NCBI GenBank assembly: GCA_020091685.1 | Contig: CM034599.1 | Coordinates: 8,924,789-8,988,788 of the forward strand | Direction of reading: 5' to 3' | DNA length: 64,000 nt | Origin: Lutjanus erythropterus | Lineage: Eukaryota > Chordata > Actinopteri > Lutjaniformes > Lutjanidae | Part shown: positions 1 to 64,000 of the stretch, in pieces | Layout of the letters: each line of letters opens with the position of its first letter | Position numbering within the stretch: position 1 is the stretch's first letter | The notes under the pieces: generated by a model | Seen by the model: the letters and a program-made list of their open reading frames with translations, nothing else | Told to the model about the DNA's origin: nothing | Databases searched by the model: none | Position numbers and translations under genes: made by a program

Positions 1-1662
1 CCTCAGAGGTTGCCGCTTGCTTAAAGTATGCTATAATAACTTAACAGGATATGCCACAGCAACCCTAAGTGAAAAAGAAGACTTTAACTTCATCAGATGA
101 ACAAATAACTGTCTGTAAAACTTAAACTAAAAAAATATTCCAGCTCATGGCACCCTGAAGCTGCATGTGTTATGCACAGTTGGTGCTAATGACAATGACA
201 TCATCAACGGGTGCCACTGTATCAGAAAATCAATCCCATGGTTGGGCAAATGGTGTGAAATACAGGGGTCTGCCTACACACCATGTTTAAAAATAAGGAC
301 TCAAATCTTGTATGCTGCATATTGAGTTTGTGAAAGACTCATAACATTGAAGCAGGAGGAGGTGGGGGACGTCCTGATTGCCACCAGGTGTTTCACACAC
401 TGATGTGGCACATATATGAGCCACACAGTCAAACAGAATATCTCCTTGTAGCAAAGAACATGGTTCCTGCAGACAAATTGCTACTGAACTGACCATTTTT
501 AAATGGTTATCTCAGCGACAAGACAAAATCACAACCACTCTTCAAGCCAAGTAGTCAGCTGGTAACACAGCTTTATTCTTAGACTGCAGTATCAACAGTC
601 AGTGAGTGAAGCAGCCACTGCAGAAGCAACAGCTCAGCACAGTTACCCATAATCCATTTACCATACCTCCAGCCTGCTCACAACCAAGGAAAGGCAGTTC
701 TTGAATCTGACATCATGCCATTGTGTCAGTGCAGTGCAGTGAAGCTGTTACACAACTTGAGTGTAGTTTTGTATGCTGCACATGTGTGTCTGTGTTTGTG
801 TAGCAGACATTGTTTGTTGTGTCAGTGGTTATACAATGTGGTTATGATTATGGGGGTGGGGTGGGAGTGGGTGGGGGGGCAGAGGTTATCTGAGGGAGAG
901 GTCAGCATCCCCTCACCTCCTGTCACTAGTTGCATCACATTGCCCTCTGTGCTTAAGTGTCCACAGACAGATGGACAGTCACAAACATCATCAGCTGTTC
1001 ATTATAGCTGCTGCACTGTTGCATAAGGTTTATTACTCTGAACCGACAAAAGAGCTCTGATTGTTTTGCTCATAATAACTAAACCTTGTGCCCCTTTTTA
1101 AATAAAATTATAGTCTTCATAGGCTATAAAAGTTTAAATGTTTGGTATTTTTTATACTTTACTCCAATGTTCTTCATTTTAGGGACTACAATTTACTTCC
1201 CAATCTGTTGCAATTTTCACTTAAATGCATTGTGATTATCTCTTTTCCTCTTGCAAGACATCAAAAATCAGTAATTTAAAACCTAATTCTCAACATTATG
1301 ATCGCCTGTAAAAATTGGATGGTGCAATATATAGTGGCCGTAAACACGTGCATCACGTTTATGTGGTAATGAAGGATACTTTCTGAGATTTGGTGAGGAT
1401 GGCCGAGGATGGTCCTCTTAAATTATGACTGGTGTATGCAAGCAGTTTTGCTCCTGTGCAGAAAAGGGTAACACTGACACTGACACACAAATTGTGTCTT
1501 AACAAAACAAATTGGGGATCATTAAAAAAAAAACTAGTTTAGATTCATCGATAATCATTTTATAGTCACATCGTAGCCTTCTGAATTGGGATCAGCTTCA
1601 ATTGTGAGGTGCCAAGGGATTCCCACCCCTGTCCCAACATTGTTTCGATATTTGACGTGTAA

Positions 1663-1697
<35 letters not shown>

Positions 1698-2156
1698 TTT
1701 GCTACTTCCTTTTGCCTTCGAACTTGATTTTAAAGCTCAAAATGAACCTTTGCTCTTTTCTCTTCACCGGTGCAGCAGTTTAAAATTGTCTGAAAGATGT
1801 GTTATTGTCTGCTGAGGTCTTCACACAGGGATAAGACGTGTCTGTGTTGCATGAACAGGTGTTCAGAAAGGCTGCTTATGTAACACTGAAGGGCTTAGTG
1901 TATCAGATGGATGAGACTATCGAAGCCTGCTAGATTACAAAGCAAACAAGGCTATTGTGTGTGTGTTTAAAGTGTGTTTGAATGTGTGTGTGTTTTAGTG
2001 CTTCACTCACACAAAGAAAGATGAAAAAAAAAAGTCCAAACATGATCCCCTTCCTCACAACAGAGATTATAAAGTCCATGAAGGTGCTGGCAGTTACATA
2101 TCTGTTTTCTGTTTACAGTCCTGTGCACAAACTGGTTTCTCAAACTGTGTTCACAG
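1..2156 (+). other. adgrv1: intron of adgrv1 (3' part), upstream of the first visible exon
   Basis: No open frame here resembles an adhesion-GPCR segment, so TM1, TM2 and most of TM3 must lie on exons to the left of the window. The stretch holds a G-rich run near 851-880 and a TG microsatellite at about 1666-1695. It ends in the acceptor ...gtgttcacag before 2157. A second acceptor-like site (gtttacag, ending 2118) would add 38 nt encoding a peptide that does not look like the family's TM3. The intron assignment is inference from the exon that follows it. Confidence 0.6.
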
Positions 2157-2335
2157 GCGGTGAACTTCTGGCAGGTGCTGGTGATGAATGACGAGCACAC
2201 AGAGCGTCGGTATCTGCTCTTCTTCCTGCTGGGCTGGGGACTTCCTGCTCTGGTCATCATCGTCCTGGTCATCGTGTTGCTTGGCGGCTTCGGATGGACC
2301 ATACACAGTGTATATGGACTGGTGCAAGGAGATGT
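2157..2335 (+). CDS. adgrv1: adgrv1 exon: end of TM3, ICL2, TM4, ECL2
   Basis: First exon of adgrv1 visible in the window. ADGRV1 is a giant adhesion GPCR that forms ankle links between hair-cell stereocilia and acts at the photoreceptor periciliary membrane with usherin, whirlin and PDZD7. The exon begins in frame with AVNFWQVLVMNDEHTERR, which matches the end of TM3 and the second intracellular loop of vertebrate ADGRV1 as I remember it. A hydrophobic TM4 follows (residues about 19-42 of the visible part, LLFFLLGWGLPALVII...), then a short extracellular loop ending YGLVQGD. The length is 59 codons plus 2 nt. The donor is gatgt|gtgagt, and the split Val codon GT+G is completed by the next exon. 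The acceptor is ttcacag|gcg. The donor is close to consensus; the acceptor is slightly less certain because another AG lies 38 nt upstream. Confidence 0.92.
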
Positions 2336-3825
2336 GTGAGTGTGACACAACACATTCATGTAAACACATACACAACTGACCCTTCTTAGGTCCCACCCCT
2401 TTTTGCTCTGTACTCCAATAACAGTTGAGCAAGCCTAGTACCCCGCAGAACCTGCACTAGGTTCAAATTAAACAGTGAAGAAGTCCTGCACTGCTGCAGA
2501 CAGGTTCTGGCCTGCAAATCCTGTTTTTCCAGATGTAAGAAAGCATGTTCAAATGTTGGATCATCATAATTTTAATAGTTTTTTTTTCTGTGAAAATGAA
2601 AATTGTGAGGCAAAAATGTACCATTTCCACTAATCATTTTGCATATTGCAATCACAGAGTAAGTCTAAATAATCTCAGTGTCAGTTTTTTACCATATCAT
2701 GCAGGCCTAACCTTAATTTAGCAAATGCTACGCTACAAACTACTTCACAAGGTCAGGAGACTCTTTCATTACACTATAGTAGCCTAAGGTACAATCAAAA
2801 TATTAAATTCAATTCAAGTTTATTCTCATTAAAACACGGACACATGTGTAAACGGAAAAGAAGGCTACAGCTTACCTACAACAGTGTGCTGGGGTGAGAT
2901 ATCACGACGTACAAGCATATAAATAAAATGCACAGAAAATTCAAGAAACCACAAAATAGGACCCTACTATTATGATTATCTGGCTAAAGTGATAACATTC
3001 ATCCATTTCACACAACTCAAATGCAGGACACACACACAGAGAATCAGAATTTATGAAATCCAAACAATACCCAGCCCTAAACAAACATCTTTCAAACATT
3101 TAAAACCAACACACCCTGAGTTATAACTTATAAAGGGGCTGAACAAAAAACATAAAGCTATTTCTTTATTTTATCATCATTTTATTGTAGTATTATTTTA
3201 AAATAGACTCTTTTTTGAGACTTAGTAGCACAGTCATTTTTATTTAATTGTTTTTGTAATAAATTTGTTATTAATAGTCAGTAACAAAAGGTATCAGTGT
3301 CATATTGAATTTAAAAAGTTTGGTATCAACCATCCCTGATACACACTTTGTCTGTAGCGCTGAGAGGGAGGTGGAATAGACCCAACACTAACGTAATGTG
3401 TTTTCATAAGAGGAATCAGGAGTGTATTTTTTAAAACCGGTCTGAGTCAGTCGTGGTGACATCAGTTGTTTTTTTTGTTAGGCTTAGGTAAATTCCACTT
3501 CAGGCAAGAGCAAAGCAAACAAAAAACACCTGAGCTGGTGACATCATGTGAGGGGGAAAACTGCCCAATCAGCTGAAAGACTAAATGTTTCTTCACTCAT
3601 AGAAACTCAGGTCTTTACCTTAGGGGTGGAGGCTTTTACACAGCAGGCTGCAGAGGAGGGACAAACCTCAAATAACCCATATACTGTGTGACTTTGTGTG
3701 AGTGTGTGAGCTAAAAATAACCGTCTGCCACCTATGTATAGAGCTCCTGAATCCTAAAACACAACAGATGAGGTCACCTTCCAAAAACCTGCACAATGGT
3801 CCCTACTCAGGTGTGTGTTGAAGAG

Positions 3826-3830
<5 letters not shown>

Positions 3831-3893
<63 letters not shown>

Positions 3894-3917
3894 TGCGTGT
3901 GTGCATGCGTGTGTGTT
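3831..3917. repeat. (GT)n microsatellite with a GC-interrupted end
   Basis: An uninterrupted GT dinucleotide run covers about 3831-3889. It is followed by gcgtgcgtgtgtgcatgcgtgtgtgt. Alternating purine-pyrimidine DNA of this length is a classic Z-DNA-prone sequence. The poly-His/Thr open frame on the opposite strand is an artefact of this repeat. Confidence 0.97.
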
Positions 3918-6254
3918 GTAATTGCCAAAATAAACTTTCAGATTGCAGCGTGTGTGCGCGTCTTTCATGTGTGATCAAGTGTGCGTGATGTGGGAGGTAA
4001 GCTACAGATGAATTTTGAAACCTTAACTCTCATCTGAAATTAACCAGTGGTCTTAGGTGTGGCTGTTATGCTTGGGATCAAGTGTGTATGCGTGTTTCCT
4101 GTGTGTGTGAGACAGTGAGCGTATACATGAGAGATTCAAGGATACAGAGGAGTATTCAGTTTCCCTGGAAGTGAACCTTCCTCTTAGCAGGAATGAAGCA
4201 GTCATTGCATTTCCCCCCCTCATGAGTGTGAACAGGACGCAGACTTATTTTCTAACGACTCAGTCTCAGTCTCAGTTTCACCCTGCCTGCGTGCAAACAG
4301 GTGTCAAGCTCAGACCTTGCGCCATTGAGCATTTTTGTGGCATGTATATTGTATTTGTATTCATAAAGATTGTAAAGAAGTAGGGTGAGATGAGACAACA
4401 GGGAGTAGGATTATAAAATCACGTAATACATCTCAATTTTTCTCCCTGCATACCATTACTGTGGTGCTGGTACACTGTCCTCCATAAACATATACAGTAT
4501 GCTTTACAGTCTACCTGTGTGGTTGAGAGCACCTGTTACTGCTCTGTAGATTGGACTTCATTCAGTTTTTACTGTGGTACATACTGTAGTTTGTACATCT
4601 TCAAATTAATCAGTAAAATTTAACAGACCTGTCTTTAAATTCAAATGAAATGTGTAAAACCAAAATTATCAACATGAAAGAGAAGATGAGCCCATTAAAT
4701 TATGAAATGAAAAATAAGTAGAAAATACATAATGTTCTAAAAAGTTCTAAAAAGTTAAATTCAAAATAACCCAGTTCTACATCTTATCAAAACTTCTCCA
4801 GTAAAACGATATCTGTACTCGATCTAAATTGTGATTATTGGTTTTGCTCACAGCCAATCACTGCAAACGTTCTTCAGTTTACTGCGACATGTGCAGCTAT
4901 TGCAGAAGCTGTATCCCATACAGTCCGTCATGTGTGGTGTAGTTGACGTATTTGACTGGAAGCTCAACACGCCAAGATGCCACCAAAATGTTCGATTGTG
5001 GCGTCTGATGAAAATAAATGCATAAGATGCAGAAGGATTATGTCAGGAATGCTTCCTGTCTCTTGATGGGTATCACATGAATTAGAAAAAAAATGATATT
5101 TGCTATTTCAGAAAATCTTATAAACATTTTGATTTGAGCAAAACACAGTTTATATATATATAGTTGTGCCTTATTAGGTCTTATTTGAGTCTAACATGAT
5201 AAACTGTGTTACCCGGACAGACTGATGCATGGTTAGTTTGGCTACTTTATAGCCAGGCTGTAAAGTTGCTGATGTAATTTCCTGCAGATGAGGAAATTTA
5301 AACATCACGTCTGTCTATTCCACACAGACTGTTTTGTAGTCATGTGGAAATGTAAAGTTACAACTTGCACATGCTGCAATCACACGTACATTTTGTTTTT
5401 ATCTCTGTTTTTATGTTTAGTGTTTCTTAAACAAGTCCCTGTGCCTTAGTGACCCACTACCTCTCAATGCCAAATAAAAAAGAAACTCCCAGCAGCATCT
5501 CTATTAAAATCCCCCCATAAAAGGCATTGTTCCCTTAATGTTCTCTCCCCAGAACCATGAAGTTACTGAAATGGGCCCCTTGGTAATGTTTTTACATATT
5601 CTACGTTTCACTTTCTTGTGAGACTTTCAGTACAGTAGGATCTCATCCTCTCACAAGGCCACAGCGGTACAAATATCCATATTCCAGTATGTTTACACTC
5701 TCATAGTCCGGCTGTCTTCGCTTCTGGGACAGAGTGATGCAATGCTTTATTTGGCATACCGCATGTTGTTATGGCTAGCACGGCTCCAGTTATTTCTCTG
5801 CGATTAGTCAGGCCTGTGGTGAGGTCCTATCTGCGTGTTATGCTCTCACCAAACCAGGGGCCGAGCTTGTTTTGTGAAAATGACAAAGTCACATGAGTGT
5901 TTGGATAGTTGTTTGGAAGTTTCAGTTTATATGAGAATGTTGATTTTCCCAGAGAAAAATACTTCACTCGGTTTTCTTTAATAGAGAAAAAACACATCTT
6001 ACTGGACAGAAGCTGAAAAAAAAGAAAAACTCCTTTAATTTCCCAGGAAAACAGCAGCGAGATAAACAGTGGGAAATAACCGAGTCACAGTGACTCACAC
6101 TAATAAACAAATCGTAGAAAGAAAAATGAGTTGATTTTAATTTTAACAAATATAAAGAAAAAAATGCAAGAAGATTCAAGATGATTTTCCTTTTGACGTT
6201 TTATTATTTGTATTAAGTCTGAAATTCAGTTTGTCCCTAAAGAAATTTTGGTAA

Positions 6255-6668
6255 CGCTTTATTTGGTGGAACTGTCATTACACTGTCATAACCATGTCAT
6301 GACATGAGTCAAAATCAATGTTTATGACAGCTGTCATTAAGCGTTATTTCAGCATTGACATTGTTTGCGGTGTCTTTGTTTTATTACGCTATCAAATGCT
6401 TTTGAAACACTGTCATGAATAATTTCCTGGGCTTCAACTAAAATGGTACCATTTGGACTTTACATAAAGATGTCACTGAATGTTATTAGGCCAGTTTGAC
6501 ACAGTTATAATGGTCTCATGACAGCCAGTGACAGCTTAATGTAATATAAAAACATGAAGCTGACAGTTTCTTTACATTTGGTAAAGTCAAGACATTTTTA
6601 ATCAAGATGCTTGTGTTCCTGACAGGTGTCCTGACATGGTTATGACAGTGTAATGACAGTCTTATGCA
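6255..6668. mobile_element. non-autonomous TIR element (MITE-like), about 0.4 kb
   Basis: The left end (about 6270-6306) contains actgtcattacactgtcat followed by aaccatgtcatgaca. The right end (about 6627-6662) contains the reverse complement, tgtcctgacatggttatgac followed by agtgtaatgacagt. The arms match over about 36 bp with few differences. The interior has further short inverted copies of tgacag/ctgtca and no reading frame. The left flank gtaacgctttattt is typical of abundant teleost MITEs. Family not assigned. Confidence 0.75.
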
Positions 6669-7450
6669 CACCTTGTTCATACTGCTGCAGTACTACTTTC
6701 TATATTTTTTTTATATATTTGGTATATGTCTTAGATTTTAAAATTTCCCTTGTTTTTATTGATTCTAATTTTTATATTTCCTCTTGTTTACATTTCTTGT
6801 TTACTTATTTATTACTTACTGTTTTTATTGATGCGTCTTCTATTTTTCCTATCCACTTGGCTGCTTTAAAAGTGCAAATTTCCCTGTTGTGGGACTAATA
6901 AATGATCCTGCTGTCTAGTAAGTTTCTCCTTCAGCTGTTTGGCAGCATCAGCAGATGAACTCCACTCCATATTCATCTCCTTTTCAAAGAGAGATGAATG
7001 TATCGTGTTGTTTGTTCCTTGAAATGTTCTTTCATTCCTTTAAATAGAAAAACACTTTAGTGCGACTTTGGCCTCAGATATTATCCCGCCGTAGCTGCAG
7101 GGTGACCTGGTTGTTCAGAGGGTTTAAGAACATACGTGTTTTGCTGCTGAAGGCAAAAGCTGCTGTTGAGTAAGAATGCTGTGGGTCTTAAACAGGCTCA
7201 GAGGTCTCGCCGGTCAGATCCTGTTTGTGAAACCTAAAGAAACAAAGTCTTAACTTAAATATAGAGCATTATAGGCAATATTTCCGTTTTCTGCAGCTTA
7301 CCTGTAAACTGGATGTACTCTTTACTTAATGCATTTTAGCATGACCTCCTCCTCTTTCTCTTTCCATTTCCTCTTCTTTTCACACACGTTCTGCTTCTTT
7401 CTACATACGCTGAAACAAAAAACTCACATTTCTGTCCGTGCCTCCTCTAG

Positions 7451-7608
7451 GTGCTTCATCCCAAACATCTATGCCGCTCTGTGCACGGCGGTGCTGGTGC
7501 CTCTCATCTGCCTGGTTGCAGTGGTGGTCGTATTCATCCATGCCTACCAGGTCACTCAGCAGTGGAAGGCCTACGATGACATTTATCGCGGAAGAACCAA
7601 CAGCACAG
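7451..7608 (+). CDS. adgrv1: adgrv1 exon: ECL2 cysteine, TM5, ICL3
   Basis: Acceptor cctcctctag|g and donor cacag|gtaccc. The first base completes the split Val codon; the frame continues [20 protein letters not shown] and onward. The leading Cys is the extracellular-loop-2 cysteine expected to pair with TM3. TM5 is the following hydrophobic stretch (visible residues about 63-90), ending FIHAYQV. The third intracellular loop reads [17 protein letters not shown], a segment strongly conserved in ADGRV1 as I recall it. The exon ends in phase 1, and its last G joins AG of the next exon to make Glu. Overlapping frames on both strands here are shadows. Confidence 0.95.
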
Positions 7609-7920
7609 GTACCCTGCAAATATGTAAATATGTACACAAACACACAAATACATCAGTGACACGTAAGCGTAGATTTGAGAGTTTGGACTCTTGTGCTTCT
7701 TCAAGAGGCAAAAATGTTGTATGCACATGAAACGATAAGAACTCAAGATAAAATTGCTTACGTTATAATCAAACAATCTCTCGCTGTGAACATACAAACC
7801 ACAAAAACAAGTGACCTGTTCCCCAGATGCCCTCAGGAAGTAGACTGCATCCACCCCTATTTTTGGGTAAAAGTTCCAGCCCTTATTTTGGTTCAGCTTC
7901 CAGGCTCTGTCTCTGTCTGC

Positions 7921-7948
7921 TGTGTGTGTGTGTGTGTGTGTGTGTGTG
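7921..7948. repeat. (TG)n microsatellite
   Basis: A pure TG run of about 14 units, 0.3 kb downstream of the TM5 exon's donor. Confidence 0.95.
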
Positions 7949-8059
7949 CCCAGAGGATGCATGGTACAGGAACAAAACATTGGCAAAACCTGCTTTTTTG
8001 AATGAAATACTGCTGACAGTTGCACTTTTATTCAGCCATTGTACTTATTTGACTTGCAG

Positions 8060-8180
8060 GCATAGTTTGGATTTTTTGAAGTGGGGTAGTATAAAGCACT
8101 TATCCATATTCAGTGTGTTACTTAGCTTTACTGTGGACAGAGTCAGTAGCAAAATGTGTTTTAGCCATCTAAGTGTAAAT
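8060..8180 (+). repeat. solo fragment of the AGTTTGGATT dispersed repeat
   Basis: Begins gcatagtttggattttttga, followed by agtggggt. It continues with a segment like cacttatccatattcagtgt and a 'ctgtggacagagtcag' stretch. These match, in order, the arms of the longer foldback copies at 37.1, 47.1 and 54.0 kb. Confidence 0.65.
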
Positions 8181-10261
8181 TTACACTATTTTTAGGATAG
8201 TTTCTCTGCTTTACCATACAATAGTTTTACCTTGCAGAACAAAGTTGCATCTCCAAACTAGGAGCTCAATGGTCATCTAACACAGCTGAACACAGTTTAA
8301 AGTATAATGCCAGAAATGTGTTTTATACACACTTGATGTTCTTCTGTGTTTGGCCTAAATGCACTCTGTGAAGTATGATGTGTGGCAGCAACCTCAAACT
8401 TCTACTTTGTGCAATATTCCCGTTTGCTGAGAAATTACCATAGTACTGGTGGAGTTCTGGTCAGCATGAATCAGTCACATTTGTTTAGTGCAGTCAGTCA
8501 CTTTGCCCGCACATGAAAATCCCGGCCAAACCACTTTAGTCCCTCAGTGTCATGGCTGTAATCAGTGGCCATCGGTGAGAATCAGCGGGCTTTAGCTTGT
8601 TTTGCTCAGTCAAGGCCCTCCAATGACAAAGCAAAGCCTGAATTAGTGCCAGTCCTTTGGCTGGCAAGCAGTTTGCCCCACACACTGTGTGTGGCCTCTG
8701 AAGTCATGTAGGAAACCAAAGCAGTGCTTTGCTGAGCTGCGGGTAGGTGTGCATTATTAACAAGAGGGCAATACTTTCTGTTTCACAAACCAGGCTGAGG
8801 CTAAAGGTCAACCTGTAGGATTTTTACCTGACAGGAACATTTTACTTTGGAGAACAGTGTGCCTGTACGGTGTGTTAAATCAGAAAGTAGAGAGGAAACA
8901 GTCAGTGCAGCAAACATGGTTTCAGCAGCTTTATTTATCCTGAGAGAAAGAGAGAGAGAGTTAATGCGGGGGAAAGGTAGGCACAGTACATGCTATTCAA
9001 AGCAGCAATCTGAAGACCTGGCTGAGTGTGTGTGGCTCAGTTCCCTTGAGGTGTGAATATGTGTGTCCGGTTTTGTGTAGAACAGCTGCACTGTGAAAAG
9101 GCTGCTCATGAATGGAAATTCAAATGAATTAAAAAAAACAGAAATTAGGGCAACAACATTCTTTATCAAATCTCATGCAGCAATGGATCACTTTTAATTA
9201 CACTTTTAGTTTTTATCTGATACTCTACAAGACAGAACACAACATGCACACAAACAATGGACTGCATTTAGTTGCAGTTTTCCTTTCTTTTTCTTTATTA
9301 TAGCTTTTGGCAGAGTAATATATCAATATTGGCTTTGCCTCAACATGTCCAGAGTCCAAAGGGGAATAAAACAAATGTTAGAGAAAGGCCTATAATATTT
9401 TATTGTTCTATACACAGGCTACGCCTCTGCTCATTCCCTCGACTGACTTATATTTGTCAGAGTTGGTTTAAAAAGCTACAGGCGCTGCTACAACAGCCCT
9501 GGTCAGTTTTTAGTCCTGCAGTAAGCAGTTATCACACAAAAGACAGATCAGATATGTTCGCAGGATCCTTCTGTGGTATCACACTGTACATGTTACCTTG
9601 AAATAGGCTAAATGCTCAGTGGACTCAACAGGTTAAAATGACTTAAAATGTCTTGAATGGGATTTTGACAGATCTTAAAAACTGATGAGATTAATGAAGC
9701 AGATCTACTTTTATGAAATTGCATTGTTCATTCTTGTCTTTAAACTATAAAACAAAACCAACATAGAACCAATAATATCTAATGTGCAGTCGGGTCAGGA
9801 TTTATTGGAGCATCCTCAGCTAGTGGATATGAGGTAGTTAAACGTCAGTCTTATAAAAGCAAGTAAGACAGGCTGTTTCAAACCATGTGCCCCGATTCAG
9901 AAATCTCTGTACCTTTTTTTGCCAGTAGGTACATGAAATAGGACTTAAATTATGATTGGTATTAAAAAGTCTTAAATTTAACTTGTATTGCTCCATGGCT
10001 ATTTTACTTCAGATCGGTACCTTTATCAGACTCATAAATCTAATGTGAGCTTCACCCTGATGGTCCCATCCAGTTATGATTTATGCAGGACCTGTTGATG
10101 ACTGATGACGATGAATTTTAGGCCGACAACATTCTCAAACGCCTTACCGCAGCGAAAACTGATGAGATAAGCTGAGAGCTAATCTGTGTGTGAGAAGCCC
10201 ACATGTAAAACTCACACAAGGCCGTGTTCTGACGTCAGTGAAATCAAGCAAATGCACCGGC

Positions 10262-10285
10262 GTGTGTGTGTGTGTGTGTGTGTGT
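10262..10285. repeat. (GT)n microsatellite
   Basis: A pure dinucleotide run of about 12 units inside the intron. Confidence 0.95.
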
Positions 10286-11039
10286 TCCTGTACCTCAGAG
10301 AAGATTGGAATGATGCCATTGTGCGACTTAACAAGAAAAAAACTAAGGCATAAACTAAACTAAATTTACGATAGTACCTATTCAGAGCACATCAGTCAGC
10401 CCTTATCACAGGCTGCACTGAACCCACAAGGTGTGTTTGCGAGACATGATGTTCTTTTGATACAGAAGTGAGCAGACTTTTCGTTTTCAACAGAGCAGAG
10501 TTGAATGAATAACTATTATTGTTGTGTGTTTATGGCTCCAGGTGTTCCCCGACTGCACTTTGATCGTTGATTGTTCAGGAATGAGGAAATAAACAAATAC
10601 ATGTGATAGATGAGGTTTGATTGCAGAGTGCTGTGTTATGTACTTTGTGTTTGAAGCTGTGCAGTCGCTTTATTTGGATGCCAGACACATGCTTACATTT
10701 TGCTCTCATAGCCTCGTTATCAATAGCCTTGAAATGCCAACTCTTAGATGTTCGAGACTCTCATGCCTGGTTTTACCAGATATATTATTTATTGATACAT
10801 TCTGCACATATCAAAGAATTCAAGTTGATATATTTAGTTGAGAGTGTTTTATTGTTTTGTTTTTCTTTGCAGGAATAATTTGCCCCATCATGCCTTGCTA
10901 TAATAAGACCCAATTTGGCCTATCAACAAACATGGAGATTATTACCTCAGATTGATGTAAACACTAAATCAGCAAAGCCTCAATCTGCTCAGACTAATGC
11001 CACACAAACTAGAGCTGTAAAGTTGAGGTTTTTAAGGGC

Positions 11040-11760
11040 AGTTTATTTAAAAAGCAACATTTAGATTGTTGTTTGACTGCATTTATTATTTATTTATTTC
11101 CATTTGATACTACTTCATACTTATTGTCCACTACACTTAAAGGAAAATATTGTACTTTTTACTGTACTAAATGGGATTTTACATTAAAAGAAAACATTAG
11201 ATAGGCTTAGAAAATCTAATATTTGTGCACAATTAGTGGAATACTAATCACGTCTTGGCACATTTCTCTCAGTTGTTTAAATTCTACCAGAGACACGTTT
11301 CCCCTCTAAACCTCTCAGGTGGTTTTGTTTAAAGAAGTGTTTGAAGTAAAAAATCTAATCTAAAATCTAATTTAATTTAAAAAAAAATCCATGATTAGAG
11401 AAATGGACTCAAATTTACGTAGCAGAACTTTGTTTTGTTTTTTTTTCATTCCAACATTATTTATCATATCAGACTTTTTTTTTTTAACCTGTTTTTGGAA
11501 CCACTGGACTAAACTGGATATAAAGTCCTTAAATGCATGTCGACCAGCTACTACATCAGTATTAATAATCTAATGATGTAATATAATATATCAGTTACAG
11601 GAGCCATTTTTCTGCAGAATGACTGCATTTACTTTTGATACTTTAAGTACATTTTTATGCTAATACTCCTTTTGTATACAAAAGTATCTGTAATACAAAA
11701 ATACACAACAGTCTTTTGCAACCTCAGTACTCATAGTAAAGTTCTTACACTTACCAGAAT
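11040..11760. repeat. degraded aagtac-rich dispersed repeat
   Basis: Phrases such as ttgatactacttcatactta, aaatattgtactttttactg and cttttgatactttaagtaca recall a very common teleost repeat of the hAT-like AGGTGGAAAGTAAC type. The ends are not clear. Called from phrase similarity only. Confidence 0.45.
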
Positions 11761-13139
11761 ATTCTCTGCAATCAGTATAACTCAATAAAAACCGTATCTC
11801 TTTCTGTGCCTCTATGTTCACACTTGGTTCACACACACATTAACTTGTATGCGGGGTGTTTGTGAGTGCCGAACATGCTCTTATTGCAGCTTGTTGTTAT
11901 TACAGCTGCTGACCTCGCTGTGACAGTAATGTCAGCACTGTCTTGAGTTTCTGTTTTTGTTGAATCCTCATTCTCCTCTCAGTTTGTCTTCTCACACCGG
12001 GAACCAGCTCTGATCAAACATGAACTGGAGCATGTGAAGAAAAGTAGCTCACTCATGTCCAGTGAAAATCACAAGGAGTAGTTCTGAGCAGAAATTGCAC
12101 TCGCGGGGGTTAAACTGTTTGTTTACTTTTCATCTCCGCCAGACAGAAAGATACCCATGACATCATTTAGCGTCTGTCTAACAGAGCGCGAAGACCCTCT
12201 CTCTCTCTCGTGTTCACATACGTGCAAGCTCGCACACATACAAGCACGTACACATGTGCCTCTTTCTGGTTCTTCTTAGTGGTATCAAGCCAAACATTCA
12301 GTCAGCATTTTGCAGTCGGCCTCCATTTGGCTCGAGGAACCTGCTCTTACTGCGGGAGCTCTGCCCTGTCCACAGACTGGAATGTGCTTACATGGTTGGA
12401 AAACTCAAATCCGGGAGGGAAGAGATGGAGAGACGTGCAAGATAGAATAAAGAGGGAGAGAGCGAGGGAAAATTTCATGTCGTTCTAACTTGAAGCAGCA
12501 GAAACTGTGAGAGGACTGAGTAAAATGGCAAAAAGCAACAGATGAACGGGCTCATTAAACAAATTTATCAACTCTGAGAAGCCATATACTGAAAATAAGA
12601 CAGAATAACCAGAGTGGGTGTACAGAGCTCAGAGAAAAGTGTGAAATAACAATACTGAAGCAATAGGAAACAATGACAAGAGTATCAAGAGAATAAATTA
12701 TGACTTAGAGGAAATAAGTCTCAAAGGGAAAGGGAGAGGCCTGAAAAGTAAGAAAAGAAGGAAACACTGCTAAGACAGTATAATAGGGTTCAGCCAGAGG
12801 AACGGTGCAGTGAGATAAGCAGCAGAACTCGGAGCAGAGTGGAACTGACAGGGTGGTGGAAGTGGCACCTAAGTGAGGGCTCTTTGTGCAAACTTGGGCC
12901 CCGTGCCCTGTGTTTCCATCCTACTTGTGAAGTGAAGTGAACTGTACAGTCTGTCCTACATAACAGCAGCCAGCAGACGACAGCTGGAGTGACTCAGCAG
13001 CAGTGTCATTTTGAATGGGTGCATTTTCCATTTAAGTGTTTGGCCTTCTGTGAAGTTGATTCTTAAGGTGGTGCCTTAAAATCCATTTATTATCTCATGC
13101 ATTATATATTCTTATTGTGCCCTCTTCAGCACAGTCAGT

Positions 13140-13206
13140 CTGATAACATGTACTCCATACGGTCGTGGTAAACATGACCGTATGGAGCATGAATGAATGT
13201 TATCAG
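13140..13206. other. perfect two-part hairpin
   Basis: The inner stem ctccatacggtc (13153-13164) pairs perfectly with gaccgtatggag (13176-13187) across an 11-nt loop. The outer stem ctgataacat (13140-13149) pairs with atgttatcag (13197-13206). Small internal loops separate the two stems. It lies in intronic DNA with no recognised element boundary. It could be the remnant of a small inverted-repeat transposon, or a structured RNA if transcribed with adgrv1. Confidence 0.8.
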
Positions 13207-15519
13207 CGGCACATCATGTTCTCTGCGACGCTAATGAAAACACAGGCCTGCAAAACCCAGCTGCCACCCCAACACACACACGCATACACATGCACACACA
13301 CACAATAACACATGGAGCATCACAGATATTGCATGACTGATGACATTGTCTATTACTTTCTCTAAGAAAAATGTCAGGAATAATATAAATAAATGACATG
13401 ACATGACACCCAACCCTTTCACCCAACAGATACCACCTGTCTGTACAGTTGGGCTATGACTACATGAACTTCTGTTACTTTCTGAAATATTGCTAACGCA
13501 TTGCTCTCATTAACGTCCGTAAAACCATCTTCTTTATTAGGATACAACCTTACAAAATTGTGTTTTTAGGGTTGCACTGATTTATCAAAATATCAGCCTT
13601 CGTTGACTACAGTTGGTCTATCTGGCCATGGAGCTCCTCACTGGGAGTGCACTCTTTGTGTTCAGCCCAATTAATTAACATGGAAGCCAAATGAAGGCAG
13701 GCAGCTCTTCAGGGCACTTTTTGTTACCTCTGCCCCCTGTGTGCCCCTGCCAGCCATGAGTTGGCTAATAAAGATTTCTTTCTTCCCTGGCGCAAGTGAA
13801 TGAATAAAAAACAGACAAAAAAAAAGAAAAATAAACAACCACAAAAAAACAAAGGCTTTCATCCAAACCGTTATTTTAAACATGGGTAGCGGCCCAGTAT
13901 TTCCCCATCAGTGCCTCCATGTTTTGACTTGTTTCAACAGCAGCCTCCATCATGTTCTGCTTCATTATTTCCTCCCGAAGGAAACAGGCTATTAGATAGC
14001 AATGAGCTGTTTTATTTATCAGGCCTCTGTCTCTCTGTTGTGATGACTCACTCGTGACAGTTGACTCAGCCTGCCGCTGATTGGCAGCGCTCACTTTGTT
14101 TGTCCTCTAATTAACTGTTCTAATAAAAGGAGAGGCAATGATTTTTCAAGCTGAGACCAACACCGTGAACTGAGGTGCAAGGATACAGCAAGTGGCCTTA
14201 ATTCAGTCTCCATTTCAGCGACTGAGGTTGTTCACTTGAACTCTCACATCATGGATCACAGGCAGTCATTAAAAAGAATATAAGTGTCCTTACTTTCGTA
14301 GATAAAGTCTGAGGCTATTTGTGTAGTGTGACATACTAAATGTGATGTATCAGCCCTGGCAGAAAGTAGGTTAGCAGGGACACCAGTTGCTGCAGTAGAG
14401 CTCAGTTTAGAAACACGTGCCGAAAGACCTCCTGGTGGTCTTGTCTTATCTTAGAAACACTTGACGCAGTCCAAATACAGAAGATGCGTTCACTTGTTTT
14501 TCTGCATGCTGTTTACAGTGTGGTGTGCATCAGTTGTATACAGCATGCAGGTGTAAGAGAGACCATTTTAGGTCACACATTTGTTTGCTCTTCAGCAGGC
14601 GTTGGATAGCATGTGTTTGAGGGTATGTTTTTAGGGGTGTGCAAGGGTAATGCCATTTACTAATGCTGCATTCAGGTGCTCCTCAGATGGTCCAATTTCC
14701 CAAACTGGGAAGTCGTTCTTCCAACTTCAGTGTGTTCATGAGCAGCATCAGTAAATTCCCCATTAATATATTCTGGGTTGTTTTTCAGACTTTACGGGGT
14801 GTTAATGGGAATTTTCTCAATCGTGAACAAATTTTTCCGATTATTCTGACAGATTTCAGGGTTAGTGGTTACTTACAGAGGAGAGCACACCTATATCAAG
14901 AATAGTGCTTCGTAATAATGATAATTTCTTAAAATTATGTCAGTTTTTCGATTGGAATACATGCATGAGTCGTAAGCATAGGCCCAAAGGTAAAGTGAGC
15001 CAAGATGAAGGCTTGCCACAAGGTTTTCCTTCTATACAATGAAAATTAGCCACATTTACACGTTTACTTTTAGCTTAGTAAACTCATCATCTCTATTTGT
15101 ACCCTACCATTGCTGCTTTTTGAAATGCACAGTATCAGTGTGGCTACACATGTTTATTATGGTTGTCTATGCGTAAGTATGCCATTTCCACAAACAAACT
15201 GATTGTGCACAATATCTGCATTAGTGGCACCGCAAATGCTCAATAGATGGAGCCCTGAGTGGGGAAAATGGGAGTACAACCCTGAGTGCATGCTTGCATG
15301 TGTGCCTGCTTCTTGGCATACATGAAAGTGTCTGTGTGTGAGAGTGTGTGTGTGACTGAGGTCCTCTCAGCCAATCTTATGTTTCTGCTCTCCAGCAGTG
15401 TGCAGCAATCACTAGTTTGGGCTTTAATCAGGAGCCCACATGTGCACCACGTGGTCTCATTAAGGCTTTTGGAGCAGAATAATCGGTGTACAGCAGTGCA
15501 GAGTTGAGGCTGTAAGAAC

Positions 15520-16080
15520 TGGTTCATTAAACAGCTCCTGAGGCCTGCTCCTGGCTGCTACAACTCCAACCCTGCCAACTGATTGGCAAACTTAGCACTC
15601 TGGGCTTGAGTACAGCACCCTGCAACTGGATGTTGGACTTCTTCACAAGTAGACCCCAGACAGTTCGGCTTGGCGGTCTCTCCTCCTCCACACTGGAGCC
15701 CCCCAGGGCTGTGTGCTCAGCCACCTCCTGTCTCCCCTCCTGTCCCCCTATGTGACTACAACCCCCGACATGGAGAGAACTCTGCTTATGGACAACATCA
15801 CCATCATCAGTTTGATTTCAAAAACCGATGAGAGCTCATATTGGGAAGAAGTCAACAGTCTTGCAGAGCAGTGCACGGAAAACAACCCACTGCTCAGTGT
15901 TAGCAAAACCAAGGACCTTCTTGCTGATTTTTAGAAAAAAGGAGGCAAAGACGCACTCGTCGTCTACATCAGTGGAGCTGAGGTGGAGCAGGTAAACAGT
16001 TTTAGGTCCCTGGGAATCAGGATCACCATCAGACTACAGAGCAGCTTCTTCCCTCAGACAGAAAGAATCCTAAATTTATC
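15520..16080 (+). pseudogene. 5'-truncated, decayed non-LTR retrotransposon (LINE) reverse transcriptase fragment
   Basis: The + strand frame through 15692-15720 reads [10 protein letters not shown], a signature reverse-transcriptase motif. Downstream (15780-15934) the frame has TIISLISKTDESS, then VNSLAEQCTENN and LSVSKTKDLL, as in Rex1/L2/CR1-type fish LINEs. The catalytic FADD-like site is destroyed (it reads LLMDN). There is a stop at 15932-15934, just before an expected basic segment, and more stops upstream. After 'FRSLGIRIT' (about 15998-16028) the sequence jumps to the 3' end of such an element (cagagcagcttcttccctca), so an internal deletion is likely. It sits in the same orientation as adgrv1 and has no coding capacity left. 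Confidence 0.8.
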
Positions 16081-16129
16081 CTCTGCATTCCACCATAAAA
16101 ATAGTTGTATTTAATGACTTTATATTTAT

Positions 16130-16580
16130 TTCTATCCAGTCCAAATTTATTTATAGAACACTTGACCAAAGTGCTGTGCAGATATATAGCAAGAACCATA
16201 AAAAACAACAAAGTAAAATAACACAATAAAAACAATAGAAGCATAAAACCATAAAAGCAAAGCCATAAGAACAATGCAACGCTCACAGTGACTTAAAAGA
16301 CCAGACCGGACCAGCCTAACATGCAACAGCAACTTCTTCCAAAGTTTGGGAGCTACAGCTGCAAAAGCACAACCTCAGCACAATGCTTCAGCCAAGATTG
16401 TTGGACCACAAAGAGCAACTGATTAGCTGACCCGAGAGATTATGATGGGGTGTAAGGCTGTAAAAGATCAGAGAGATATATTTTAAGTAAACAATAAAAT
16501 CTTAAAATCAGTCCTGACGCGTACCAGGAGTCAGTGAAGGGGGGCCAGTGTGGGGGAAAAGTGCAATGAACCTTATAACC
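16130..16580. repeat. dispersed teleost repeat
   Basis: Starts near aaatttatttatagaacact. It contains phrases I associate with a common fish interspersed repeat: ttccaaagtttgggagc, aaagagcaactgattagctg, gagagattatgatgggg and accaggagtcagtgaagg. No reading frame was found and the family is not assigned. Confidence 0.5.
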
Positions 16581-16790
16581 TTGTATCTGCATAATCATAC
16601 AGTAAATACAGCAGGTATTAAAAGCTTTTACTCATCCAGATAGTATAAATAAGATAGACGCTTATCAAGTTGATTTTATCATAGTCATAAAGTCAATACA
16701 ATCCAGTTATCTATTTAATTTAGCTGTTGATATACTAACTTGTGCATATATTGTTTTTCAATCATCCTCTGTTGTTATTTTGTCTTCCAG

Positions 16791-16912
16791 AGGTGCCGCT
16801 GGTCCTCTACCTGTTCCTGCTCATCTCTCTGGTCTGGCTGTGGGCCGGACTCCATATGGGCTACAGGAACCTGTGGATGCTCATCCTCTATGTCATATTC
16901 AACTGCTTACTG
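16791..16912 (+). CDS. adgrv1: adgrv1 exon: TM6 and first half of TM7
   Basis: Acceptor tgtcttccag|ag and donor ttactg|gtgagc. With the carried G it reads [20 protein letters not shown]. The WLWAGLHM segment is the adhesion-family TM6 tryptophan region, and [17 protein letters not shown] begins TM7. The exon is 122 nt long and ends in phase 0, so TM7 is split between this exon and the next. Residues match ADGRV1 orthologues as I recall them (human has E-I/V-P-L and W-L-W-G-G-L-H-M). No odd features. Confidence 0.95.
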
Positions 16913-17074
16913 GTGAGCTCATTGGCTTGGTTTATATACTTGCTTCCATGTCTATTTATTCATGTATGTGTTCATTTGCACACATTCAGTAGTCCCTTCA
17001 TGATTATAAACTGTACCAAAAAGATGAATGTACTGGTTCACTGTTTATTGTCATCCTTCCTATCTAATCATTAA

Positions 17075-18185
17075 TTCTGTCATTAATTTGACTGGAATCA
17101 TCAACATAAATTTAAGTTGTCATCTTAGTTAATGTCCCCAGTGCAGAGTTATGAAGTGAAACTAATGTGAAGAAATGTTTTGATCTGCAGCCTCAAGCTG
17201 GAACTGGGTTGGATTTTGAGTTTGCAAAGCATTCTTTGGCAACACTGTCTATGAAAGTTGTGTCCATAATGCATTATAAGCACATATATTCAAGACATAA
17301 GGATTTACAAAACTCTTGTTTACAATTATGCACTACAACTTATAACAAGGTTTATAAAGTATTATAAGTGGTGGACGTAATAGATTGTATGTTCAGCATT
17401 CATAATGCTCTATACTTCAATGCCAAAGTGACAACAGTGTTTGAAAGAAGAATCCTGGATCCTGGGTTACACAGCACATTATAACTACTGTGACTTTAGC
17501 CAGTTATAAAGACACAGAGAACTGCTCTAGACCATTAGCTCTTAGATTCTGAAGTGGAATAATGTCTTATAAACATCATAAAGATGCTAATAACCTTATA
17601 CAGTGCTACCACTTTACTTAATGTTCACATAGTCATGTTATAGTGTGTTAGCGATGCTTATAAGACATTATTGCATTTCAGAAATGTATGGTATGTCACA
17701 GAAGTTCTCTATGTGTCATTATAACTGCCTAAATCTATGGTAGTTACAATGTGCTCTGTAACCTGCGACTCTTATTCTTCTTTCAAAACACTGTTGTTAT
17801 GTTGGCATGGAGTTACAAAGCATTATGAACGCTGAACTTAGAATGCATTATGTCCACCACTTATAAACTATATACTATATAAACTTTGTTATAAGTTGCA
17901 TGCATGATTATAAACTTTTTTTAATAAAGTCTTATAAAGACATATAAATGCATTATAATAAATGTGCTTCTAATTATAATTGTGATTATAGACATGACCT
18001 TCATAGAAAGAGTGCTTGGAAAACTCTGAACCCAATACAATTCAGGTTTGAGGCTGCAAATCAAAACATTTCTTCACATTAGTTTCACATCATCCCGGTG
18101 CACTGGGGACATTAACTAAGATAACAACTTAAATTTATGTTGATGGTTCCATTTTATCAGGTTGGACTTAAATTGACATTATTAA
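17075..18185. mobile_element. 1.1-kb foldback (long inverted repeat) element
   Basis: The left arm (from about 17075) and the right arm (ending about 18185) are reverse complements over most of their length, with a centre near 17630. For example, acttaaatttatgttgatg (right arm) mirrors catcaacataaatttaagt (left arm). Similarly, aaaacatttcttcacattag mirrors ctaatgtgaagaaatgtttt. Inner parts also pair: gtggtggacgtaat against attatgtccaccac, and acaacagtgtttgaaagaag against cttctttcaaaacactgttg. The interior is rich in cattataa/ttataatg motifs and has no reading frame. Arms are about 80-95% alike, so it is old. It lies in an adgrv1 intron. Confidence 0.88.
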
Positions 18186-18480
18186 AGGTGCACTCCCTCA
18201 TTTTGTTATACAGCTCCAAAGATTAACTCCCGTCCTCTTTGACTTACCTCCCAGTAAAATGTTGCTGTTTTGAAACTATGCACACTGACGCAGAACAGCG
18301 TGGGGATGTGAGGTTGCGACTGGTCTCAATAAGACTATCTGGATGTGTGATTCTGGATTAACATTTCCTTGTGCGTGGGACGGGATCAATGTGTTTGCAT
18401 TTCATGGACTGTGATATCAGAGGGCTTTCTGCAAGTTATCACACATAAAATATTGATGATTTAGTCTACTAGACTGGTGT

Positions 18481-18500
18481 GTTTGTGTGTGTGTGTGTGT
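18481..18500. repeat. (GT)n microsatellite
   Basis: A short GT run of about 8-10 units. Confidence 0.9.
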
Positions 18501-18656
18501 CTGTTGATGTTTTGTTGACTTATAGCGTGAAAGAGTGATGAAGGCTACTTCACCCCACTTTGAAGCCGTGCTTTGATGTGTTGGCGAGGCAGAACAAGAA
18601 GAGCCTCGGGAGTGGAGAGAGAGGCAGGGTTATCACTGTGTCACATCTCTATGAAG

Positions 18657-18790
18657 TCTCTCACTGCCATCTCTCTGTCTTTTTTTTCTCTCTCTCCACT
18701 TTCCACTTTTTTTTTTGTCTGTTTGTTGTCTCTCTCTCTCTCTGTTCGCCTCTCTCTTAATTTGCTGCGCCCTCTCTTTTTTTTTCCGAC
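18657..18790. repeat. polypyrimidine (CT-rich) tract
   Basis: About 130 nt dominated by tctctc and poly-T runs, interrupted by a short gttcgcc. The reverse strand is an Arg/Glu/Lys-rich open frame that is only a composition artefact. Such tracts can form triplex DNA. Confidence 0.85.
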
Positions 18791-18976
18791 TCTGTGTTCC
18801 AAGAATCAAAGGAGATAAAAGACGGGGCATTAATGAGGCACAAGATAACTCTTAACATCAGATATCTCCTCACAGTTGGAAACCATTTACACTTTTATCT
18901 ACTGTAATTTCAAAGAGTTACATAACAGACAATTATCAAAAATTATGGCTCAAACTCAGCTAATATTTCTGGTTAA

Positions 18977-19310
18977 AGGTCCAGTGTGTAAGATTTACAT
19001 GGATTTATTGGCAGAATATGAAAGGAATGAAATATGTAATATTCATAAGTAGTGTAGCGTATAATCACCTGAGAATAAGAATCGCCCTCTTCTACACAGT
19101 CTGTCATGTTACCGTCCTGTTTCTATAGTAGCCCAGATCTGACAAATTAAACACTGGCTCTAGATATTACTGCTCTAGATGCTTGCATTTTTTTGTGAGC
19201 CTCACAGCCACTGTAGTTTCTTCTACATGCGTGGAAGGGGAGGGTGAGACCAGGTACTTACAATCTGCGAGCTTGCAGCAAGATGCCACTAAATCCAACT
19301 CACTGGTCCT
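18977..19310. mobile_element. non-autonomous TIR element, about 0.33 kb
   Basis: The left end is aggtccagtgtgtaagattt. The right end, aaatccaactcactggtcct, is its near reverse complement (aggaccagtgagttggattt). The layout (a gtagtttcttctacatgcgtgg core and catctagtggc-like ends) matches a MITE I know to be abundant in teleosts. No clear target-site duplication is visible. Confidence 0.8.
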
Positions 19311-21589
19311 GTCAAGTCCACAAGGGACTGAGGAGGGACTTGTCGCTGTATCCACTAGCACTGAATGAACGTTAATGCCAAGTCATGCACCTACAGCAGC
19401 CCATTAACCTGGCTGACTTTTTCCAGACTAGTAAAGCTATCTTTCCACCAGAAAACTCTTTAAATTACCTTGGTGCTGTCTTCCCTGTCACTCTCTGTGG
19501 CTGTGTTTGATACCAGTCAGGTCGCGTTCAGTGGGGAGCTGCTGAGGCTGGTTCTGTTTCCCCCTAATGGCAGCTAAGTTAGCAGAAACTCTTTAAAATG
19601 CCTCACGCATAATCTGCTCTCACAGATACCACTTTCCTCAAAGTGAATTATTTCTAGCCAACAAGCAAGAGTAAAGTTTGAGTTGGCAAAACCCTGAAAA
19701 CATCGTCCTGCCATACTGTTGCTTATAAGCAAACTAATGAAACTTAGCCTAAGTTCTGCACTACTAAAATTTGAAGATTGATTAATAATCGAATAGGTTC
19801 CTCTATGCCCAAAGACTTACTGCTCTGGTATAAAGATGACACAAAAGATGATTTAAATCTAAAATAGTGTTTCGCTTAAAACACTAAAACTTATTTAACA
19901 CTAGTTTTAACACGTAATTCAACAGCACAGGACTGTAGCTGTGTAAATGTTTTGCTTCTCGAGCGACTCAGTAATATCCAGGAAGCTCTTCTGACCCAGC
20001 AGTCTTTGGTACAACAGGCTCTTTTCTTTCCAGTCTGGTCTATAAATGTTTGTGGTGTCTTCTGTCATCGTCTGAGAGACACCACCTTCCTGTTAAGTGT
20101 GCTGTAAGAGGCCTGTGGTAACCTGTGGTGATATGTGGCGTCCACATGCAAAGACAACAGTGTTGCACCAAAGTAAACTTCTCCTGTTGGTGCAGTGACT
20201 AATGAAGAGAAGTGATGTCAGCACCGACGGTTGATGTCGCACTTAGCACTTGTTTATGAGGTCCAATAGAGTTTGTCCCACTCTGTGACATCATGTGGTC
20301 AGTTTCTTCAGCTGACCAAAACTGTGGTGGCGCTCTTTAAAGTCAGTGACCATAGTACACTCCTCAAATGTGGGGATAAATATTCTCAAAAAAATATAGC
20401 AGTTTACAGGAGAGTAGAGTATAAACCCTGTTCAAGTTATCTCAATATTTGCAGTATTTACCTGAGATAACTCTCATTTTCTCTTGTATTAGTGTCAAGC
20501 ACAAAGCAGTTTAAGCCCCATAAACTCAGTAAACAAAATGCACCAAAACTCACTCAAGTGCATAAAACATATTATACAGATAACAGCATAATTGATGTCA
20601 CCAGTTTCATTTTTCTTTTGACTGAAGTATAACTCCTGCCTCAATCCCAAAGGAACAATTAAAAGTTCAAATTAAAGTCTTTCTGTAGTGATCTTAATGT
20701 CTTCTTGTGCTTCATTTAGGCCTCCAAGGCCTCTGATGTCAGCCTCCAGATAACACAAACATACAATCATGCACGCACAAAATCACACATAAAACCGCTG
20801 TCTCCTGCTGCTGTAATCAGCTACGTTCCTACCGAGAGGGGAGAAATACCACATAAAAGGACTTCAAGCCCGCCTTATAGATTGCCTCCCATTGCATTCA
20901 GTTTGCCCTTGGCATATGGCGACAAGTTGACCCTCGCGGCCAACGTTTCAAACTCGCCGTTTTCTGAAAGCAAAAGAGGTCTTTTGGGATGTAACTATGG
21001 CAATTGATTTTCAATCCCAGCTCCTACATTGCAGCCTCAAAGCTCAGACTAAAAGGGCAGCCCGTGGGGTTTGGTCTGGGTCTGCAGTGGGAATAAAGGA
21101 GGATTCATCTGAGTGGAATAGACAGGTAAAGGACAAGGACATTGATTAGGAGCAAACAAACTCATCTGACCCAGTTTTCACAAAGCGCTGCTCAGGAAAG
21201 ATACTCACTGTTGATGATTGCTGTTGCCATGAACCAAGAATGGTTGCAATTAGATTCGTTGGTGCATGCATGTGCACTTAATTTATTTATCTGTGTAAGG
21301 GAAAAGATTTGCAGTAAGAGGGCTGACATTTTGTGTTGTTGTGGGACTTCCATTAGGGAACGAATGAAAGTTTAATGAAAGTAAATGGGAACCTGATAAA
21401 TGAGAGTGAAAATGTACTTCTCATCGAACTCTGTGCACACCTCGAATGGCAGTTGGATTGTCATGGTTCAGAACAGATGTGGCTGTGCAAAGATATATGA
21501 ATGCATATCTGTGTTAATGTCTCCTGGTACCTTTGCAGCAAGTTCTGATTAAAGTTTGAGGTCGCCTGGGAGAAAGTCCTGTTTTTGTT

Positions 21590-21745
21590 TGAGCCATCCA
21601 TCCACCCCACCTCGTCCAGATGCATTGTGCTACGTCAAAGGCCTGGTGTGTCTCATACAGCTGTGGACGGGTTTATACTGCAGTCACTTGAAAGTCTAGT
21701 GTGTCTTTCCGGCGCTAATGGGTACTGTGCGTGTCGCCGAGGGGT
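21590..21745 (+). repeat. dispersed repeat A (copy 1)
   Basis: Shares, in order, the phrases gccatccatccacccc, cagctgtggacgggtttata, ctg(c/a)agt(c/a)acttgaaa and gctaatgggtactg with 58910-59080. Both copies are in the same orientation. Neither has a preserved frame. Confidence 0.7.
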
Positions 21746-24700
21746 GGTGACAAATCGTCTATACCTGATGATTTGGGTATGAGAATGGGATGAGGCTAGC
21801 ATGTTAGTATTGGGACTTTTTATTAATTTTATTAATTGTAAAAATAATTGGATAATGATGGTAAATTAACAGTTAGTTGCACCCCTACATAGATATTGTA
21901 CTGTTTAAGGTGCTGCATAACCACCTGTTCCTTGCCTCACTGCTCCACTTGAGCTATTTAAGCACACTATGTTATCCTTTATTCAGGTTTTTAATGCTAT
22001 CATTTTCCATTTTGTTCCATTGCCTTGAGGTTGGAAGCCATTATACAGTCAGTCTCTGCTGCAAAGTTTAGCAGGGCTCGTGTTTTTGTTGTTTCCTCCA
22101 TGCCGTGAATTTTCCATGAGGAGAATTTTCCATGTTTACCTTGGCGTTGCTGTTGATGTGGTTCTGCGGCACACCTCTCAACAGCTGATTACCGAATGCC
22201 ATTAAACAGCAGCAGATGTTACAGCTGTGCGCAGCTGTGTGCGAGTGTTGCAGCACAGATCGCTCCTTGGTTATTCGGCGCTGTGGATGTGGAAAGCGAC
22301 CTTTAGTCTCCAGCAGGGTATTCAGTAGAACCAAACTGTGAAACTGATCACACTTGCAGCGATAATGAAGAAAATTAGACCTTTTTTCTCTTTTTTCTCC
22401 ATTTTCCTTCCATCCCACATTTTCCATTATACCACACTGTTAATCCAATTCCACATCTGTGCCACATCAGGCTGAATTAGAAGACAATAATCAAATCACC
22501 AAAGCGCCACCCCTCATTATCTCCTCCTGCGGCGGCCTCTCTGCCGGTAAACCTTACCTCGTTGTCATCCACAGCAGTGAAGCAGCACCATGCTCCATTA
22601 CAATTCAATTCCACCCCCTCTTCCTCATTCAACCTTTGTACTTGCCTAAAAATAGGACACAGGATATCTGTGTGTTATTATGGAAAAGACGACCCGGGCC
22701 CACACGTGTCCACACACACGCAATCAGCTGTGTGAAGCCTGCGATGAGTTAGGATTTAGGGGAAATAGATCTGTTGCTTTTATGGGCACTGAAAATTATT
22801 TCCACACAACACAACATGCTTTTTTCCATGTCAGGATTTAGAGGAATATTGAATCAATTATCCGGTTTAAAAGAGTTTAGAATCACATTGTCCTCAACAA
22901 CAGCATCATCGCTCCAAGATGATTCAGTTCAGTACAGTTTGTGGGTTTTTATTATCTTCGCCAGGTTTAAGCTTGTCGGAGATCATGCAACAGGTTGTGC
23001 ATGGGTGTGTGGAAGTGACCCACAGGGCTGGAGCTACTGTCCGCCTCCACAGATAATCTCACATACAACTGAACCCATCAGTGTCATATTTTTAGTGCAC
23101 ATTTTTGGCTTTATGCTCAAGGATCTGTGTGGTTTCAGTGAGTCACAATTTTAGAAAACCTTGAAAAACTTATTTTATTGATTGCTGCTGTTTTATACAG
23201 ACTGTTGACTTAACCAGCCAGTAGAGGTTGACAACTGCTAGGCTAAAAAGAAAGCTTACCTCGTCTATTCCAGGCCACATTTTGGCCTTTGTTGTGTCTC
23301 AAAAAACTGACATCTGTAGAAAAGTTTTATCTCATCTTAAACCAGAGCATCTGTAGATTAATTCCATGCCCAATAAGTTATGATCCTCAGAAGACAGGCA
23401 ATATTGTGAATAATTCTGCTTGGTGTATTGGAGCGTTAATGGTCCGCTAGTATACAAATGAGAGATACAGACATCCCTGTAAAATCGACTGTAACGCGCC
23501 TAATTCTAAACAGATTTTCATGAAATTTTGTTTGTTATAAACTTGAGGAATTAAACATGATACTGGTTATTCACTGGAATTAAATTCAGTCACTGGGGTG
23601 ATCTAATCAGCTCTGTATGCCAAAACATTAACCTTCTGAATGGCCGCAACTTCCACTGGGACATGAAGGCTCTGACCAACATCAAGACTAAATTATTTAG
23701 AGCTCAACCTTTTGTGAGTTTCTCCAAAAATGTGGATTTCTATCTTGGCCACAGATCCCACAGAGATGGAAACAACTAGTCCTTCCCAACTTTTTAAGAA
23801 CATAAAGTTGTACCCCCTTATTTTGGAATAAATTACGCAATTGACAATATATATTTCTAAAAACAAAACCCGCTTTTGAAATAATTCACACATAAGAACA
23901 ACACTTTTTGAAGGTTTTGTCTATGAACTGCATATGTCACTCTCCTGTCGGGTGAAAACATGCACTGTGTAGTGTAAATCTTACTGACTAAATGACATGT
24001 GTGTCGATATCGCCTGCATATCAATGTGAATCAGAAAATAGTCTTAGCGATAGTGTATCTGAAGTTTATTGTCTGAAAAAATATGACCCTACCATAAAAC
24101 ATCTGCTTTTACAATGGAGTTTGGTTTAACAGTCTGTCCACTTGAAAGACCGCCAGGAGCAGAGGGTATTTAAAGTTATTAATTCACATAAATTGAGCTG
24201 GCCTACCTTCTAATAACGAACCTTGTAAAGAGCATGAAATAATGTTGTAAGTGGAGCTAAACCGCTTTTGTACTTCTCTTGGCTCATAGTAAAAAATCAT
24301 GCAGTAAGCTCAAACTACAGTCAAAACAGACAGCAGTGGGTCCGTGATTTCTGTATCTATTATATTGCTGTAAAGCCACTTGTAATGTTCTAAATAAATA
24401 GCAGTGTTTAAAGTGAGAACTTTGGACCCATTTACTGTTTCTTTATTAAGTTTAATTAGTTGGTACATGGGAACCCAGAAGACTTGGTTGTAGTTGCATT
24501 ACACTATTTTATGCACCTGCACCAGAGTAGACTGTACAAAAACACTATTAAAACTTTGCATACATTTGTTTCTCTGTCTGCATAAGAAAATGTACGCTAT
24601 ACTGTGCTATACAAAAAAAAATAATTCAAAATCTCCACTGGTTGCATCTAGCAGTTGCGTTTGTATTACAGTAGGTGCTTCACCATTTCTCGTCATCCAC

Positions 24701-27185
24701 ACTCCTCAAACATCTAAACATCTACCTATTCTTTTGCTTATACATATATATACATTTTCTTATTCTTGCCCCCACGTTTCTTTTCATGGCCTTTCTTCCA
24801 TCTCTCTTTTTCTTGATCCAAGCTTTGCTCCCCCCTCTTCCCACCACCTTTCCTGTCCTTCCTGCTCTCTTTAGGTCTCTGCTTTCCATATCTAAAGACG
24901 TGGCCTATCCAGTGATCAGGGAACACTTATATAACAGGCCTATGGCAGTAAAGCCTGTTCCTCAGGCTGCACCGCCTGCTAATGATCAGTGCTAATCACC
25001 CACGCTGTGGTGGACGGCAACGCGCACGCCCATATGTGAATACGCACACCTGGCTGCTTTTGTTCACTGTTTTATGTTATCACATGAGAAAGGTTCATTT
25101 CCTTCTTAATGCTCAGGCGCAGAAAGTGCAAACAAAAAGTCATTACGGTACAATCCCTCTACACAACACTCAACGTAGCTCCTATTTTCTTATTTCAGGA
25201 TAAACAGCACTCAGAGATGGTTTATGTAACTCTTTAAGAAAAAACAGCCTGTAAAGCACATTCATGGACCTGTTATGTGTTCCATGTGTTTTATTTGCAT
25301 CCCTTTTTTCTTCCTACAAGCTACATGTTCCTGTTTTACAGTGCGCTCATAAACACACAGTTTCCAGTTACCGTTCCTGTTGTCTTCCTCGTAATGGTGA
25401 TTGCAACCATCAGTGCTGTTTATACGCCCTTTTCTATGTCAATATCCCTCAGTTATATGAGTAACGATGATCCCTTTACTACATATAGAGGCGTGCTGGG
25501 CAGGTTTACTGCTCTTTGTTACTCGGCTGTGTGATCTGCTGTTTCTTGTGCTGTGTTATAGGACATAAAACAGAAGCATGAGGATTGACAGTATGTAACT
25601 TTATAGTTTGATTATGTAACAGTATTGCTTGTCATGAAGGAAAAAAGGTGAGAAGATTCAGTTTGGAACAGTTTTTACCAAATGACACAAATGACATATC
25701 CAGTTACTGCTTACGACTGATTAATCTTACTAATGAGTTATGAATGTTTATAACTGGCAAAAGGAGCTGTAAAGTCTAAAATGGTGCATGCTGAAAATGA
25801 CAAGGTAAACAATGACCCTTTTACAGCCGACGACATGAAAAGCTGCACACACATTTTGCCAATGGAAGTAGCAGTCTCACCAAGTCATCCAGAGGAGGAA
25901 ATGATCAAAACTGCTCATATTCACAGCAGATATCGAGATACTAGAATCTGGTAATTTGATGTGTTAACATTATGCCAAATGAAATTTTTTGACTATTAAG
26001 ATGAACTGATGGTGGTTAAATGCCAATAACTTATTAACAAATATGTGGTGAAGCTGACAGGTATAAGTTCAGTAAGTAATGAGAGGCTTAACAGTACAGA
26101 TAAATATGGGCTCACTATTTGGCAAGCAACAGGTCATTGTTTTATCCAATGTGTTGTGTTTACAGCCTAATTATAAACCATTTATTCATTTATGTAATTA
26201 AGGTTGCTTTATTTTAATTTCATGTTGCAGAGAAGTACAAAAACAGCAGGAAAAGGTGTGAATAAGATTGTATAAGCTGCTGGAAAATAAATAAAAGCTA
26301 CAAAAAAAAACATCATGATGACAGTAATGATATTGAAACATCTGTGGGTGAAAGTAATGGACAGTGTGTGCGAGTTCTGTCTTCTCTTGCCCATGGTTTA
26401 GATACCTTAAAAAGGGCTCAAAATGTGCTTCAATTTTACTCTTAAAAAACATGTGTAAAGACCATGCATGTCACTTGCTCTCCAAATCTTGATTAAAAAT
26501 CTATGTTTTACTGCCCATCATGCTGTCCAGGAACCACAGTGTGGCTGTCTGTGTCTGTGTGTGAGGATGGATTGTGTGTTTGCTTGCACCCGTATGCACA
26601 CACATTCACACATTCGTGCCCTGCTCTCTTGTGCATTCCATCTCTGTCTGCCGTCATCGCCCGGTGATGGCTGTTGTGAAATACAGGACGGCTCTGTGGT
26701 ATTTGACACTCCGGTGTTTTGGGGTAATTCTCAGCCCGGTGCTGTTGACCAAGAGGATTTGGTAATGACAGGGAAGTGGAGGAAGCAGAAATACCAGGGT
26801 GCCAATGATGTCATGGCACAGTGATGAAGTAATTGTCCATTAATCATGCAAGGAGCGATGCTGCTGCTGGTAATGATGTGGAAGAACTTTAATTTTTAGT
26901 GCAATACCAATGGGTTCTTTAATAATACTGTATCATGACTACAGTTTGACTTGATATAACAAATTTTATGCTCATGTTTTACAATCTGAAAATATGTATT
27001 TTTATATCCCTAGCATTAAAGAAATCATACCAGAATCAGAGAAGTTATAGATCCCATGGCTGAAACCAACTCTAGATTAATCATAAATGATGCTGAGAAA
27101 CTCTGCAAAAGATAAAGGAACACAGACAAGGAGAACATAGAACTTATTTCTTATGCAAGGCTGGTTTCTCCTTATTTCTCTGCAG

Positions 27186-27371
27186 GGCCTGTACGTGTTT
27201 GCAGTTTACTTCATCATGCACAACCAGCTGTGCTGGCCGACTAAAGCTAGTTACACAGTGGAGATGAGCGGCCATGATGGTCCTGACTCGACCTACCAGG
27301 GAGGGGGACCCACCACCGTAGGAGGCGACATCAGCAAATCAACTCAGAATCTCATCAGCGCCATGGAGGAG
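27186..27371 (+). CDS. adgrv1: adgrv1 exon: end of TM7 and start of cytoplasmic tail
   Basis: Acceptor ttctctgcag|ggc and donor gaggag|gtaaac; exactly 62 codons, phase 0 at both ends. It opens [17 protein letters not shown], completing TM7. The tail then reads [16 protein letters not shown], a Gly/Pro/Thr-rich linker, and [17 protein letters not shown], all recognisable from the ADGRV1 intracellular domain. Because both junctions are phase 0, its removal would keep the frame but delete half of TM7. Confidence 0.95.
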
Positions 27372-29029
27372 GTAAACACACAGACACACTCACAAGCACA
27401 TACGCACACAGCTTCATGGGCCATCAGAGACAAATAGATTTAAAGTATTTAGCAACGTTTATGCTCCTTATTCCACAGCTGTTTTTCATAGGGCTGTACA
27501 AATAGGTCAAAGCTTCCACGCTTCTTTCACAACATTGACATTATTTATGCACAGTCGCACATAAAAAACTAGGCCACACTAATATTAAACTATTTGTAGA
27601 ATTAAATTCCAGTGGTCACACTAATGTCAGCACCTGGAGTTTTCTTTTCAATGAGGGATTATAACTTATTATAACATTTTGGGTGCACTCACTTTAGGTT
27701 TCACCTCCACATCATTTAGATTCATTCCCAGTCATTTAGGGAAACCATCTGAGCACTTGATGTTCTTTGCCCCACTGGAAAGGTGGTGCAGATAATCTCA
27801 GAAATTGAGTAAAATATTATCACAGCTTAGGAATGATAGCTAAAATCATAGAAACCATAAAAACTTAATATAATCAGAACTTTAAAACATTTTCAATAAA
27901 ACATTTCAGTCTTTACCTTTCCCATCTGTGTTCCAACTTCTGTCTTCCTCCCTCCCTTCTTTTTCCCATGCCCTCATTCCCATGGCTGTATTTGCCTATT
28001 CCCTGGTCCTCTTTCACACATTTCTCACATCAGCTGAGCGTGACTCCACATTCACAGTCGCTCACTCAGACACACACACTTTGCTCTGTCCTGTCTGCTG
28101 CTGATTCTCATTATGTAACATCTGTGTAAAATTGTGCGCGTGTAAACGGTCAGTCCTCATAACTCCCACACCAGCCCCTCTTGTGACCCTTCTGACATGA
28201 AAGCACACACTGAAAACACACAGTACTGTACAGACTCAGACATGTGGTACTTCTGTAGTAACTCTCCTCAGCAGCAGTCGTGTCCCTGGAGAATACCCTA
28301 TAAGGACTGAGCCGATGAGAGGGAGAAGAAAGGGGGGCAGTTTTAACTTCATTACTCCTGGGAACTCCCCCCTTCCCTCTTTCTTTCTCGATCTCTCTCC
28401 ACATGTAGGAATCCAGTAATCTTGTTTTATTCATGAGCGCACAGTCCTGCCTCTCTCTGAGATTTAGCTACAGCCTGGTAAGAAAAATAAGGGTGCAGAT
28501 AGAGATCATTAAGAGTGTCAATGTGAGTGTTAGATTAATGTAAATTTGTGGAGTGAATTGGTTAAAAGAAAAGTGAGACTAGAACAGGGGTCTCATTGTC
28601 AACATTGTGAACAGACTTAACAAAAAGCAGTTTCTATAAATTTTTCAGCCGTGCATTGGACACAAACTCAGAAACTCTTCTGTCACTTCCTCTGATGAAA
28701 ATGGCTCATTGTCTGTGCTTTTGTCAAGCACAGTTTTCATTTCAACTGTGTATGAAGGGGCAGTTTCAGTTGTTATGAAAGAACTAGAAAACATAATGAA
28801 ATAAACAATACAATTTTATATGATTGTATTTTATTTTTGACATCATGTCACCAGCCGGATGGAGAGAGATTAGGACCGGCGTTTGAGACACCTGGATTAG
28901 AACAATGATCAATAATCTTTCAGAAGGAGCAGATGTTTTTAACGGTTAAATTAAGCAATATGTTAATGTAGTTTGGCAGGCAGTGAGACAGGCAGTGTCT
29001 GCACACTAGCTCCATGGTGCGTATTTTCG

Positions 29030-29260
29030 CAGCAGTGGGCTTTTGTTTTCAGGATAACAGGCTTAATTTCTTGTCTTCATGTCTTGCCCTCCTGCAGTGT
29101 TCCTGCAGCCTGCCTGACCTTCCTTGAGTCTGGGGAGGAGGGGGCAGTGGGAAACAACTCACTTCAACCATTGACTGTATATTGAATATGATTTCAAGCT
29201 ATTCAGTACACTGTCCAAGTTGCTGTTTGGACTGCAATACTCATTTTTGCATGTGCAATT
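29030..29260 (+). repeat. dispersed repeat B (copy 1)
   Basis: The phrase gcagtgggcttttgttttca followed by ggataacaggctt recurs at 47451-47483. Downstream, ggggaggagggggc...gaaacaact and tttggactgc(a/t)...ctcgttttt/catttttgcatg also recur in the same order. This shows a shared interspersed element with internal differences. Confidence 0.75.
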
Positions 29261-29991
29261 GTTCCATATCGCTCCTTCAAGCAACTTGAATAAATAAAAC
29301 TTTAAACATTAATTTAATGAGAAAAGATTAGTTGATTCAGTTAAATTGTTTTTTACGGTGTTACTGAAATGTCTTAGTTGTCCCCTCAAACTTGATTCAA
29401 CAGATCTGAGGTGCCTGGCGGCACTTAATTCACCTCACTGAGACGCTCTGTACTGATTACAGCCCAGGAGGCCACAGGAGCATCTACAACACACACACAC
29501 GTTTATGCATATACATGGACACATGAGGCACTCATAATAAATTAACACAGTGGAAAACAAGAGGAGATAATGGATTCATCTAGCTGTTGCATAAACACTA
29601 ACAGATAAACACAAACAGTGACATGCTTTTGTTGTATGAAAAATCCCTGTAGTCACTTCTCTGCCATCTCATCTGTTTTTCCTCTCCCATCACTCCTGTC
29701 TTAACGCATCAATAAACCTTTTTTTCCCCAAAAATTGTTCATTATAGAGATAAAATGCTGTCATCTGTCCCAACTGTGCTGGGAGCATGATTTCCATTTG
29801 TTAGACTGACTCCATATGAAACCTTAAACCCACTGACCTTGCTTTAACCCCATGAACCTGCTGTGACCCTGTGGGTTGGCCTTAAACCTTTCTGGGGTGC
29901 TTGGACAACATGCACTCTGCCTGACCCTAACTCTTCACAGGCGTGATTATACAGCTGATGGATGCAGCCATTCTCTGAATTAATCGTGCAC

Positions 29992-30019
29992 GTGTGTGTG
30001 TGTGTGTGTGTGTGCGTGT
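29992..30019. repeat. (GT)n microsatellite
   Basis: A GT run with one cgt interruption near its end. Confidence 0.93.
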
Positions 30020-30361
30020 ATTGATGATGAGGATGGTCGACCTGATTTTGCCCTGCGTTCATGTTAAGTTGAAGATGCTTTTTTGGGCGTTGAACTAATC
30101 TTTATCAACAACACATGACGACAGTCTTGCATGTACCGTGGTATGTAGCAACTACAAGTACAACATTCACTCTTCAAATAAAATAATTCACATGACAATC
30201 ATCAATCTGTGGGGGTTAATCACATCAACTGCATCAATCAATGAGGGGAAACGAGGTGGGTACCATTCCCAGACCTCTGCATTCACCATTACTCCCCTGA
30301 TGACAAAGAATATTAAATTCTGTGCCCTTTACAAATTTTCTACTTGTATTACTTTGCTACA

Positions 30362-30784
30362 ACAGCATATTAGGGCCATTGTAGATAAAAGCAAATAAAA
30401 AAAAAATACGGGAAGAGGAAGGGGGTAATATTCAGAGGAAAACAACATTTACCACTTTAATCTCAGAAAAAAATGAAAGAAATTAACTAGAGTGAAACTT
30501 GGATATTCTCTGAGATTAAAGTGGTAAATTTACAGGAAAAAAATCACAAATTTATGAGAAATAAAACATGAATATTATCTGAGATTATAAAGTCATAAAC
30601 TTGTGAGAAAAAACTAAAGTTCTCATAGATTAAAGTCATACATTTACCATTCCAATGTCAGTGAGTGTCCAAGTGTTTTTTATTTACAAATATGAGGTTT
30701 TAATCTAGGATTTTTTTCCCTCTCAATACTACTGCCTCCCTGAGCTCCTTATTTTTTTAACCCACAATGGCCCTAATACGCTGT
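30362..30784. mobile_element. TIR element containing a degenerate 'agattaaagt' repeat core
   Basis: The left end acagcatattagggccattg is mirrored at the right end by caatggccctaatacgctgt (one mismatch). Inside, tttaccactttaatctcag (30448-30466) is exactly reverse-complemented at 30510-30528. A degenerate unit of the form gattaaagtcataaatttgtgagaaa then repeats to about 30650. No reading frame. Superfamily not assigned. Confidence 0.82.
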
Positions 30785-31074
30785 CATACTTAGCTGCTAT
30801 CAAGTTCACATCACACAGATTCCGTAAATCAAATATCAGCTATAAACGCTCTGGGATTTTTTTTACCATCATGGATTTTCAAGTTATTCAGTGGACTTTA
30901 AAAGGAATATAGGAATTTATTATCCCAAATGTTGCACATGTAATTCTCTGTAGAGATTAAAACACAAAAATCATAGGTCAATCAAACTTCTCAGCCAGTA
31001 ACAACTATAGTACATGCATATAGCGTGTTGTGCATGTGTTACTATGGCTGTATGATTGTATGCGCGTGTTTCAG

Positions 31075-31252
31075 GTGTCAGCAGACTGGGAGCGAGCGTC
31101 GCTGCGGCCCAGCAGTCAGCCCAGCAGTGTGTTTAAACCCAGTCCTGTGATGGGGACGTACACCACAGAGGGAGGCTTCATCAACACCAACCTGGTGACC
31201 GCAGACGAGGAGTCGCAGGAGTTCGACGACCTCATATTTGCCTTAAAAACTG
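31075..31252 (+). CDS. adgrv1: adgrv1 exon: cytoplasmic tail
   Basis: Acceptor cgtgtttcag|gtg and donor actg|gtaagg (phase 1). It reads VSADWERASLRPSSQPSSVF, then a Ser/Pro/Gly/Thr-rich stretch and ADEESQEFDDLIFALKT. The DWERAS and acidic EESQEFDDLIFALKT segments are hallmarks of the ADGRV1 tail, as I remember the vertebrate proteins. No membrane segment. A CA run follows 15 nt after the donor. Confidence 0.95.
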
Positions 31253-31267
31253 GTAAGGATCCCACCA

Positions 31268-31286
31268 ACACACACACACACACACA
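31268..31286. repeat. adgrv1: (CA)n microsatellite next to a splice donor
   Basis: A pure CA run of about 9 units beginning 15 nt downstream of the donor of the preceding exon. Intronic CA repeats close to a donor can bind hnRNP L; any effect here is inference. Confidence 0.9.
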
Positions 31287-32418
31287 ATCATACTGTTTAT
31301 ATGGTGTAGCACCAAAACTTTATCTTATCTGTATATCATTATCTTTTTGACAAATGAGTTTAAGATAAGTACATCACAGAGGGTAAAACTTTCTTGTTTC
31401 CCTTCTGTATCAGCATCTTCATAATAACACTGGAATTGAAATCCAGCTATTGTTTTCACTAAAAAATGCTGAGATTCATACAAACATAATGCATCTCATT
31501 CACATTGCACATTGGTTTTACGTTAGCAATCTGTTTTACCTGCTTTTAAGAAGAAACGTCCCGTCAGTGCCCAAAATTAATGACATCCACACTTACACCC
31601 TGTCATGGTGATTAAAATAAAATTGTACAGGATAAACTAGGACTATTACTGAGATATTTTTAAAGTGTGTATATATACATTACTATCGCCTTATACCAAT
31701 CAGAAACAGATTTGTATTTGCACTGCAGTTTACAGAGATGCATTTATTGATCAAACTGTCAGAACTATACAAGAAGCAGCTCAGCCAGTGACTGATTGTG
31801 GTCAAAACACAGAGATGTAGGGTGATTTATTTTTTTTATTCAGATATAAGTGCAGGAAACAACTAACAAAACTCCCACGTCAAGGTTTGATAGAGACCTG
31901 GTCAAACACAATCAAAGAAGTTACTGGCAGATTACTCAGCAGTAAACACATGGCAGGAACACATAATATTGAATTTCCTCTTCGGTACTAGGAATGCCAT
32001 CACAAGTTGTGAAAGAGTTGCCACATTTCTAGTTCACTTGTGTTCACTTTCAAACAAATTCACCTCCAGTGTTTTCATATTTAGCAAGATTAAATGTTAC
32101 ATCAACTAGAAATGTGTATTTTAGTCAAACTCTTACTGAAAGCATAAAAACGTCATATGAACCCTTCTGTCCAGTACTTTTCCATGAAAATAAAGGCACA
32201 GTGTAGTGTGCAAAGGTCAAAAGGAAAAACACAACATGCTTCCAAAAAAAGAAAAAAAAGTATTTGTAACCAGAGGTGGCACACGTGGCTTAAAGTAAAG
32301 CAATAGTGATGTTATTAGTTTATAAAAAAAAAAGTTTATAAAACTTATGTAGTTAAAAGTTTATACAGTTTATTAAAGTTACAGAGATGATAAAACTCTT
32401 GCTCTTGATTGAATGCCA

Positions 32419-32438
32419 TGTGTGTGTGTGTGTGTGTT
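32419..32438. repeat. (TG)n microsatellite
   Basis: About 9 TG units in the last intron. Confidence 0.9.
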
Positions 32439-32624
32439 TGATTATTTCATAGTATAGATCCATACAGTATCTATACCATCTATTGTATTAGCATCAGTCC
32501 TGCTTAGTCATTCCTCTGCTTGCTTTAAATCTTTCTGCTGCTATGGCAACCATTCTTCGTCTGTTGCCATCAATGTTTCATGAGCTTAGGGCCCCAAACT
32601 ACTCACTGATATATCAGCAACACA

Positions 32625-32625
<1 letters not shown>

Positions 32626-32678
<53 letters not shown>
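32626..32678. repeat. long (CA)n microsatellite
   Basis: A pure CA run of about 25 units preceded by an imperfect caca-gaca segment. It generates a spurious poly-His/Thr frame on the + strand. Confidence 0.97.
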
Positions 32679-32681
<3 letters not shown>

Positions 32682-33439
32682 GGGCCGCTCCTCACTCTTT
32701 CAAATCACTGAGTAATTGCTCCACAGTGTCTGAATGTGATTCGGGCCCAGCTGGACGACGGCCAACAGGAGCTTCAGTGCGCCGGGACACTATTCTGCCA
32801 TTAATGTGAGACATTACCAGAATGTGAAGCTCTCCACTAGAGTAATTTTCACACACTTGAAAAATAACCCGTCTGATGAAGCGAAGGTCTTATGCTGCAG
32901 ACAGAGCTGGAGGTCTCACCTAAATGGTTGATATGAGTAAGCTGTGACCTTAAGACGAGTACAAGAAATAACTTGTAATACTGACTAAAATCTAATTTGA
33001 GAATCTGCTGTAGCCTCAGATTCAGAGCTTGCAGCTTATTTATTCAGCTGTTCGGGACTGTCCCTTCACCATCCCTGCAGTGTACCTTATTTGCCAGCAA
33101 ATTAAGTTAATATTATTCCTTCAACAGGTATAAAATGTCATTGTTCTGACATTTGAGAATGATGAGCAAGTAATGAGCTTCTGTGATGCTGGTGAAGGTG
33201 TAATCTGCTGGCAGGGAATCAGCAATGATCAGTTTTAGTGTCATGTTGCAGAAATGAGATAAGGTAAATCATTTGAGGGATGCATCAGTACCATTGTATT
33301 GTGTGGAATAATCTGCAAGCATTGTGTTTTCTGTGGGGTTTAGATGAAAATCGACATGTTTGTTCTTGCTGTAGCCTCAGCTCTGGAAAAGAATCAGTCT
33401 GTGATAGTCTAGCAGCAAGAAGTTCAGCTCAGTGTCTGT

Positions 33440-34130
33440 CTTGCACCCTTTGATTTTGCAGAGTTCTCACCGATGTCTAAAAGCCAGTGCAGGATTTACT
33501 CTTGCCTGGTGGCCTCTTGCTCGGTCGCTCTCCAGGTTTTCTATTCTTAGCTTCACTCATCAGCGTCTTCTCCTGTCTCTTTACTTCTGCCTCAATGTCT
33601 GTAGAGACGGCTAAGCCCAGTTGTGTTGGCTGCTCGCCAGGCTCTGGTTCTGGCATGACACCGGCACAACTCTCTGCCAGCATTCACCCCGCCTTGTCAC
33701 TAAAATCCCCTCTTTCTGGCAGTCCAAAGCTCCTGTTCTAGCGATGTGAACACCAACACTCAGTGCTCTGAGCACCGAGCCCAGTCGGTACAGCTAACTG
33801 AGCTAATGGTAATGGAGAACTAGCTAACAGCAGCTACATTTAGCAGCCAGAGGACAACACCAGGAAACATTTTCTCCATAAAATATACTGTGGGCAAAAG
33901 CCTGCCATTTTCCACCTGTTTCAGGTGTTGTCTGTTTTCAAAGTCCCCGTTACTACATGGAACAAAAACAACTTCCAAGCTAGCAACCTGCACGCCGCAA
34001 ATGTCCGAGTTAGCATCTGGTCATTAACAGTACAAATAGTAGTCCTTACATTTCTTCTCCAGGGACTCAGCCATTTTAATCACCCCCTCACATGTAAATG
34101 TTCCACCAAAACAAGTGTCTCCATGATGAA
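33440..34130 (-). repeat. probable dispersed repeat with a decaying open frame on the - strand
   Basis: The minus strand over 33477-33683 encodes a Lys/Arg/Glu-rich peptide containing EVKRQEKTLMSEAKNRK. I associate this phrase with repeat-derived hypothetical proteins scattered through fish genomes. The flanking DNA has tagc-rich phrases (gctaactgagctaatgg, actagctaacagcagctac) also typical of such repeats. It has no splice context that would make it an exon. The assignment is tentative. Confidence 0.4.
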
Positions 34131-35520
34131 ATAGACATAAAAAACAGGCCAGAGTGTTTTGTCCCTTATAGGTCTAGCTATACAAGACTACATAGTATGA
34201 AACTAGGTGTATTGGAGCCTCTAATGGGGATGACAGAGGCACCATTCAAGTCAAAATAATTATCTGGTTTTACCAAACAGCATCGAATACAAGGCAAGAC
34301 AATTAAGACATAGCAGCAGCAAACATCATGACTTGTAAAAGACATTGATGCATTTTTTTTTAAACAGAGAGAGGTTGAATTTATAATGGAAAGTGTTGTC
34401 CGTCTGGTGCACATTACTGGATTTGATTGTTGCTCTTTGGTTATTTATTGCTTTACAGATCAGTGTCAGTCCCTATTACTCCCCCACCAACAGTTAAGTG
34501 CTCCTGCTGATGGACAGCTAACCATTTAAAACAGTCATTCAACTCAGCTTTAAGTATATCCCAGTCAGCTTTAGCCCCACATCATGGAAAAAGCAATAGT
34601 CTGCTCCTGCATATGGTGGTCATTCTGGGAGAGATAAGAGATATGAAGACAGACAGACAGAGCAACCTGATAAGACCCTGAAGTCTGAAGAGACTGAGTC
34701 AGGTCAGGTCAGGTTGATTTTGTTAGTTAATCTCTTGGGATTATGGAGAAGAGAAATAACTCGAAGGAAAATAAATTAATCATTAACAATTACTGAGCAA
34801 TGCCAGGCTTTTTAGTCCATTAAGCTTCAATCCTGAGATTTGATTTCACTTGAAATCTTGATCAAACTTTCTTTTGTTGGAGTCTCAGAGAGTCTGTTCA
34901 GGTCTCTCAGTACAGTGCAGGCCTACATGCAGAAGCACATGAGACCTGCTAGCATGCATCCCAAAAAAACAAAACTTGTAACCATGGAGACAGCCAATTT
35001 AAAGTCCTCCAGAGCAGGTGTGAGTTCGAGGGACTTACGGGTGTTAATGAATGTGGATTAGGCTGAGAGGATAGTGTTACACTAAGTAAAAAACTTGGAC
35101 AGAGATAACCTCTTATCCTCTTATTGATTGTGCGGTGACAGCGTGAATCAGACCCAGACATGTCTGTTTGTCCGTGTTTGTGTGTCCCTCCCTGTCTCAA
35201 GTAAACAAGTAGACAGTTGCAGCCTGCTCTTCTCCTGACCTCTCCCTGCTGTCCTGAGCTGAGCTGGTGTGGCGTTCAACCTTAAATAGCCTTGAGGCTG
35301 CAACAGCGAACACACTGGGGAATTTATTGGTCCCGTCGTCTGCAGAATCAGCAGTATGATTCATATTATTCAGCGTGGCAAAGAGGCAGGTTTGCAAGAC
35401 TTAATTAAGTCAAATCAGTTGGCTCCTCGTAGGTCTCTGGAAAGGCCTCAAGAAAATATAACTGTCAAGTAGACACTTGATCTTTTCTGTCTGAAAATAA
35501 TAATAATAATAAGTATAGTC

Positions 35521-36441
35521 GTTACACTTTATTGGACAGTACACTTATAAGATGTAATAAGTCATCAAATTAGATGAAAACTAAACAATTATATGTTTTA
35601 ACATAAGACAGTAACTGACATTAAACAGAATTAGACCCTTATAAGCCTTTATAAGAGGATAATTAGGGACACATTACAACAGAACTGCAAACTAAAGTGT
35701 ATTAAATCACATTATCTGCCTATACACGCTTACAAATAAAGGTACCAAACAGGTTCTACCCAGAACCATTTGCCTCTGAAGTATCCTTTTTTGAAGACGG
35801 GGTTTGTCAAGGGTTTTTTGTAAGACCAAGGGTTCCATTAAGAACTGTTTTCATCCAAAGAACCCTTTTTAGAAGGGCTCTTCACGTATTGTTGAAATTC
35901 TTGAAGAGCTTTTTCATCAATGTTTCGTCAAGGGTTTTTGCTACCATAATAGAAAAAGGTTCTCGGTAGAACCCTGTCAGTGTATTCTCGATAAAACCCT
36001 CGAAGTATGGAAAGGTTCTTGGAAGAATCCCCTGAGTGGGTTCTCGATAAAACCCTTGAAGTATAAAAACGTTCTCAATAGAACCCACTGGGTGGATTCT
36101 TGTTGGCACCTTTAGATGGTTCTGGATAGAACCTCCAGAAAGGGCTCTTGGTGAAACCATTACACCATAGAAGGGTTCTCTGTAGTACCTCTTGTAAGAG
36201 TTGGAAGCTTTCACAGATGGCGCATAACTCTTTACGTTGGATTGTAGGTAGAACTCTCCGAAAGGGTTCCAAGTGCTACGTTTATAAAAGGTTCTGTTGT
36301 AACGTGTGGCAAATTACTCTCCAACAAAATCTAATAAAGTTCTAAGACTGTCTAAAGAAGAACACATTTCTATTTTTTGTCTACTTTAATACAAAGTACA
36401 TCTCGTTATGTCTTATTAGTGTATTGTAAAATAAAGTGAAA
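35521..36441. mobile_element. TIR element split by an inserted second element
   Basis: The outer left arm is gttacactttattggacagt followed by acacttataagatgtaataag (35521-35561). The outer right arm (36403-36441), read in reverse complement, is gtttcactttattttacaat followed by acactaataagacataac. These are matching terminal inverted repeats. Between them, from about 35728, begins a different element rich in gaaccct/aagggttc phrases (see its own entry). The outer element's own sequence resumes before 36403. Confidence 0.75.
35728..36310. mobile_element. inserted 'GGTTCT/AGAACC' element (copy 1)
   Basis: Begins cttacaaataaaggtaccaa. It is composed of many short ggttct/agaacc units in both orientations (aaggttctcggtagaaccct, agggttctctgtagtacctc and others). 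The same architecture and a matching first 15 bases appear at 49009-49572. Its right end is not clear; about 36310 is an estimate. The minus-strand frame with repeated 'REPF' phrases is a product of the internal repeats. Confidence 0.72.
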
Positions 36442-37102
36442 CTGATCTTCTGATAAACTTGACTTATGATCCTTAAAATTTAATTGCTGAACCAGTCATG
36501 AGGACGTTTTTCCATTCCACACTTTCACCTTGCGACCTCTGACCTTCTCTTTGTTCATACGAGTCGCAGTGAACTCGTAACCTGGTTTAATCTCAACCAG
36601 TCAGTCAGCAGTAAAGATAATTCGCTAATCAGAATTACATAAAGAGGTACCGCCTGACGGGGGTCAGTAAGCAGCAGCATAATGAAGGTCTTCACACTTC
36701 ATTTGGTAGTGAACTATTAACACAGAAGCGCACACGTAGTTTCAGCACACGTTACTCTATGTAGTACGACTGAGCTGATCATTAACATGCTGATTTACTT
36801 GCTAAATGGCAGGTTTTTCTCATGACTCAGCGTCAGAAGGAGCCTTGACATACCTGACTGCATGAAGCATCACAGACACTCCTCTGGTTATGTAATAGGA
36901 GTCATACCTCATCTTATTCTGCAGGTTTAATGTATAATGCAAAGGATTCAACCAAGGACAACTTTCTAACTTGTTTATAAAATACAACATCTCAATATGA
37001 CTAGAACATTTAAGTCCTTCTATTATTGTTCCCACTATTTACACAGTCAACAACCTTTATCAAGACAGAGACAGCTAGGCCTATTTAGTGTCTGACATTA
37101 AA

Positions 37103-37832
37103 GGGATAGTTTGGATTATTTGAAGTGGGGTTTCTCCAGTTTGGAGAAGCACTGAGTTGAACCAGCACGGACGCTAAGAAATATACTGCTGTGGACAGGA
37201 TCAGCAACAAAACTTATATTTTATTGTGTTTTAGACACTTAATAAAAAAGTTCACCAAAGAAACTCAAAATCAGTCTAAGAGCATGGAGTAAGAGAGCCA
37301 TATTTAGAATGTTTTCACCTTTTTTCCTTCACGATAGACAGCATTTTTCTGATAGGAAGCCACCATTACATAAGCTAAACATCGCTTTCTACGAAGCAGC
37401 CAAACTCCTTTAGCAAAACCAATCATTTTACCTCACAGAACACAGGAGCTGTTGGTCTACCACTACCTTGTTCGTGTTTTTGTGCATCTTCAGTGTTTTA
37501 AAGGGATAGTTTGAATTCACCAAAGTCTGCTGTTAATCCGTAGACCGGGTAGGCAGACCAGGAACTCCTGTGTTCTGTAAGCTAAAATGACTCAAAGGAG
37601 TCTGGTGGCTTTAGAGAGAGTGATACTTGGCTCATATAACAGCAGTTTCCTTTCAGATAGCAAGTTAAAGCGGTGAAAATATTGAAAATATAGCATATAC
37701 TTAAACTGATAAAGATTTTTTGTAGGTGGGGAGTTTTCTTACCTCCCTGCACTGCTTCTGCTCTCCCAAACTGGAGACATGCTCCATATCTACTGTAGTT
37801 AATATACTTCAGATAATCCAAACTTATCCCTT
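37103..37832. mobile_element. foldback element, AGTTTGGATT family (copy 1)
   Basis: The left end agggatagtttggattattt, followed by gaagtg, is mirrored at the right end by cttcagataatccaaactta followed by tccctt. The inner arms also pair. cagaacacaggagctgttgg (from 37436) mirrors ccaggaactcctgtgttctg (from 37558). gccaaactcctttag mirrors the segment ctcaaaggagtctggtggc. The centre is near 37468. No reading frame. Confidence 0.85.
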
Positions 37833-39754
37833 ATATAATATCGTAAAATAGGTATTCAAACATTAGAAAAGTGAATCATATGAACAGTATAATCAGTACT
37901 TTGGAAGCAGACAGGGTGACAAGTACTTATTATGGCTGCATAATAAGTTCCCAATAACAGAAAAAGTTAACATTTTTAATGCGAGTCTGGATCCAGATTC
38001 AAAATATATCTAGTGGAGGATTTTTGTCATTCAAGCAAGTGCAGTAACCAAGATAAAAATAGTGCAAAACTCACAATTTGGAAAAATCCTTTCAAAGGTT
38101 CATGGATCTACACAAAGAAAAATTAGCCACACTTGACCTGTTGGTCAGTGCTGGACTTGTACTACATATCATTGCTGAGCTTGTGTTTATTACACATGTC
38201 AACAGGCCTCTGCTGTATGATTTATCCTTGGACTCATAATGCGTTAATTTGTTTCACAGCCTACTTCCACTCTTACATCAGAGTCAGTCTGCTCCATTTA
38301 TTACCGTGACTGATCAGATACAGTGCAGTATACTGTCTGATAGTCACATAGTATGGATTACATAATCTCATGTTGACCCCAGTAGGACAGTCAGATAATC
38401 AGCAACTAATTAGTCATGTGGATTTCTTGTACTGAACTGATGAAACTGTGTTTTAACTTAATCTATCATTTGACTCATATTTATCTTTTTCAAATGACAA
38501 TGACTACCACAATAAAAACATAAGGTATATATTTACAGGTACAAACTGATTAATTTGCCACCGTACTTTCAAATCATGTAGAGACTCGTTCTTTTAGTTT
38601 CAAGTCTTTTTGAAGGCTGTGTTAAGTGAGGGGAGCACCGTACATAAAAGCTTTCTCTCCCAGCTCTATCCTCACTCTGGAAACAGATAAGACTGTAGCT
38701 TTTATGTGCTCTGCTGCTCTCACTTTGTTTTATGTGTCGTAAGGCTGTTTGCACCACATGTCCCACGTATCTCGATAACATTTTGCTAATCAAAAAGAAA
38801 TGTTTGAGAATGATTAGCTTTGCTAAAAGGGGCGACTCATCTCCTCTCTTCTTCACAAAAAACAAAGCTTAATAATTTCTTAATGCGAGCATGTACCAGA
38901 CTTGTGTGTTCATTTATAAATATTTATGTCTAACTCATGATTTGCAGAATTTTGTGATTTTTAAAAAAAGCTTTCTTCAGACATTCACTCTTATTCTGCA
39001 AGACACTTTCATCTTCTACAATTTTCTATTGTTGGACTTATTTGATAAATATAGATTGAAGCAGACCCTCTCTTTGAAACAGTCTACCTCCATCTCCATT
39101 ATTCAGAAAAATACATTTCTATGTAAATTGTGTGTTTCTATCAATTTTTTATTATCCCTACTGCTTAGTCTTGAAACTTTGATGAATTACATAACCTTTG
39201 TTTTTATCTTTTTTACTTGTTTTTTTTAAGTATGACTGTTGACATTTATACTTCTGCATAATGCTCGAGCTTAAAATTAAATAACTAAGTAAAATTCCCC
39301 TGTCTTTTTTATGTACTGTATGCACAAATGAACTAAACTAAGGATATGTACTACATGAACTTGCTGCACTTTAAACTTCATTCATCTATTTAGATTTTTG
39401 GGTGAACTGTCCCTTTAAAAGAAGAAAGTTATTTGAATCAAAGTAACCAAATTAGACCAAATTAAACTACCAATAAAGCAAATTCAAGAGATGAACACTA
39501 ATTAAAATATGGCATGTTTTAGTATTTAGCAGTATATAATGTGTATATATTTATTTAAAAAGGGACGGTGTACAGATTAAAACATAAAAGTCACCATTTG
39601 ATGCAAAGTACCAGATTATAGCTTAAAGCTAAATCACACTTGTAGTATCTTGGCAGCAAATGTACTGCAAAAATTCTTGAAAATACACATAAAGAACAAG
39701 TGATCATATTTTTTGTATTGAAGTGTAAAGAGTAAAATTTTCTGACTGTTTTAG

Positions 39755-39873
39755 GGACCGGCCTTAACGTCAGCGATAACGAGTCCATCCCTGGGAGCCA
39801 CGACGGAGCGAGCGTAACCAACTCGCAGATAGTTGAGCTGAGACGAATCCCCATCGCCGACACGCACCTCTAA
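39755..39873 (+). CDS. adgrv1: adgrv1 last coding exon with PDZ-binding C-terminus
   Basis: Acceptor tgactgttttag|gg. It reads [20 protein letters not shown], continues with [19 protein letters not shown], and ends at a TAA (39871-39873). The final four residues DTHL are the class I PDZ ligand (T-x-hydrophobic at -2/0) through which ADGRV1 binds whirlin, PDZD7 and harmonin in the Usher type 2 complex. This known family role is transferred by the near-identical C-terminus. The whole visible product is 313 residues in one unbroken frame across six exons, so nothing suggests a pseudogene. Confidence 0.97.
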
Positions 39874-40260
39874 CCTCTTCACCTCACACGGATCCCTCGT
39901 CCTCTGTCCTTCACGTCAGAAAAGAAAATTACAACACAGTATTTTTATATTATAAAATGCTTTTGCACTAAAACAGTTTTTTGAATAGAACATTTTCATA
40001 TAGATGTTTGATACTGTATGTGATTTTTACTGTACATCTGTTTTTTTATATATATATATATGAACCTATACATAAATGTTTTACTAAATTAATTTTTTTA
40101 AAAGTCCTTGACGGAGTTGTTTTCTGAATGTATATTTGGATTTTTGTTCTGTAGAGACCTAGCAGATGAGATAGCCAGATGTGCCCCCAGCAGAGCTGCA
40201 GCTGCTGAGGATGGAAATTGTGTAACATTGTTAATAAATGATTTACCATATATTTTACAT
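39874..40260 (+). other. adgrv1: adgrv1 3' UTR
   Basis: Sequence after the TAA up to about 20 nt beyond the AATAAA at 40233-40238. It is AT-rich, with a short TA run near 40047-40061. The length (about 390 nt) is inferred from the first canonical polyadenylation signal; a longer UTR cannot be excluded. Confidence 0.65.
40233..40238 (+). promoter_or_regulatory. adgrv1: AATAAA polyadenylation signal
   Basis: The first canonical AATAAA after the adgrv1 stop codon, within ttaataaatgatttacc. No strong GT-rich element directly downstream was confirmed. Confidence 0.6.
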
Positions 40261-41295
40261 CTGGCTGTGCCGATTCCATTTTTTCCTCTCATAACCTGTC
40301 AAACAGGCCGTTTACTCCTGGAGGGTGCCTCTGATGGTTATGTAAGCGAGTCACTGGGGGGGGTCAGGGGTCACACCCTCGCTGAGGATGGTTCGTGTGA
40401 ATGATCGCTGCCTTGCAGGAATTTCACAAACTGGTTCTCTGCTCTGAATGAGAGACTGAAAATAAGGAAAATGTAAGAAATATAGAGCAGAGGAGAGTGT
40501 GGAGAACATTCAACGTTGAATTAAATTATCTCTCTAGTCGCGTTTGAACTTATTTCACTTAACAGCATACATTTTTTAAAAGTAGGGGCTCGTCTTTGAT
40601 CTGCTGCGTGAAGAATCGCAGGGGGTTGAAAGTACAAGCAAATATTCTTCTTTTAACTTTGACAGCAGCTTTGAACCTCTTGGAATCCAACGTCTACTTG
40701 ACCCGTGCGCCGACCTTTAACCTGTGTCTTACAGCAGCTCGACTTCTGAACTTGGTGACTGGCTGCACAAGAGGTTGTTACTTTTACTGCCTGAGAAATT
40801 TGCTAGAGAAAAAGAAAAAAAAAGACAGACGCAAGAATCATTCAACTACTATTAAACTGGTTATGAAATGGTCTCACTTTAATACTGATGTAAGCAAGCA
40901 AGTCAACTAACATCAATAGATTTTTAAGTTTTGTGCCCAATTCAAACTCTTGTTTTTTGTTTTGAAAAAGTTTTACCAACTAATAAGTTTTTTGATATAC
41001 TTTTCTTCTATAGACAAACTTGAATTTTAAGTTTTAGACACCCCCCAAAAAATTTGTATTTTAAAAAATTGCATTGAAGTGAGAATGAAAAATGCAATAA
41101 TTGCAACCATTTAAGTTTCAAGCACCCAAATAATCACAAATCAATTTTTTTTTTTTTTTTTGGAGTTTCTAAAACTCAAATATTCAAGTTTGTCTGAAGT
41201 AGAAAAGTACCTTCTTCATTAAAATTCTGCAGGACTGAGAAAGTCATGATGATTATGCATACATACATACACACACACACACATATATTATANAA
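40261..41295. other. intergenic DNA immediately downstream of adgrv1
   Basis: AT-rich sequence with poly-A/T runs (for example 41144-41161) and a short CA run at 41267-41284. It ends at the single ambiguous base (N) at 41293. No gene seen. Confidence 0.6.
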
Positions 41296-41604
41296 TCGGC
41301 ACAATCATATCCTGCTGCTGCAGCGCTCTCATTACATTTCGGCATCATGACCACAATGAACCTGGGAGCATAGCAGTAACAAATTTTACTAAAACTAAAA
41401 CTAAAAGTTTTACACAAAGCATATCGAATAAATCTACATCTCGCTAAAGTTTTAGATATCAAAGACAAATGGAGATTTTGCAACAGTGAACCAGGATCTT
41501 AACGCAATTATTTTACCAGTCTATCCACTCAACTTTAATAAAAGATTATATATATATATATATATATATGTGTATATATATATATATATACGTATATATA
41601 TATG

Positions 41605-41656
<52 letters not shown>

Positions 41657-41965
41657 CATATATATATACGTATATATATATATATATACACATATATATA
41701 TATATATATATATAATCTTTTATTAAAGTTGAGTGGATAGACTGGTAAAATAATTGCGTTAAGATCCTGGTTCACTGTTGCAAAATCTCCATTTGTCTTT
41801 GATATCTAAAACTTTAGCGAGATGTAGATTTATTCGATATGCTTTGTGTAAAACTTTTAGTTTTAGTTTTAGTAAAATTTGTTACTGCTATGCTCCCAGG
41901 TTCATTGTGGTCATGATGCCGAAATGTAATGAGAGCGCTGCAGCAGCAGGATATGATTGTGCCGA
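41296..41965. repeat. perfect 670-bp palindrome with AT-rich core
   Basis: The left arm from 41296 (tcggcacaatcatatcctgc) is the exact reverse complement of the right arm ending 41965 (gcaggatatgattgtgccga). I checked block by block through the AT core, whose symmetry centre lies between 41630 and 41631, and found no mismatch. The core (about 41548-41713) is almost pure TA with symmetric gt/ac/cg interruptions. Identical 84-residue frames on the two strands (41486-41740 and 41521-41775) are a consequence. The only N of the window, at 41293, is 3 bases outside the left edge. Confidence 0.97.
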
Positions 41966-42880
41966 CTGACGATATTTTGACACTAAGGAAGCAGCCTGAA
42001 TGTGTTGTGTCTTTACACACCTCCCTCCCACTGGTTAATGACTTCATTCTCCTTCCTGCAGGCAAATGGGAGTGAAACTATAGAGAGAAGAAGAAGAGGA
42101 AAGAAGAAAGTTTTCTTCTTCTAACACATGAAGAAGTTTATTTTTATTCAGGGAAGTGAATCAGCGCTGTGTGTCTTTGCTCTGAAATATATAAAACTAA
42201 TTGATCCTACTCACCCCATTCTGTCTAGTGCAGGAGTCAGAAACGTGCAGCTCTTTTGGTCCTCGTCAGTGGCCCCCTGTGACTTTGACAAAAAAAAATT
42301 AATTGAAATTAATAATTATTAAACATTTTAATTTTCATTCTAATTTCCTTTATGATTAATGTTGGCAAATGTCACAGCGTACATCTACAGACCAGCACCT
42401 TTTCCTCTAATTTTTTCTGTTGGCTAGTTTTGAGTCTAGAAGGCAGGGGGAAAAAAGACAAATCTCTGAGGAAAATAGAGAACTTAATACTTGTGGCTCC
42501 AGACAATTTTTTGGGGCAGGGGGTAAAAATGTCCCTTTTCTTAGTAAATGTTGCTGACTCCCTACTGGGAGAGACATCGTACCCGGAAATGCAGAACTCT
42601 TCTTTTCCAACATTTTTGTTTTCCTGTCCACTTGTGTTGCCTGTTTTGCCCCTGAGGGCAAAGCAGCAAGCAAACTGTGGGATTTGTCCACAAAAGAGGG
42701 TGGCGAAATTTCTGAAACACCTCTAGCTGTAAAGCAGCTACAAGGAACTTTCATTTAATGTCGATTTTGGAGGCCCATGAGGACAAAAGCAGCAGTGTTA
42801 CTACTGCCATAACCACAAAATATGACATAAAAAATAAAATTATCTAGAGAAAAATTTCCCTCTTGCTTCTTTTTACCTGG
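41966..42880. other. intergenic DNA, no gene seen
   Basis: Only short chance frames. The segment 42240-42730 has fragments reminiscent of dispersed repeats but no ends that I can define. Confidence 0.5.
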
Positions 42881-43085
42881 CTAACGTATTACTTTGACTT
42901 TGTCTGGAAAAATATGTACATACGCTCCTCCAGTCTGGATGCCAGAAATCATTTCTTTTGATTTCACGGAGAATCGAACCCATGGCAGCAATTAAGAGTA
43001 ACTATGCAGAAATAGTCGATGTTCTCGCCGATGTAGGTCAAATTGAGGGCTCAGTATTAAATTGAGACTGTTTCATAACCAGTTT
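42880..43085 (+). repeat. dispersed repeat C (copy 1)
   Basis: Shares, in the same order, tacctggctaacgtattact, a tttgtctgg/gcctgagaaaa(t) segment, tgatttcacggagaatc, aattaagagtaactatgcag, gtaggtcaaattgagg and ttaaattgagactgtttcat with 56310-56530 and partly with 48300-48470. Confidence 0.72.
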
Positions 43086-43749
43086 AAAACTCCTTGTTGC
43101 ACAAACTAAATCACATCCCCAAACACAGCAGTGTTTCTGCAATATTACATCACTGTCGAGACCCCTGACCATCAGTAGGAGTCTTTCTTCAGGGGTTTGA
43201 AAGAATACAAAGAAAACAACAAATAAGTTATTACTCCATTTAACAAGAAGATTCCAGCATTTCTAAGGAGCTTGTTTAATTGTTTACCTCCTTCTAAGAA
43301 AAGCAGTTAAGACACAAGCAATTAATTTTCATGCATCACTGCAGCCTGCCATCATGGCGACATTACAGCCCCGACCGTATTTCCATTATGTGTCCATTAG
43401 AGTAAACTGCACTGCCTGTAGACTGCGTTATGTCATCACTGTTAATGAGACATGCAGCAACTAACAACCACAACAGTGCGAGGGAACGTGGATCTGCTGC
43501 AAAAGAATCACAAGGCTTCAAGATCTTTTATCAGGCATGCTGATAGACATCTAAATTAAATGCTGCATACAAACTGCTGACTAGGGCACTCAGTGCACGT
43601 GGCCTATTTTCAGTTATGTAATTAGCTACAGTGTACAGTTACAATCTTATCTAACGCTGGAGGTCAAGTGTTTGACTAGGTACCAAGCTTAAATTAGTTT
43701 ATGAACTCTGAGAAATTGATCTGATAAGTCTTCAAAAAGTCCATTGAAC
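43086..43749. other. intergenic DNA, no gene seen
   Basis: Mixed AT-rich sequence with no extended open frame, splice-flanked frame or recognisable repeat. Confidence 0.5.
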
Positions 43750-44066
43750 ACTTTTTTTTTTTACCTTTATCTATTCAAGGAAAGTTTGCTAAAAAGAAGA
43801 CACTGTTTTCACAGGAATGCCCCGATCACTTTCATGCAGTTACACTCCTTGATACCTGGAGGCTGCCCAGTACAAACACTCCCAGCCGCTGAGCAGCTCC
43901 ACTGCAGCAGCTGGTTTTAAGGGTTTTGCTCAAGGGCAGCTCAGTGGTGGTAATCAGGGAGGGACCTTTCACTTTTACCACCCAGATTTATCCTGCCGGT
44001 CAGGGGGATTGAACTAATGACCTTCCAGTTACAAGTTTGCTTTTCTAAACTTAGGCCACGATACTG
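43750..44066 (-). mobile_element. SINE-like dispersed repeat
   Basis: The + strand phrases ttttgctcaagggcagctca, cacccagatttatcctgccg and gggggattgaactaatgacc, followed by ttccagttacaagtttgc, match a repeat I know to be widespread in teleosts. On the minus strand, tagttcaatcccc resembles a polymerase III B box. Poly-T at 43750-43760 would be the A-rich tail of a minus-strand copy. The ends are approximate. Confidence 0.6.
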
Positions 44067-46113
44067 GGGGGAGGGCGGCTCTGGTCAAAGTCATCCTCTC
44101 AGGGGGCGTCTTGAAATTCATAATTTTATATGTAGGTGCCACAATGGCCACCTCAGCTTGTTGCCGCGTTACGGCAACGTTGTTGCCATATTGGACTGAC
44201 CTGTGAAGAAGTACATAAACCGTGGAGCTGCATTTTTTTCTGAATATGAAGTACTATAATATTAATTTGTCAACTAATTTCAATAAATCATGTTCTATTC
44301 AAGGATTTATGTAGTGAGAAAAAAGTTGACATTGACATACAACATTAACAACATTAATTTGTATCAGTGTTAAAACATGTGTTTATTCCGCTATTTTATG
44401 TCAAAATGGCTCCTATGATAAAGTTCTGTAGTTTGACATTTTTGGAAACACACATCTGCTTTCTTGTCAAGAGTTACATGAGAACGCTGATACCAAACTG
44501 CGCACTAAATATGATGCTGGAACCAGGTAACGGTTAGCTTACCTTAGCACAATGACAGGACACAGTAGGAAATAACTACTCTGTCTCCTCTCCAGCCACA
44601 TTTGTGTTTCTGCAGGCCCTTCATTGCTCATTTCCTTCCATCCACCAGGTGCACTCAGACTTCCCCTCCTTTCCCCATCACCTGACCGCCCTGCCCGTCG
44701 GCACACCTGTTCTTACTTTCCCTATCTGCTCTGCAGCTGCATCTCACTTGCTAATTGGCCGCTCTCTTCATAAACCAATCCGCTTCATTCATCACAGTTG
44801 CAGTGCTGCTTTGTTGTTTCATACCAGAAACGTCAGCCTGTTACCTGTACCCGTCTGTCTCATGGGCCTTTAAGCTCTGAATCTGCTTTTCTGTGAATAA
44901 ATCATTGATCTGCACTAGCTCTGCCTCTGTTTGTCATACTCCTGTTGTCCTGCTCACAACAGTTGTGACAGGTTCTCTCCAAATGTATAAAAAATCTCCC
45001 CAACAGCACCTCATAAGGTCACTAATTAACACTTTATGGAGCGGTTTCACAGACAAAGCTTAATGAAATGCAGCAAAGGAACCTTATTTACTTATTTATT
45101 TTACTTTTTTGCCTAGAAACATCTGGTCAACTTTGGTCCATGGGCCCAACTTTAGGCAGGCCTGAAGGGCAAGACGAGTTTTTACTTTAGACGACTGGAC
45201 TGTTTGACACAATTTCTTTCAGTTGTGCTTTTTTCATATTTTTTCTTCATTGCCTCTGCCATTGTTTTGTCTCAAGATTCAAAGCAGTAATTGAGTTTTC
45301 TATTCTATTCCAGGATTGGCAGCATAGTCTCTGACTAAGTCAAATTTAAGCCACGTTCATGAAAGCTTCTTAAGTGTCTTGGTTTAACTAGTTCAATGAG
45401 GCTTACTCCTGGAAGAATCAAAGCCCAGTGTGTGAAACCAGCCCTTTGTTTAATCCTTACAAAAACTGAGGTATGAACAACAATTCAGCGCCTGATTATT
45501 TCTCGGATCTTATGATAAGAGCTGCCTTTCAAACTACTATTTCCAAGGTCAAGAATGAACCTCGGTTCAAGGATTAAATATGAATAAATGCGTAATGCGC
45601 TGCTGTGGAATTGGTTTTTCCTGAGTGCACAATGTCTCTGAGAGACATTTGCAGATTTGGGAGGCACTGATTTGATGGCTGATATAAAAGTAATAAAACT
45701 TTTCTGCAAGCACTTCACGGAGTTTCAGATGAGACGCTGAGAGCTTTAGTAAAGTGTTCAAACAAGCCGCACGAGGTAAAGTCATTTACCATCCACAGTC
45801 CCAACCCACTGTCCTTGGTCCCTAAATCACAAAACTGGAGGCAAACATGTTTATGTTGAAGTCCTTGGTCTCTCCTCTCATCTGTGTGCACTCTCTATCT
45901 GTCTGAGCCTTCAGGGAATGATAGAGATAAGACAGCAGACAACCAGGCAACAGCTGATTCACGCTCGTGTACACTCTGATGATGACTCTGCACTTCTAGC
46001 CTTCAGTGAATCACCGCATCCTCAACGCAAGGTTGTCTGACAAAATAAGGCAGGGAAGACAGCAAACACTCAGCAGATTCTCATCACTCACGTCCTATTT
46101 TAGGAACTATCAG
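44067..46113. other. intergenic DNA, no gene seen
   Basis: Contains short frames only. The frame at 44604-44873 has no splice context or protein similarity that I recognise. AATAAA-like motifs occur but nothing ties them to a transcript. Confidence 0.5.
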
Positions 46114-46515
46114 TGATCGCTGGAGGTGGCAGAAGTACACACATTCTTTGCTCAGGTAGAAGCACAGATATTTGGGTAAAAAAAAAGGACTGGTAAAAAT
46201 AGAAGCACTGATTCAACTTCTTTACTCAAGTAAATGCATAAGATTACAGGCTCTGTAATCTCTCTGTGGTTGAGTCTCCTTCGCGTGTTATCATGTTACG
46301 TCTTTTATGTTGTTTTTCTTGACGTTGAGAAGGTGGTGTGCAGTAATGCAAAATAAAAATAATCTGTTTTAAGTATGAAGCCTGTTTTGAAAATGTAAAG
46401 ATTAGAAAGAACAGATAATTGTGTTTAAAATGTAGTGAGTAAAAGAAAAAAGCGGAAAAATCTACTTTAAATAAAGGATTTGTGCCTTGTTACTTTCCAC
46501 CTCTGATGATCGCTC
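46114..46515. mobile_element. hAT-like non-autonomous element with 8-bp target-site duplication
   Basis: The octamer tgatcgct flanks the element on both sides (46114-46121 and 46508-46515). Inside it, the left end is ggaggtggcagaagtac. The right end gttactttccacctctga is the reverse complement of tcagaggtggaaagtaac, giving short terminal inverted repeats. An 8-bp duplication and AGGTGG-type ends fit the hAT superfamily. The interior of about 386 bp has no transposase frame. Confidence 0.8.
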
Positions 46516-47096
46516 TCTACTTACAACTGGCTTGGCCTTGTTTGTAAAGATATGAATGGGTGTTTTTGGGAGTAGATGAATGCACAATCTTTTCTGAGAA
46601 GATGCAGGAGATGAAGTTACACCATCGAACAAAAAGAAATGTCATTGTGTTTATTTATATAATTTCAATGACGTTCAAGTTAAGTTTATTATCAAAAACC
46701 ACAATCTCAGAGGATCACATCATTCTTTAAATTCAATGGAAAGGGTGTGATTTCCGAAACATGATAATGCCACCGTTGACTCTTCTCACTCTGTCTTTTC
46801 TCTGCAGCATAATGCATGTAAGAAAACCTGCCTTTAATTCTTTAGGCTCTGAATAAGTATACGGTTTGGGCGAATATGGTCAGGCCATTTAGTAGAACCT
46901 GCATCGGCTTGTCTCAGACTACAGCAGAGTGACCCAGTTCCACACATAAAGCCTGGCAGCAGCAGCTTTCATCAGGTGAATCAATACAGCCAGACAGTGA
47001 GTCAGTCGCTGTGGCGCTGAGGGATGGGTAAAATAAAGAGGCAGGGGAGTAACAAGCACGCAACATTAATGTGTGCTACCTGTTGGCCTGGTTCAT
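46516..47096. other. intergenic DNA, no gene seen
   Basis: No extended frame and no clear repeat. Confidence 0.5.
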
Positions 47097-47447
47097 GTCC
47101 CTGTTTTCACATCCTTAAAGGGACAGTTTGGATTAATTAATGGGGGGTTGTATCAAGTACTTACCCATTGTCAGTGTATTATTTACAGTAGAAGGGGGGT
47201 CACCATTATCCCCAGTTTGGAGGAGCAGCAGGAGTACCAGTGTAGAAAGCTAAGCAATGAACTGCTGTGGACATTTTCATCAGTTTAAATGAGAAGTCTG
47301 TCATACATTTGCTGTAATAAATCATTAAATGATCATATTACGCCATCACAGATCAAGGAAACATGTTAAGTTGAAATACTCGCAGTCGGGTTGTCGGCAG
47401 TCTGGCAGACAGTCACTGTGCTCTCCTCTGAACTCCAGAGTTTCCAG

Positions 47448-47710
47448 AGCAGTGGGCTTTTGTTTTCAGGATAACAGGCTTAACTTTACATTGGCAGACA
47501 AGCAACAGCTATAAACAGCTGATCAACTTACAGTGTAGGACTCACTGTCGGTTGTTATTGACAATTTTAGATGTTGCTGGGGAGGAGGGGGCGGGGTGAA
47601 ACAACTTGATTTAACTACATTACAGAGGATTTCAACCTATTTAATATACAATCTATCACCCCAACTCATTATTTGGACTGCTGCGCTCGTTTTTGCACGT
47701 TATATGTAGA
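47448..47710 (+). repeat. dispersed repeat B (copy 2)
   Basis: Matches 29030-29260 over gcagtgggcttttgttttca plus ggataacaggctt, and over the ggggaggagggggc and tttggactgc segments. Located inside the 47.1-48.6 kb TIR element. Confidence 0.72.
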
Positions 47711-48299
47711 GTATTTCCATCACTTTACTTTGCCATCGGGTGGCCCTTACTGACTGGAAACTGCATTGAAAAAAACAGCATTGTTTGTGGTGGCATTGGC
47801 TCACAGAATATCTGATGTGGTGCACAGTTAAATACAGGATCCAGGAAGCCTTTCCAACAAGTTATTGCGGTCCAGGGCAGATTAAATGGTTTACCAGCTA
47901 GTGGTTGGATGGATAGATAGATGATATTTTCTACACAAAGAAATAACAGAGGAAAATATTACTGATCTAATTAATATCAAATAAATAATGATAAATGAAG
48001 TTATTGTTTAAGTTAGGTCACTAATGCATCAACAACCTACCATTTAACTCAGGAATCTAAAATGCAAAATTTGCTAATATTCAAACAATACAGGCCATAT
48101 CAATCATGAAAATTATGTATTATAAAGGTAAAAGGTAGATAATAAACTCTCTCTCATGTTCCCCAGTGCCAGCAGATTTATTTGGCAAAAACAACATTGT
48201 TGGTTGTGATATTTAGCTTTTTCCCATTGGAGAAAGCTGTCTGATGCTAATGGCAGTGAAAATATTCAAACAGAGCGCACACGTGAAGTGATATAGATT

Positions 48300-48470
48300 T
48301 CCTTCCTTTTAACTGCCTAATGTACTACTCACTGTAACTTTGCCTGGGAAAACGTAAACACAGGCGTGCAGCCATTCAGAACAACTGTACAGAAATAGAC
48401 CATTTTTGCTACATATATGACCTACATTTGCTAATGTAGGTCATATAGAGGCATCAGTAACCACTTAAAA
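48300..48470 (+). repeat. dispersed repeat C (copy 2, partial) with hairpin
   Basis: Shares actttgcctgggaaaacgta, acaactgtacagaaatag and gtcatatagaggcatcag with the other repeat C copies. Here atatgacctacat (48415-48427) and atgtaggtcatat (48434-48446) form a perfect 13-bp stem with a 6-nt loop. The other copies do not have this stem. Confidence 0.68.
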
Positions 48471-48590
48471 ATTGAGCTTCATGCACTGGTACTCCTGCTG
48501 CTTCTCCAAACTGTGACTAATACAATGACCATGGATAAGTGCTTCATACAACCCCACTTCAGAAAATCTGAAGTATCCGTTTAAAATGAT

Positions 48591-49008
48591 CTGAGCTGCA
48601 CATTTGTGGAGAAAACACACATGCAACACGGTTATCGCAGTACATCTTGTGCACTTCAAGTCTCACGTGGTAGCAGACTGCATCTAATCACTGTAAACGT
48701 ACCTCATCAGAAGTATCCCTGCAGAGTAGATGTAATTTCATCAACCAATCAGCTGCCTGTGACGTCTGTCTGATAAACAACAACTTGGTCACAGGTAATT
48801 TGAAGGGTATGGAAGCTGATTTTTAGAGATTTACCTCAACATCAAGAACAAAAAGACATTCAAGATAAGATCTAATTGAGACGTAGTACTGCGTCAGATA
48901 CACAGATGTACCGTACATAACACACATACTTTACTTCATCAATAAATGCATGACAGGCAAGGCAAGATCTTTGCTAACGGACAACACAAGCCTTCATGTT
49001 GTACTACA
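48591..49008. other. intergenic DNA, no gene seen
   Basis: No extended frame, no clear repeat. Confidence 0.5.
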
Positions 49009-49572
49009 ATCTTAGAAATAAAGGTGCTAACTAGAACCATAAAGGCTTCTTTGGCTTGTCTCCATGCGAGAACCCTTTTTGGTTCCTGTTAGAAGCTTTT
49101 GTAAAGGTCTCACTTGTAATCCTTTCATAGTTTCACCTAGAACCTAACATTAAGGGTTATATTTAGAAACACCTGTGAAAGGTTCCACCCAGAACTCCCT
49201 ATTAGAGATTCCACTGAGAACCCTTCTATGGTGCAATGGGTCCACCCAGAACCCCCTCTGGAGGTTCAATCCAGAACCATTCTACCTCCTAAGTGTGCTG
49301 AGAACCTTTTTATATTCCAAGGGTTTTATCAAGAACTCACCCAGAGGTTCTACAGAGAACCTTTTTATATTATGTCACAAAAACCCTCAAGGAAACCAAG
49401 ATGAAAGAGTCTCTCTTTTATCTAGCACTCTTTTTTCTAAAAAGGGTTCCGAGGATGAAAAGGGTTCTTAATGGAACAAAGAACTCTTGACAAACCATTT
49501 CTCCAAATCATTCTGGGTAGAACCTCAGCTCTTCAGGAAGAAGCCTTTCGGAACTTTTATTTCTAAAAGTGT
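49009..49572. mobile_element. 'GGTTCT/AGAACC' TIR element (copy 2)
   Basis: The left end atcttagaaataaaggtgct is mirrored at the right by gaacttttatttctaaaagt (reverse complement acttttagaaataaaagttc). The interior is a string of gaaccct, ggttc and aagggttc units, as in 35728-36310. In that copy the left end is cttacaaataaaggtac. The + strand frame at 49175-49471 is a product of these units, not a gene. I recall abundant teleost repeats with the same aaataaaggtgc start. Confidence 0.8.
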
Positions 49573-52500
49573 GAGAAGGCAACTCAGATCCTTTCAGTTC
49601 TTCATGTCTCACAGAGACAGCTGACTAAGCGCTACTGTCTGCATTCACAACATCAGAGTCGGTCAAGTTCAAGTGTGGATGATTTGCACCACTAGTATCC
49701 CTTTGTGAATCTTTGTATTGCACACATGGTGCTTGTACTCTACGACATTCCCCATGCTTCTGTTATCCCTCCATAAAATGCACCACAGAGCAAAAGAAAA
49801 GGTAGGAGTCAGCAGAGACGTTATGCAAACTTGCATGATGGGAGGAGAGAGGTTAAATGTAAGCATGTTTAAATGAGGGCATTGTGGAGGATGTGCTTTT
49901 GTACATGTTTTTGCATGTGTTTGAGCGTCTGTCCTCATATCTGTAGGAAGACACAGATAACAAGTGCAGTGAGGATACAACGCAAATATGTACCTACATC
50001 AGTGTAAATGCGTGTGTGTGTGCACATCATAGGCCTATTGCCCCTCATTAAGATGGCGAACGATGACCTTTTTATTATGAGATCCGAGCGTGCTTCTCTT
50101 TCTACACTTCGACAAGCCAAAGTGACTGAGATCATCTAATCATCCACCGTCTATTACATCGCACTCATCACTGCCTCGCCGAGTCTGACATCACAAACAA
50201 CTCTCAGAGGGTATCTGATGGCTTCAGCAGTGCCAGTGGTGTCTCACTGACTTGGGCCTTCTACAGCCAAGTATGGAGGCATATAAGAGTCATTAGCCTA
50301 TCATGTTATTAAAAGACATATGTGTGTTAGAATGTATTAATAGTGATGACCGAAGGCAATGCTTACTGATCAAAGAACTGATTTTGACGATATAAAAAAT
50401 ACTGTACCAGTGAAATCTACTGTGTATATGTTTTTTGTGAAAACAGGATTTGCACAGTTAGCCTTAGCTACAACTAATTCAAAATATACCACATTAGTTT
50501 TTCTCTAGCTGTTATATGCAATTGAAAATATCCATTTAGATGAACTGAGATCTTGTTATTTCGGTTCTGAAGAAAAATGCAGTGAAAGCAGTGATGATCA
50601 GGCCCTCGCTCCCTGAGGGAGTCGGAGCGGGCACTGGCTGCAGCCTTGTTGACACTGACCAATGCTTTGGACTCCGCTTAATTGAGTTTAATGTCACTTC
50701 CTGCGTCCTCTTGGTAGCTCTAGAGAACACCCAGTGATGATAAGCTATGTTCTAGTTCATCAAGTGTTGACCACAACATGAGACTTTCATGTAAATCAAA
50801 AGATAATTGTCACAAGGCTGACTTCCTGTTGCTGTTGTCGTTGTAATTAGTATGTAGATGTCTTCAGGCCAGGACCCTTATCAGACAAACACACTCTATA
50901 TTAAGATACCACAACTTTCAAAATTCAACACGCTGCCTTAATCAACTGATTAAAGTTTGGCTACTTAATCTGTTACTTTGAGTGAAGGTCGTGCTATGTA
51001 TAGTGTTATGACCTTTGACCAAAACAATCTAGATGGATATATAGCACTGCTTGCCAGGGGAAAACTATGTATTTTTGATTTAGGGGTGAGCCATCCCTTT
51101 AAATGGCTCTGTACTAACTTAATTACGATACATGGGATGCACTTGAGACGTTGAATACCGGTAGAATTTTCTGGGAGTCTGACGTTCTCTCAGTTTTTAT
51201 TTGAAGCTGCTGACACCCAGGTCAGATATCGTGACCTTTGGACTCTTTCCGTCCACTGACTCCAAAGGTCAGGCAGATTAAAAGAGAGACTGAAGGAGTA
51301 GCCAGGAGCTCTGGATCAAACGGGATGTCTTGAGCCATAGACATAGACATCATAGATCAATGCGGCGTGTTCATTGAAATGAGCAGGTGTATTGATTGAA
51401 GTTGGCAGCGGTGTGTAGCAAAACAGCCCTGAATGAGGATCTCGACTGTAGTGAGGGAAAGAAACAAGAAGCAGACGAAGACAGACTGTCTCTTTAATCG
51501 GCTTCTGGTGGTTTCTTTGATGCCTTCGGTTGTTTCCCTGCCACATTACAGTAGACACAGTGTGCTGGAGCTGCAGGCTGGAGCTGCTCTATGAAATGCG
51601 ATTCTGCAAAGTGAAAGGCGACACTGTCCGTGGTGGCCTTGCCAACACGGCAGGACGAGGGTCATAAATGCTGGGTCGTATGTGGCCAGGGGAAGTAGAC
51701 ATATCATGTCTGCAAATGACACTCTGTCTTGTTCTCACTATGCCGTCTGGTTGGCAGGAAAAGTAGATTGGCTCCTTTGTGGCATGTTGTTGTTTGTTCT
51801 TATCTGTGGTTTTAATATATGTCCATGTATTAGTTTGTTTGTTTGTGCATGTACCCAAAATAAATGTGTTTATGCATTAAAAAAAAGTGTGTGCACGTCA
51901 CTGTACTGCCCTCAGTGCATGCCTGTGCGTGAGTGTTGGTACTGTACACATGTTTCATGTACTTGAAATCTGACGCTAGAGCTATAGGCGGCTGGTGGCC
52001 ATATATGTATGTTCAAACCCCCCTGCGGCCTTAAATAGTCATCACGTTTGGACATGAGTTGTTTTGATGGAAACGCAGACCTCATTTAGATGCACTAATC
52101 ACCAGAGTCAGATCTGAAACACATCCAGCACCTCTTAAATTAGGGACGAACATGATTAGTCAACTACTAAATGTCACTTCCCTTGTCTACAACACAAGTT
52201 AACTGTTGTTTAGACACATTTCTGGGAAACTAAAGCTCAGTTCTTTAAAATTTAAACTAACCGTTTTGTCAAAAAATCTCTTGTAAATTGAAACAGTGCA
52301 CTCAAAACCAAGTTCACTCCTCTCAAAACTGGTCCTTTCCACCAAAATGATGCAGACAGCTAACATATGGATATCTCTCAGTGCATCAGCTTAAACACTG
52401 GTGTGATATTGTTAAAACACTACCATCAAAATACTATTTATATTAGCTTTGGCTTCATGTACTATATACAAATGTATAAAACGATGTAGAAATTGTTTCC

Positions 52501-53478
52501 TTTTGCTCATGTTTTTTAAATGTTTAGGAGTTTTTTGCCCCAAAACATAAAGACTGTTGCTGAATTGCACTTTAATAAAATAGAGTGAAAATATCATAAA
52601 TATTGCATTGACACAATACAGTCCACATTTGTGCATGTCCAGTGAGCTTCAGTTGGGCTAACTATAACTCATAACCTACAATAACTGCACTGGTAAATAA
52701 AATGAGAAGCTCAACAGTGTAAGAAAATCTTTCTATAGTCTTTCTGGGGATGCAGTAATCTAGCTTCAGTCAGGCAGTGATTGAATTCGTACATGGCCAA
52801 CCAAAGTTGCAGATTTCATTAGAGATGTTGTCTCACTTTCCTCTTCCTTCTCCCGACCTCACTCTTCCTCTCTCTCTGTTCCTCATGCAGACCTCTTTTA
52901 TGCTCTGACAGACGACTGGAGTGTTTTGCCAATTGAAGTAAGAAGTGAAGAGACCATTTGGTAATTGGGGTGTGGCATTTTAAAGGCCGGTGCTTTCCAG
53001 ATGAACAAAGTGTGATAAATGATAGAATCTGTACTTAGACTTTTGCAAAAATGTGATTCAATATCACTGTTTGAGTGAAACTGAAGGAACTGTGCTTATA
53101 GTTAATCGGTCTTGGAGTCTTGTTGATACATGAGTGTCGAGATTTTAGACTTGTGCGCAAAGCTTTTGTGTTTATACATTTTAGAAAAGCTGTAATAAAT
53201 TCAGTTTTTCAGTGAGTGTTTTCTTACTTTCAGACTAGTCAACTAGTCTAAAATTAATTAAAATTTTAAATTTTACACTTTCTCAAGTGTGCATTTGAAT
53301 AAAAAAAAACTTCATAGGATCAAAGCTGTGTGTATTGTAATCGCCTTTTGTTTGTTTGCTGTAAGCTTGTTCCAGTTCAGGTCAAGTGCAGACGACTGGT
53401 CTCTGCAAGCTGTGCTGTCACCACCACCACCACCACACCCATTTGTGCTGGAGTGTGCACGTCTGCTCAAAGCCAGGT

Positions 53479-53482
<4 letters not shown>
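49573..53482. other. intergenic DNA, no gene seen
   Basis: About 3.9 kb of mixed sequence. ttttgatttaggggtgagcc plus atccctttaaa at about 51074-51104 resembles the end of another common fish repeat. No convincing exon. Confidence 0.5.

Positions 53483-53515
<33 letters not shown>
53483..53515. repeat. (TG)n microsatellite
   Basis: A pure TG run of about 16 units, preceded at about 53422-53439 by a short CCA run. Confidence 0.95.
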
Positions 53516-53518
<3 letters not shown>

Positions 53519-53972
53519 AAGGGACTGTGTGCATACTCTTGTGTCTACGCAGTGAAGCAGATTACGAGCAGAGCCTTGATATAGAAGAATTTCAGAGTTG
53601 CCAGCTATCTGTGGCAAGGACTAAAGTCACTTATAAACTCTAACTGATCCCTCCTCTCCCTCCCTTTTGGCTCCATCTCTCACACTCTCTGGAGTGCATT
53701 GCTCAGTCGAGCAGGCTGAGACCAGTTTTTGCTCATCACCTACCAGCCCCTTTTGCTGTGACAGTTTAATACATGTGCGAGACGGACAGATGCCCTCAGG
53801 TCGTCCTCTCATGGCTATTTATTGTGGCCGCTACATTCACCACCCACACTGCTAACATCATCATCATCAATATCTTTTTAATCATCAATGATCAGCAGCA
53901 GCATTTTCAACATCATCATTGTAGTAAATTCTATTTTTATTATGTCTGACTGAACACTGGAGGAAGCAGAAG

Positions 53973-54635
53973 TTAAAGAGATAATTCAGATTACTTGAAG
54001 TGAGGAAGTACCGATCAATAGTCAGGGTATTTCCTACAATAGATGCCGGTTGACACGCCCCCAGTTTGAAGAAGCAGACAGGAGTCCCAGCACAGAAGCT
54101 GTTTAGCTTTGTGCTGGATCTTCTCTCTGCTTCCCCAAACTGGGGGCGTGTTGATTGGCATATGCTGTGAGTTAAGGTGATCAGACGTCATCAGTTTTCC
54201 GTCTGTCTGTCCATCCCCATTTATGAAGGCCTGTCCTCGGCTGGCGCTGTCCCTGGAAATGTCCCTGTTTTTAACTGCATGTTGAACAAGACTGGACAGG
54301 AAGAAAAGTGAAAGAGATAGAGGAGAAAAAGGAAAGAAATGATGACAGAGCCTGCCTTAAGATAACTTACAGTAAGACACAAAAAGGAAGTTTTTATTTT
54401 AGATTTGTTTATTTTATTTTTTTCTTTCTCTGCTTTCTCTCACCTAGCTTGATGATTTGTTTTGGGCTTTTTTGTATCGTTATTTTATTTCTGTATGTGT
54501 GTGTACCCCTTTGGCTTTGTTTATTAACAAAAAAAAAATTATTTGAGAAATCTGGTCACTTGACTGTAGGTAATTCACTGATTATCAATAAGTTCCTCTT
54601 ACAACCCCACTTCAAATAAGCCAAACAATCCCTTT
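53973..54635. mobile_element. foldback/TIR element, AGTTTGGATT family (copy 3)
   Basis: The left end gagataattcagattacttg followed by aagtgagg is mirrored at the right by ccccacttcaaataagccaa followed by acaatccctttgag. Internally, acacgcccccagtttgaaga followed by agcag mirrors ctgcttccccaaactggggg followed by cgtgt. The order of motifs is the same as in the 37.1-kb copy. No reading frame of interest. Confidence 0.75.
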
Positions 54636-56309
54636 GAGATTTTTTTTTTTTTAACTACACTCATTACACGTGTGACCAGCCACTTTAGTCACCATGTTTC
54701 ATTTTCTAATCTTGGTTTAGGTCAGCCCTGAAATGACTAAATGTTATTTGTTTGGGGAGAAGGAGCACGTTCGGACCTCTGTGGTGATGATGCACTCTAT
54801 AAATACCACAATCTAAGCACAATAAGTGGAAATGTGGGCTATCTTGCTGACATATATCACTTCCACCACTTCTACTAACATCTACAAGCATACAGATAAC
54901 AGACCGCTGGGACAGGACAGCAACCAAGCGAAAGAGGAAGGAAGTAGGGAGAAAGTTGGAGGAAAAACCAGTGGTGACCTCAGAGGAGAGACATGTGACC
55001 TTTCCAAACAGGAAGTGACACATCAGAGGGAGCAAGTCATCGTGTCACACTGGCTCCTCTGTGTGCGTGCAGCCAGTCACAGCTGGTTTAATCCAGCAGT
55101 TCTTCTGCAGCACAACAGCAGCAGCAACACGACATGAGGCAGAGTAACCGGCTCAATCAGGCTCTGGCTGTGCGCAAGAACAATATCAGTTATTGTTGTG
55201 TGTCCGTAACGAAATGTCAAATGCAAGCCAGTCATGGCAGGACCTGAGGGCTGCTGCTGCTGCTGCTGGTGGTGGTGGTGGTGAGGCTGACTGACCAACC
55301 TGGAACAATGGAGTCACTGTGATGAAGGGATGAACAGAAGTCTAATCTTCATTAAGATAATTATGAAGTATTTAATATGAAGTTTTATATATTCTGCATG
55401 ACTTCCCCTCGGCCACGTGCTCCGAGGCAAACATCCACATCAAAGAACTGAGAACAGAACATGCATTTAAAAATCAGGTTAAAGAACAAACGCAGACAGA
55501 CCTAATTTAACCTTAAATTTCTTTCTCCCTCTCACCAGCAATGTCACGGTGGTGATATTACTTTGAACATCTCTACCAGGAAGCATTTATTCAGAGTTAA
55601 TGTGATCTTTTTATATGCTGCATGCTTCGCAGGTCATATTGTTTGCAGTCACACACCTGTTGTTACACGTTGGCAGGCGTGGAGATGGAGAACAACAGAG
55701 GGAACCACATGCATGTGTGGTCTTAGTAGCATTACATTTGCTGTGTGGGTGTTAAGCAGGCCCAAACGGAATCTGCAGATTTTTTAAAACAGTTTTCTGC
55801 AGTGATTCCATACAAAAAATCTGTGTTTTTGCTTGTAATGTGATAGACAATATTCATTTGAGATAACAAAGATTGTTTTTGAGCAAAAAATAAGCACACC
55901 CAATGCATGAAAACAAACTAAAATTGACGAAAATTTTAATATTTAATTGATTTTAGTAGAAACTTCAAACTTTTTCCATCACCAGCAGTTCAAAACAAAG
56001 TGTGAGCATTTGTTGGGAAAAAAAAACAGCATAAAATGTTGGACCACCAAAATCCAAGGTTCAATGTGATCAGTGAGCAAAAATTAATTTGCCAAACCAT
56101 TAACCATTAATCATTCACCTCCCAACAATTACACTTCAATACATATAAAAACAAATACATAAATAAATAACTGATATCAGAGGTCTAAGAAGTATTAAGA
56201 TCCTTTAATTCAGTAAAAGTGCAAATACCACACTGTTAAAATACTTCCTCTGCTGTAACTAAAAAATATAAAAATATAGAATTATCTGTGCAAGATAAGT
56301 TTCTCGCTG
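54636..56309. other. intergenic DNA with a trinucleotide tract
   Basis: Contains a CTG run (55251-55268) passing directly into a GGT run (55268-55283). Otherwise only chance frames. No gene seen. Confidence 0.5.
55251..55283. repeat. (CTG)n-(GTG)n compound trinucleotide repeat
   Basis: Six CTG units run into about five GGT units without a break. It yields a His/Gln run in a minus-strand frame that I do not consider a gene. Confidence 0.93.
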
Positions 56310-56530
56310 CTTCTTTCTAACTTGCTAGCGTACTACATACGGTAACTTTGCCTGAGAAAATGTATACATGAGCTTGTTTGATCTGCATGCTGTAAATCGT
56401 TTCATCTGATTTCAAGGAGAATCTGTCCTGGTGACAAGCCATTAAGGATAACTGTTTAAAAATAGCCAATTTGCTTATGTGGGTCATACAGAGGCATCCA
56501 TATTAAACTGAGACTGTTTCATATCAAATT
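56310..56530 (+). repeat. dispersed repeat C (copy 3)
   Basis: Contains ttctaacttgctagcgtact, actttgcctgagaaaatgta, tgatttcaaggagaatctg, gtgggtcatacagaggcatc and ttaaactgagactgtttcat. These are in the same order and orientation as 42880-43085. Confidence 0.72.
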
Positions 56531-58411
56531 AAATATTCCTGGTGGAACAGCTACATTAGTAGTTAGAGTATCAAGAGTAAAAGTAGTCACTGTGAAGTAA
56601 AATGTTCCCTGTCAGTTTTTAACTATTTCATGCTCTGTTTCTGGATTAATATTGCTGCTGCATTAATGTGTATGTTGCATTTAAAAAAAAAAAAAAAAAT
56701 GAAAATAATGCATAGACTCCTCAATCATCAACCACAATCCACCAGAGACCCTGCCCTCTGCCTGTACCTGCTTATTTTCTTATCATTTTTCCGTGCTTGG
56801 AACATTTTACCAGCCCAAAATGTCAATATTTGATCTCCTGGGAATAAGAGACAACAATCAACTACCTTTCTGGTGTGTTTGAACAGCAACTGACAAATGC
56901 CACTTATTCTGCCTCGAAGATTGAGCTACGTTTGTAGCATCGGTCCTGGGAGAACCACTTATCTCTGAGGATCAACTCTTTCTGGCTAATCTAAGAGAGT
57001 TTTTAAGTATTTTATTCAACTTAAGAAAGAGGAGAATTTTATCAACCATTCAAATAACAATTCATCCTTCAATTTACACATTCAGAATGAATACATTTGG
57101 AGATACATCGTTTTCACTGGTCAAGGCAGGTATGAAAAATAGTAATTTGAAAAGTAACTAGTAACTGTCAGACAAATATAGTGGAGTAAAAAGTGAATTG
57201 TAGTGGAGTACAAATATACAGCTGCATAAAAAGTTAAGTTAAGAACAAGCAGCCTGAATTTCTGCTTAAGTACTTGAGTAAATGTACTTAGCACTTAACA
57301 CAAGATGATAAATGCAGCAGCATTCAGTCACTTGTAGGTTCACTTGATGAGAAACCTGAAGTTTGTCCCTTTAAGACATCATCTGGTTCTGTTGTGCTGT
57401 ATCGGTACAAACAGCCTTGACATTCGCCTCAAGATCGCTTCATACATATTTCTTTAAAAAGTTATGTATGCAATCATGTAGTTCACAGAACATTCAGACC
57501 TAGTTTTCTAGCTGATTACCAAGATGTAACAGGGTGTTTAAAAAATTAGATTAAATGCTAAGACGACATTTTACATTCACCTCACAAACCATTTGTATCA
57601 CACATTGTCACGCTCCAGTTTGCTGTGAACAGAGGCGGGAAGCAGCCGAGCACATGCTGAGCAGAGGTCGAACTGGTCAGAACGAAGACGATTGCTCTGA
57701 TGTGTGTCACACATTCCTCTCTGTCTGCTCACTGTGACGATGAACGAAGCTCTTTGCTTTACTCACCGCTGCAGCCCCGCTTATTTGGAGGGAAAAGAGA
57801 CCGGCTGCCAAAAACTGACTCAGTTAGATGAAATGAGAGAAGCCTTTTAGCCTCTCTCTTTTTTTTTCTGGCAGCAGCTCCAAATGATTAAAATGAGTCA
57901 CAGAACTGGAGCAGACCGGACCACGCTGCCCTTGTCCTAAAGTGACTGGTGTGAACACGTTTTGTAAAAAATAGGTGGTAAAAACAGTCTGCTTTGAGAA
58001 CTGTTATATGCAGTTTGGACTTTGCACACAATAGAACAAAAAAGTGACTGAAAAGATGTGGGTTTAACAGGATGTAGGGTACCACAGAGATCGAGAGGCT
58101 GCATCCTTGAAAGTAAAGAAAAGGAAGTCACTCATGTTTGCTGATATGTACCACGTGGAGGAGAACACTGTGTGTGCTGTCAGATGCTGGAGTAGTAGCA
58201 TGGGTGGAACTAGTATGGGTGTGGTTTATCCCCTTTTTCCTATTGGCTGATCCCTGTCAGCTGAGACAGTTAGGCACAGCCCAGGACAGGACCCTCATGA
58301 CTCAGTGGTGATTCAGCAGTCGAGAGGAGAGGAGACTGTCTGACATTGCGAATCTAATTTTCACTAGATGTGACTCATTCCTGTAGCCACATATCAAACG
58401 TTGGGGCTTCT
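56531..58411. other. intergenic DNA, no gene seen
   Basis: The segment 57170-57300 (agtggagtaaaaagtgaatt, acttgagtaaatgtacttag) looks like another copy of the common aagtac-type repeat. Otherwise there are only short frames and a poly-A run at 56682-56699. Confidence 0.5.
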
Positions 58412-58565
58412 GGGGTGCCCCTGTAGCACAGCTGGTAGAGTGTGCACTCCATGTACTGTACTGAGTCCTCTGCATCCCTTCTCTCTACCCCTTTTCCTGT
58501 CTGCTCTTCAGCTGTCCTTGTCAAATGAAGGCCCAAAAAATAATCCTTAAAAAAATAATAATATA
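58412..58565 (+). mobile_element. tRNA-derived SINE
   Basis: Starts ggggtgcccctgtagcacag followed by ctggtagagtg. tagcacagctgg is a perfect polymerase III A-box pattern (TRGCNNAGYNGG). A decayed B box may lie near tactgagtcctctgcatcc. The tail ttttcctgtctgctcttcag followed by ctgtccttgtcaaat and a terminal (A)n/(AATA)n resembles SINEs I know from percomorph fish. It is too decayed to be a tRNA gene. No target-site duplication was confirmed. Confidence 0.78.
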
Positions 58566-58909
58566 AGCTGTGTGGATAAAGATGTGTCCCGGGTTTCTTA
58601 CCTATCCTTCACTCTATCTGGCTCAATTACCCCAAATGGTGCAGTGAGAGGGGCAGGGGGAAACTCACTATCAAATATAGTGTCAAAAAAACAAACAAAC
58701 ATTAATTAGTAAGCCGCTTTTAACATGTGATTAATTTGTGTAAAAGGGTCGCGTTTTGGTTCGGTTTAGGATTAAACCATGTTTGGGGTTACCATAACTA
58801 AGAAAGTCGTGTCACTCACAACTTGATGGCCATGTGATGTATGTAATTCATGTGTCACTCCATGCTCAGAACATGAAAGTGACACGACACACAAAATGTT
58901 GCTTGTTTA
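58566..58909. other. intergenic DNA, no gene seen
   Basis: No extended frame and no recognisable repeat. Confidence 0.5.
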
Positions 58910-59080
58910 AGCCATCCATCCACCCACGCCACCTCCTCCTCCTCCTGTGCAGACTGTCTCCTTCTTTACACTACATCAACAGCCCGGGGCGTCTTGCCCA
59001 GCTGTGGATGGATTTACACTGAAGTAACCTGAAAAGCCCGGTGCGTTGTTTTCAGCTGTGAACAGGTACTGACCGCGGTT
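58910..59080 (+). repeat. dispersed repeat A (copy 2)
   Basis: Shares agccatccatccaccc, cagctgtggatggatttaca, ctgaagtaacctgaaaag and acaggtactg with 21590-21745 in the same order. This copy has an extra cctcctcctcctcct tract. Confidence 0.7.
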
Positions 59081-59104
59081 GGGAGCGAGACCTGGCCGGC
59101 AACG

Positions 59105-59132
59105 CAGCAGCGGCGGCGGCGGCGGCGGCGGC
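59105..59132. repeat. (CGG)7 trinucleotide repeat
   Basis: cagcag followed by seven CGG units (59111-59131). It directly follows dispersed repeat A and precedes a poly-T run (59152-59161). Confidence 0.93.
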
Positions 59133-62100
59133 TCACAGAGTACAGTGAAAGTTTTTTTTTTCATTGCTGGACTTATTTTTTAAATCAGTAAATTAATACT
59201 TCTCAAAAACTGTTTGTGTAATAGTTATTGACTTAAGTAAAGGTTCTAAGTTGAGTCTCAGCATGGGAGGCACATGGTGAGCCTCGCACGTGGGAGAAGT
59301 TAGCCCTCAGGCCAAAAACAATATTTGCACTGGGGTCACTCACAGTTCTGTTACACTGCTGGGGCCTCATTACAGAAACATCCTAAGTCTGAATTCTTAT
59401 CTTATCTCACTTTTGGGTGACATTTTCTGGATTTCTGGTTTTGCAGAAACATCCTATCTTTTCATTTGATAGAATTTTAGCTATTTCTTAAGTTAGGGAT
59501 CCTAAGTTAGGATGGCATAGACCCTGTCCCAAATTCAAAACTGGCAGCACCACTGTTGTTAGGTCTGTGTGGAGATAACAGCTAACAGCATGAACACTGA
59601 AATATTTTGATTGGAAGATTAATCAAACCATACATGATGCTGATGCTGATGATTTGAACGTGATTAACCTGTTACATCTCTTCCTGGAGTGATAATTGGA
59701 AGGAAAACTTCCAAATTGTCTCCAAGTCATCCAAACTAAAACTGAACACCCGTCTTCTCATTATGTCAGTTAGCTAGACAGTGACAAGTGAGGTGAGACA
59801 GCTGTTGTCAAGGATACAGGCAGTCTCATGTACACCTTAAATACAAATACAGGCATGACATGATGAGTACTGATTGAAGATTTTTTTTTAAGTTAAAATA
59901 AGATATGAAGCCTGAGATGGTATAGGACACAGCCATGAGTTTAGGATTTTTCTGTAATAGAAATTAAGTTACGACAGGACAAGCAGTCAGGAAAACTTTC
60001 TGTAATGAGGCTCCTGGTTCCTACAACAAATATCTCACAAAAAGGTCTGTGGATTATCTTGAGAAATCAGGTCATGATTTTGGAAAAGAGATATTGATTT
60101 TTTTTCTTTTTCTTTTTGGTACCTTGAGCACCACAAGCCAACTGCCAGGTAGTTCTAGTTCAGCTGATATCTCCCAAAGTAAGAGAAAAACTTTATAATA
60201 TTGATTTTGAGGTGAACTGTCCCTTTAGTAAGAAGAGATTATGCTATTGAGAAGAAACTGAAATGGAAAGAGAACTGAACAGACGTCAGGACGTCCCACA
60301 TCATTACCAGATTGTCAGATTAAGAAAAAGAGAAAAAAAATTTGGGATGAGCTGAGTTTTGATAAAGTCTCAGAAAGTTCCAGAAAGGAGTTAAGCCTCT
60401 CCCTCCTCCTCTCACATCCCGCTGTCTCCACTGCTCAACAACGTTTGCCAAAACTCACAGACCTGACAGAAGACTCAGCCTCGCTCCAAATCTTCTCATG
60501 TCATCTCAGATGATAATTAGCGAGAGAGTGAAGCACGAGTTTTACGGACTTCTGGCTGTTGCTGATAGGCCGCAGCTTGTGGAGAAAATACATTGTGTTA
60601 ATACATCTTGAAAGCGACACAGGAGAGGCATACATGAGAGTGTTCTTGTGCAACAACTGGAAAAAAGTTTAATGATTACAACTTGTTGTAGGTCATTAAT
60701 CTGTTGTGTAACCCTGCTGTCATCTTTGTTGTCACAGAGCCAACTGAAATCTCATCAACCATTTCAACAGCTCCCACTTTGTTATGATTAATTTCTTTTG
60801 TGGCTTTCATCAAATTGTCATTTGGGGACACACACACACACACACAGGGGTTGCTAGGGGACAATTTGGACACACAACTCAGCTTATGTTGTAATGATGC
60901 TCTTCGCGTGTGTGGTTAGACTGGGCTGTGTGGGTCTGTGTGTCCTTGCTTCTTCTTCAGCCACCTGGTCATTCCTATCCATTCTGCTGGATTCAGACTT
61001 ACAGACATCAGCTGGGGCGACTGACCATGTTGTTTACATGTCAGTCCAACCTGAGAAGCAAATAAAGGCTCAGGGAAATGCCCAGTGGTCCAGTTCAGAC
61101 CGGACCAGGTGGACGGATGGAAACTTACGGAACATGAGCTGAAGTCTGAGGATATCTGGCAACGCACTGAAGAAATTTAAGTGGCGTCAGCAGTGGGCCA
61201 TGCTACACCTGAGATCTTGATCAAATGTTGGATTGGTTTACTGTTTTTTGATATTATGCTCCATTAATAGCTGAAGTATTTCAAACAGTATCCTACCTAC
61301 TTAGCTAAACATAGCGTCTAGACTGCTGCAAAAGATGTCTTCCCGAAGGTCACTGAACCTCTCAACACTCTTTAGCTTGAGATGCTGATAAATATCTGAT
61401 GTCAGATAAGAAGATCCATGGTGCAACCCATGCAATTTTCCCATTGGGTGCACATTGCACCATAAATCATGGCTTAACTTTAAGTTATGTTGTACCAAAC
61501 TTTTCAAACTAGCTTAAAATTAAAACATAAATTTAAATCTTTCTTTAAACATCAGTTTAGTTTTTACCTAAACCTTGATTATTTTTTATGCTGCACCCAA
61601 AACATGTGGTCTAACTAACTGTAAATTATTTACAATGCTACTATCCATTTTTTAAATCTTCGATCATGCGGCCATATTGTTCCATTAATGCAGATGGTTT
61701 TCCTCAAAGGAGGAGAAATTAGAGCCTCTTTGCCAAGTCTTCGTTAGTACGCTAGCAAACTAGCAAGGTAGCTAGCAAACAAACAATGTAATGTTTTGTT
61801 TACTTTTTAGCTAGCTTGCAAACAAAGTAACATTTTGTTAAGTAATACAAAGCACCCAAACTTTTTTTTCCATTTCTCCCTCTTTTATACTTCAGCTTTA
61901 ATTATTATTAGATATTTATGTAAATTTATTTAAGCAACCATCTCTATATTGGTTACACACTATTTAATTTCAGTTTACATATGCTTTGCTTAATTTTAAA
62001 CCTGGATTTAACCATTAAACACTAAAACTAATCTTACGTCACTGTTAAACGTGTCTGTTGGTCTTGTTTTTCATCAGTGTGTCTGTTTTTTAATCTTCTG

Positions 62101-63209
62101 TTGTTAACTAACTTTTTAACTGGCAAGTAAACTTTTTAGCTTGCAAGCAATCAATGTAGCATTTGTAGTGTGTAACATGTAACATGGTAACATGTGATGT
62201 TTGTTCAGGAATACAGAGCAACAGACAGGTTTTTCCCCTTCTTAGATATCTGGGCTACTCGGGTCCTACAGCACCCTAATTTCTATTCTATTTATTTATT
62301 TTAATTTTGGATTTACTAAACTGAGATTAGTTTTCACTTGTGTAGCAGAGCTCTGCTTCATGTTTAATCTGGGTTTGCTTATTTTAATATTTGTTTTATC
62401 CACAGTAAAACAGCAAAAGGGATAACTGACCTTTTCTGAGGTGGTCTCATTTGATAAACAATGTTTGTCATCTGTTTATCAAACTGTAGAACAGAAACCA
62501 TCATCACTCATCTCAACTCTTTACAATCACACCCCTGCTGCAGGGTCATTTTTAATGTCAGCTCATATATAGACTAATCAACAACAAGTGTCCCAGTCCT
62601 ATTTTGAGCAAGGCCAAAGAGGAGTTTTTATGAGTTCTCCTTACCGTAAAGAGGGTTTATGTCTCAACAGGGCAACGGCAGATCTAAAGGCAACACACAG
62701 AGTGTAAACCCAAAATGGCAGAGGGAGCAGAGTGTCTCAAGCCCATCAACATACATTCTTGGAAACATTTACTCAGGAATTTTAATGCAGGAAAATGGGA
62801 AAGTTAAAGCACAGACACCAGCATGTTTGACACTTAATATAATCTAGAAGAGATAAGAAAAAGATACTGCAGTTTGATTTTACGTCACAGTTGATATAGT
62901 TTTTCTACAAGCACCACAACTAGCCCACAAACAAAACCCCTTTAGACTTGTTAATGTGTACTTTCCTCTCTGATACCGTATTGTACAACTCGCCCCATTT
63001 TGCTGTGTGGATAAGGCAACCATGCTCAGCTATTTTGGGAGTCAGTGGGCTATCACCTCGTGGGTGTTCAACAGAGGGATCTGGGTTGGAGAGGAAAGGC
63101 CATGTGATGTTTGGATCCTGCACAACACCCAGGATGGCCTAGAAACCATATCAGCATACAAAGAGCACACTTTTGACCCACAAAACAGCCGTCTGTTGTT
63201 GAAGTTTGG
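59133..63209. other. intergenic DNA, no gene seen
   Basis: About 4 kb with a CA run at 60829-60846. A locally repetitive stretch of ctagcaaactagc/agcttgcaag phrases lies at 61748-61830 and again at 62103-62190. ggtgaactgtccctttagta at 60211-60230 is a common fish-repeat end. No convincing exon. Confidence 0.5.
60829..60846. repeat. (CA)n microsatellite
   Basis: A short pure CA run of about 9 units. Confidence 0.9.
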
Positions 63210-63340
63210 CAGAGGTGGGAAGTAATTAAGTACAAATACTTTTTTTACTTTGCTCAAGTTTTAACTTTTACTTCCTCAGTTTTAACACAAATATCTGTAC
63301 TTTCTACTCCTTACATTTTCAAAATATTATTTTTATTTTG
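63210..63340 (+). repeat. fragment of the AGAGGTGGGAAGTAA (hAT-like) repeat
   Basis: Begins cagaggtgggaagtaattaa followed by gtacaaatac. It continues with ctgtactttctactccttac, a phrase set I recognise from abundant fish hAT-type MITEs. The terminal motif matches the 46.1-kb element. The right end is not visible. Confidence 0.65.
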
Positions 63341-63379
63341 TGTCACTGCATGCTCCCTCCCAGCATAAAACCCTAAACA

Positions 63380-63710
63380 AATGAAACAGTAATGCATAAA
63401 CAGACATAAACGAGACATAACAAGATGAAAACAACATAACAAGACAAAAATAACATAGAAGATGTAACAAGACTAAAATGATGTAATAAAACAAAAATGA
63501 TGGAAGACGGTACAAGATGAAAACAACGTAAGAAGATGAAAAGTACATAAAAGATGTAACTAGACAAAAACAACATAAAAGTCATGACAAGACAAAAATG
63601 AGAGAAGATGACACAAACAAGATAACAAGATGAAAACTACGCGAAAGATGTAATAAGACAAAAATTACATTAAAAGGCATAACAAGACGAAAACAATGTA
63701 ATTTTCACAC
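63380..63710. repeat. degenerate minisatellite, unit about 20-24 bp
   Basis: Repeated variants of acataacaagacaaaaat and agaagatgtaacaagact alternate across about 330 bp with many substitutions and small indels. No frame with meaning on either strand. Confidence 0.85.
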
Positions 63711-64000
63711 CTCTGAAGTTTAGGAATGTGAGGCTACATGAGTGGACAGAGAGTTGGTGGGACAGATGGAAAAATTATGCACAACTGAAAGTAAAAAACA
63801 ATTTTTGAAACAGAAAGTCATACTGCAAATAAGCTCAAGGCTGTGGGCAAGATTGTAGAGGACAATGTATAATTTGCCTGGAGAGAGTGTGCATCCAGCA
63901 GGAAAGAGAGAGAGGTGGGAGTTTTAGATTAGAGGAGCGGAGTAGTGGCAGAGGTGGAGCAAGTGCGGAGATAGCAGTGGAGAGAAGGCCAGACGGGTGA
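63711..64000. other. intergenic DNA at the window edge
   Basis: Purine-rich (agag/gagg) sequence toward the end. A gene starting to the right cannot be excluded, but nothing is supportable here. Confidence 0.45.

Follow-up and report, generated by a model that had tools for sequence, protein, structure and literature searches.

Is the flawless palindrome located downstream of the gene which we take, from its C-terminus, to be adgrv1 a genuine element of this fish genome, or was it written during assembly? It lies within a stretch of 64,000 nucleotides (the window), corresponding to C9:8924789-8988788 of a source assembly of 937.6 Mb in 444 contigs. Based on its structure, on sister loci in the same assembly and on a k-mer sufficiency test, we consider the palindrome very probably an assembly artefact and not a real feature, with the right arm probably being the original and the left arm its false inverted copy.

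The location downstream of adgrv1 agrees with the original prediction, while the distance of 1 kb given there had to be corrected, the palindrome beginning 1.4 kb downstream of the stop codon (39871-39873). Two segments tried for the identity of adgrv1 gave no Pfam match. Within the window, Pfam analysis of 10 of the 22 open segments returned a single match, below the cut-off, and Rfam detected nothing at gathering score between 38000 and 46000. Other repeats of the window comprise overlapping tandem arrays with units of 19, 47 and 94 bases (63415-63693) and 2.6 copies of a 56-base unit (35953-36100).

Structure and borders of the palindrome

Positions 41296 to 41965 form a perfect palindrome of 670 bp, consisting of two 335-bp arms without any spacer and with 335 of 335 pairs matching, exactly as predicted in both coordinates and symmetry. 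This number of matching pairs is beyond chance. The window holds no second spacer-free perfect palindrome with arms of at least 15 bp. A survey of 20 other stretches of the same genome, six of them chosen (three around a match on C15, see below, and three beside the window) and 14 arbitrary, detected neither a perfect palindrome with arms of at least 15 bp nor an N within 199,999 bases. In terms of base composition, the palindrome is heterogeneous: an AT content of 71.6% over the whole length results from 92.9% in the core (GC 7.1%) and 64.5% in the outer arms (GC 35.5%). The core had been described as almost pure TA; it is indeed TA-rich, but 12 of its 168 bases are G or C, and these interruptions are its informative part.

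Table 1. Coordinates of the palindrome, its parts and the loci carrying its central 40-mer.
Feature	Position	Strand	Description
CA/TA microsatellite ending at N	41261-41292	+	direct reading
Single N	41293	.	sole non-ACGT letter of the window
Left outer arm	41296-41546	-	exact reverse complement of 41715-41965; outer end 2 bases from N
Interrupted TA core	41547-41714	.	TRF array; palindrome centre between 41630 and 41631; 168 bp identical to the L025 core
74-base interrupted TA piece	41568-41641	+	exact at 3 places in 937.6 Mb (window locus, L025, C17)
Central 40-bp palindrome	41611-41650	.	TG(TA)8CA with TA on either side; exact at 5 genome places, of which 4 form the midpoint of a long perfect palindrome
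Right outer arm	41715-41965	+	unbroken into the right flank, without N
Window locus	41296-41965 (C9)		670-bp perfect palindrome centred on the 40-mer
L025	C9:31207681		616-bp perfect palindrome, 308-bp arms, centred on the 40-mer
L026	C17:25517752		carries the 40-mer; palindromic over 40 bp only, unfolded
L027	C21:17623064		762-bp perfect palindrome centred on the 40-mer; left edge outside TA
L028	C24:12747612		2708-bp perfect palindrome centred on the 40-mer; left edge outside TA

The left border deserves particular attention. The N had been placed at the edge of the palindrome, which is correct, as it stands two bases outside. The symmetry is broken at 41295 (a) and kept at 41294 (a), next to the N at 41293, and the inverted sequence thus extends almost to the N. 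We presume the N to be the remnant of a partly filled gap and the CA/TA microsatellite preceding it to be the true left end of the TA tract. That this run could continue directly into the TA core was originally put forward in favor of an artefact. The argument fits, but it does not discriminate, since a template switch back to the same tract leaves the same border. Such a switch is the basis of the alternative that the palindrome is a real, very young inverted duplication: a nascent strand would have folded at a TA-tract hairpin during replication or repair, copied 335 bases of the right arm and returned to its template in the same tract, thereby producing the TA-ended left border, with the N as a by-product of DNA that is hard to sequence. 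Single-strand folding into one hairpin (-382 kcal/mol) agrees with this as well, a value which only restates the perfect symmetry. For reasons given below, we regard this duplication as unlikely.

MITEs and fold-back transposons are inverted repeats around a TA-rich middle, and the palindrome resembles them in this respect. A palindromic transposable element with a TA-rich centre could furthermore account for a 115-base piece of the arm matching C15 at 77% identity. A search of the whole genome with the 251-base outer arm returned three matches (counts being lower bounds), namely both copies of the palindrome and this piece on C15, with no other full arm copy reported in 937.6 Mb. The borders of the palindrome, TATANAA and CTGACGA, show no target-site duplication. 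With dispersed copies and target-site duplication both lacking, this candidate was rejected on copy number and borders and can be regarded as extremely unlikely. The C15 match touches neither arm border, and the orientation of the arm is not inferable from it. Searched against the genome, the right flank (41966-42300) matched over its full length at one place, its own. As a separate observation, the last 92 bases of this flank (42209-42300) belong to a dispersed repeat with 39 further matches at 77-93% identity among the 40 of 152 candidates that were scored.

Sister loci and the shared TA core

The five genome places carrying the central 40 bp (Table 1) allow the window locus to be compared with three other folded loci and one unfolded locus. 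L025 resembles it closely: a single N directly adjoins its palindrome on the left, and it is at this N that the left flank breaks off within a TA tract. No N was present at L027 and L028 within the 3,040 bases examined. The cores of the window locus and L025 are identical over 168 bp including all 12 G/C interruptions, and each has 104-106 bp with seven interruptions in common with the C17 locus (C17:25517709), at which the interrupted TA sequence is present once and unfolded. The 74-base piece accounts for five exact matches in total, since two of its three places hold both strands. When 30 TA loci were compared pairwise (435 pairs), the runner-up had six common interruptions in 49 bp, followed by four in 42 bp, a ranking to be read with the reservation that the window locus, L025 and C17 were found via the common 40-mer and their likeness is somewhat inflated thereby. 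L027 and L028 were picked by the same 40-mer, yet have only 50-52 bp in common with the two folded loci and with each other. The point at which the window locus, L025 and C17 diverge lies within uninterrupted TA sequence (runs of 23, 25 and 27 bases). A walker whose overlap does not exceed about 23 bases would be expected to lose its place there and to follow one and the same path irrespective of its origin.

These data weigh against a real duplication in several respects. It leaves unexplained why two unrelated folded loci have a 168-bp core in common and share 104-106 bp with the unfolded C17 sequence, and why the N stands at the left edge of both instead of at the centre. Both events would furthermore have to be very recent, given that the arms show no difference in 335 bp at the window locus and in 308 bp at L025. 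For comparison, PMC13155455 puts the longest perfect arm in human at 140 bp and also warns of misassembly in repeats. For the window locus and L025, an artefact accounts at once for the identity of the arms, the N at the left edge, the TA sequence in the core as well as to the left of the N, and the sharing of this core with an unfolded locus.

An artefact could also have arisen from the chemistry instead of from gap filling, through a fold-back sequencing read, in which a molecule is read forward and then back, being built into the assembly. According to PMC12870357, nanopore and PacBio data contain such reads, and these could suit the N-free L027 and L028. Neither the TA core common to the window locus, L025 and C17 nor the single N at the edge of both loci at which that core is folded is predicted by them. 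We assign this origin a small share, counted within the probability of an artefact.

The N-free palindromes within the same assembly speak in favor of real duplications, as does a further locus, L054 (C1:19869443), found with a 38-mer core. It is a TA-centred palindrome of 738 bp with 369-bp arms and one mismatch, C against T at the 33rd base from the centre, as expected of a slightly older event, and its region (C1:19868412-19870512, covering L064, L054 and L065) is free of N across 2,101 bases. L054 is perhaps the best candidate for a real palindrome. If all of these palindromes were real, interrupted TA tracts in this fish would serve again and again as templates for folding back and duplicating one flank. 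The outcome would be scattered palindromes, perfect and without spacer, with sizes from 0.6 to 2.7 kb, and the one in the window would be too young for differences; we see a slim chance for this scenario.

At L028, the arm presumably encloses exon 1 of a glycerol-3-phosphate dehydrogenase gene, as recognized by eye. The right flank continues with additional exons of this gene, the three pieces tried scoring above the Pfam cut-off for PF01210 and PF07479; the right arm is therefore the original at this locus. In the sequence of L028 together with L036, further exons of this gene occur only to the right of the palindrome, as far as read.

Control TA tracts were used to evaluate how general folding is. 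None of 10 tracts matching the 40-mer with one mismatch was folded, also when allowing mismatches, and perfect TA palindromes of up to 110 bp were present among them. In this and the following comparisons, the control stretches measured 501 or 651 bases, so that a fold centred outside would escape notice. Other palindromic TA cores were folded at one of six places for the 38-mer (L054), none of three for a 42-mer, none of four for a 44-mer and not at the single place of a CA-TG 40-mer; a palindromic TA pattern of different design had no match in the genome. Leaving the window locus aside, folding thus occurred at three of four places with the first 40-mer versus one of 14 with other cores. A non-palindromic control pattern gave 24 matches at 21 places, with close opposite-strand matches only at the window locus and L025, as judged from positions and strands only. 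The rule that every long TA palindrome folds was discarded on the basis of these controls: TA palindromes of up to 156 bp at other places are unfolded, and consequently a TA palindrome alone is not the cause of folding. At one control tract, L047 (C1:25805100-25805750), at least 282 N directly adjoin the TA sequence. Its left side is therefore unjudgeable for folding, and the tract demonstrates that assembly gaps do occur in such sequence.

K-mer sufficiency and a proposed gap-filling route

We analyzed whether unfolded sequence by itself supplies every k-mer needed to write the palindrome, which comprises 647 24-mers at k=23. One right arm with the TA run, combined with the left flank and the C17 locus as donor, left 0 of 647 24-mers missing at k=23. 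At k=25, four were missing for the window palindrome with this donor, and the L025 palindrome had none missing up to k=25. The other donors were insufficient at k=23, with 111 of 647 missing for L029 and 102 of 647 for L027 and L028; 145 of 647 were missing with no donor at all. If the locus owns half of the core itself, one copy reaching 20 bases past the centre suffices at every k tested from 21 to 39. As the k-mers of unfolded sequence suffice, a short-overlap gap filler is able to write the palindrome from a locus with a single arm. The test demonstrates sufficiency, not history. Together with L025, with its folded core, its edge N and its flank stopping in TA, the result obtained with the unfolded C17 donor strengthens the lean toward an artefact already expressed in the original prediction.

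Following the preferred gap-filling explanation, the left arm together with one half of the TA core would be artefactual: the real locus would consist of the left flank, the CA/TA microsatellite and the right arm once, and the assembly would have broken within the microsatellite. A short-overlap gap filler may then have grown the right contig towards the left; its overlap would have been at most about 23 bases for a core borrowed from elsewhere, and up to 39 for a half core native to the locus. Entering pure TA, the walker would have lost its place and taken the TA path also present, unfolded, at C17:25517709. The 40-bp palindrome at the centre is presumably the turning point: at this self-complementary stretch, the way back along its own arm would be as valid as the way forward, and the right arm would have been rewritten in inverted form until the estimated gap was consumed, leaving one N. 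Geometry, core sharing, the single N at the two loci with this 168-bp core folded and the sufficiency of the k-mers are observed; the gap-filling program, the overlap length and the order of events are what we infer.

When an extension exhausts the estimated gap length, some gap fillers leave a single N behind. Gaps of one base are on record in PMC9575681, for a draft human data set. Three properties marking an artefact coincide at the window locus: the copy is identical to its source, it ends at a gap, and its k-mers are present in unfolded sequence. A copy ending at an N is found at the window locus and L025, and not at L027, L028 and L054. Gap filling does not obviously cover the N-free L027 and L028 or L054 with its mismatch, and these three may be fold-back reads, another outcome of gap filling, or real.

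Consequences and comparison with known systems

If the palindrome is an artefact, unique DNA next to a gap has probably been duplicated falsely, in inverted form, at no fewer than two TA tracts of the assembly, and anyone surveying the genome for duplications, fragile sites or inverted repeats would score such palindromes as real. The palindrome in the window should therefore not be taken as a real fragile site until confirmed by long reads. The L028 palindrome, which may be an artefact or real, repeats the first exon of glycerol-3-phosphate dehydrogenase in inverted form. If, in turn, the N-free sister palindromes are real, TA tracts would have given rise to fold-back duplications repeatedly in the genome of a vertebrate.

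Among real palindromes, the known PATRRs (PATRR11, PATRR22 and others) invite comparison. In PMC4940405, they are described as several hundred bp long, nearly perfect, spacer-free and more than 90% AT. The palindrome had been called PATRR-like, which is appropriate with respect to its size of several hundred bp, its symmetry, its AT-rich centre and the lack of a spacer. In contrast to the nearly perfect PATRRs, it is perfect, and its AT content of 71.6% stays below their 90%, a value exceeded in the core and not in the outer arms. We therefore do not classify it as a PATRR.

Among artefacts, it resembles the fold-back products addressed by Breakinator (PMC12870357) and Pacasus (PMC6218980), which are likewise perfect or nearly perfect, spacer-free inverted copies of a flank. 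Those products arise in the read or by amplification, whereas the palindrome in the window turns in a TA path common to other loci and its copy stops at a lone N, an indication of gap filling. The accessible parts of the literature on fold-back reads and gap fillers yielded no published description of TA-centred fold-backs at gaps. If the artefact explanation is right, the palindrome is a fold-back artefact placed at a gap, and as such represents a kind of error known in outline.
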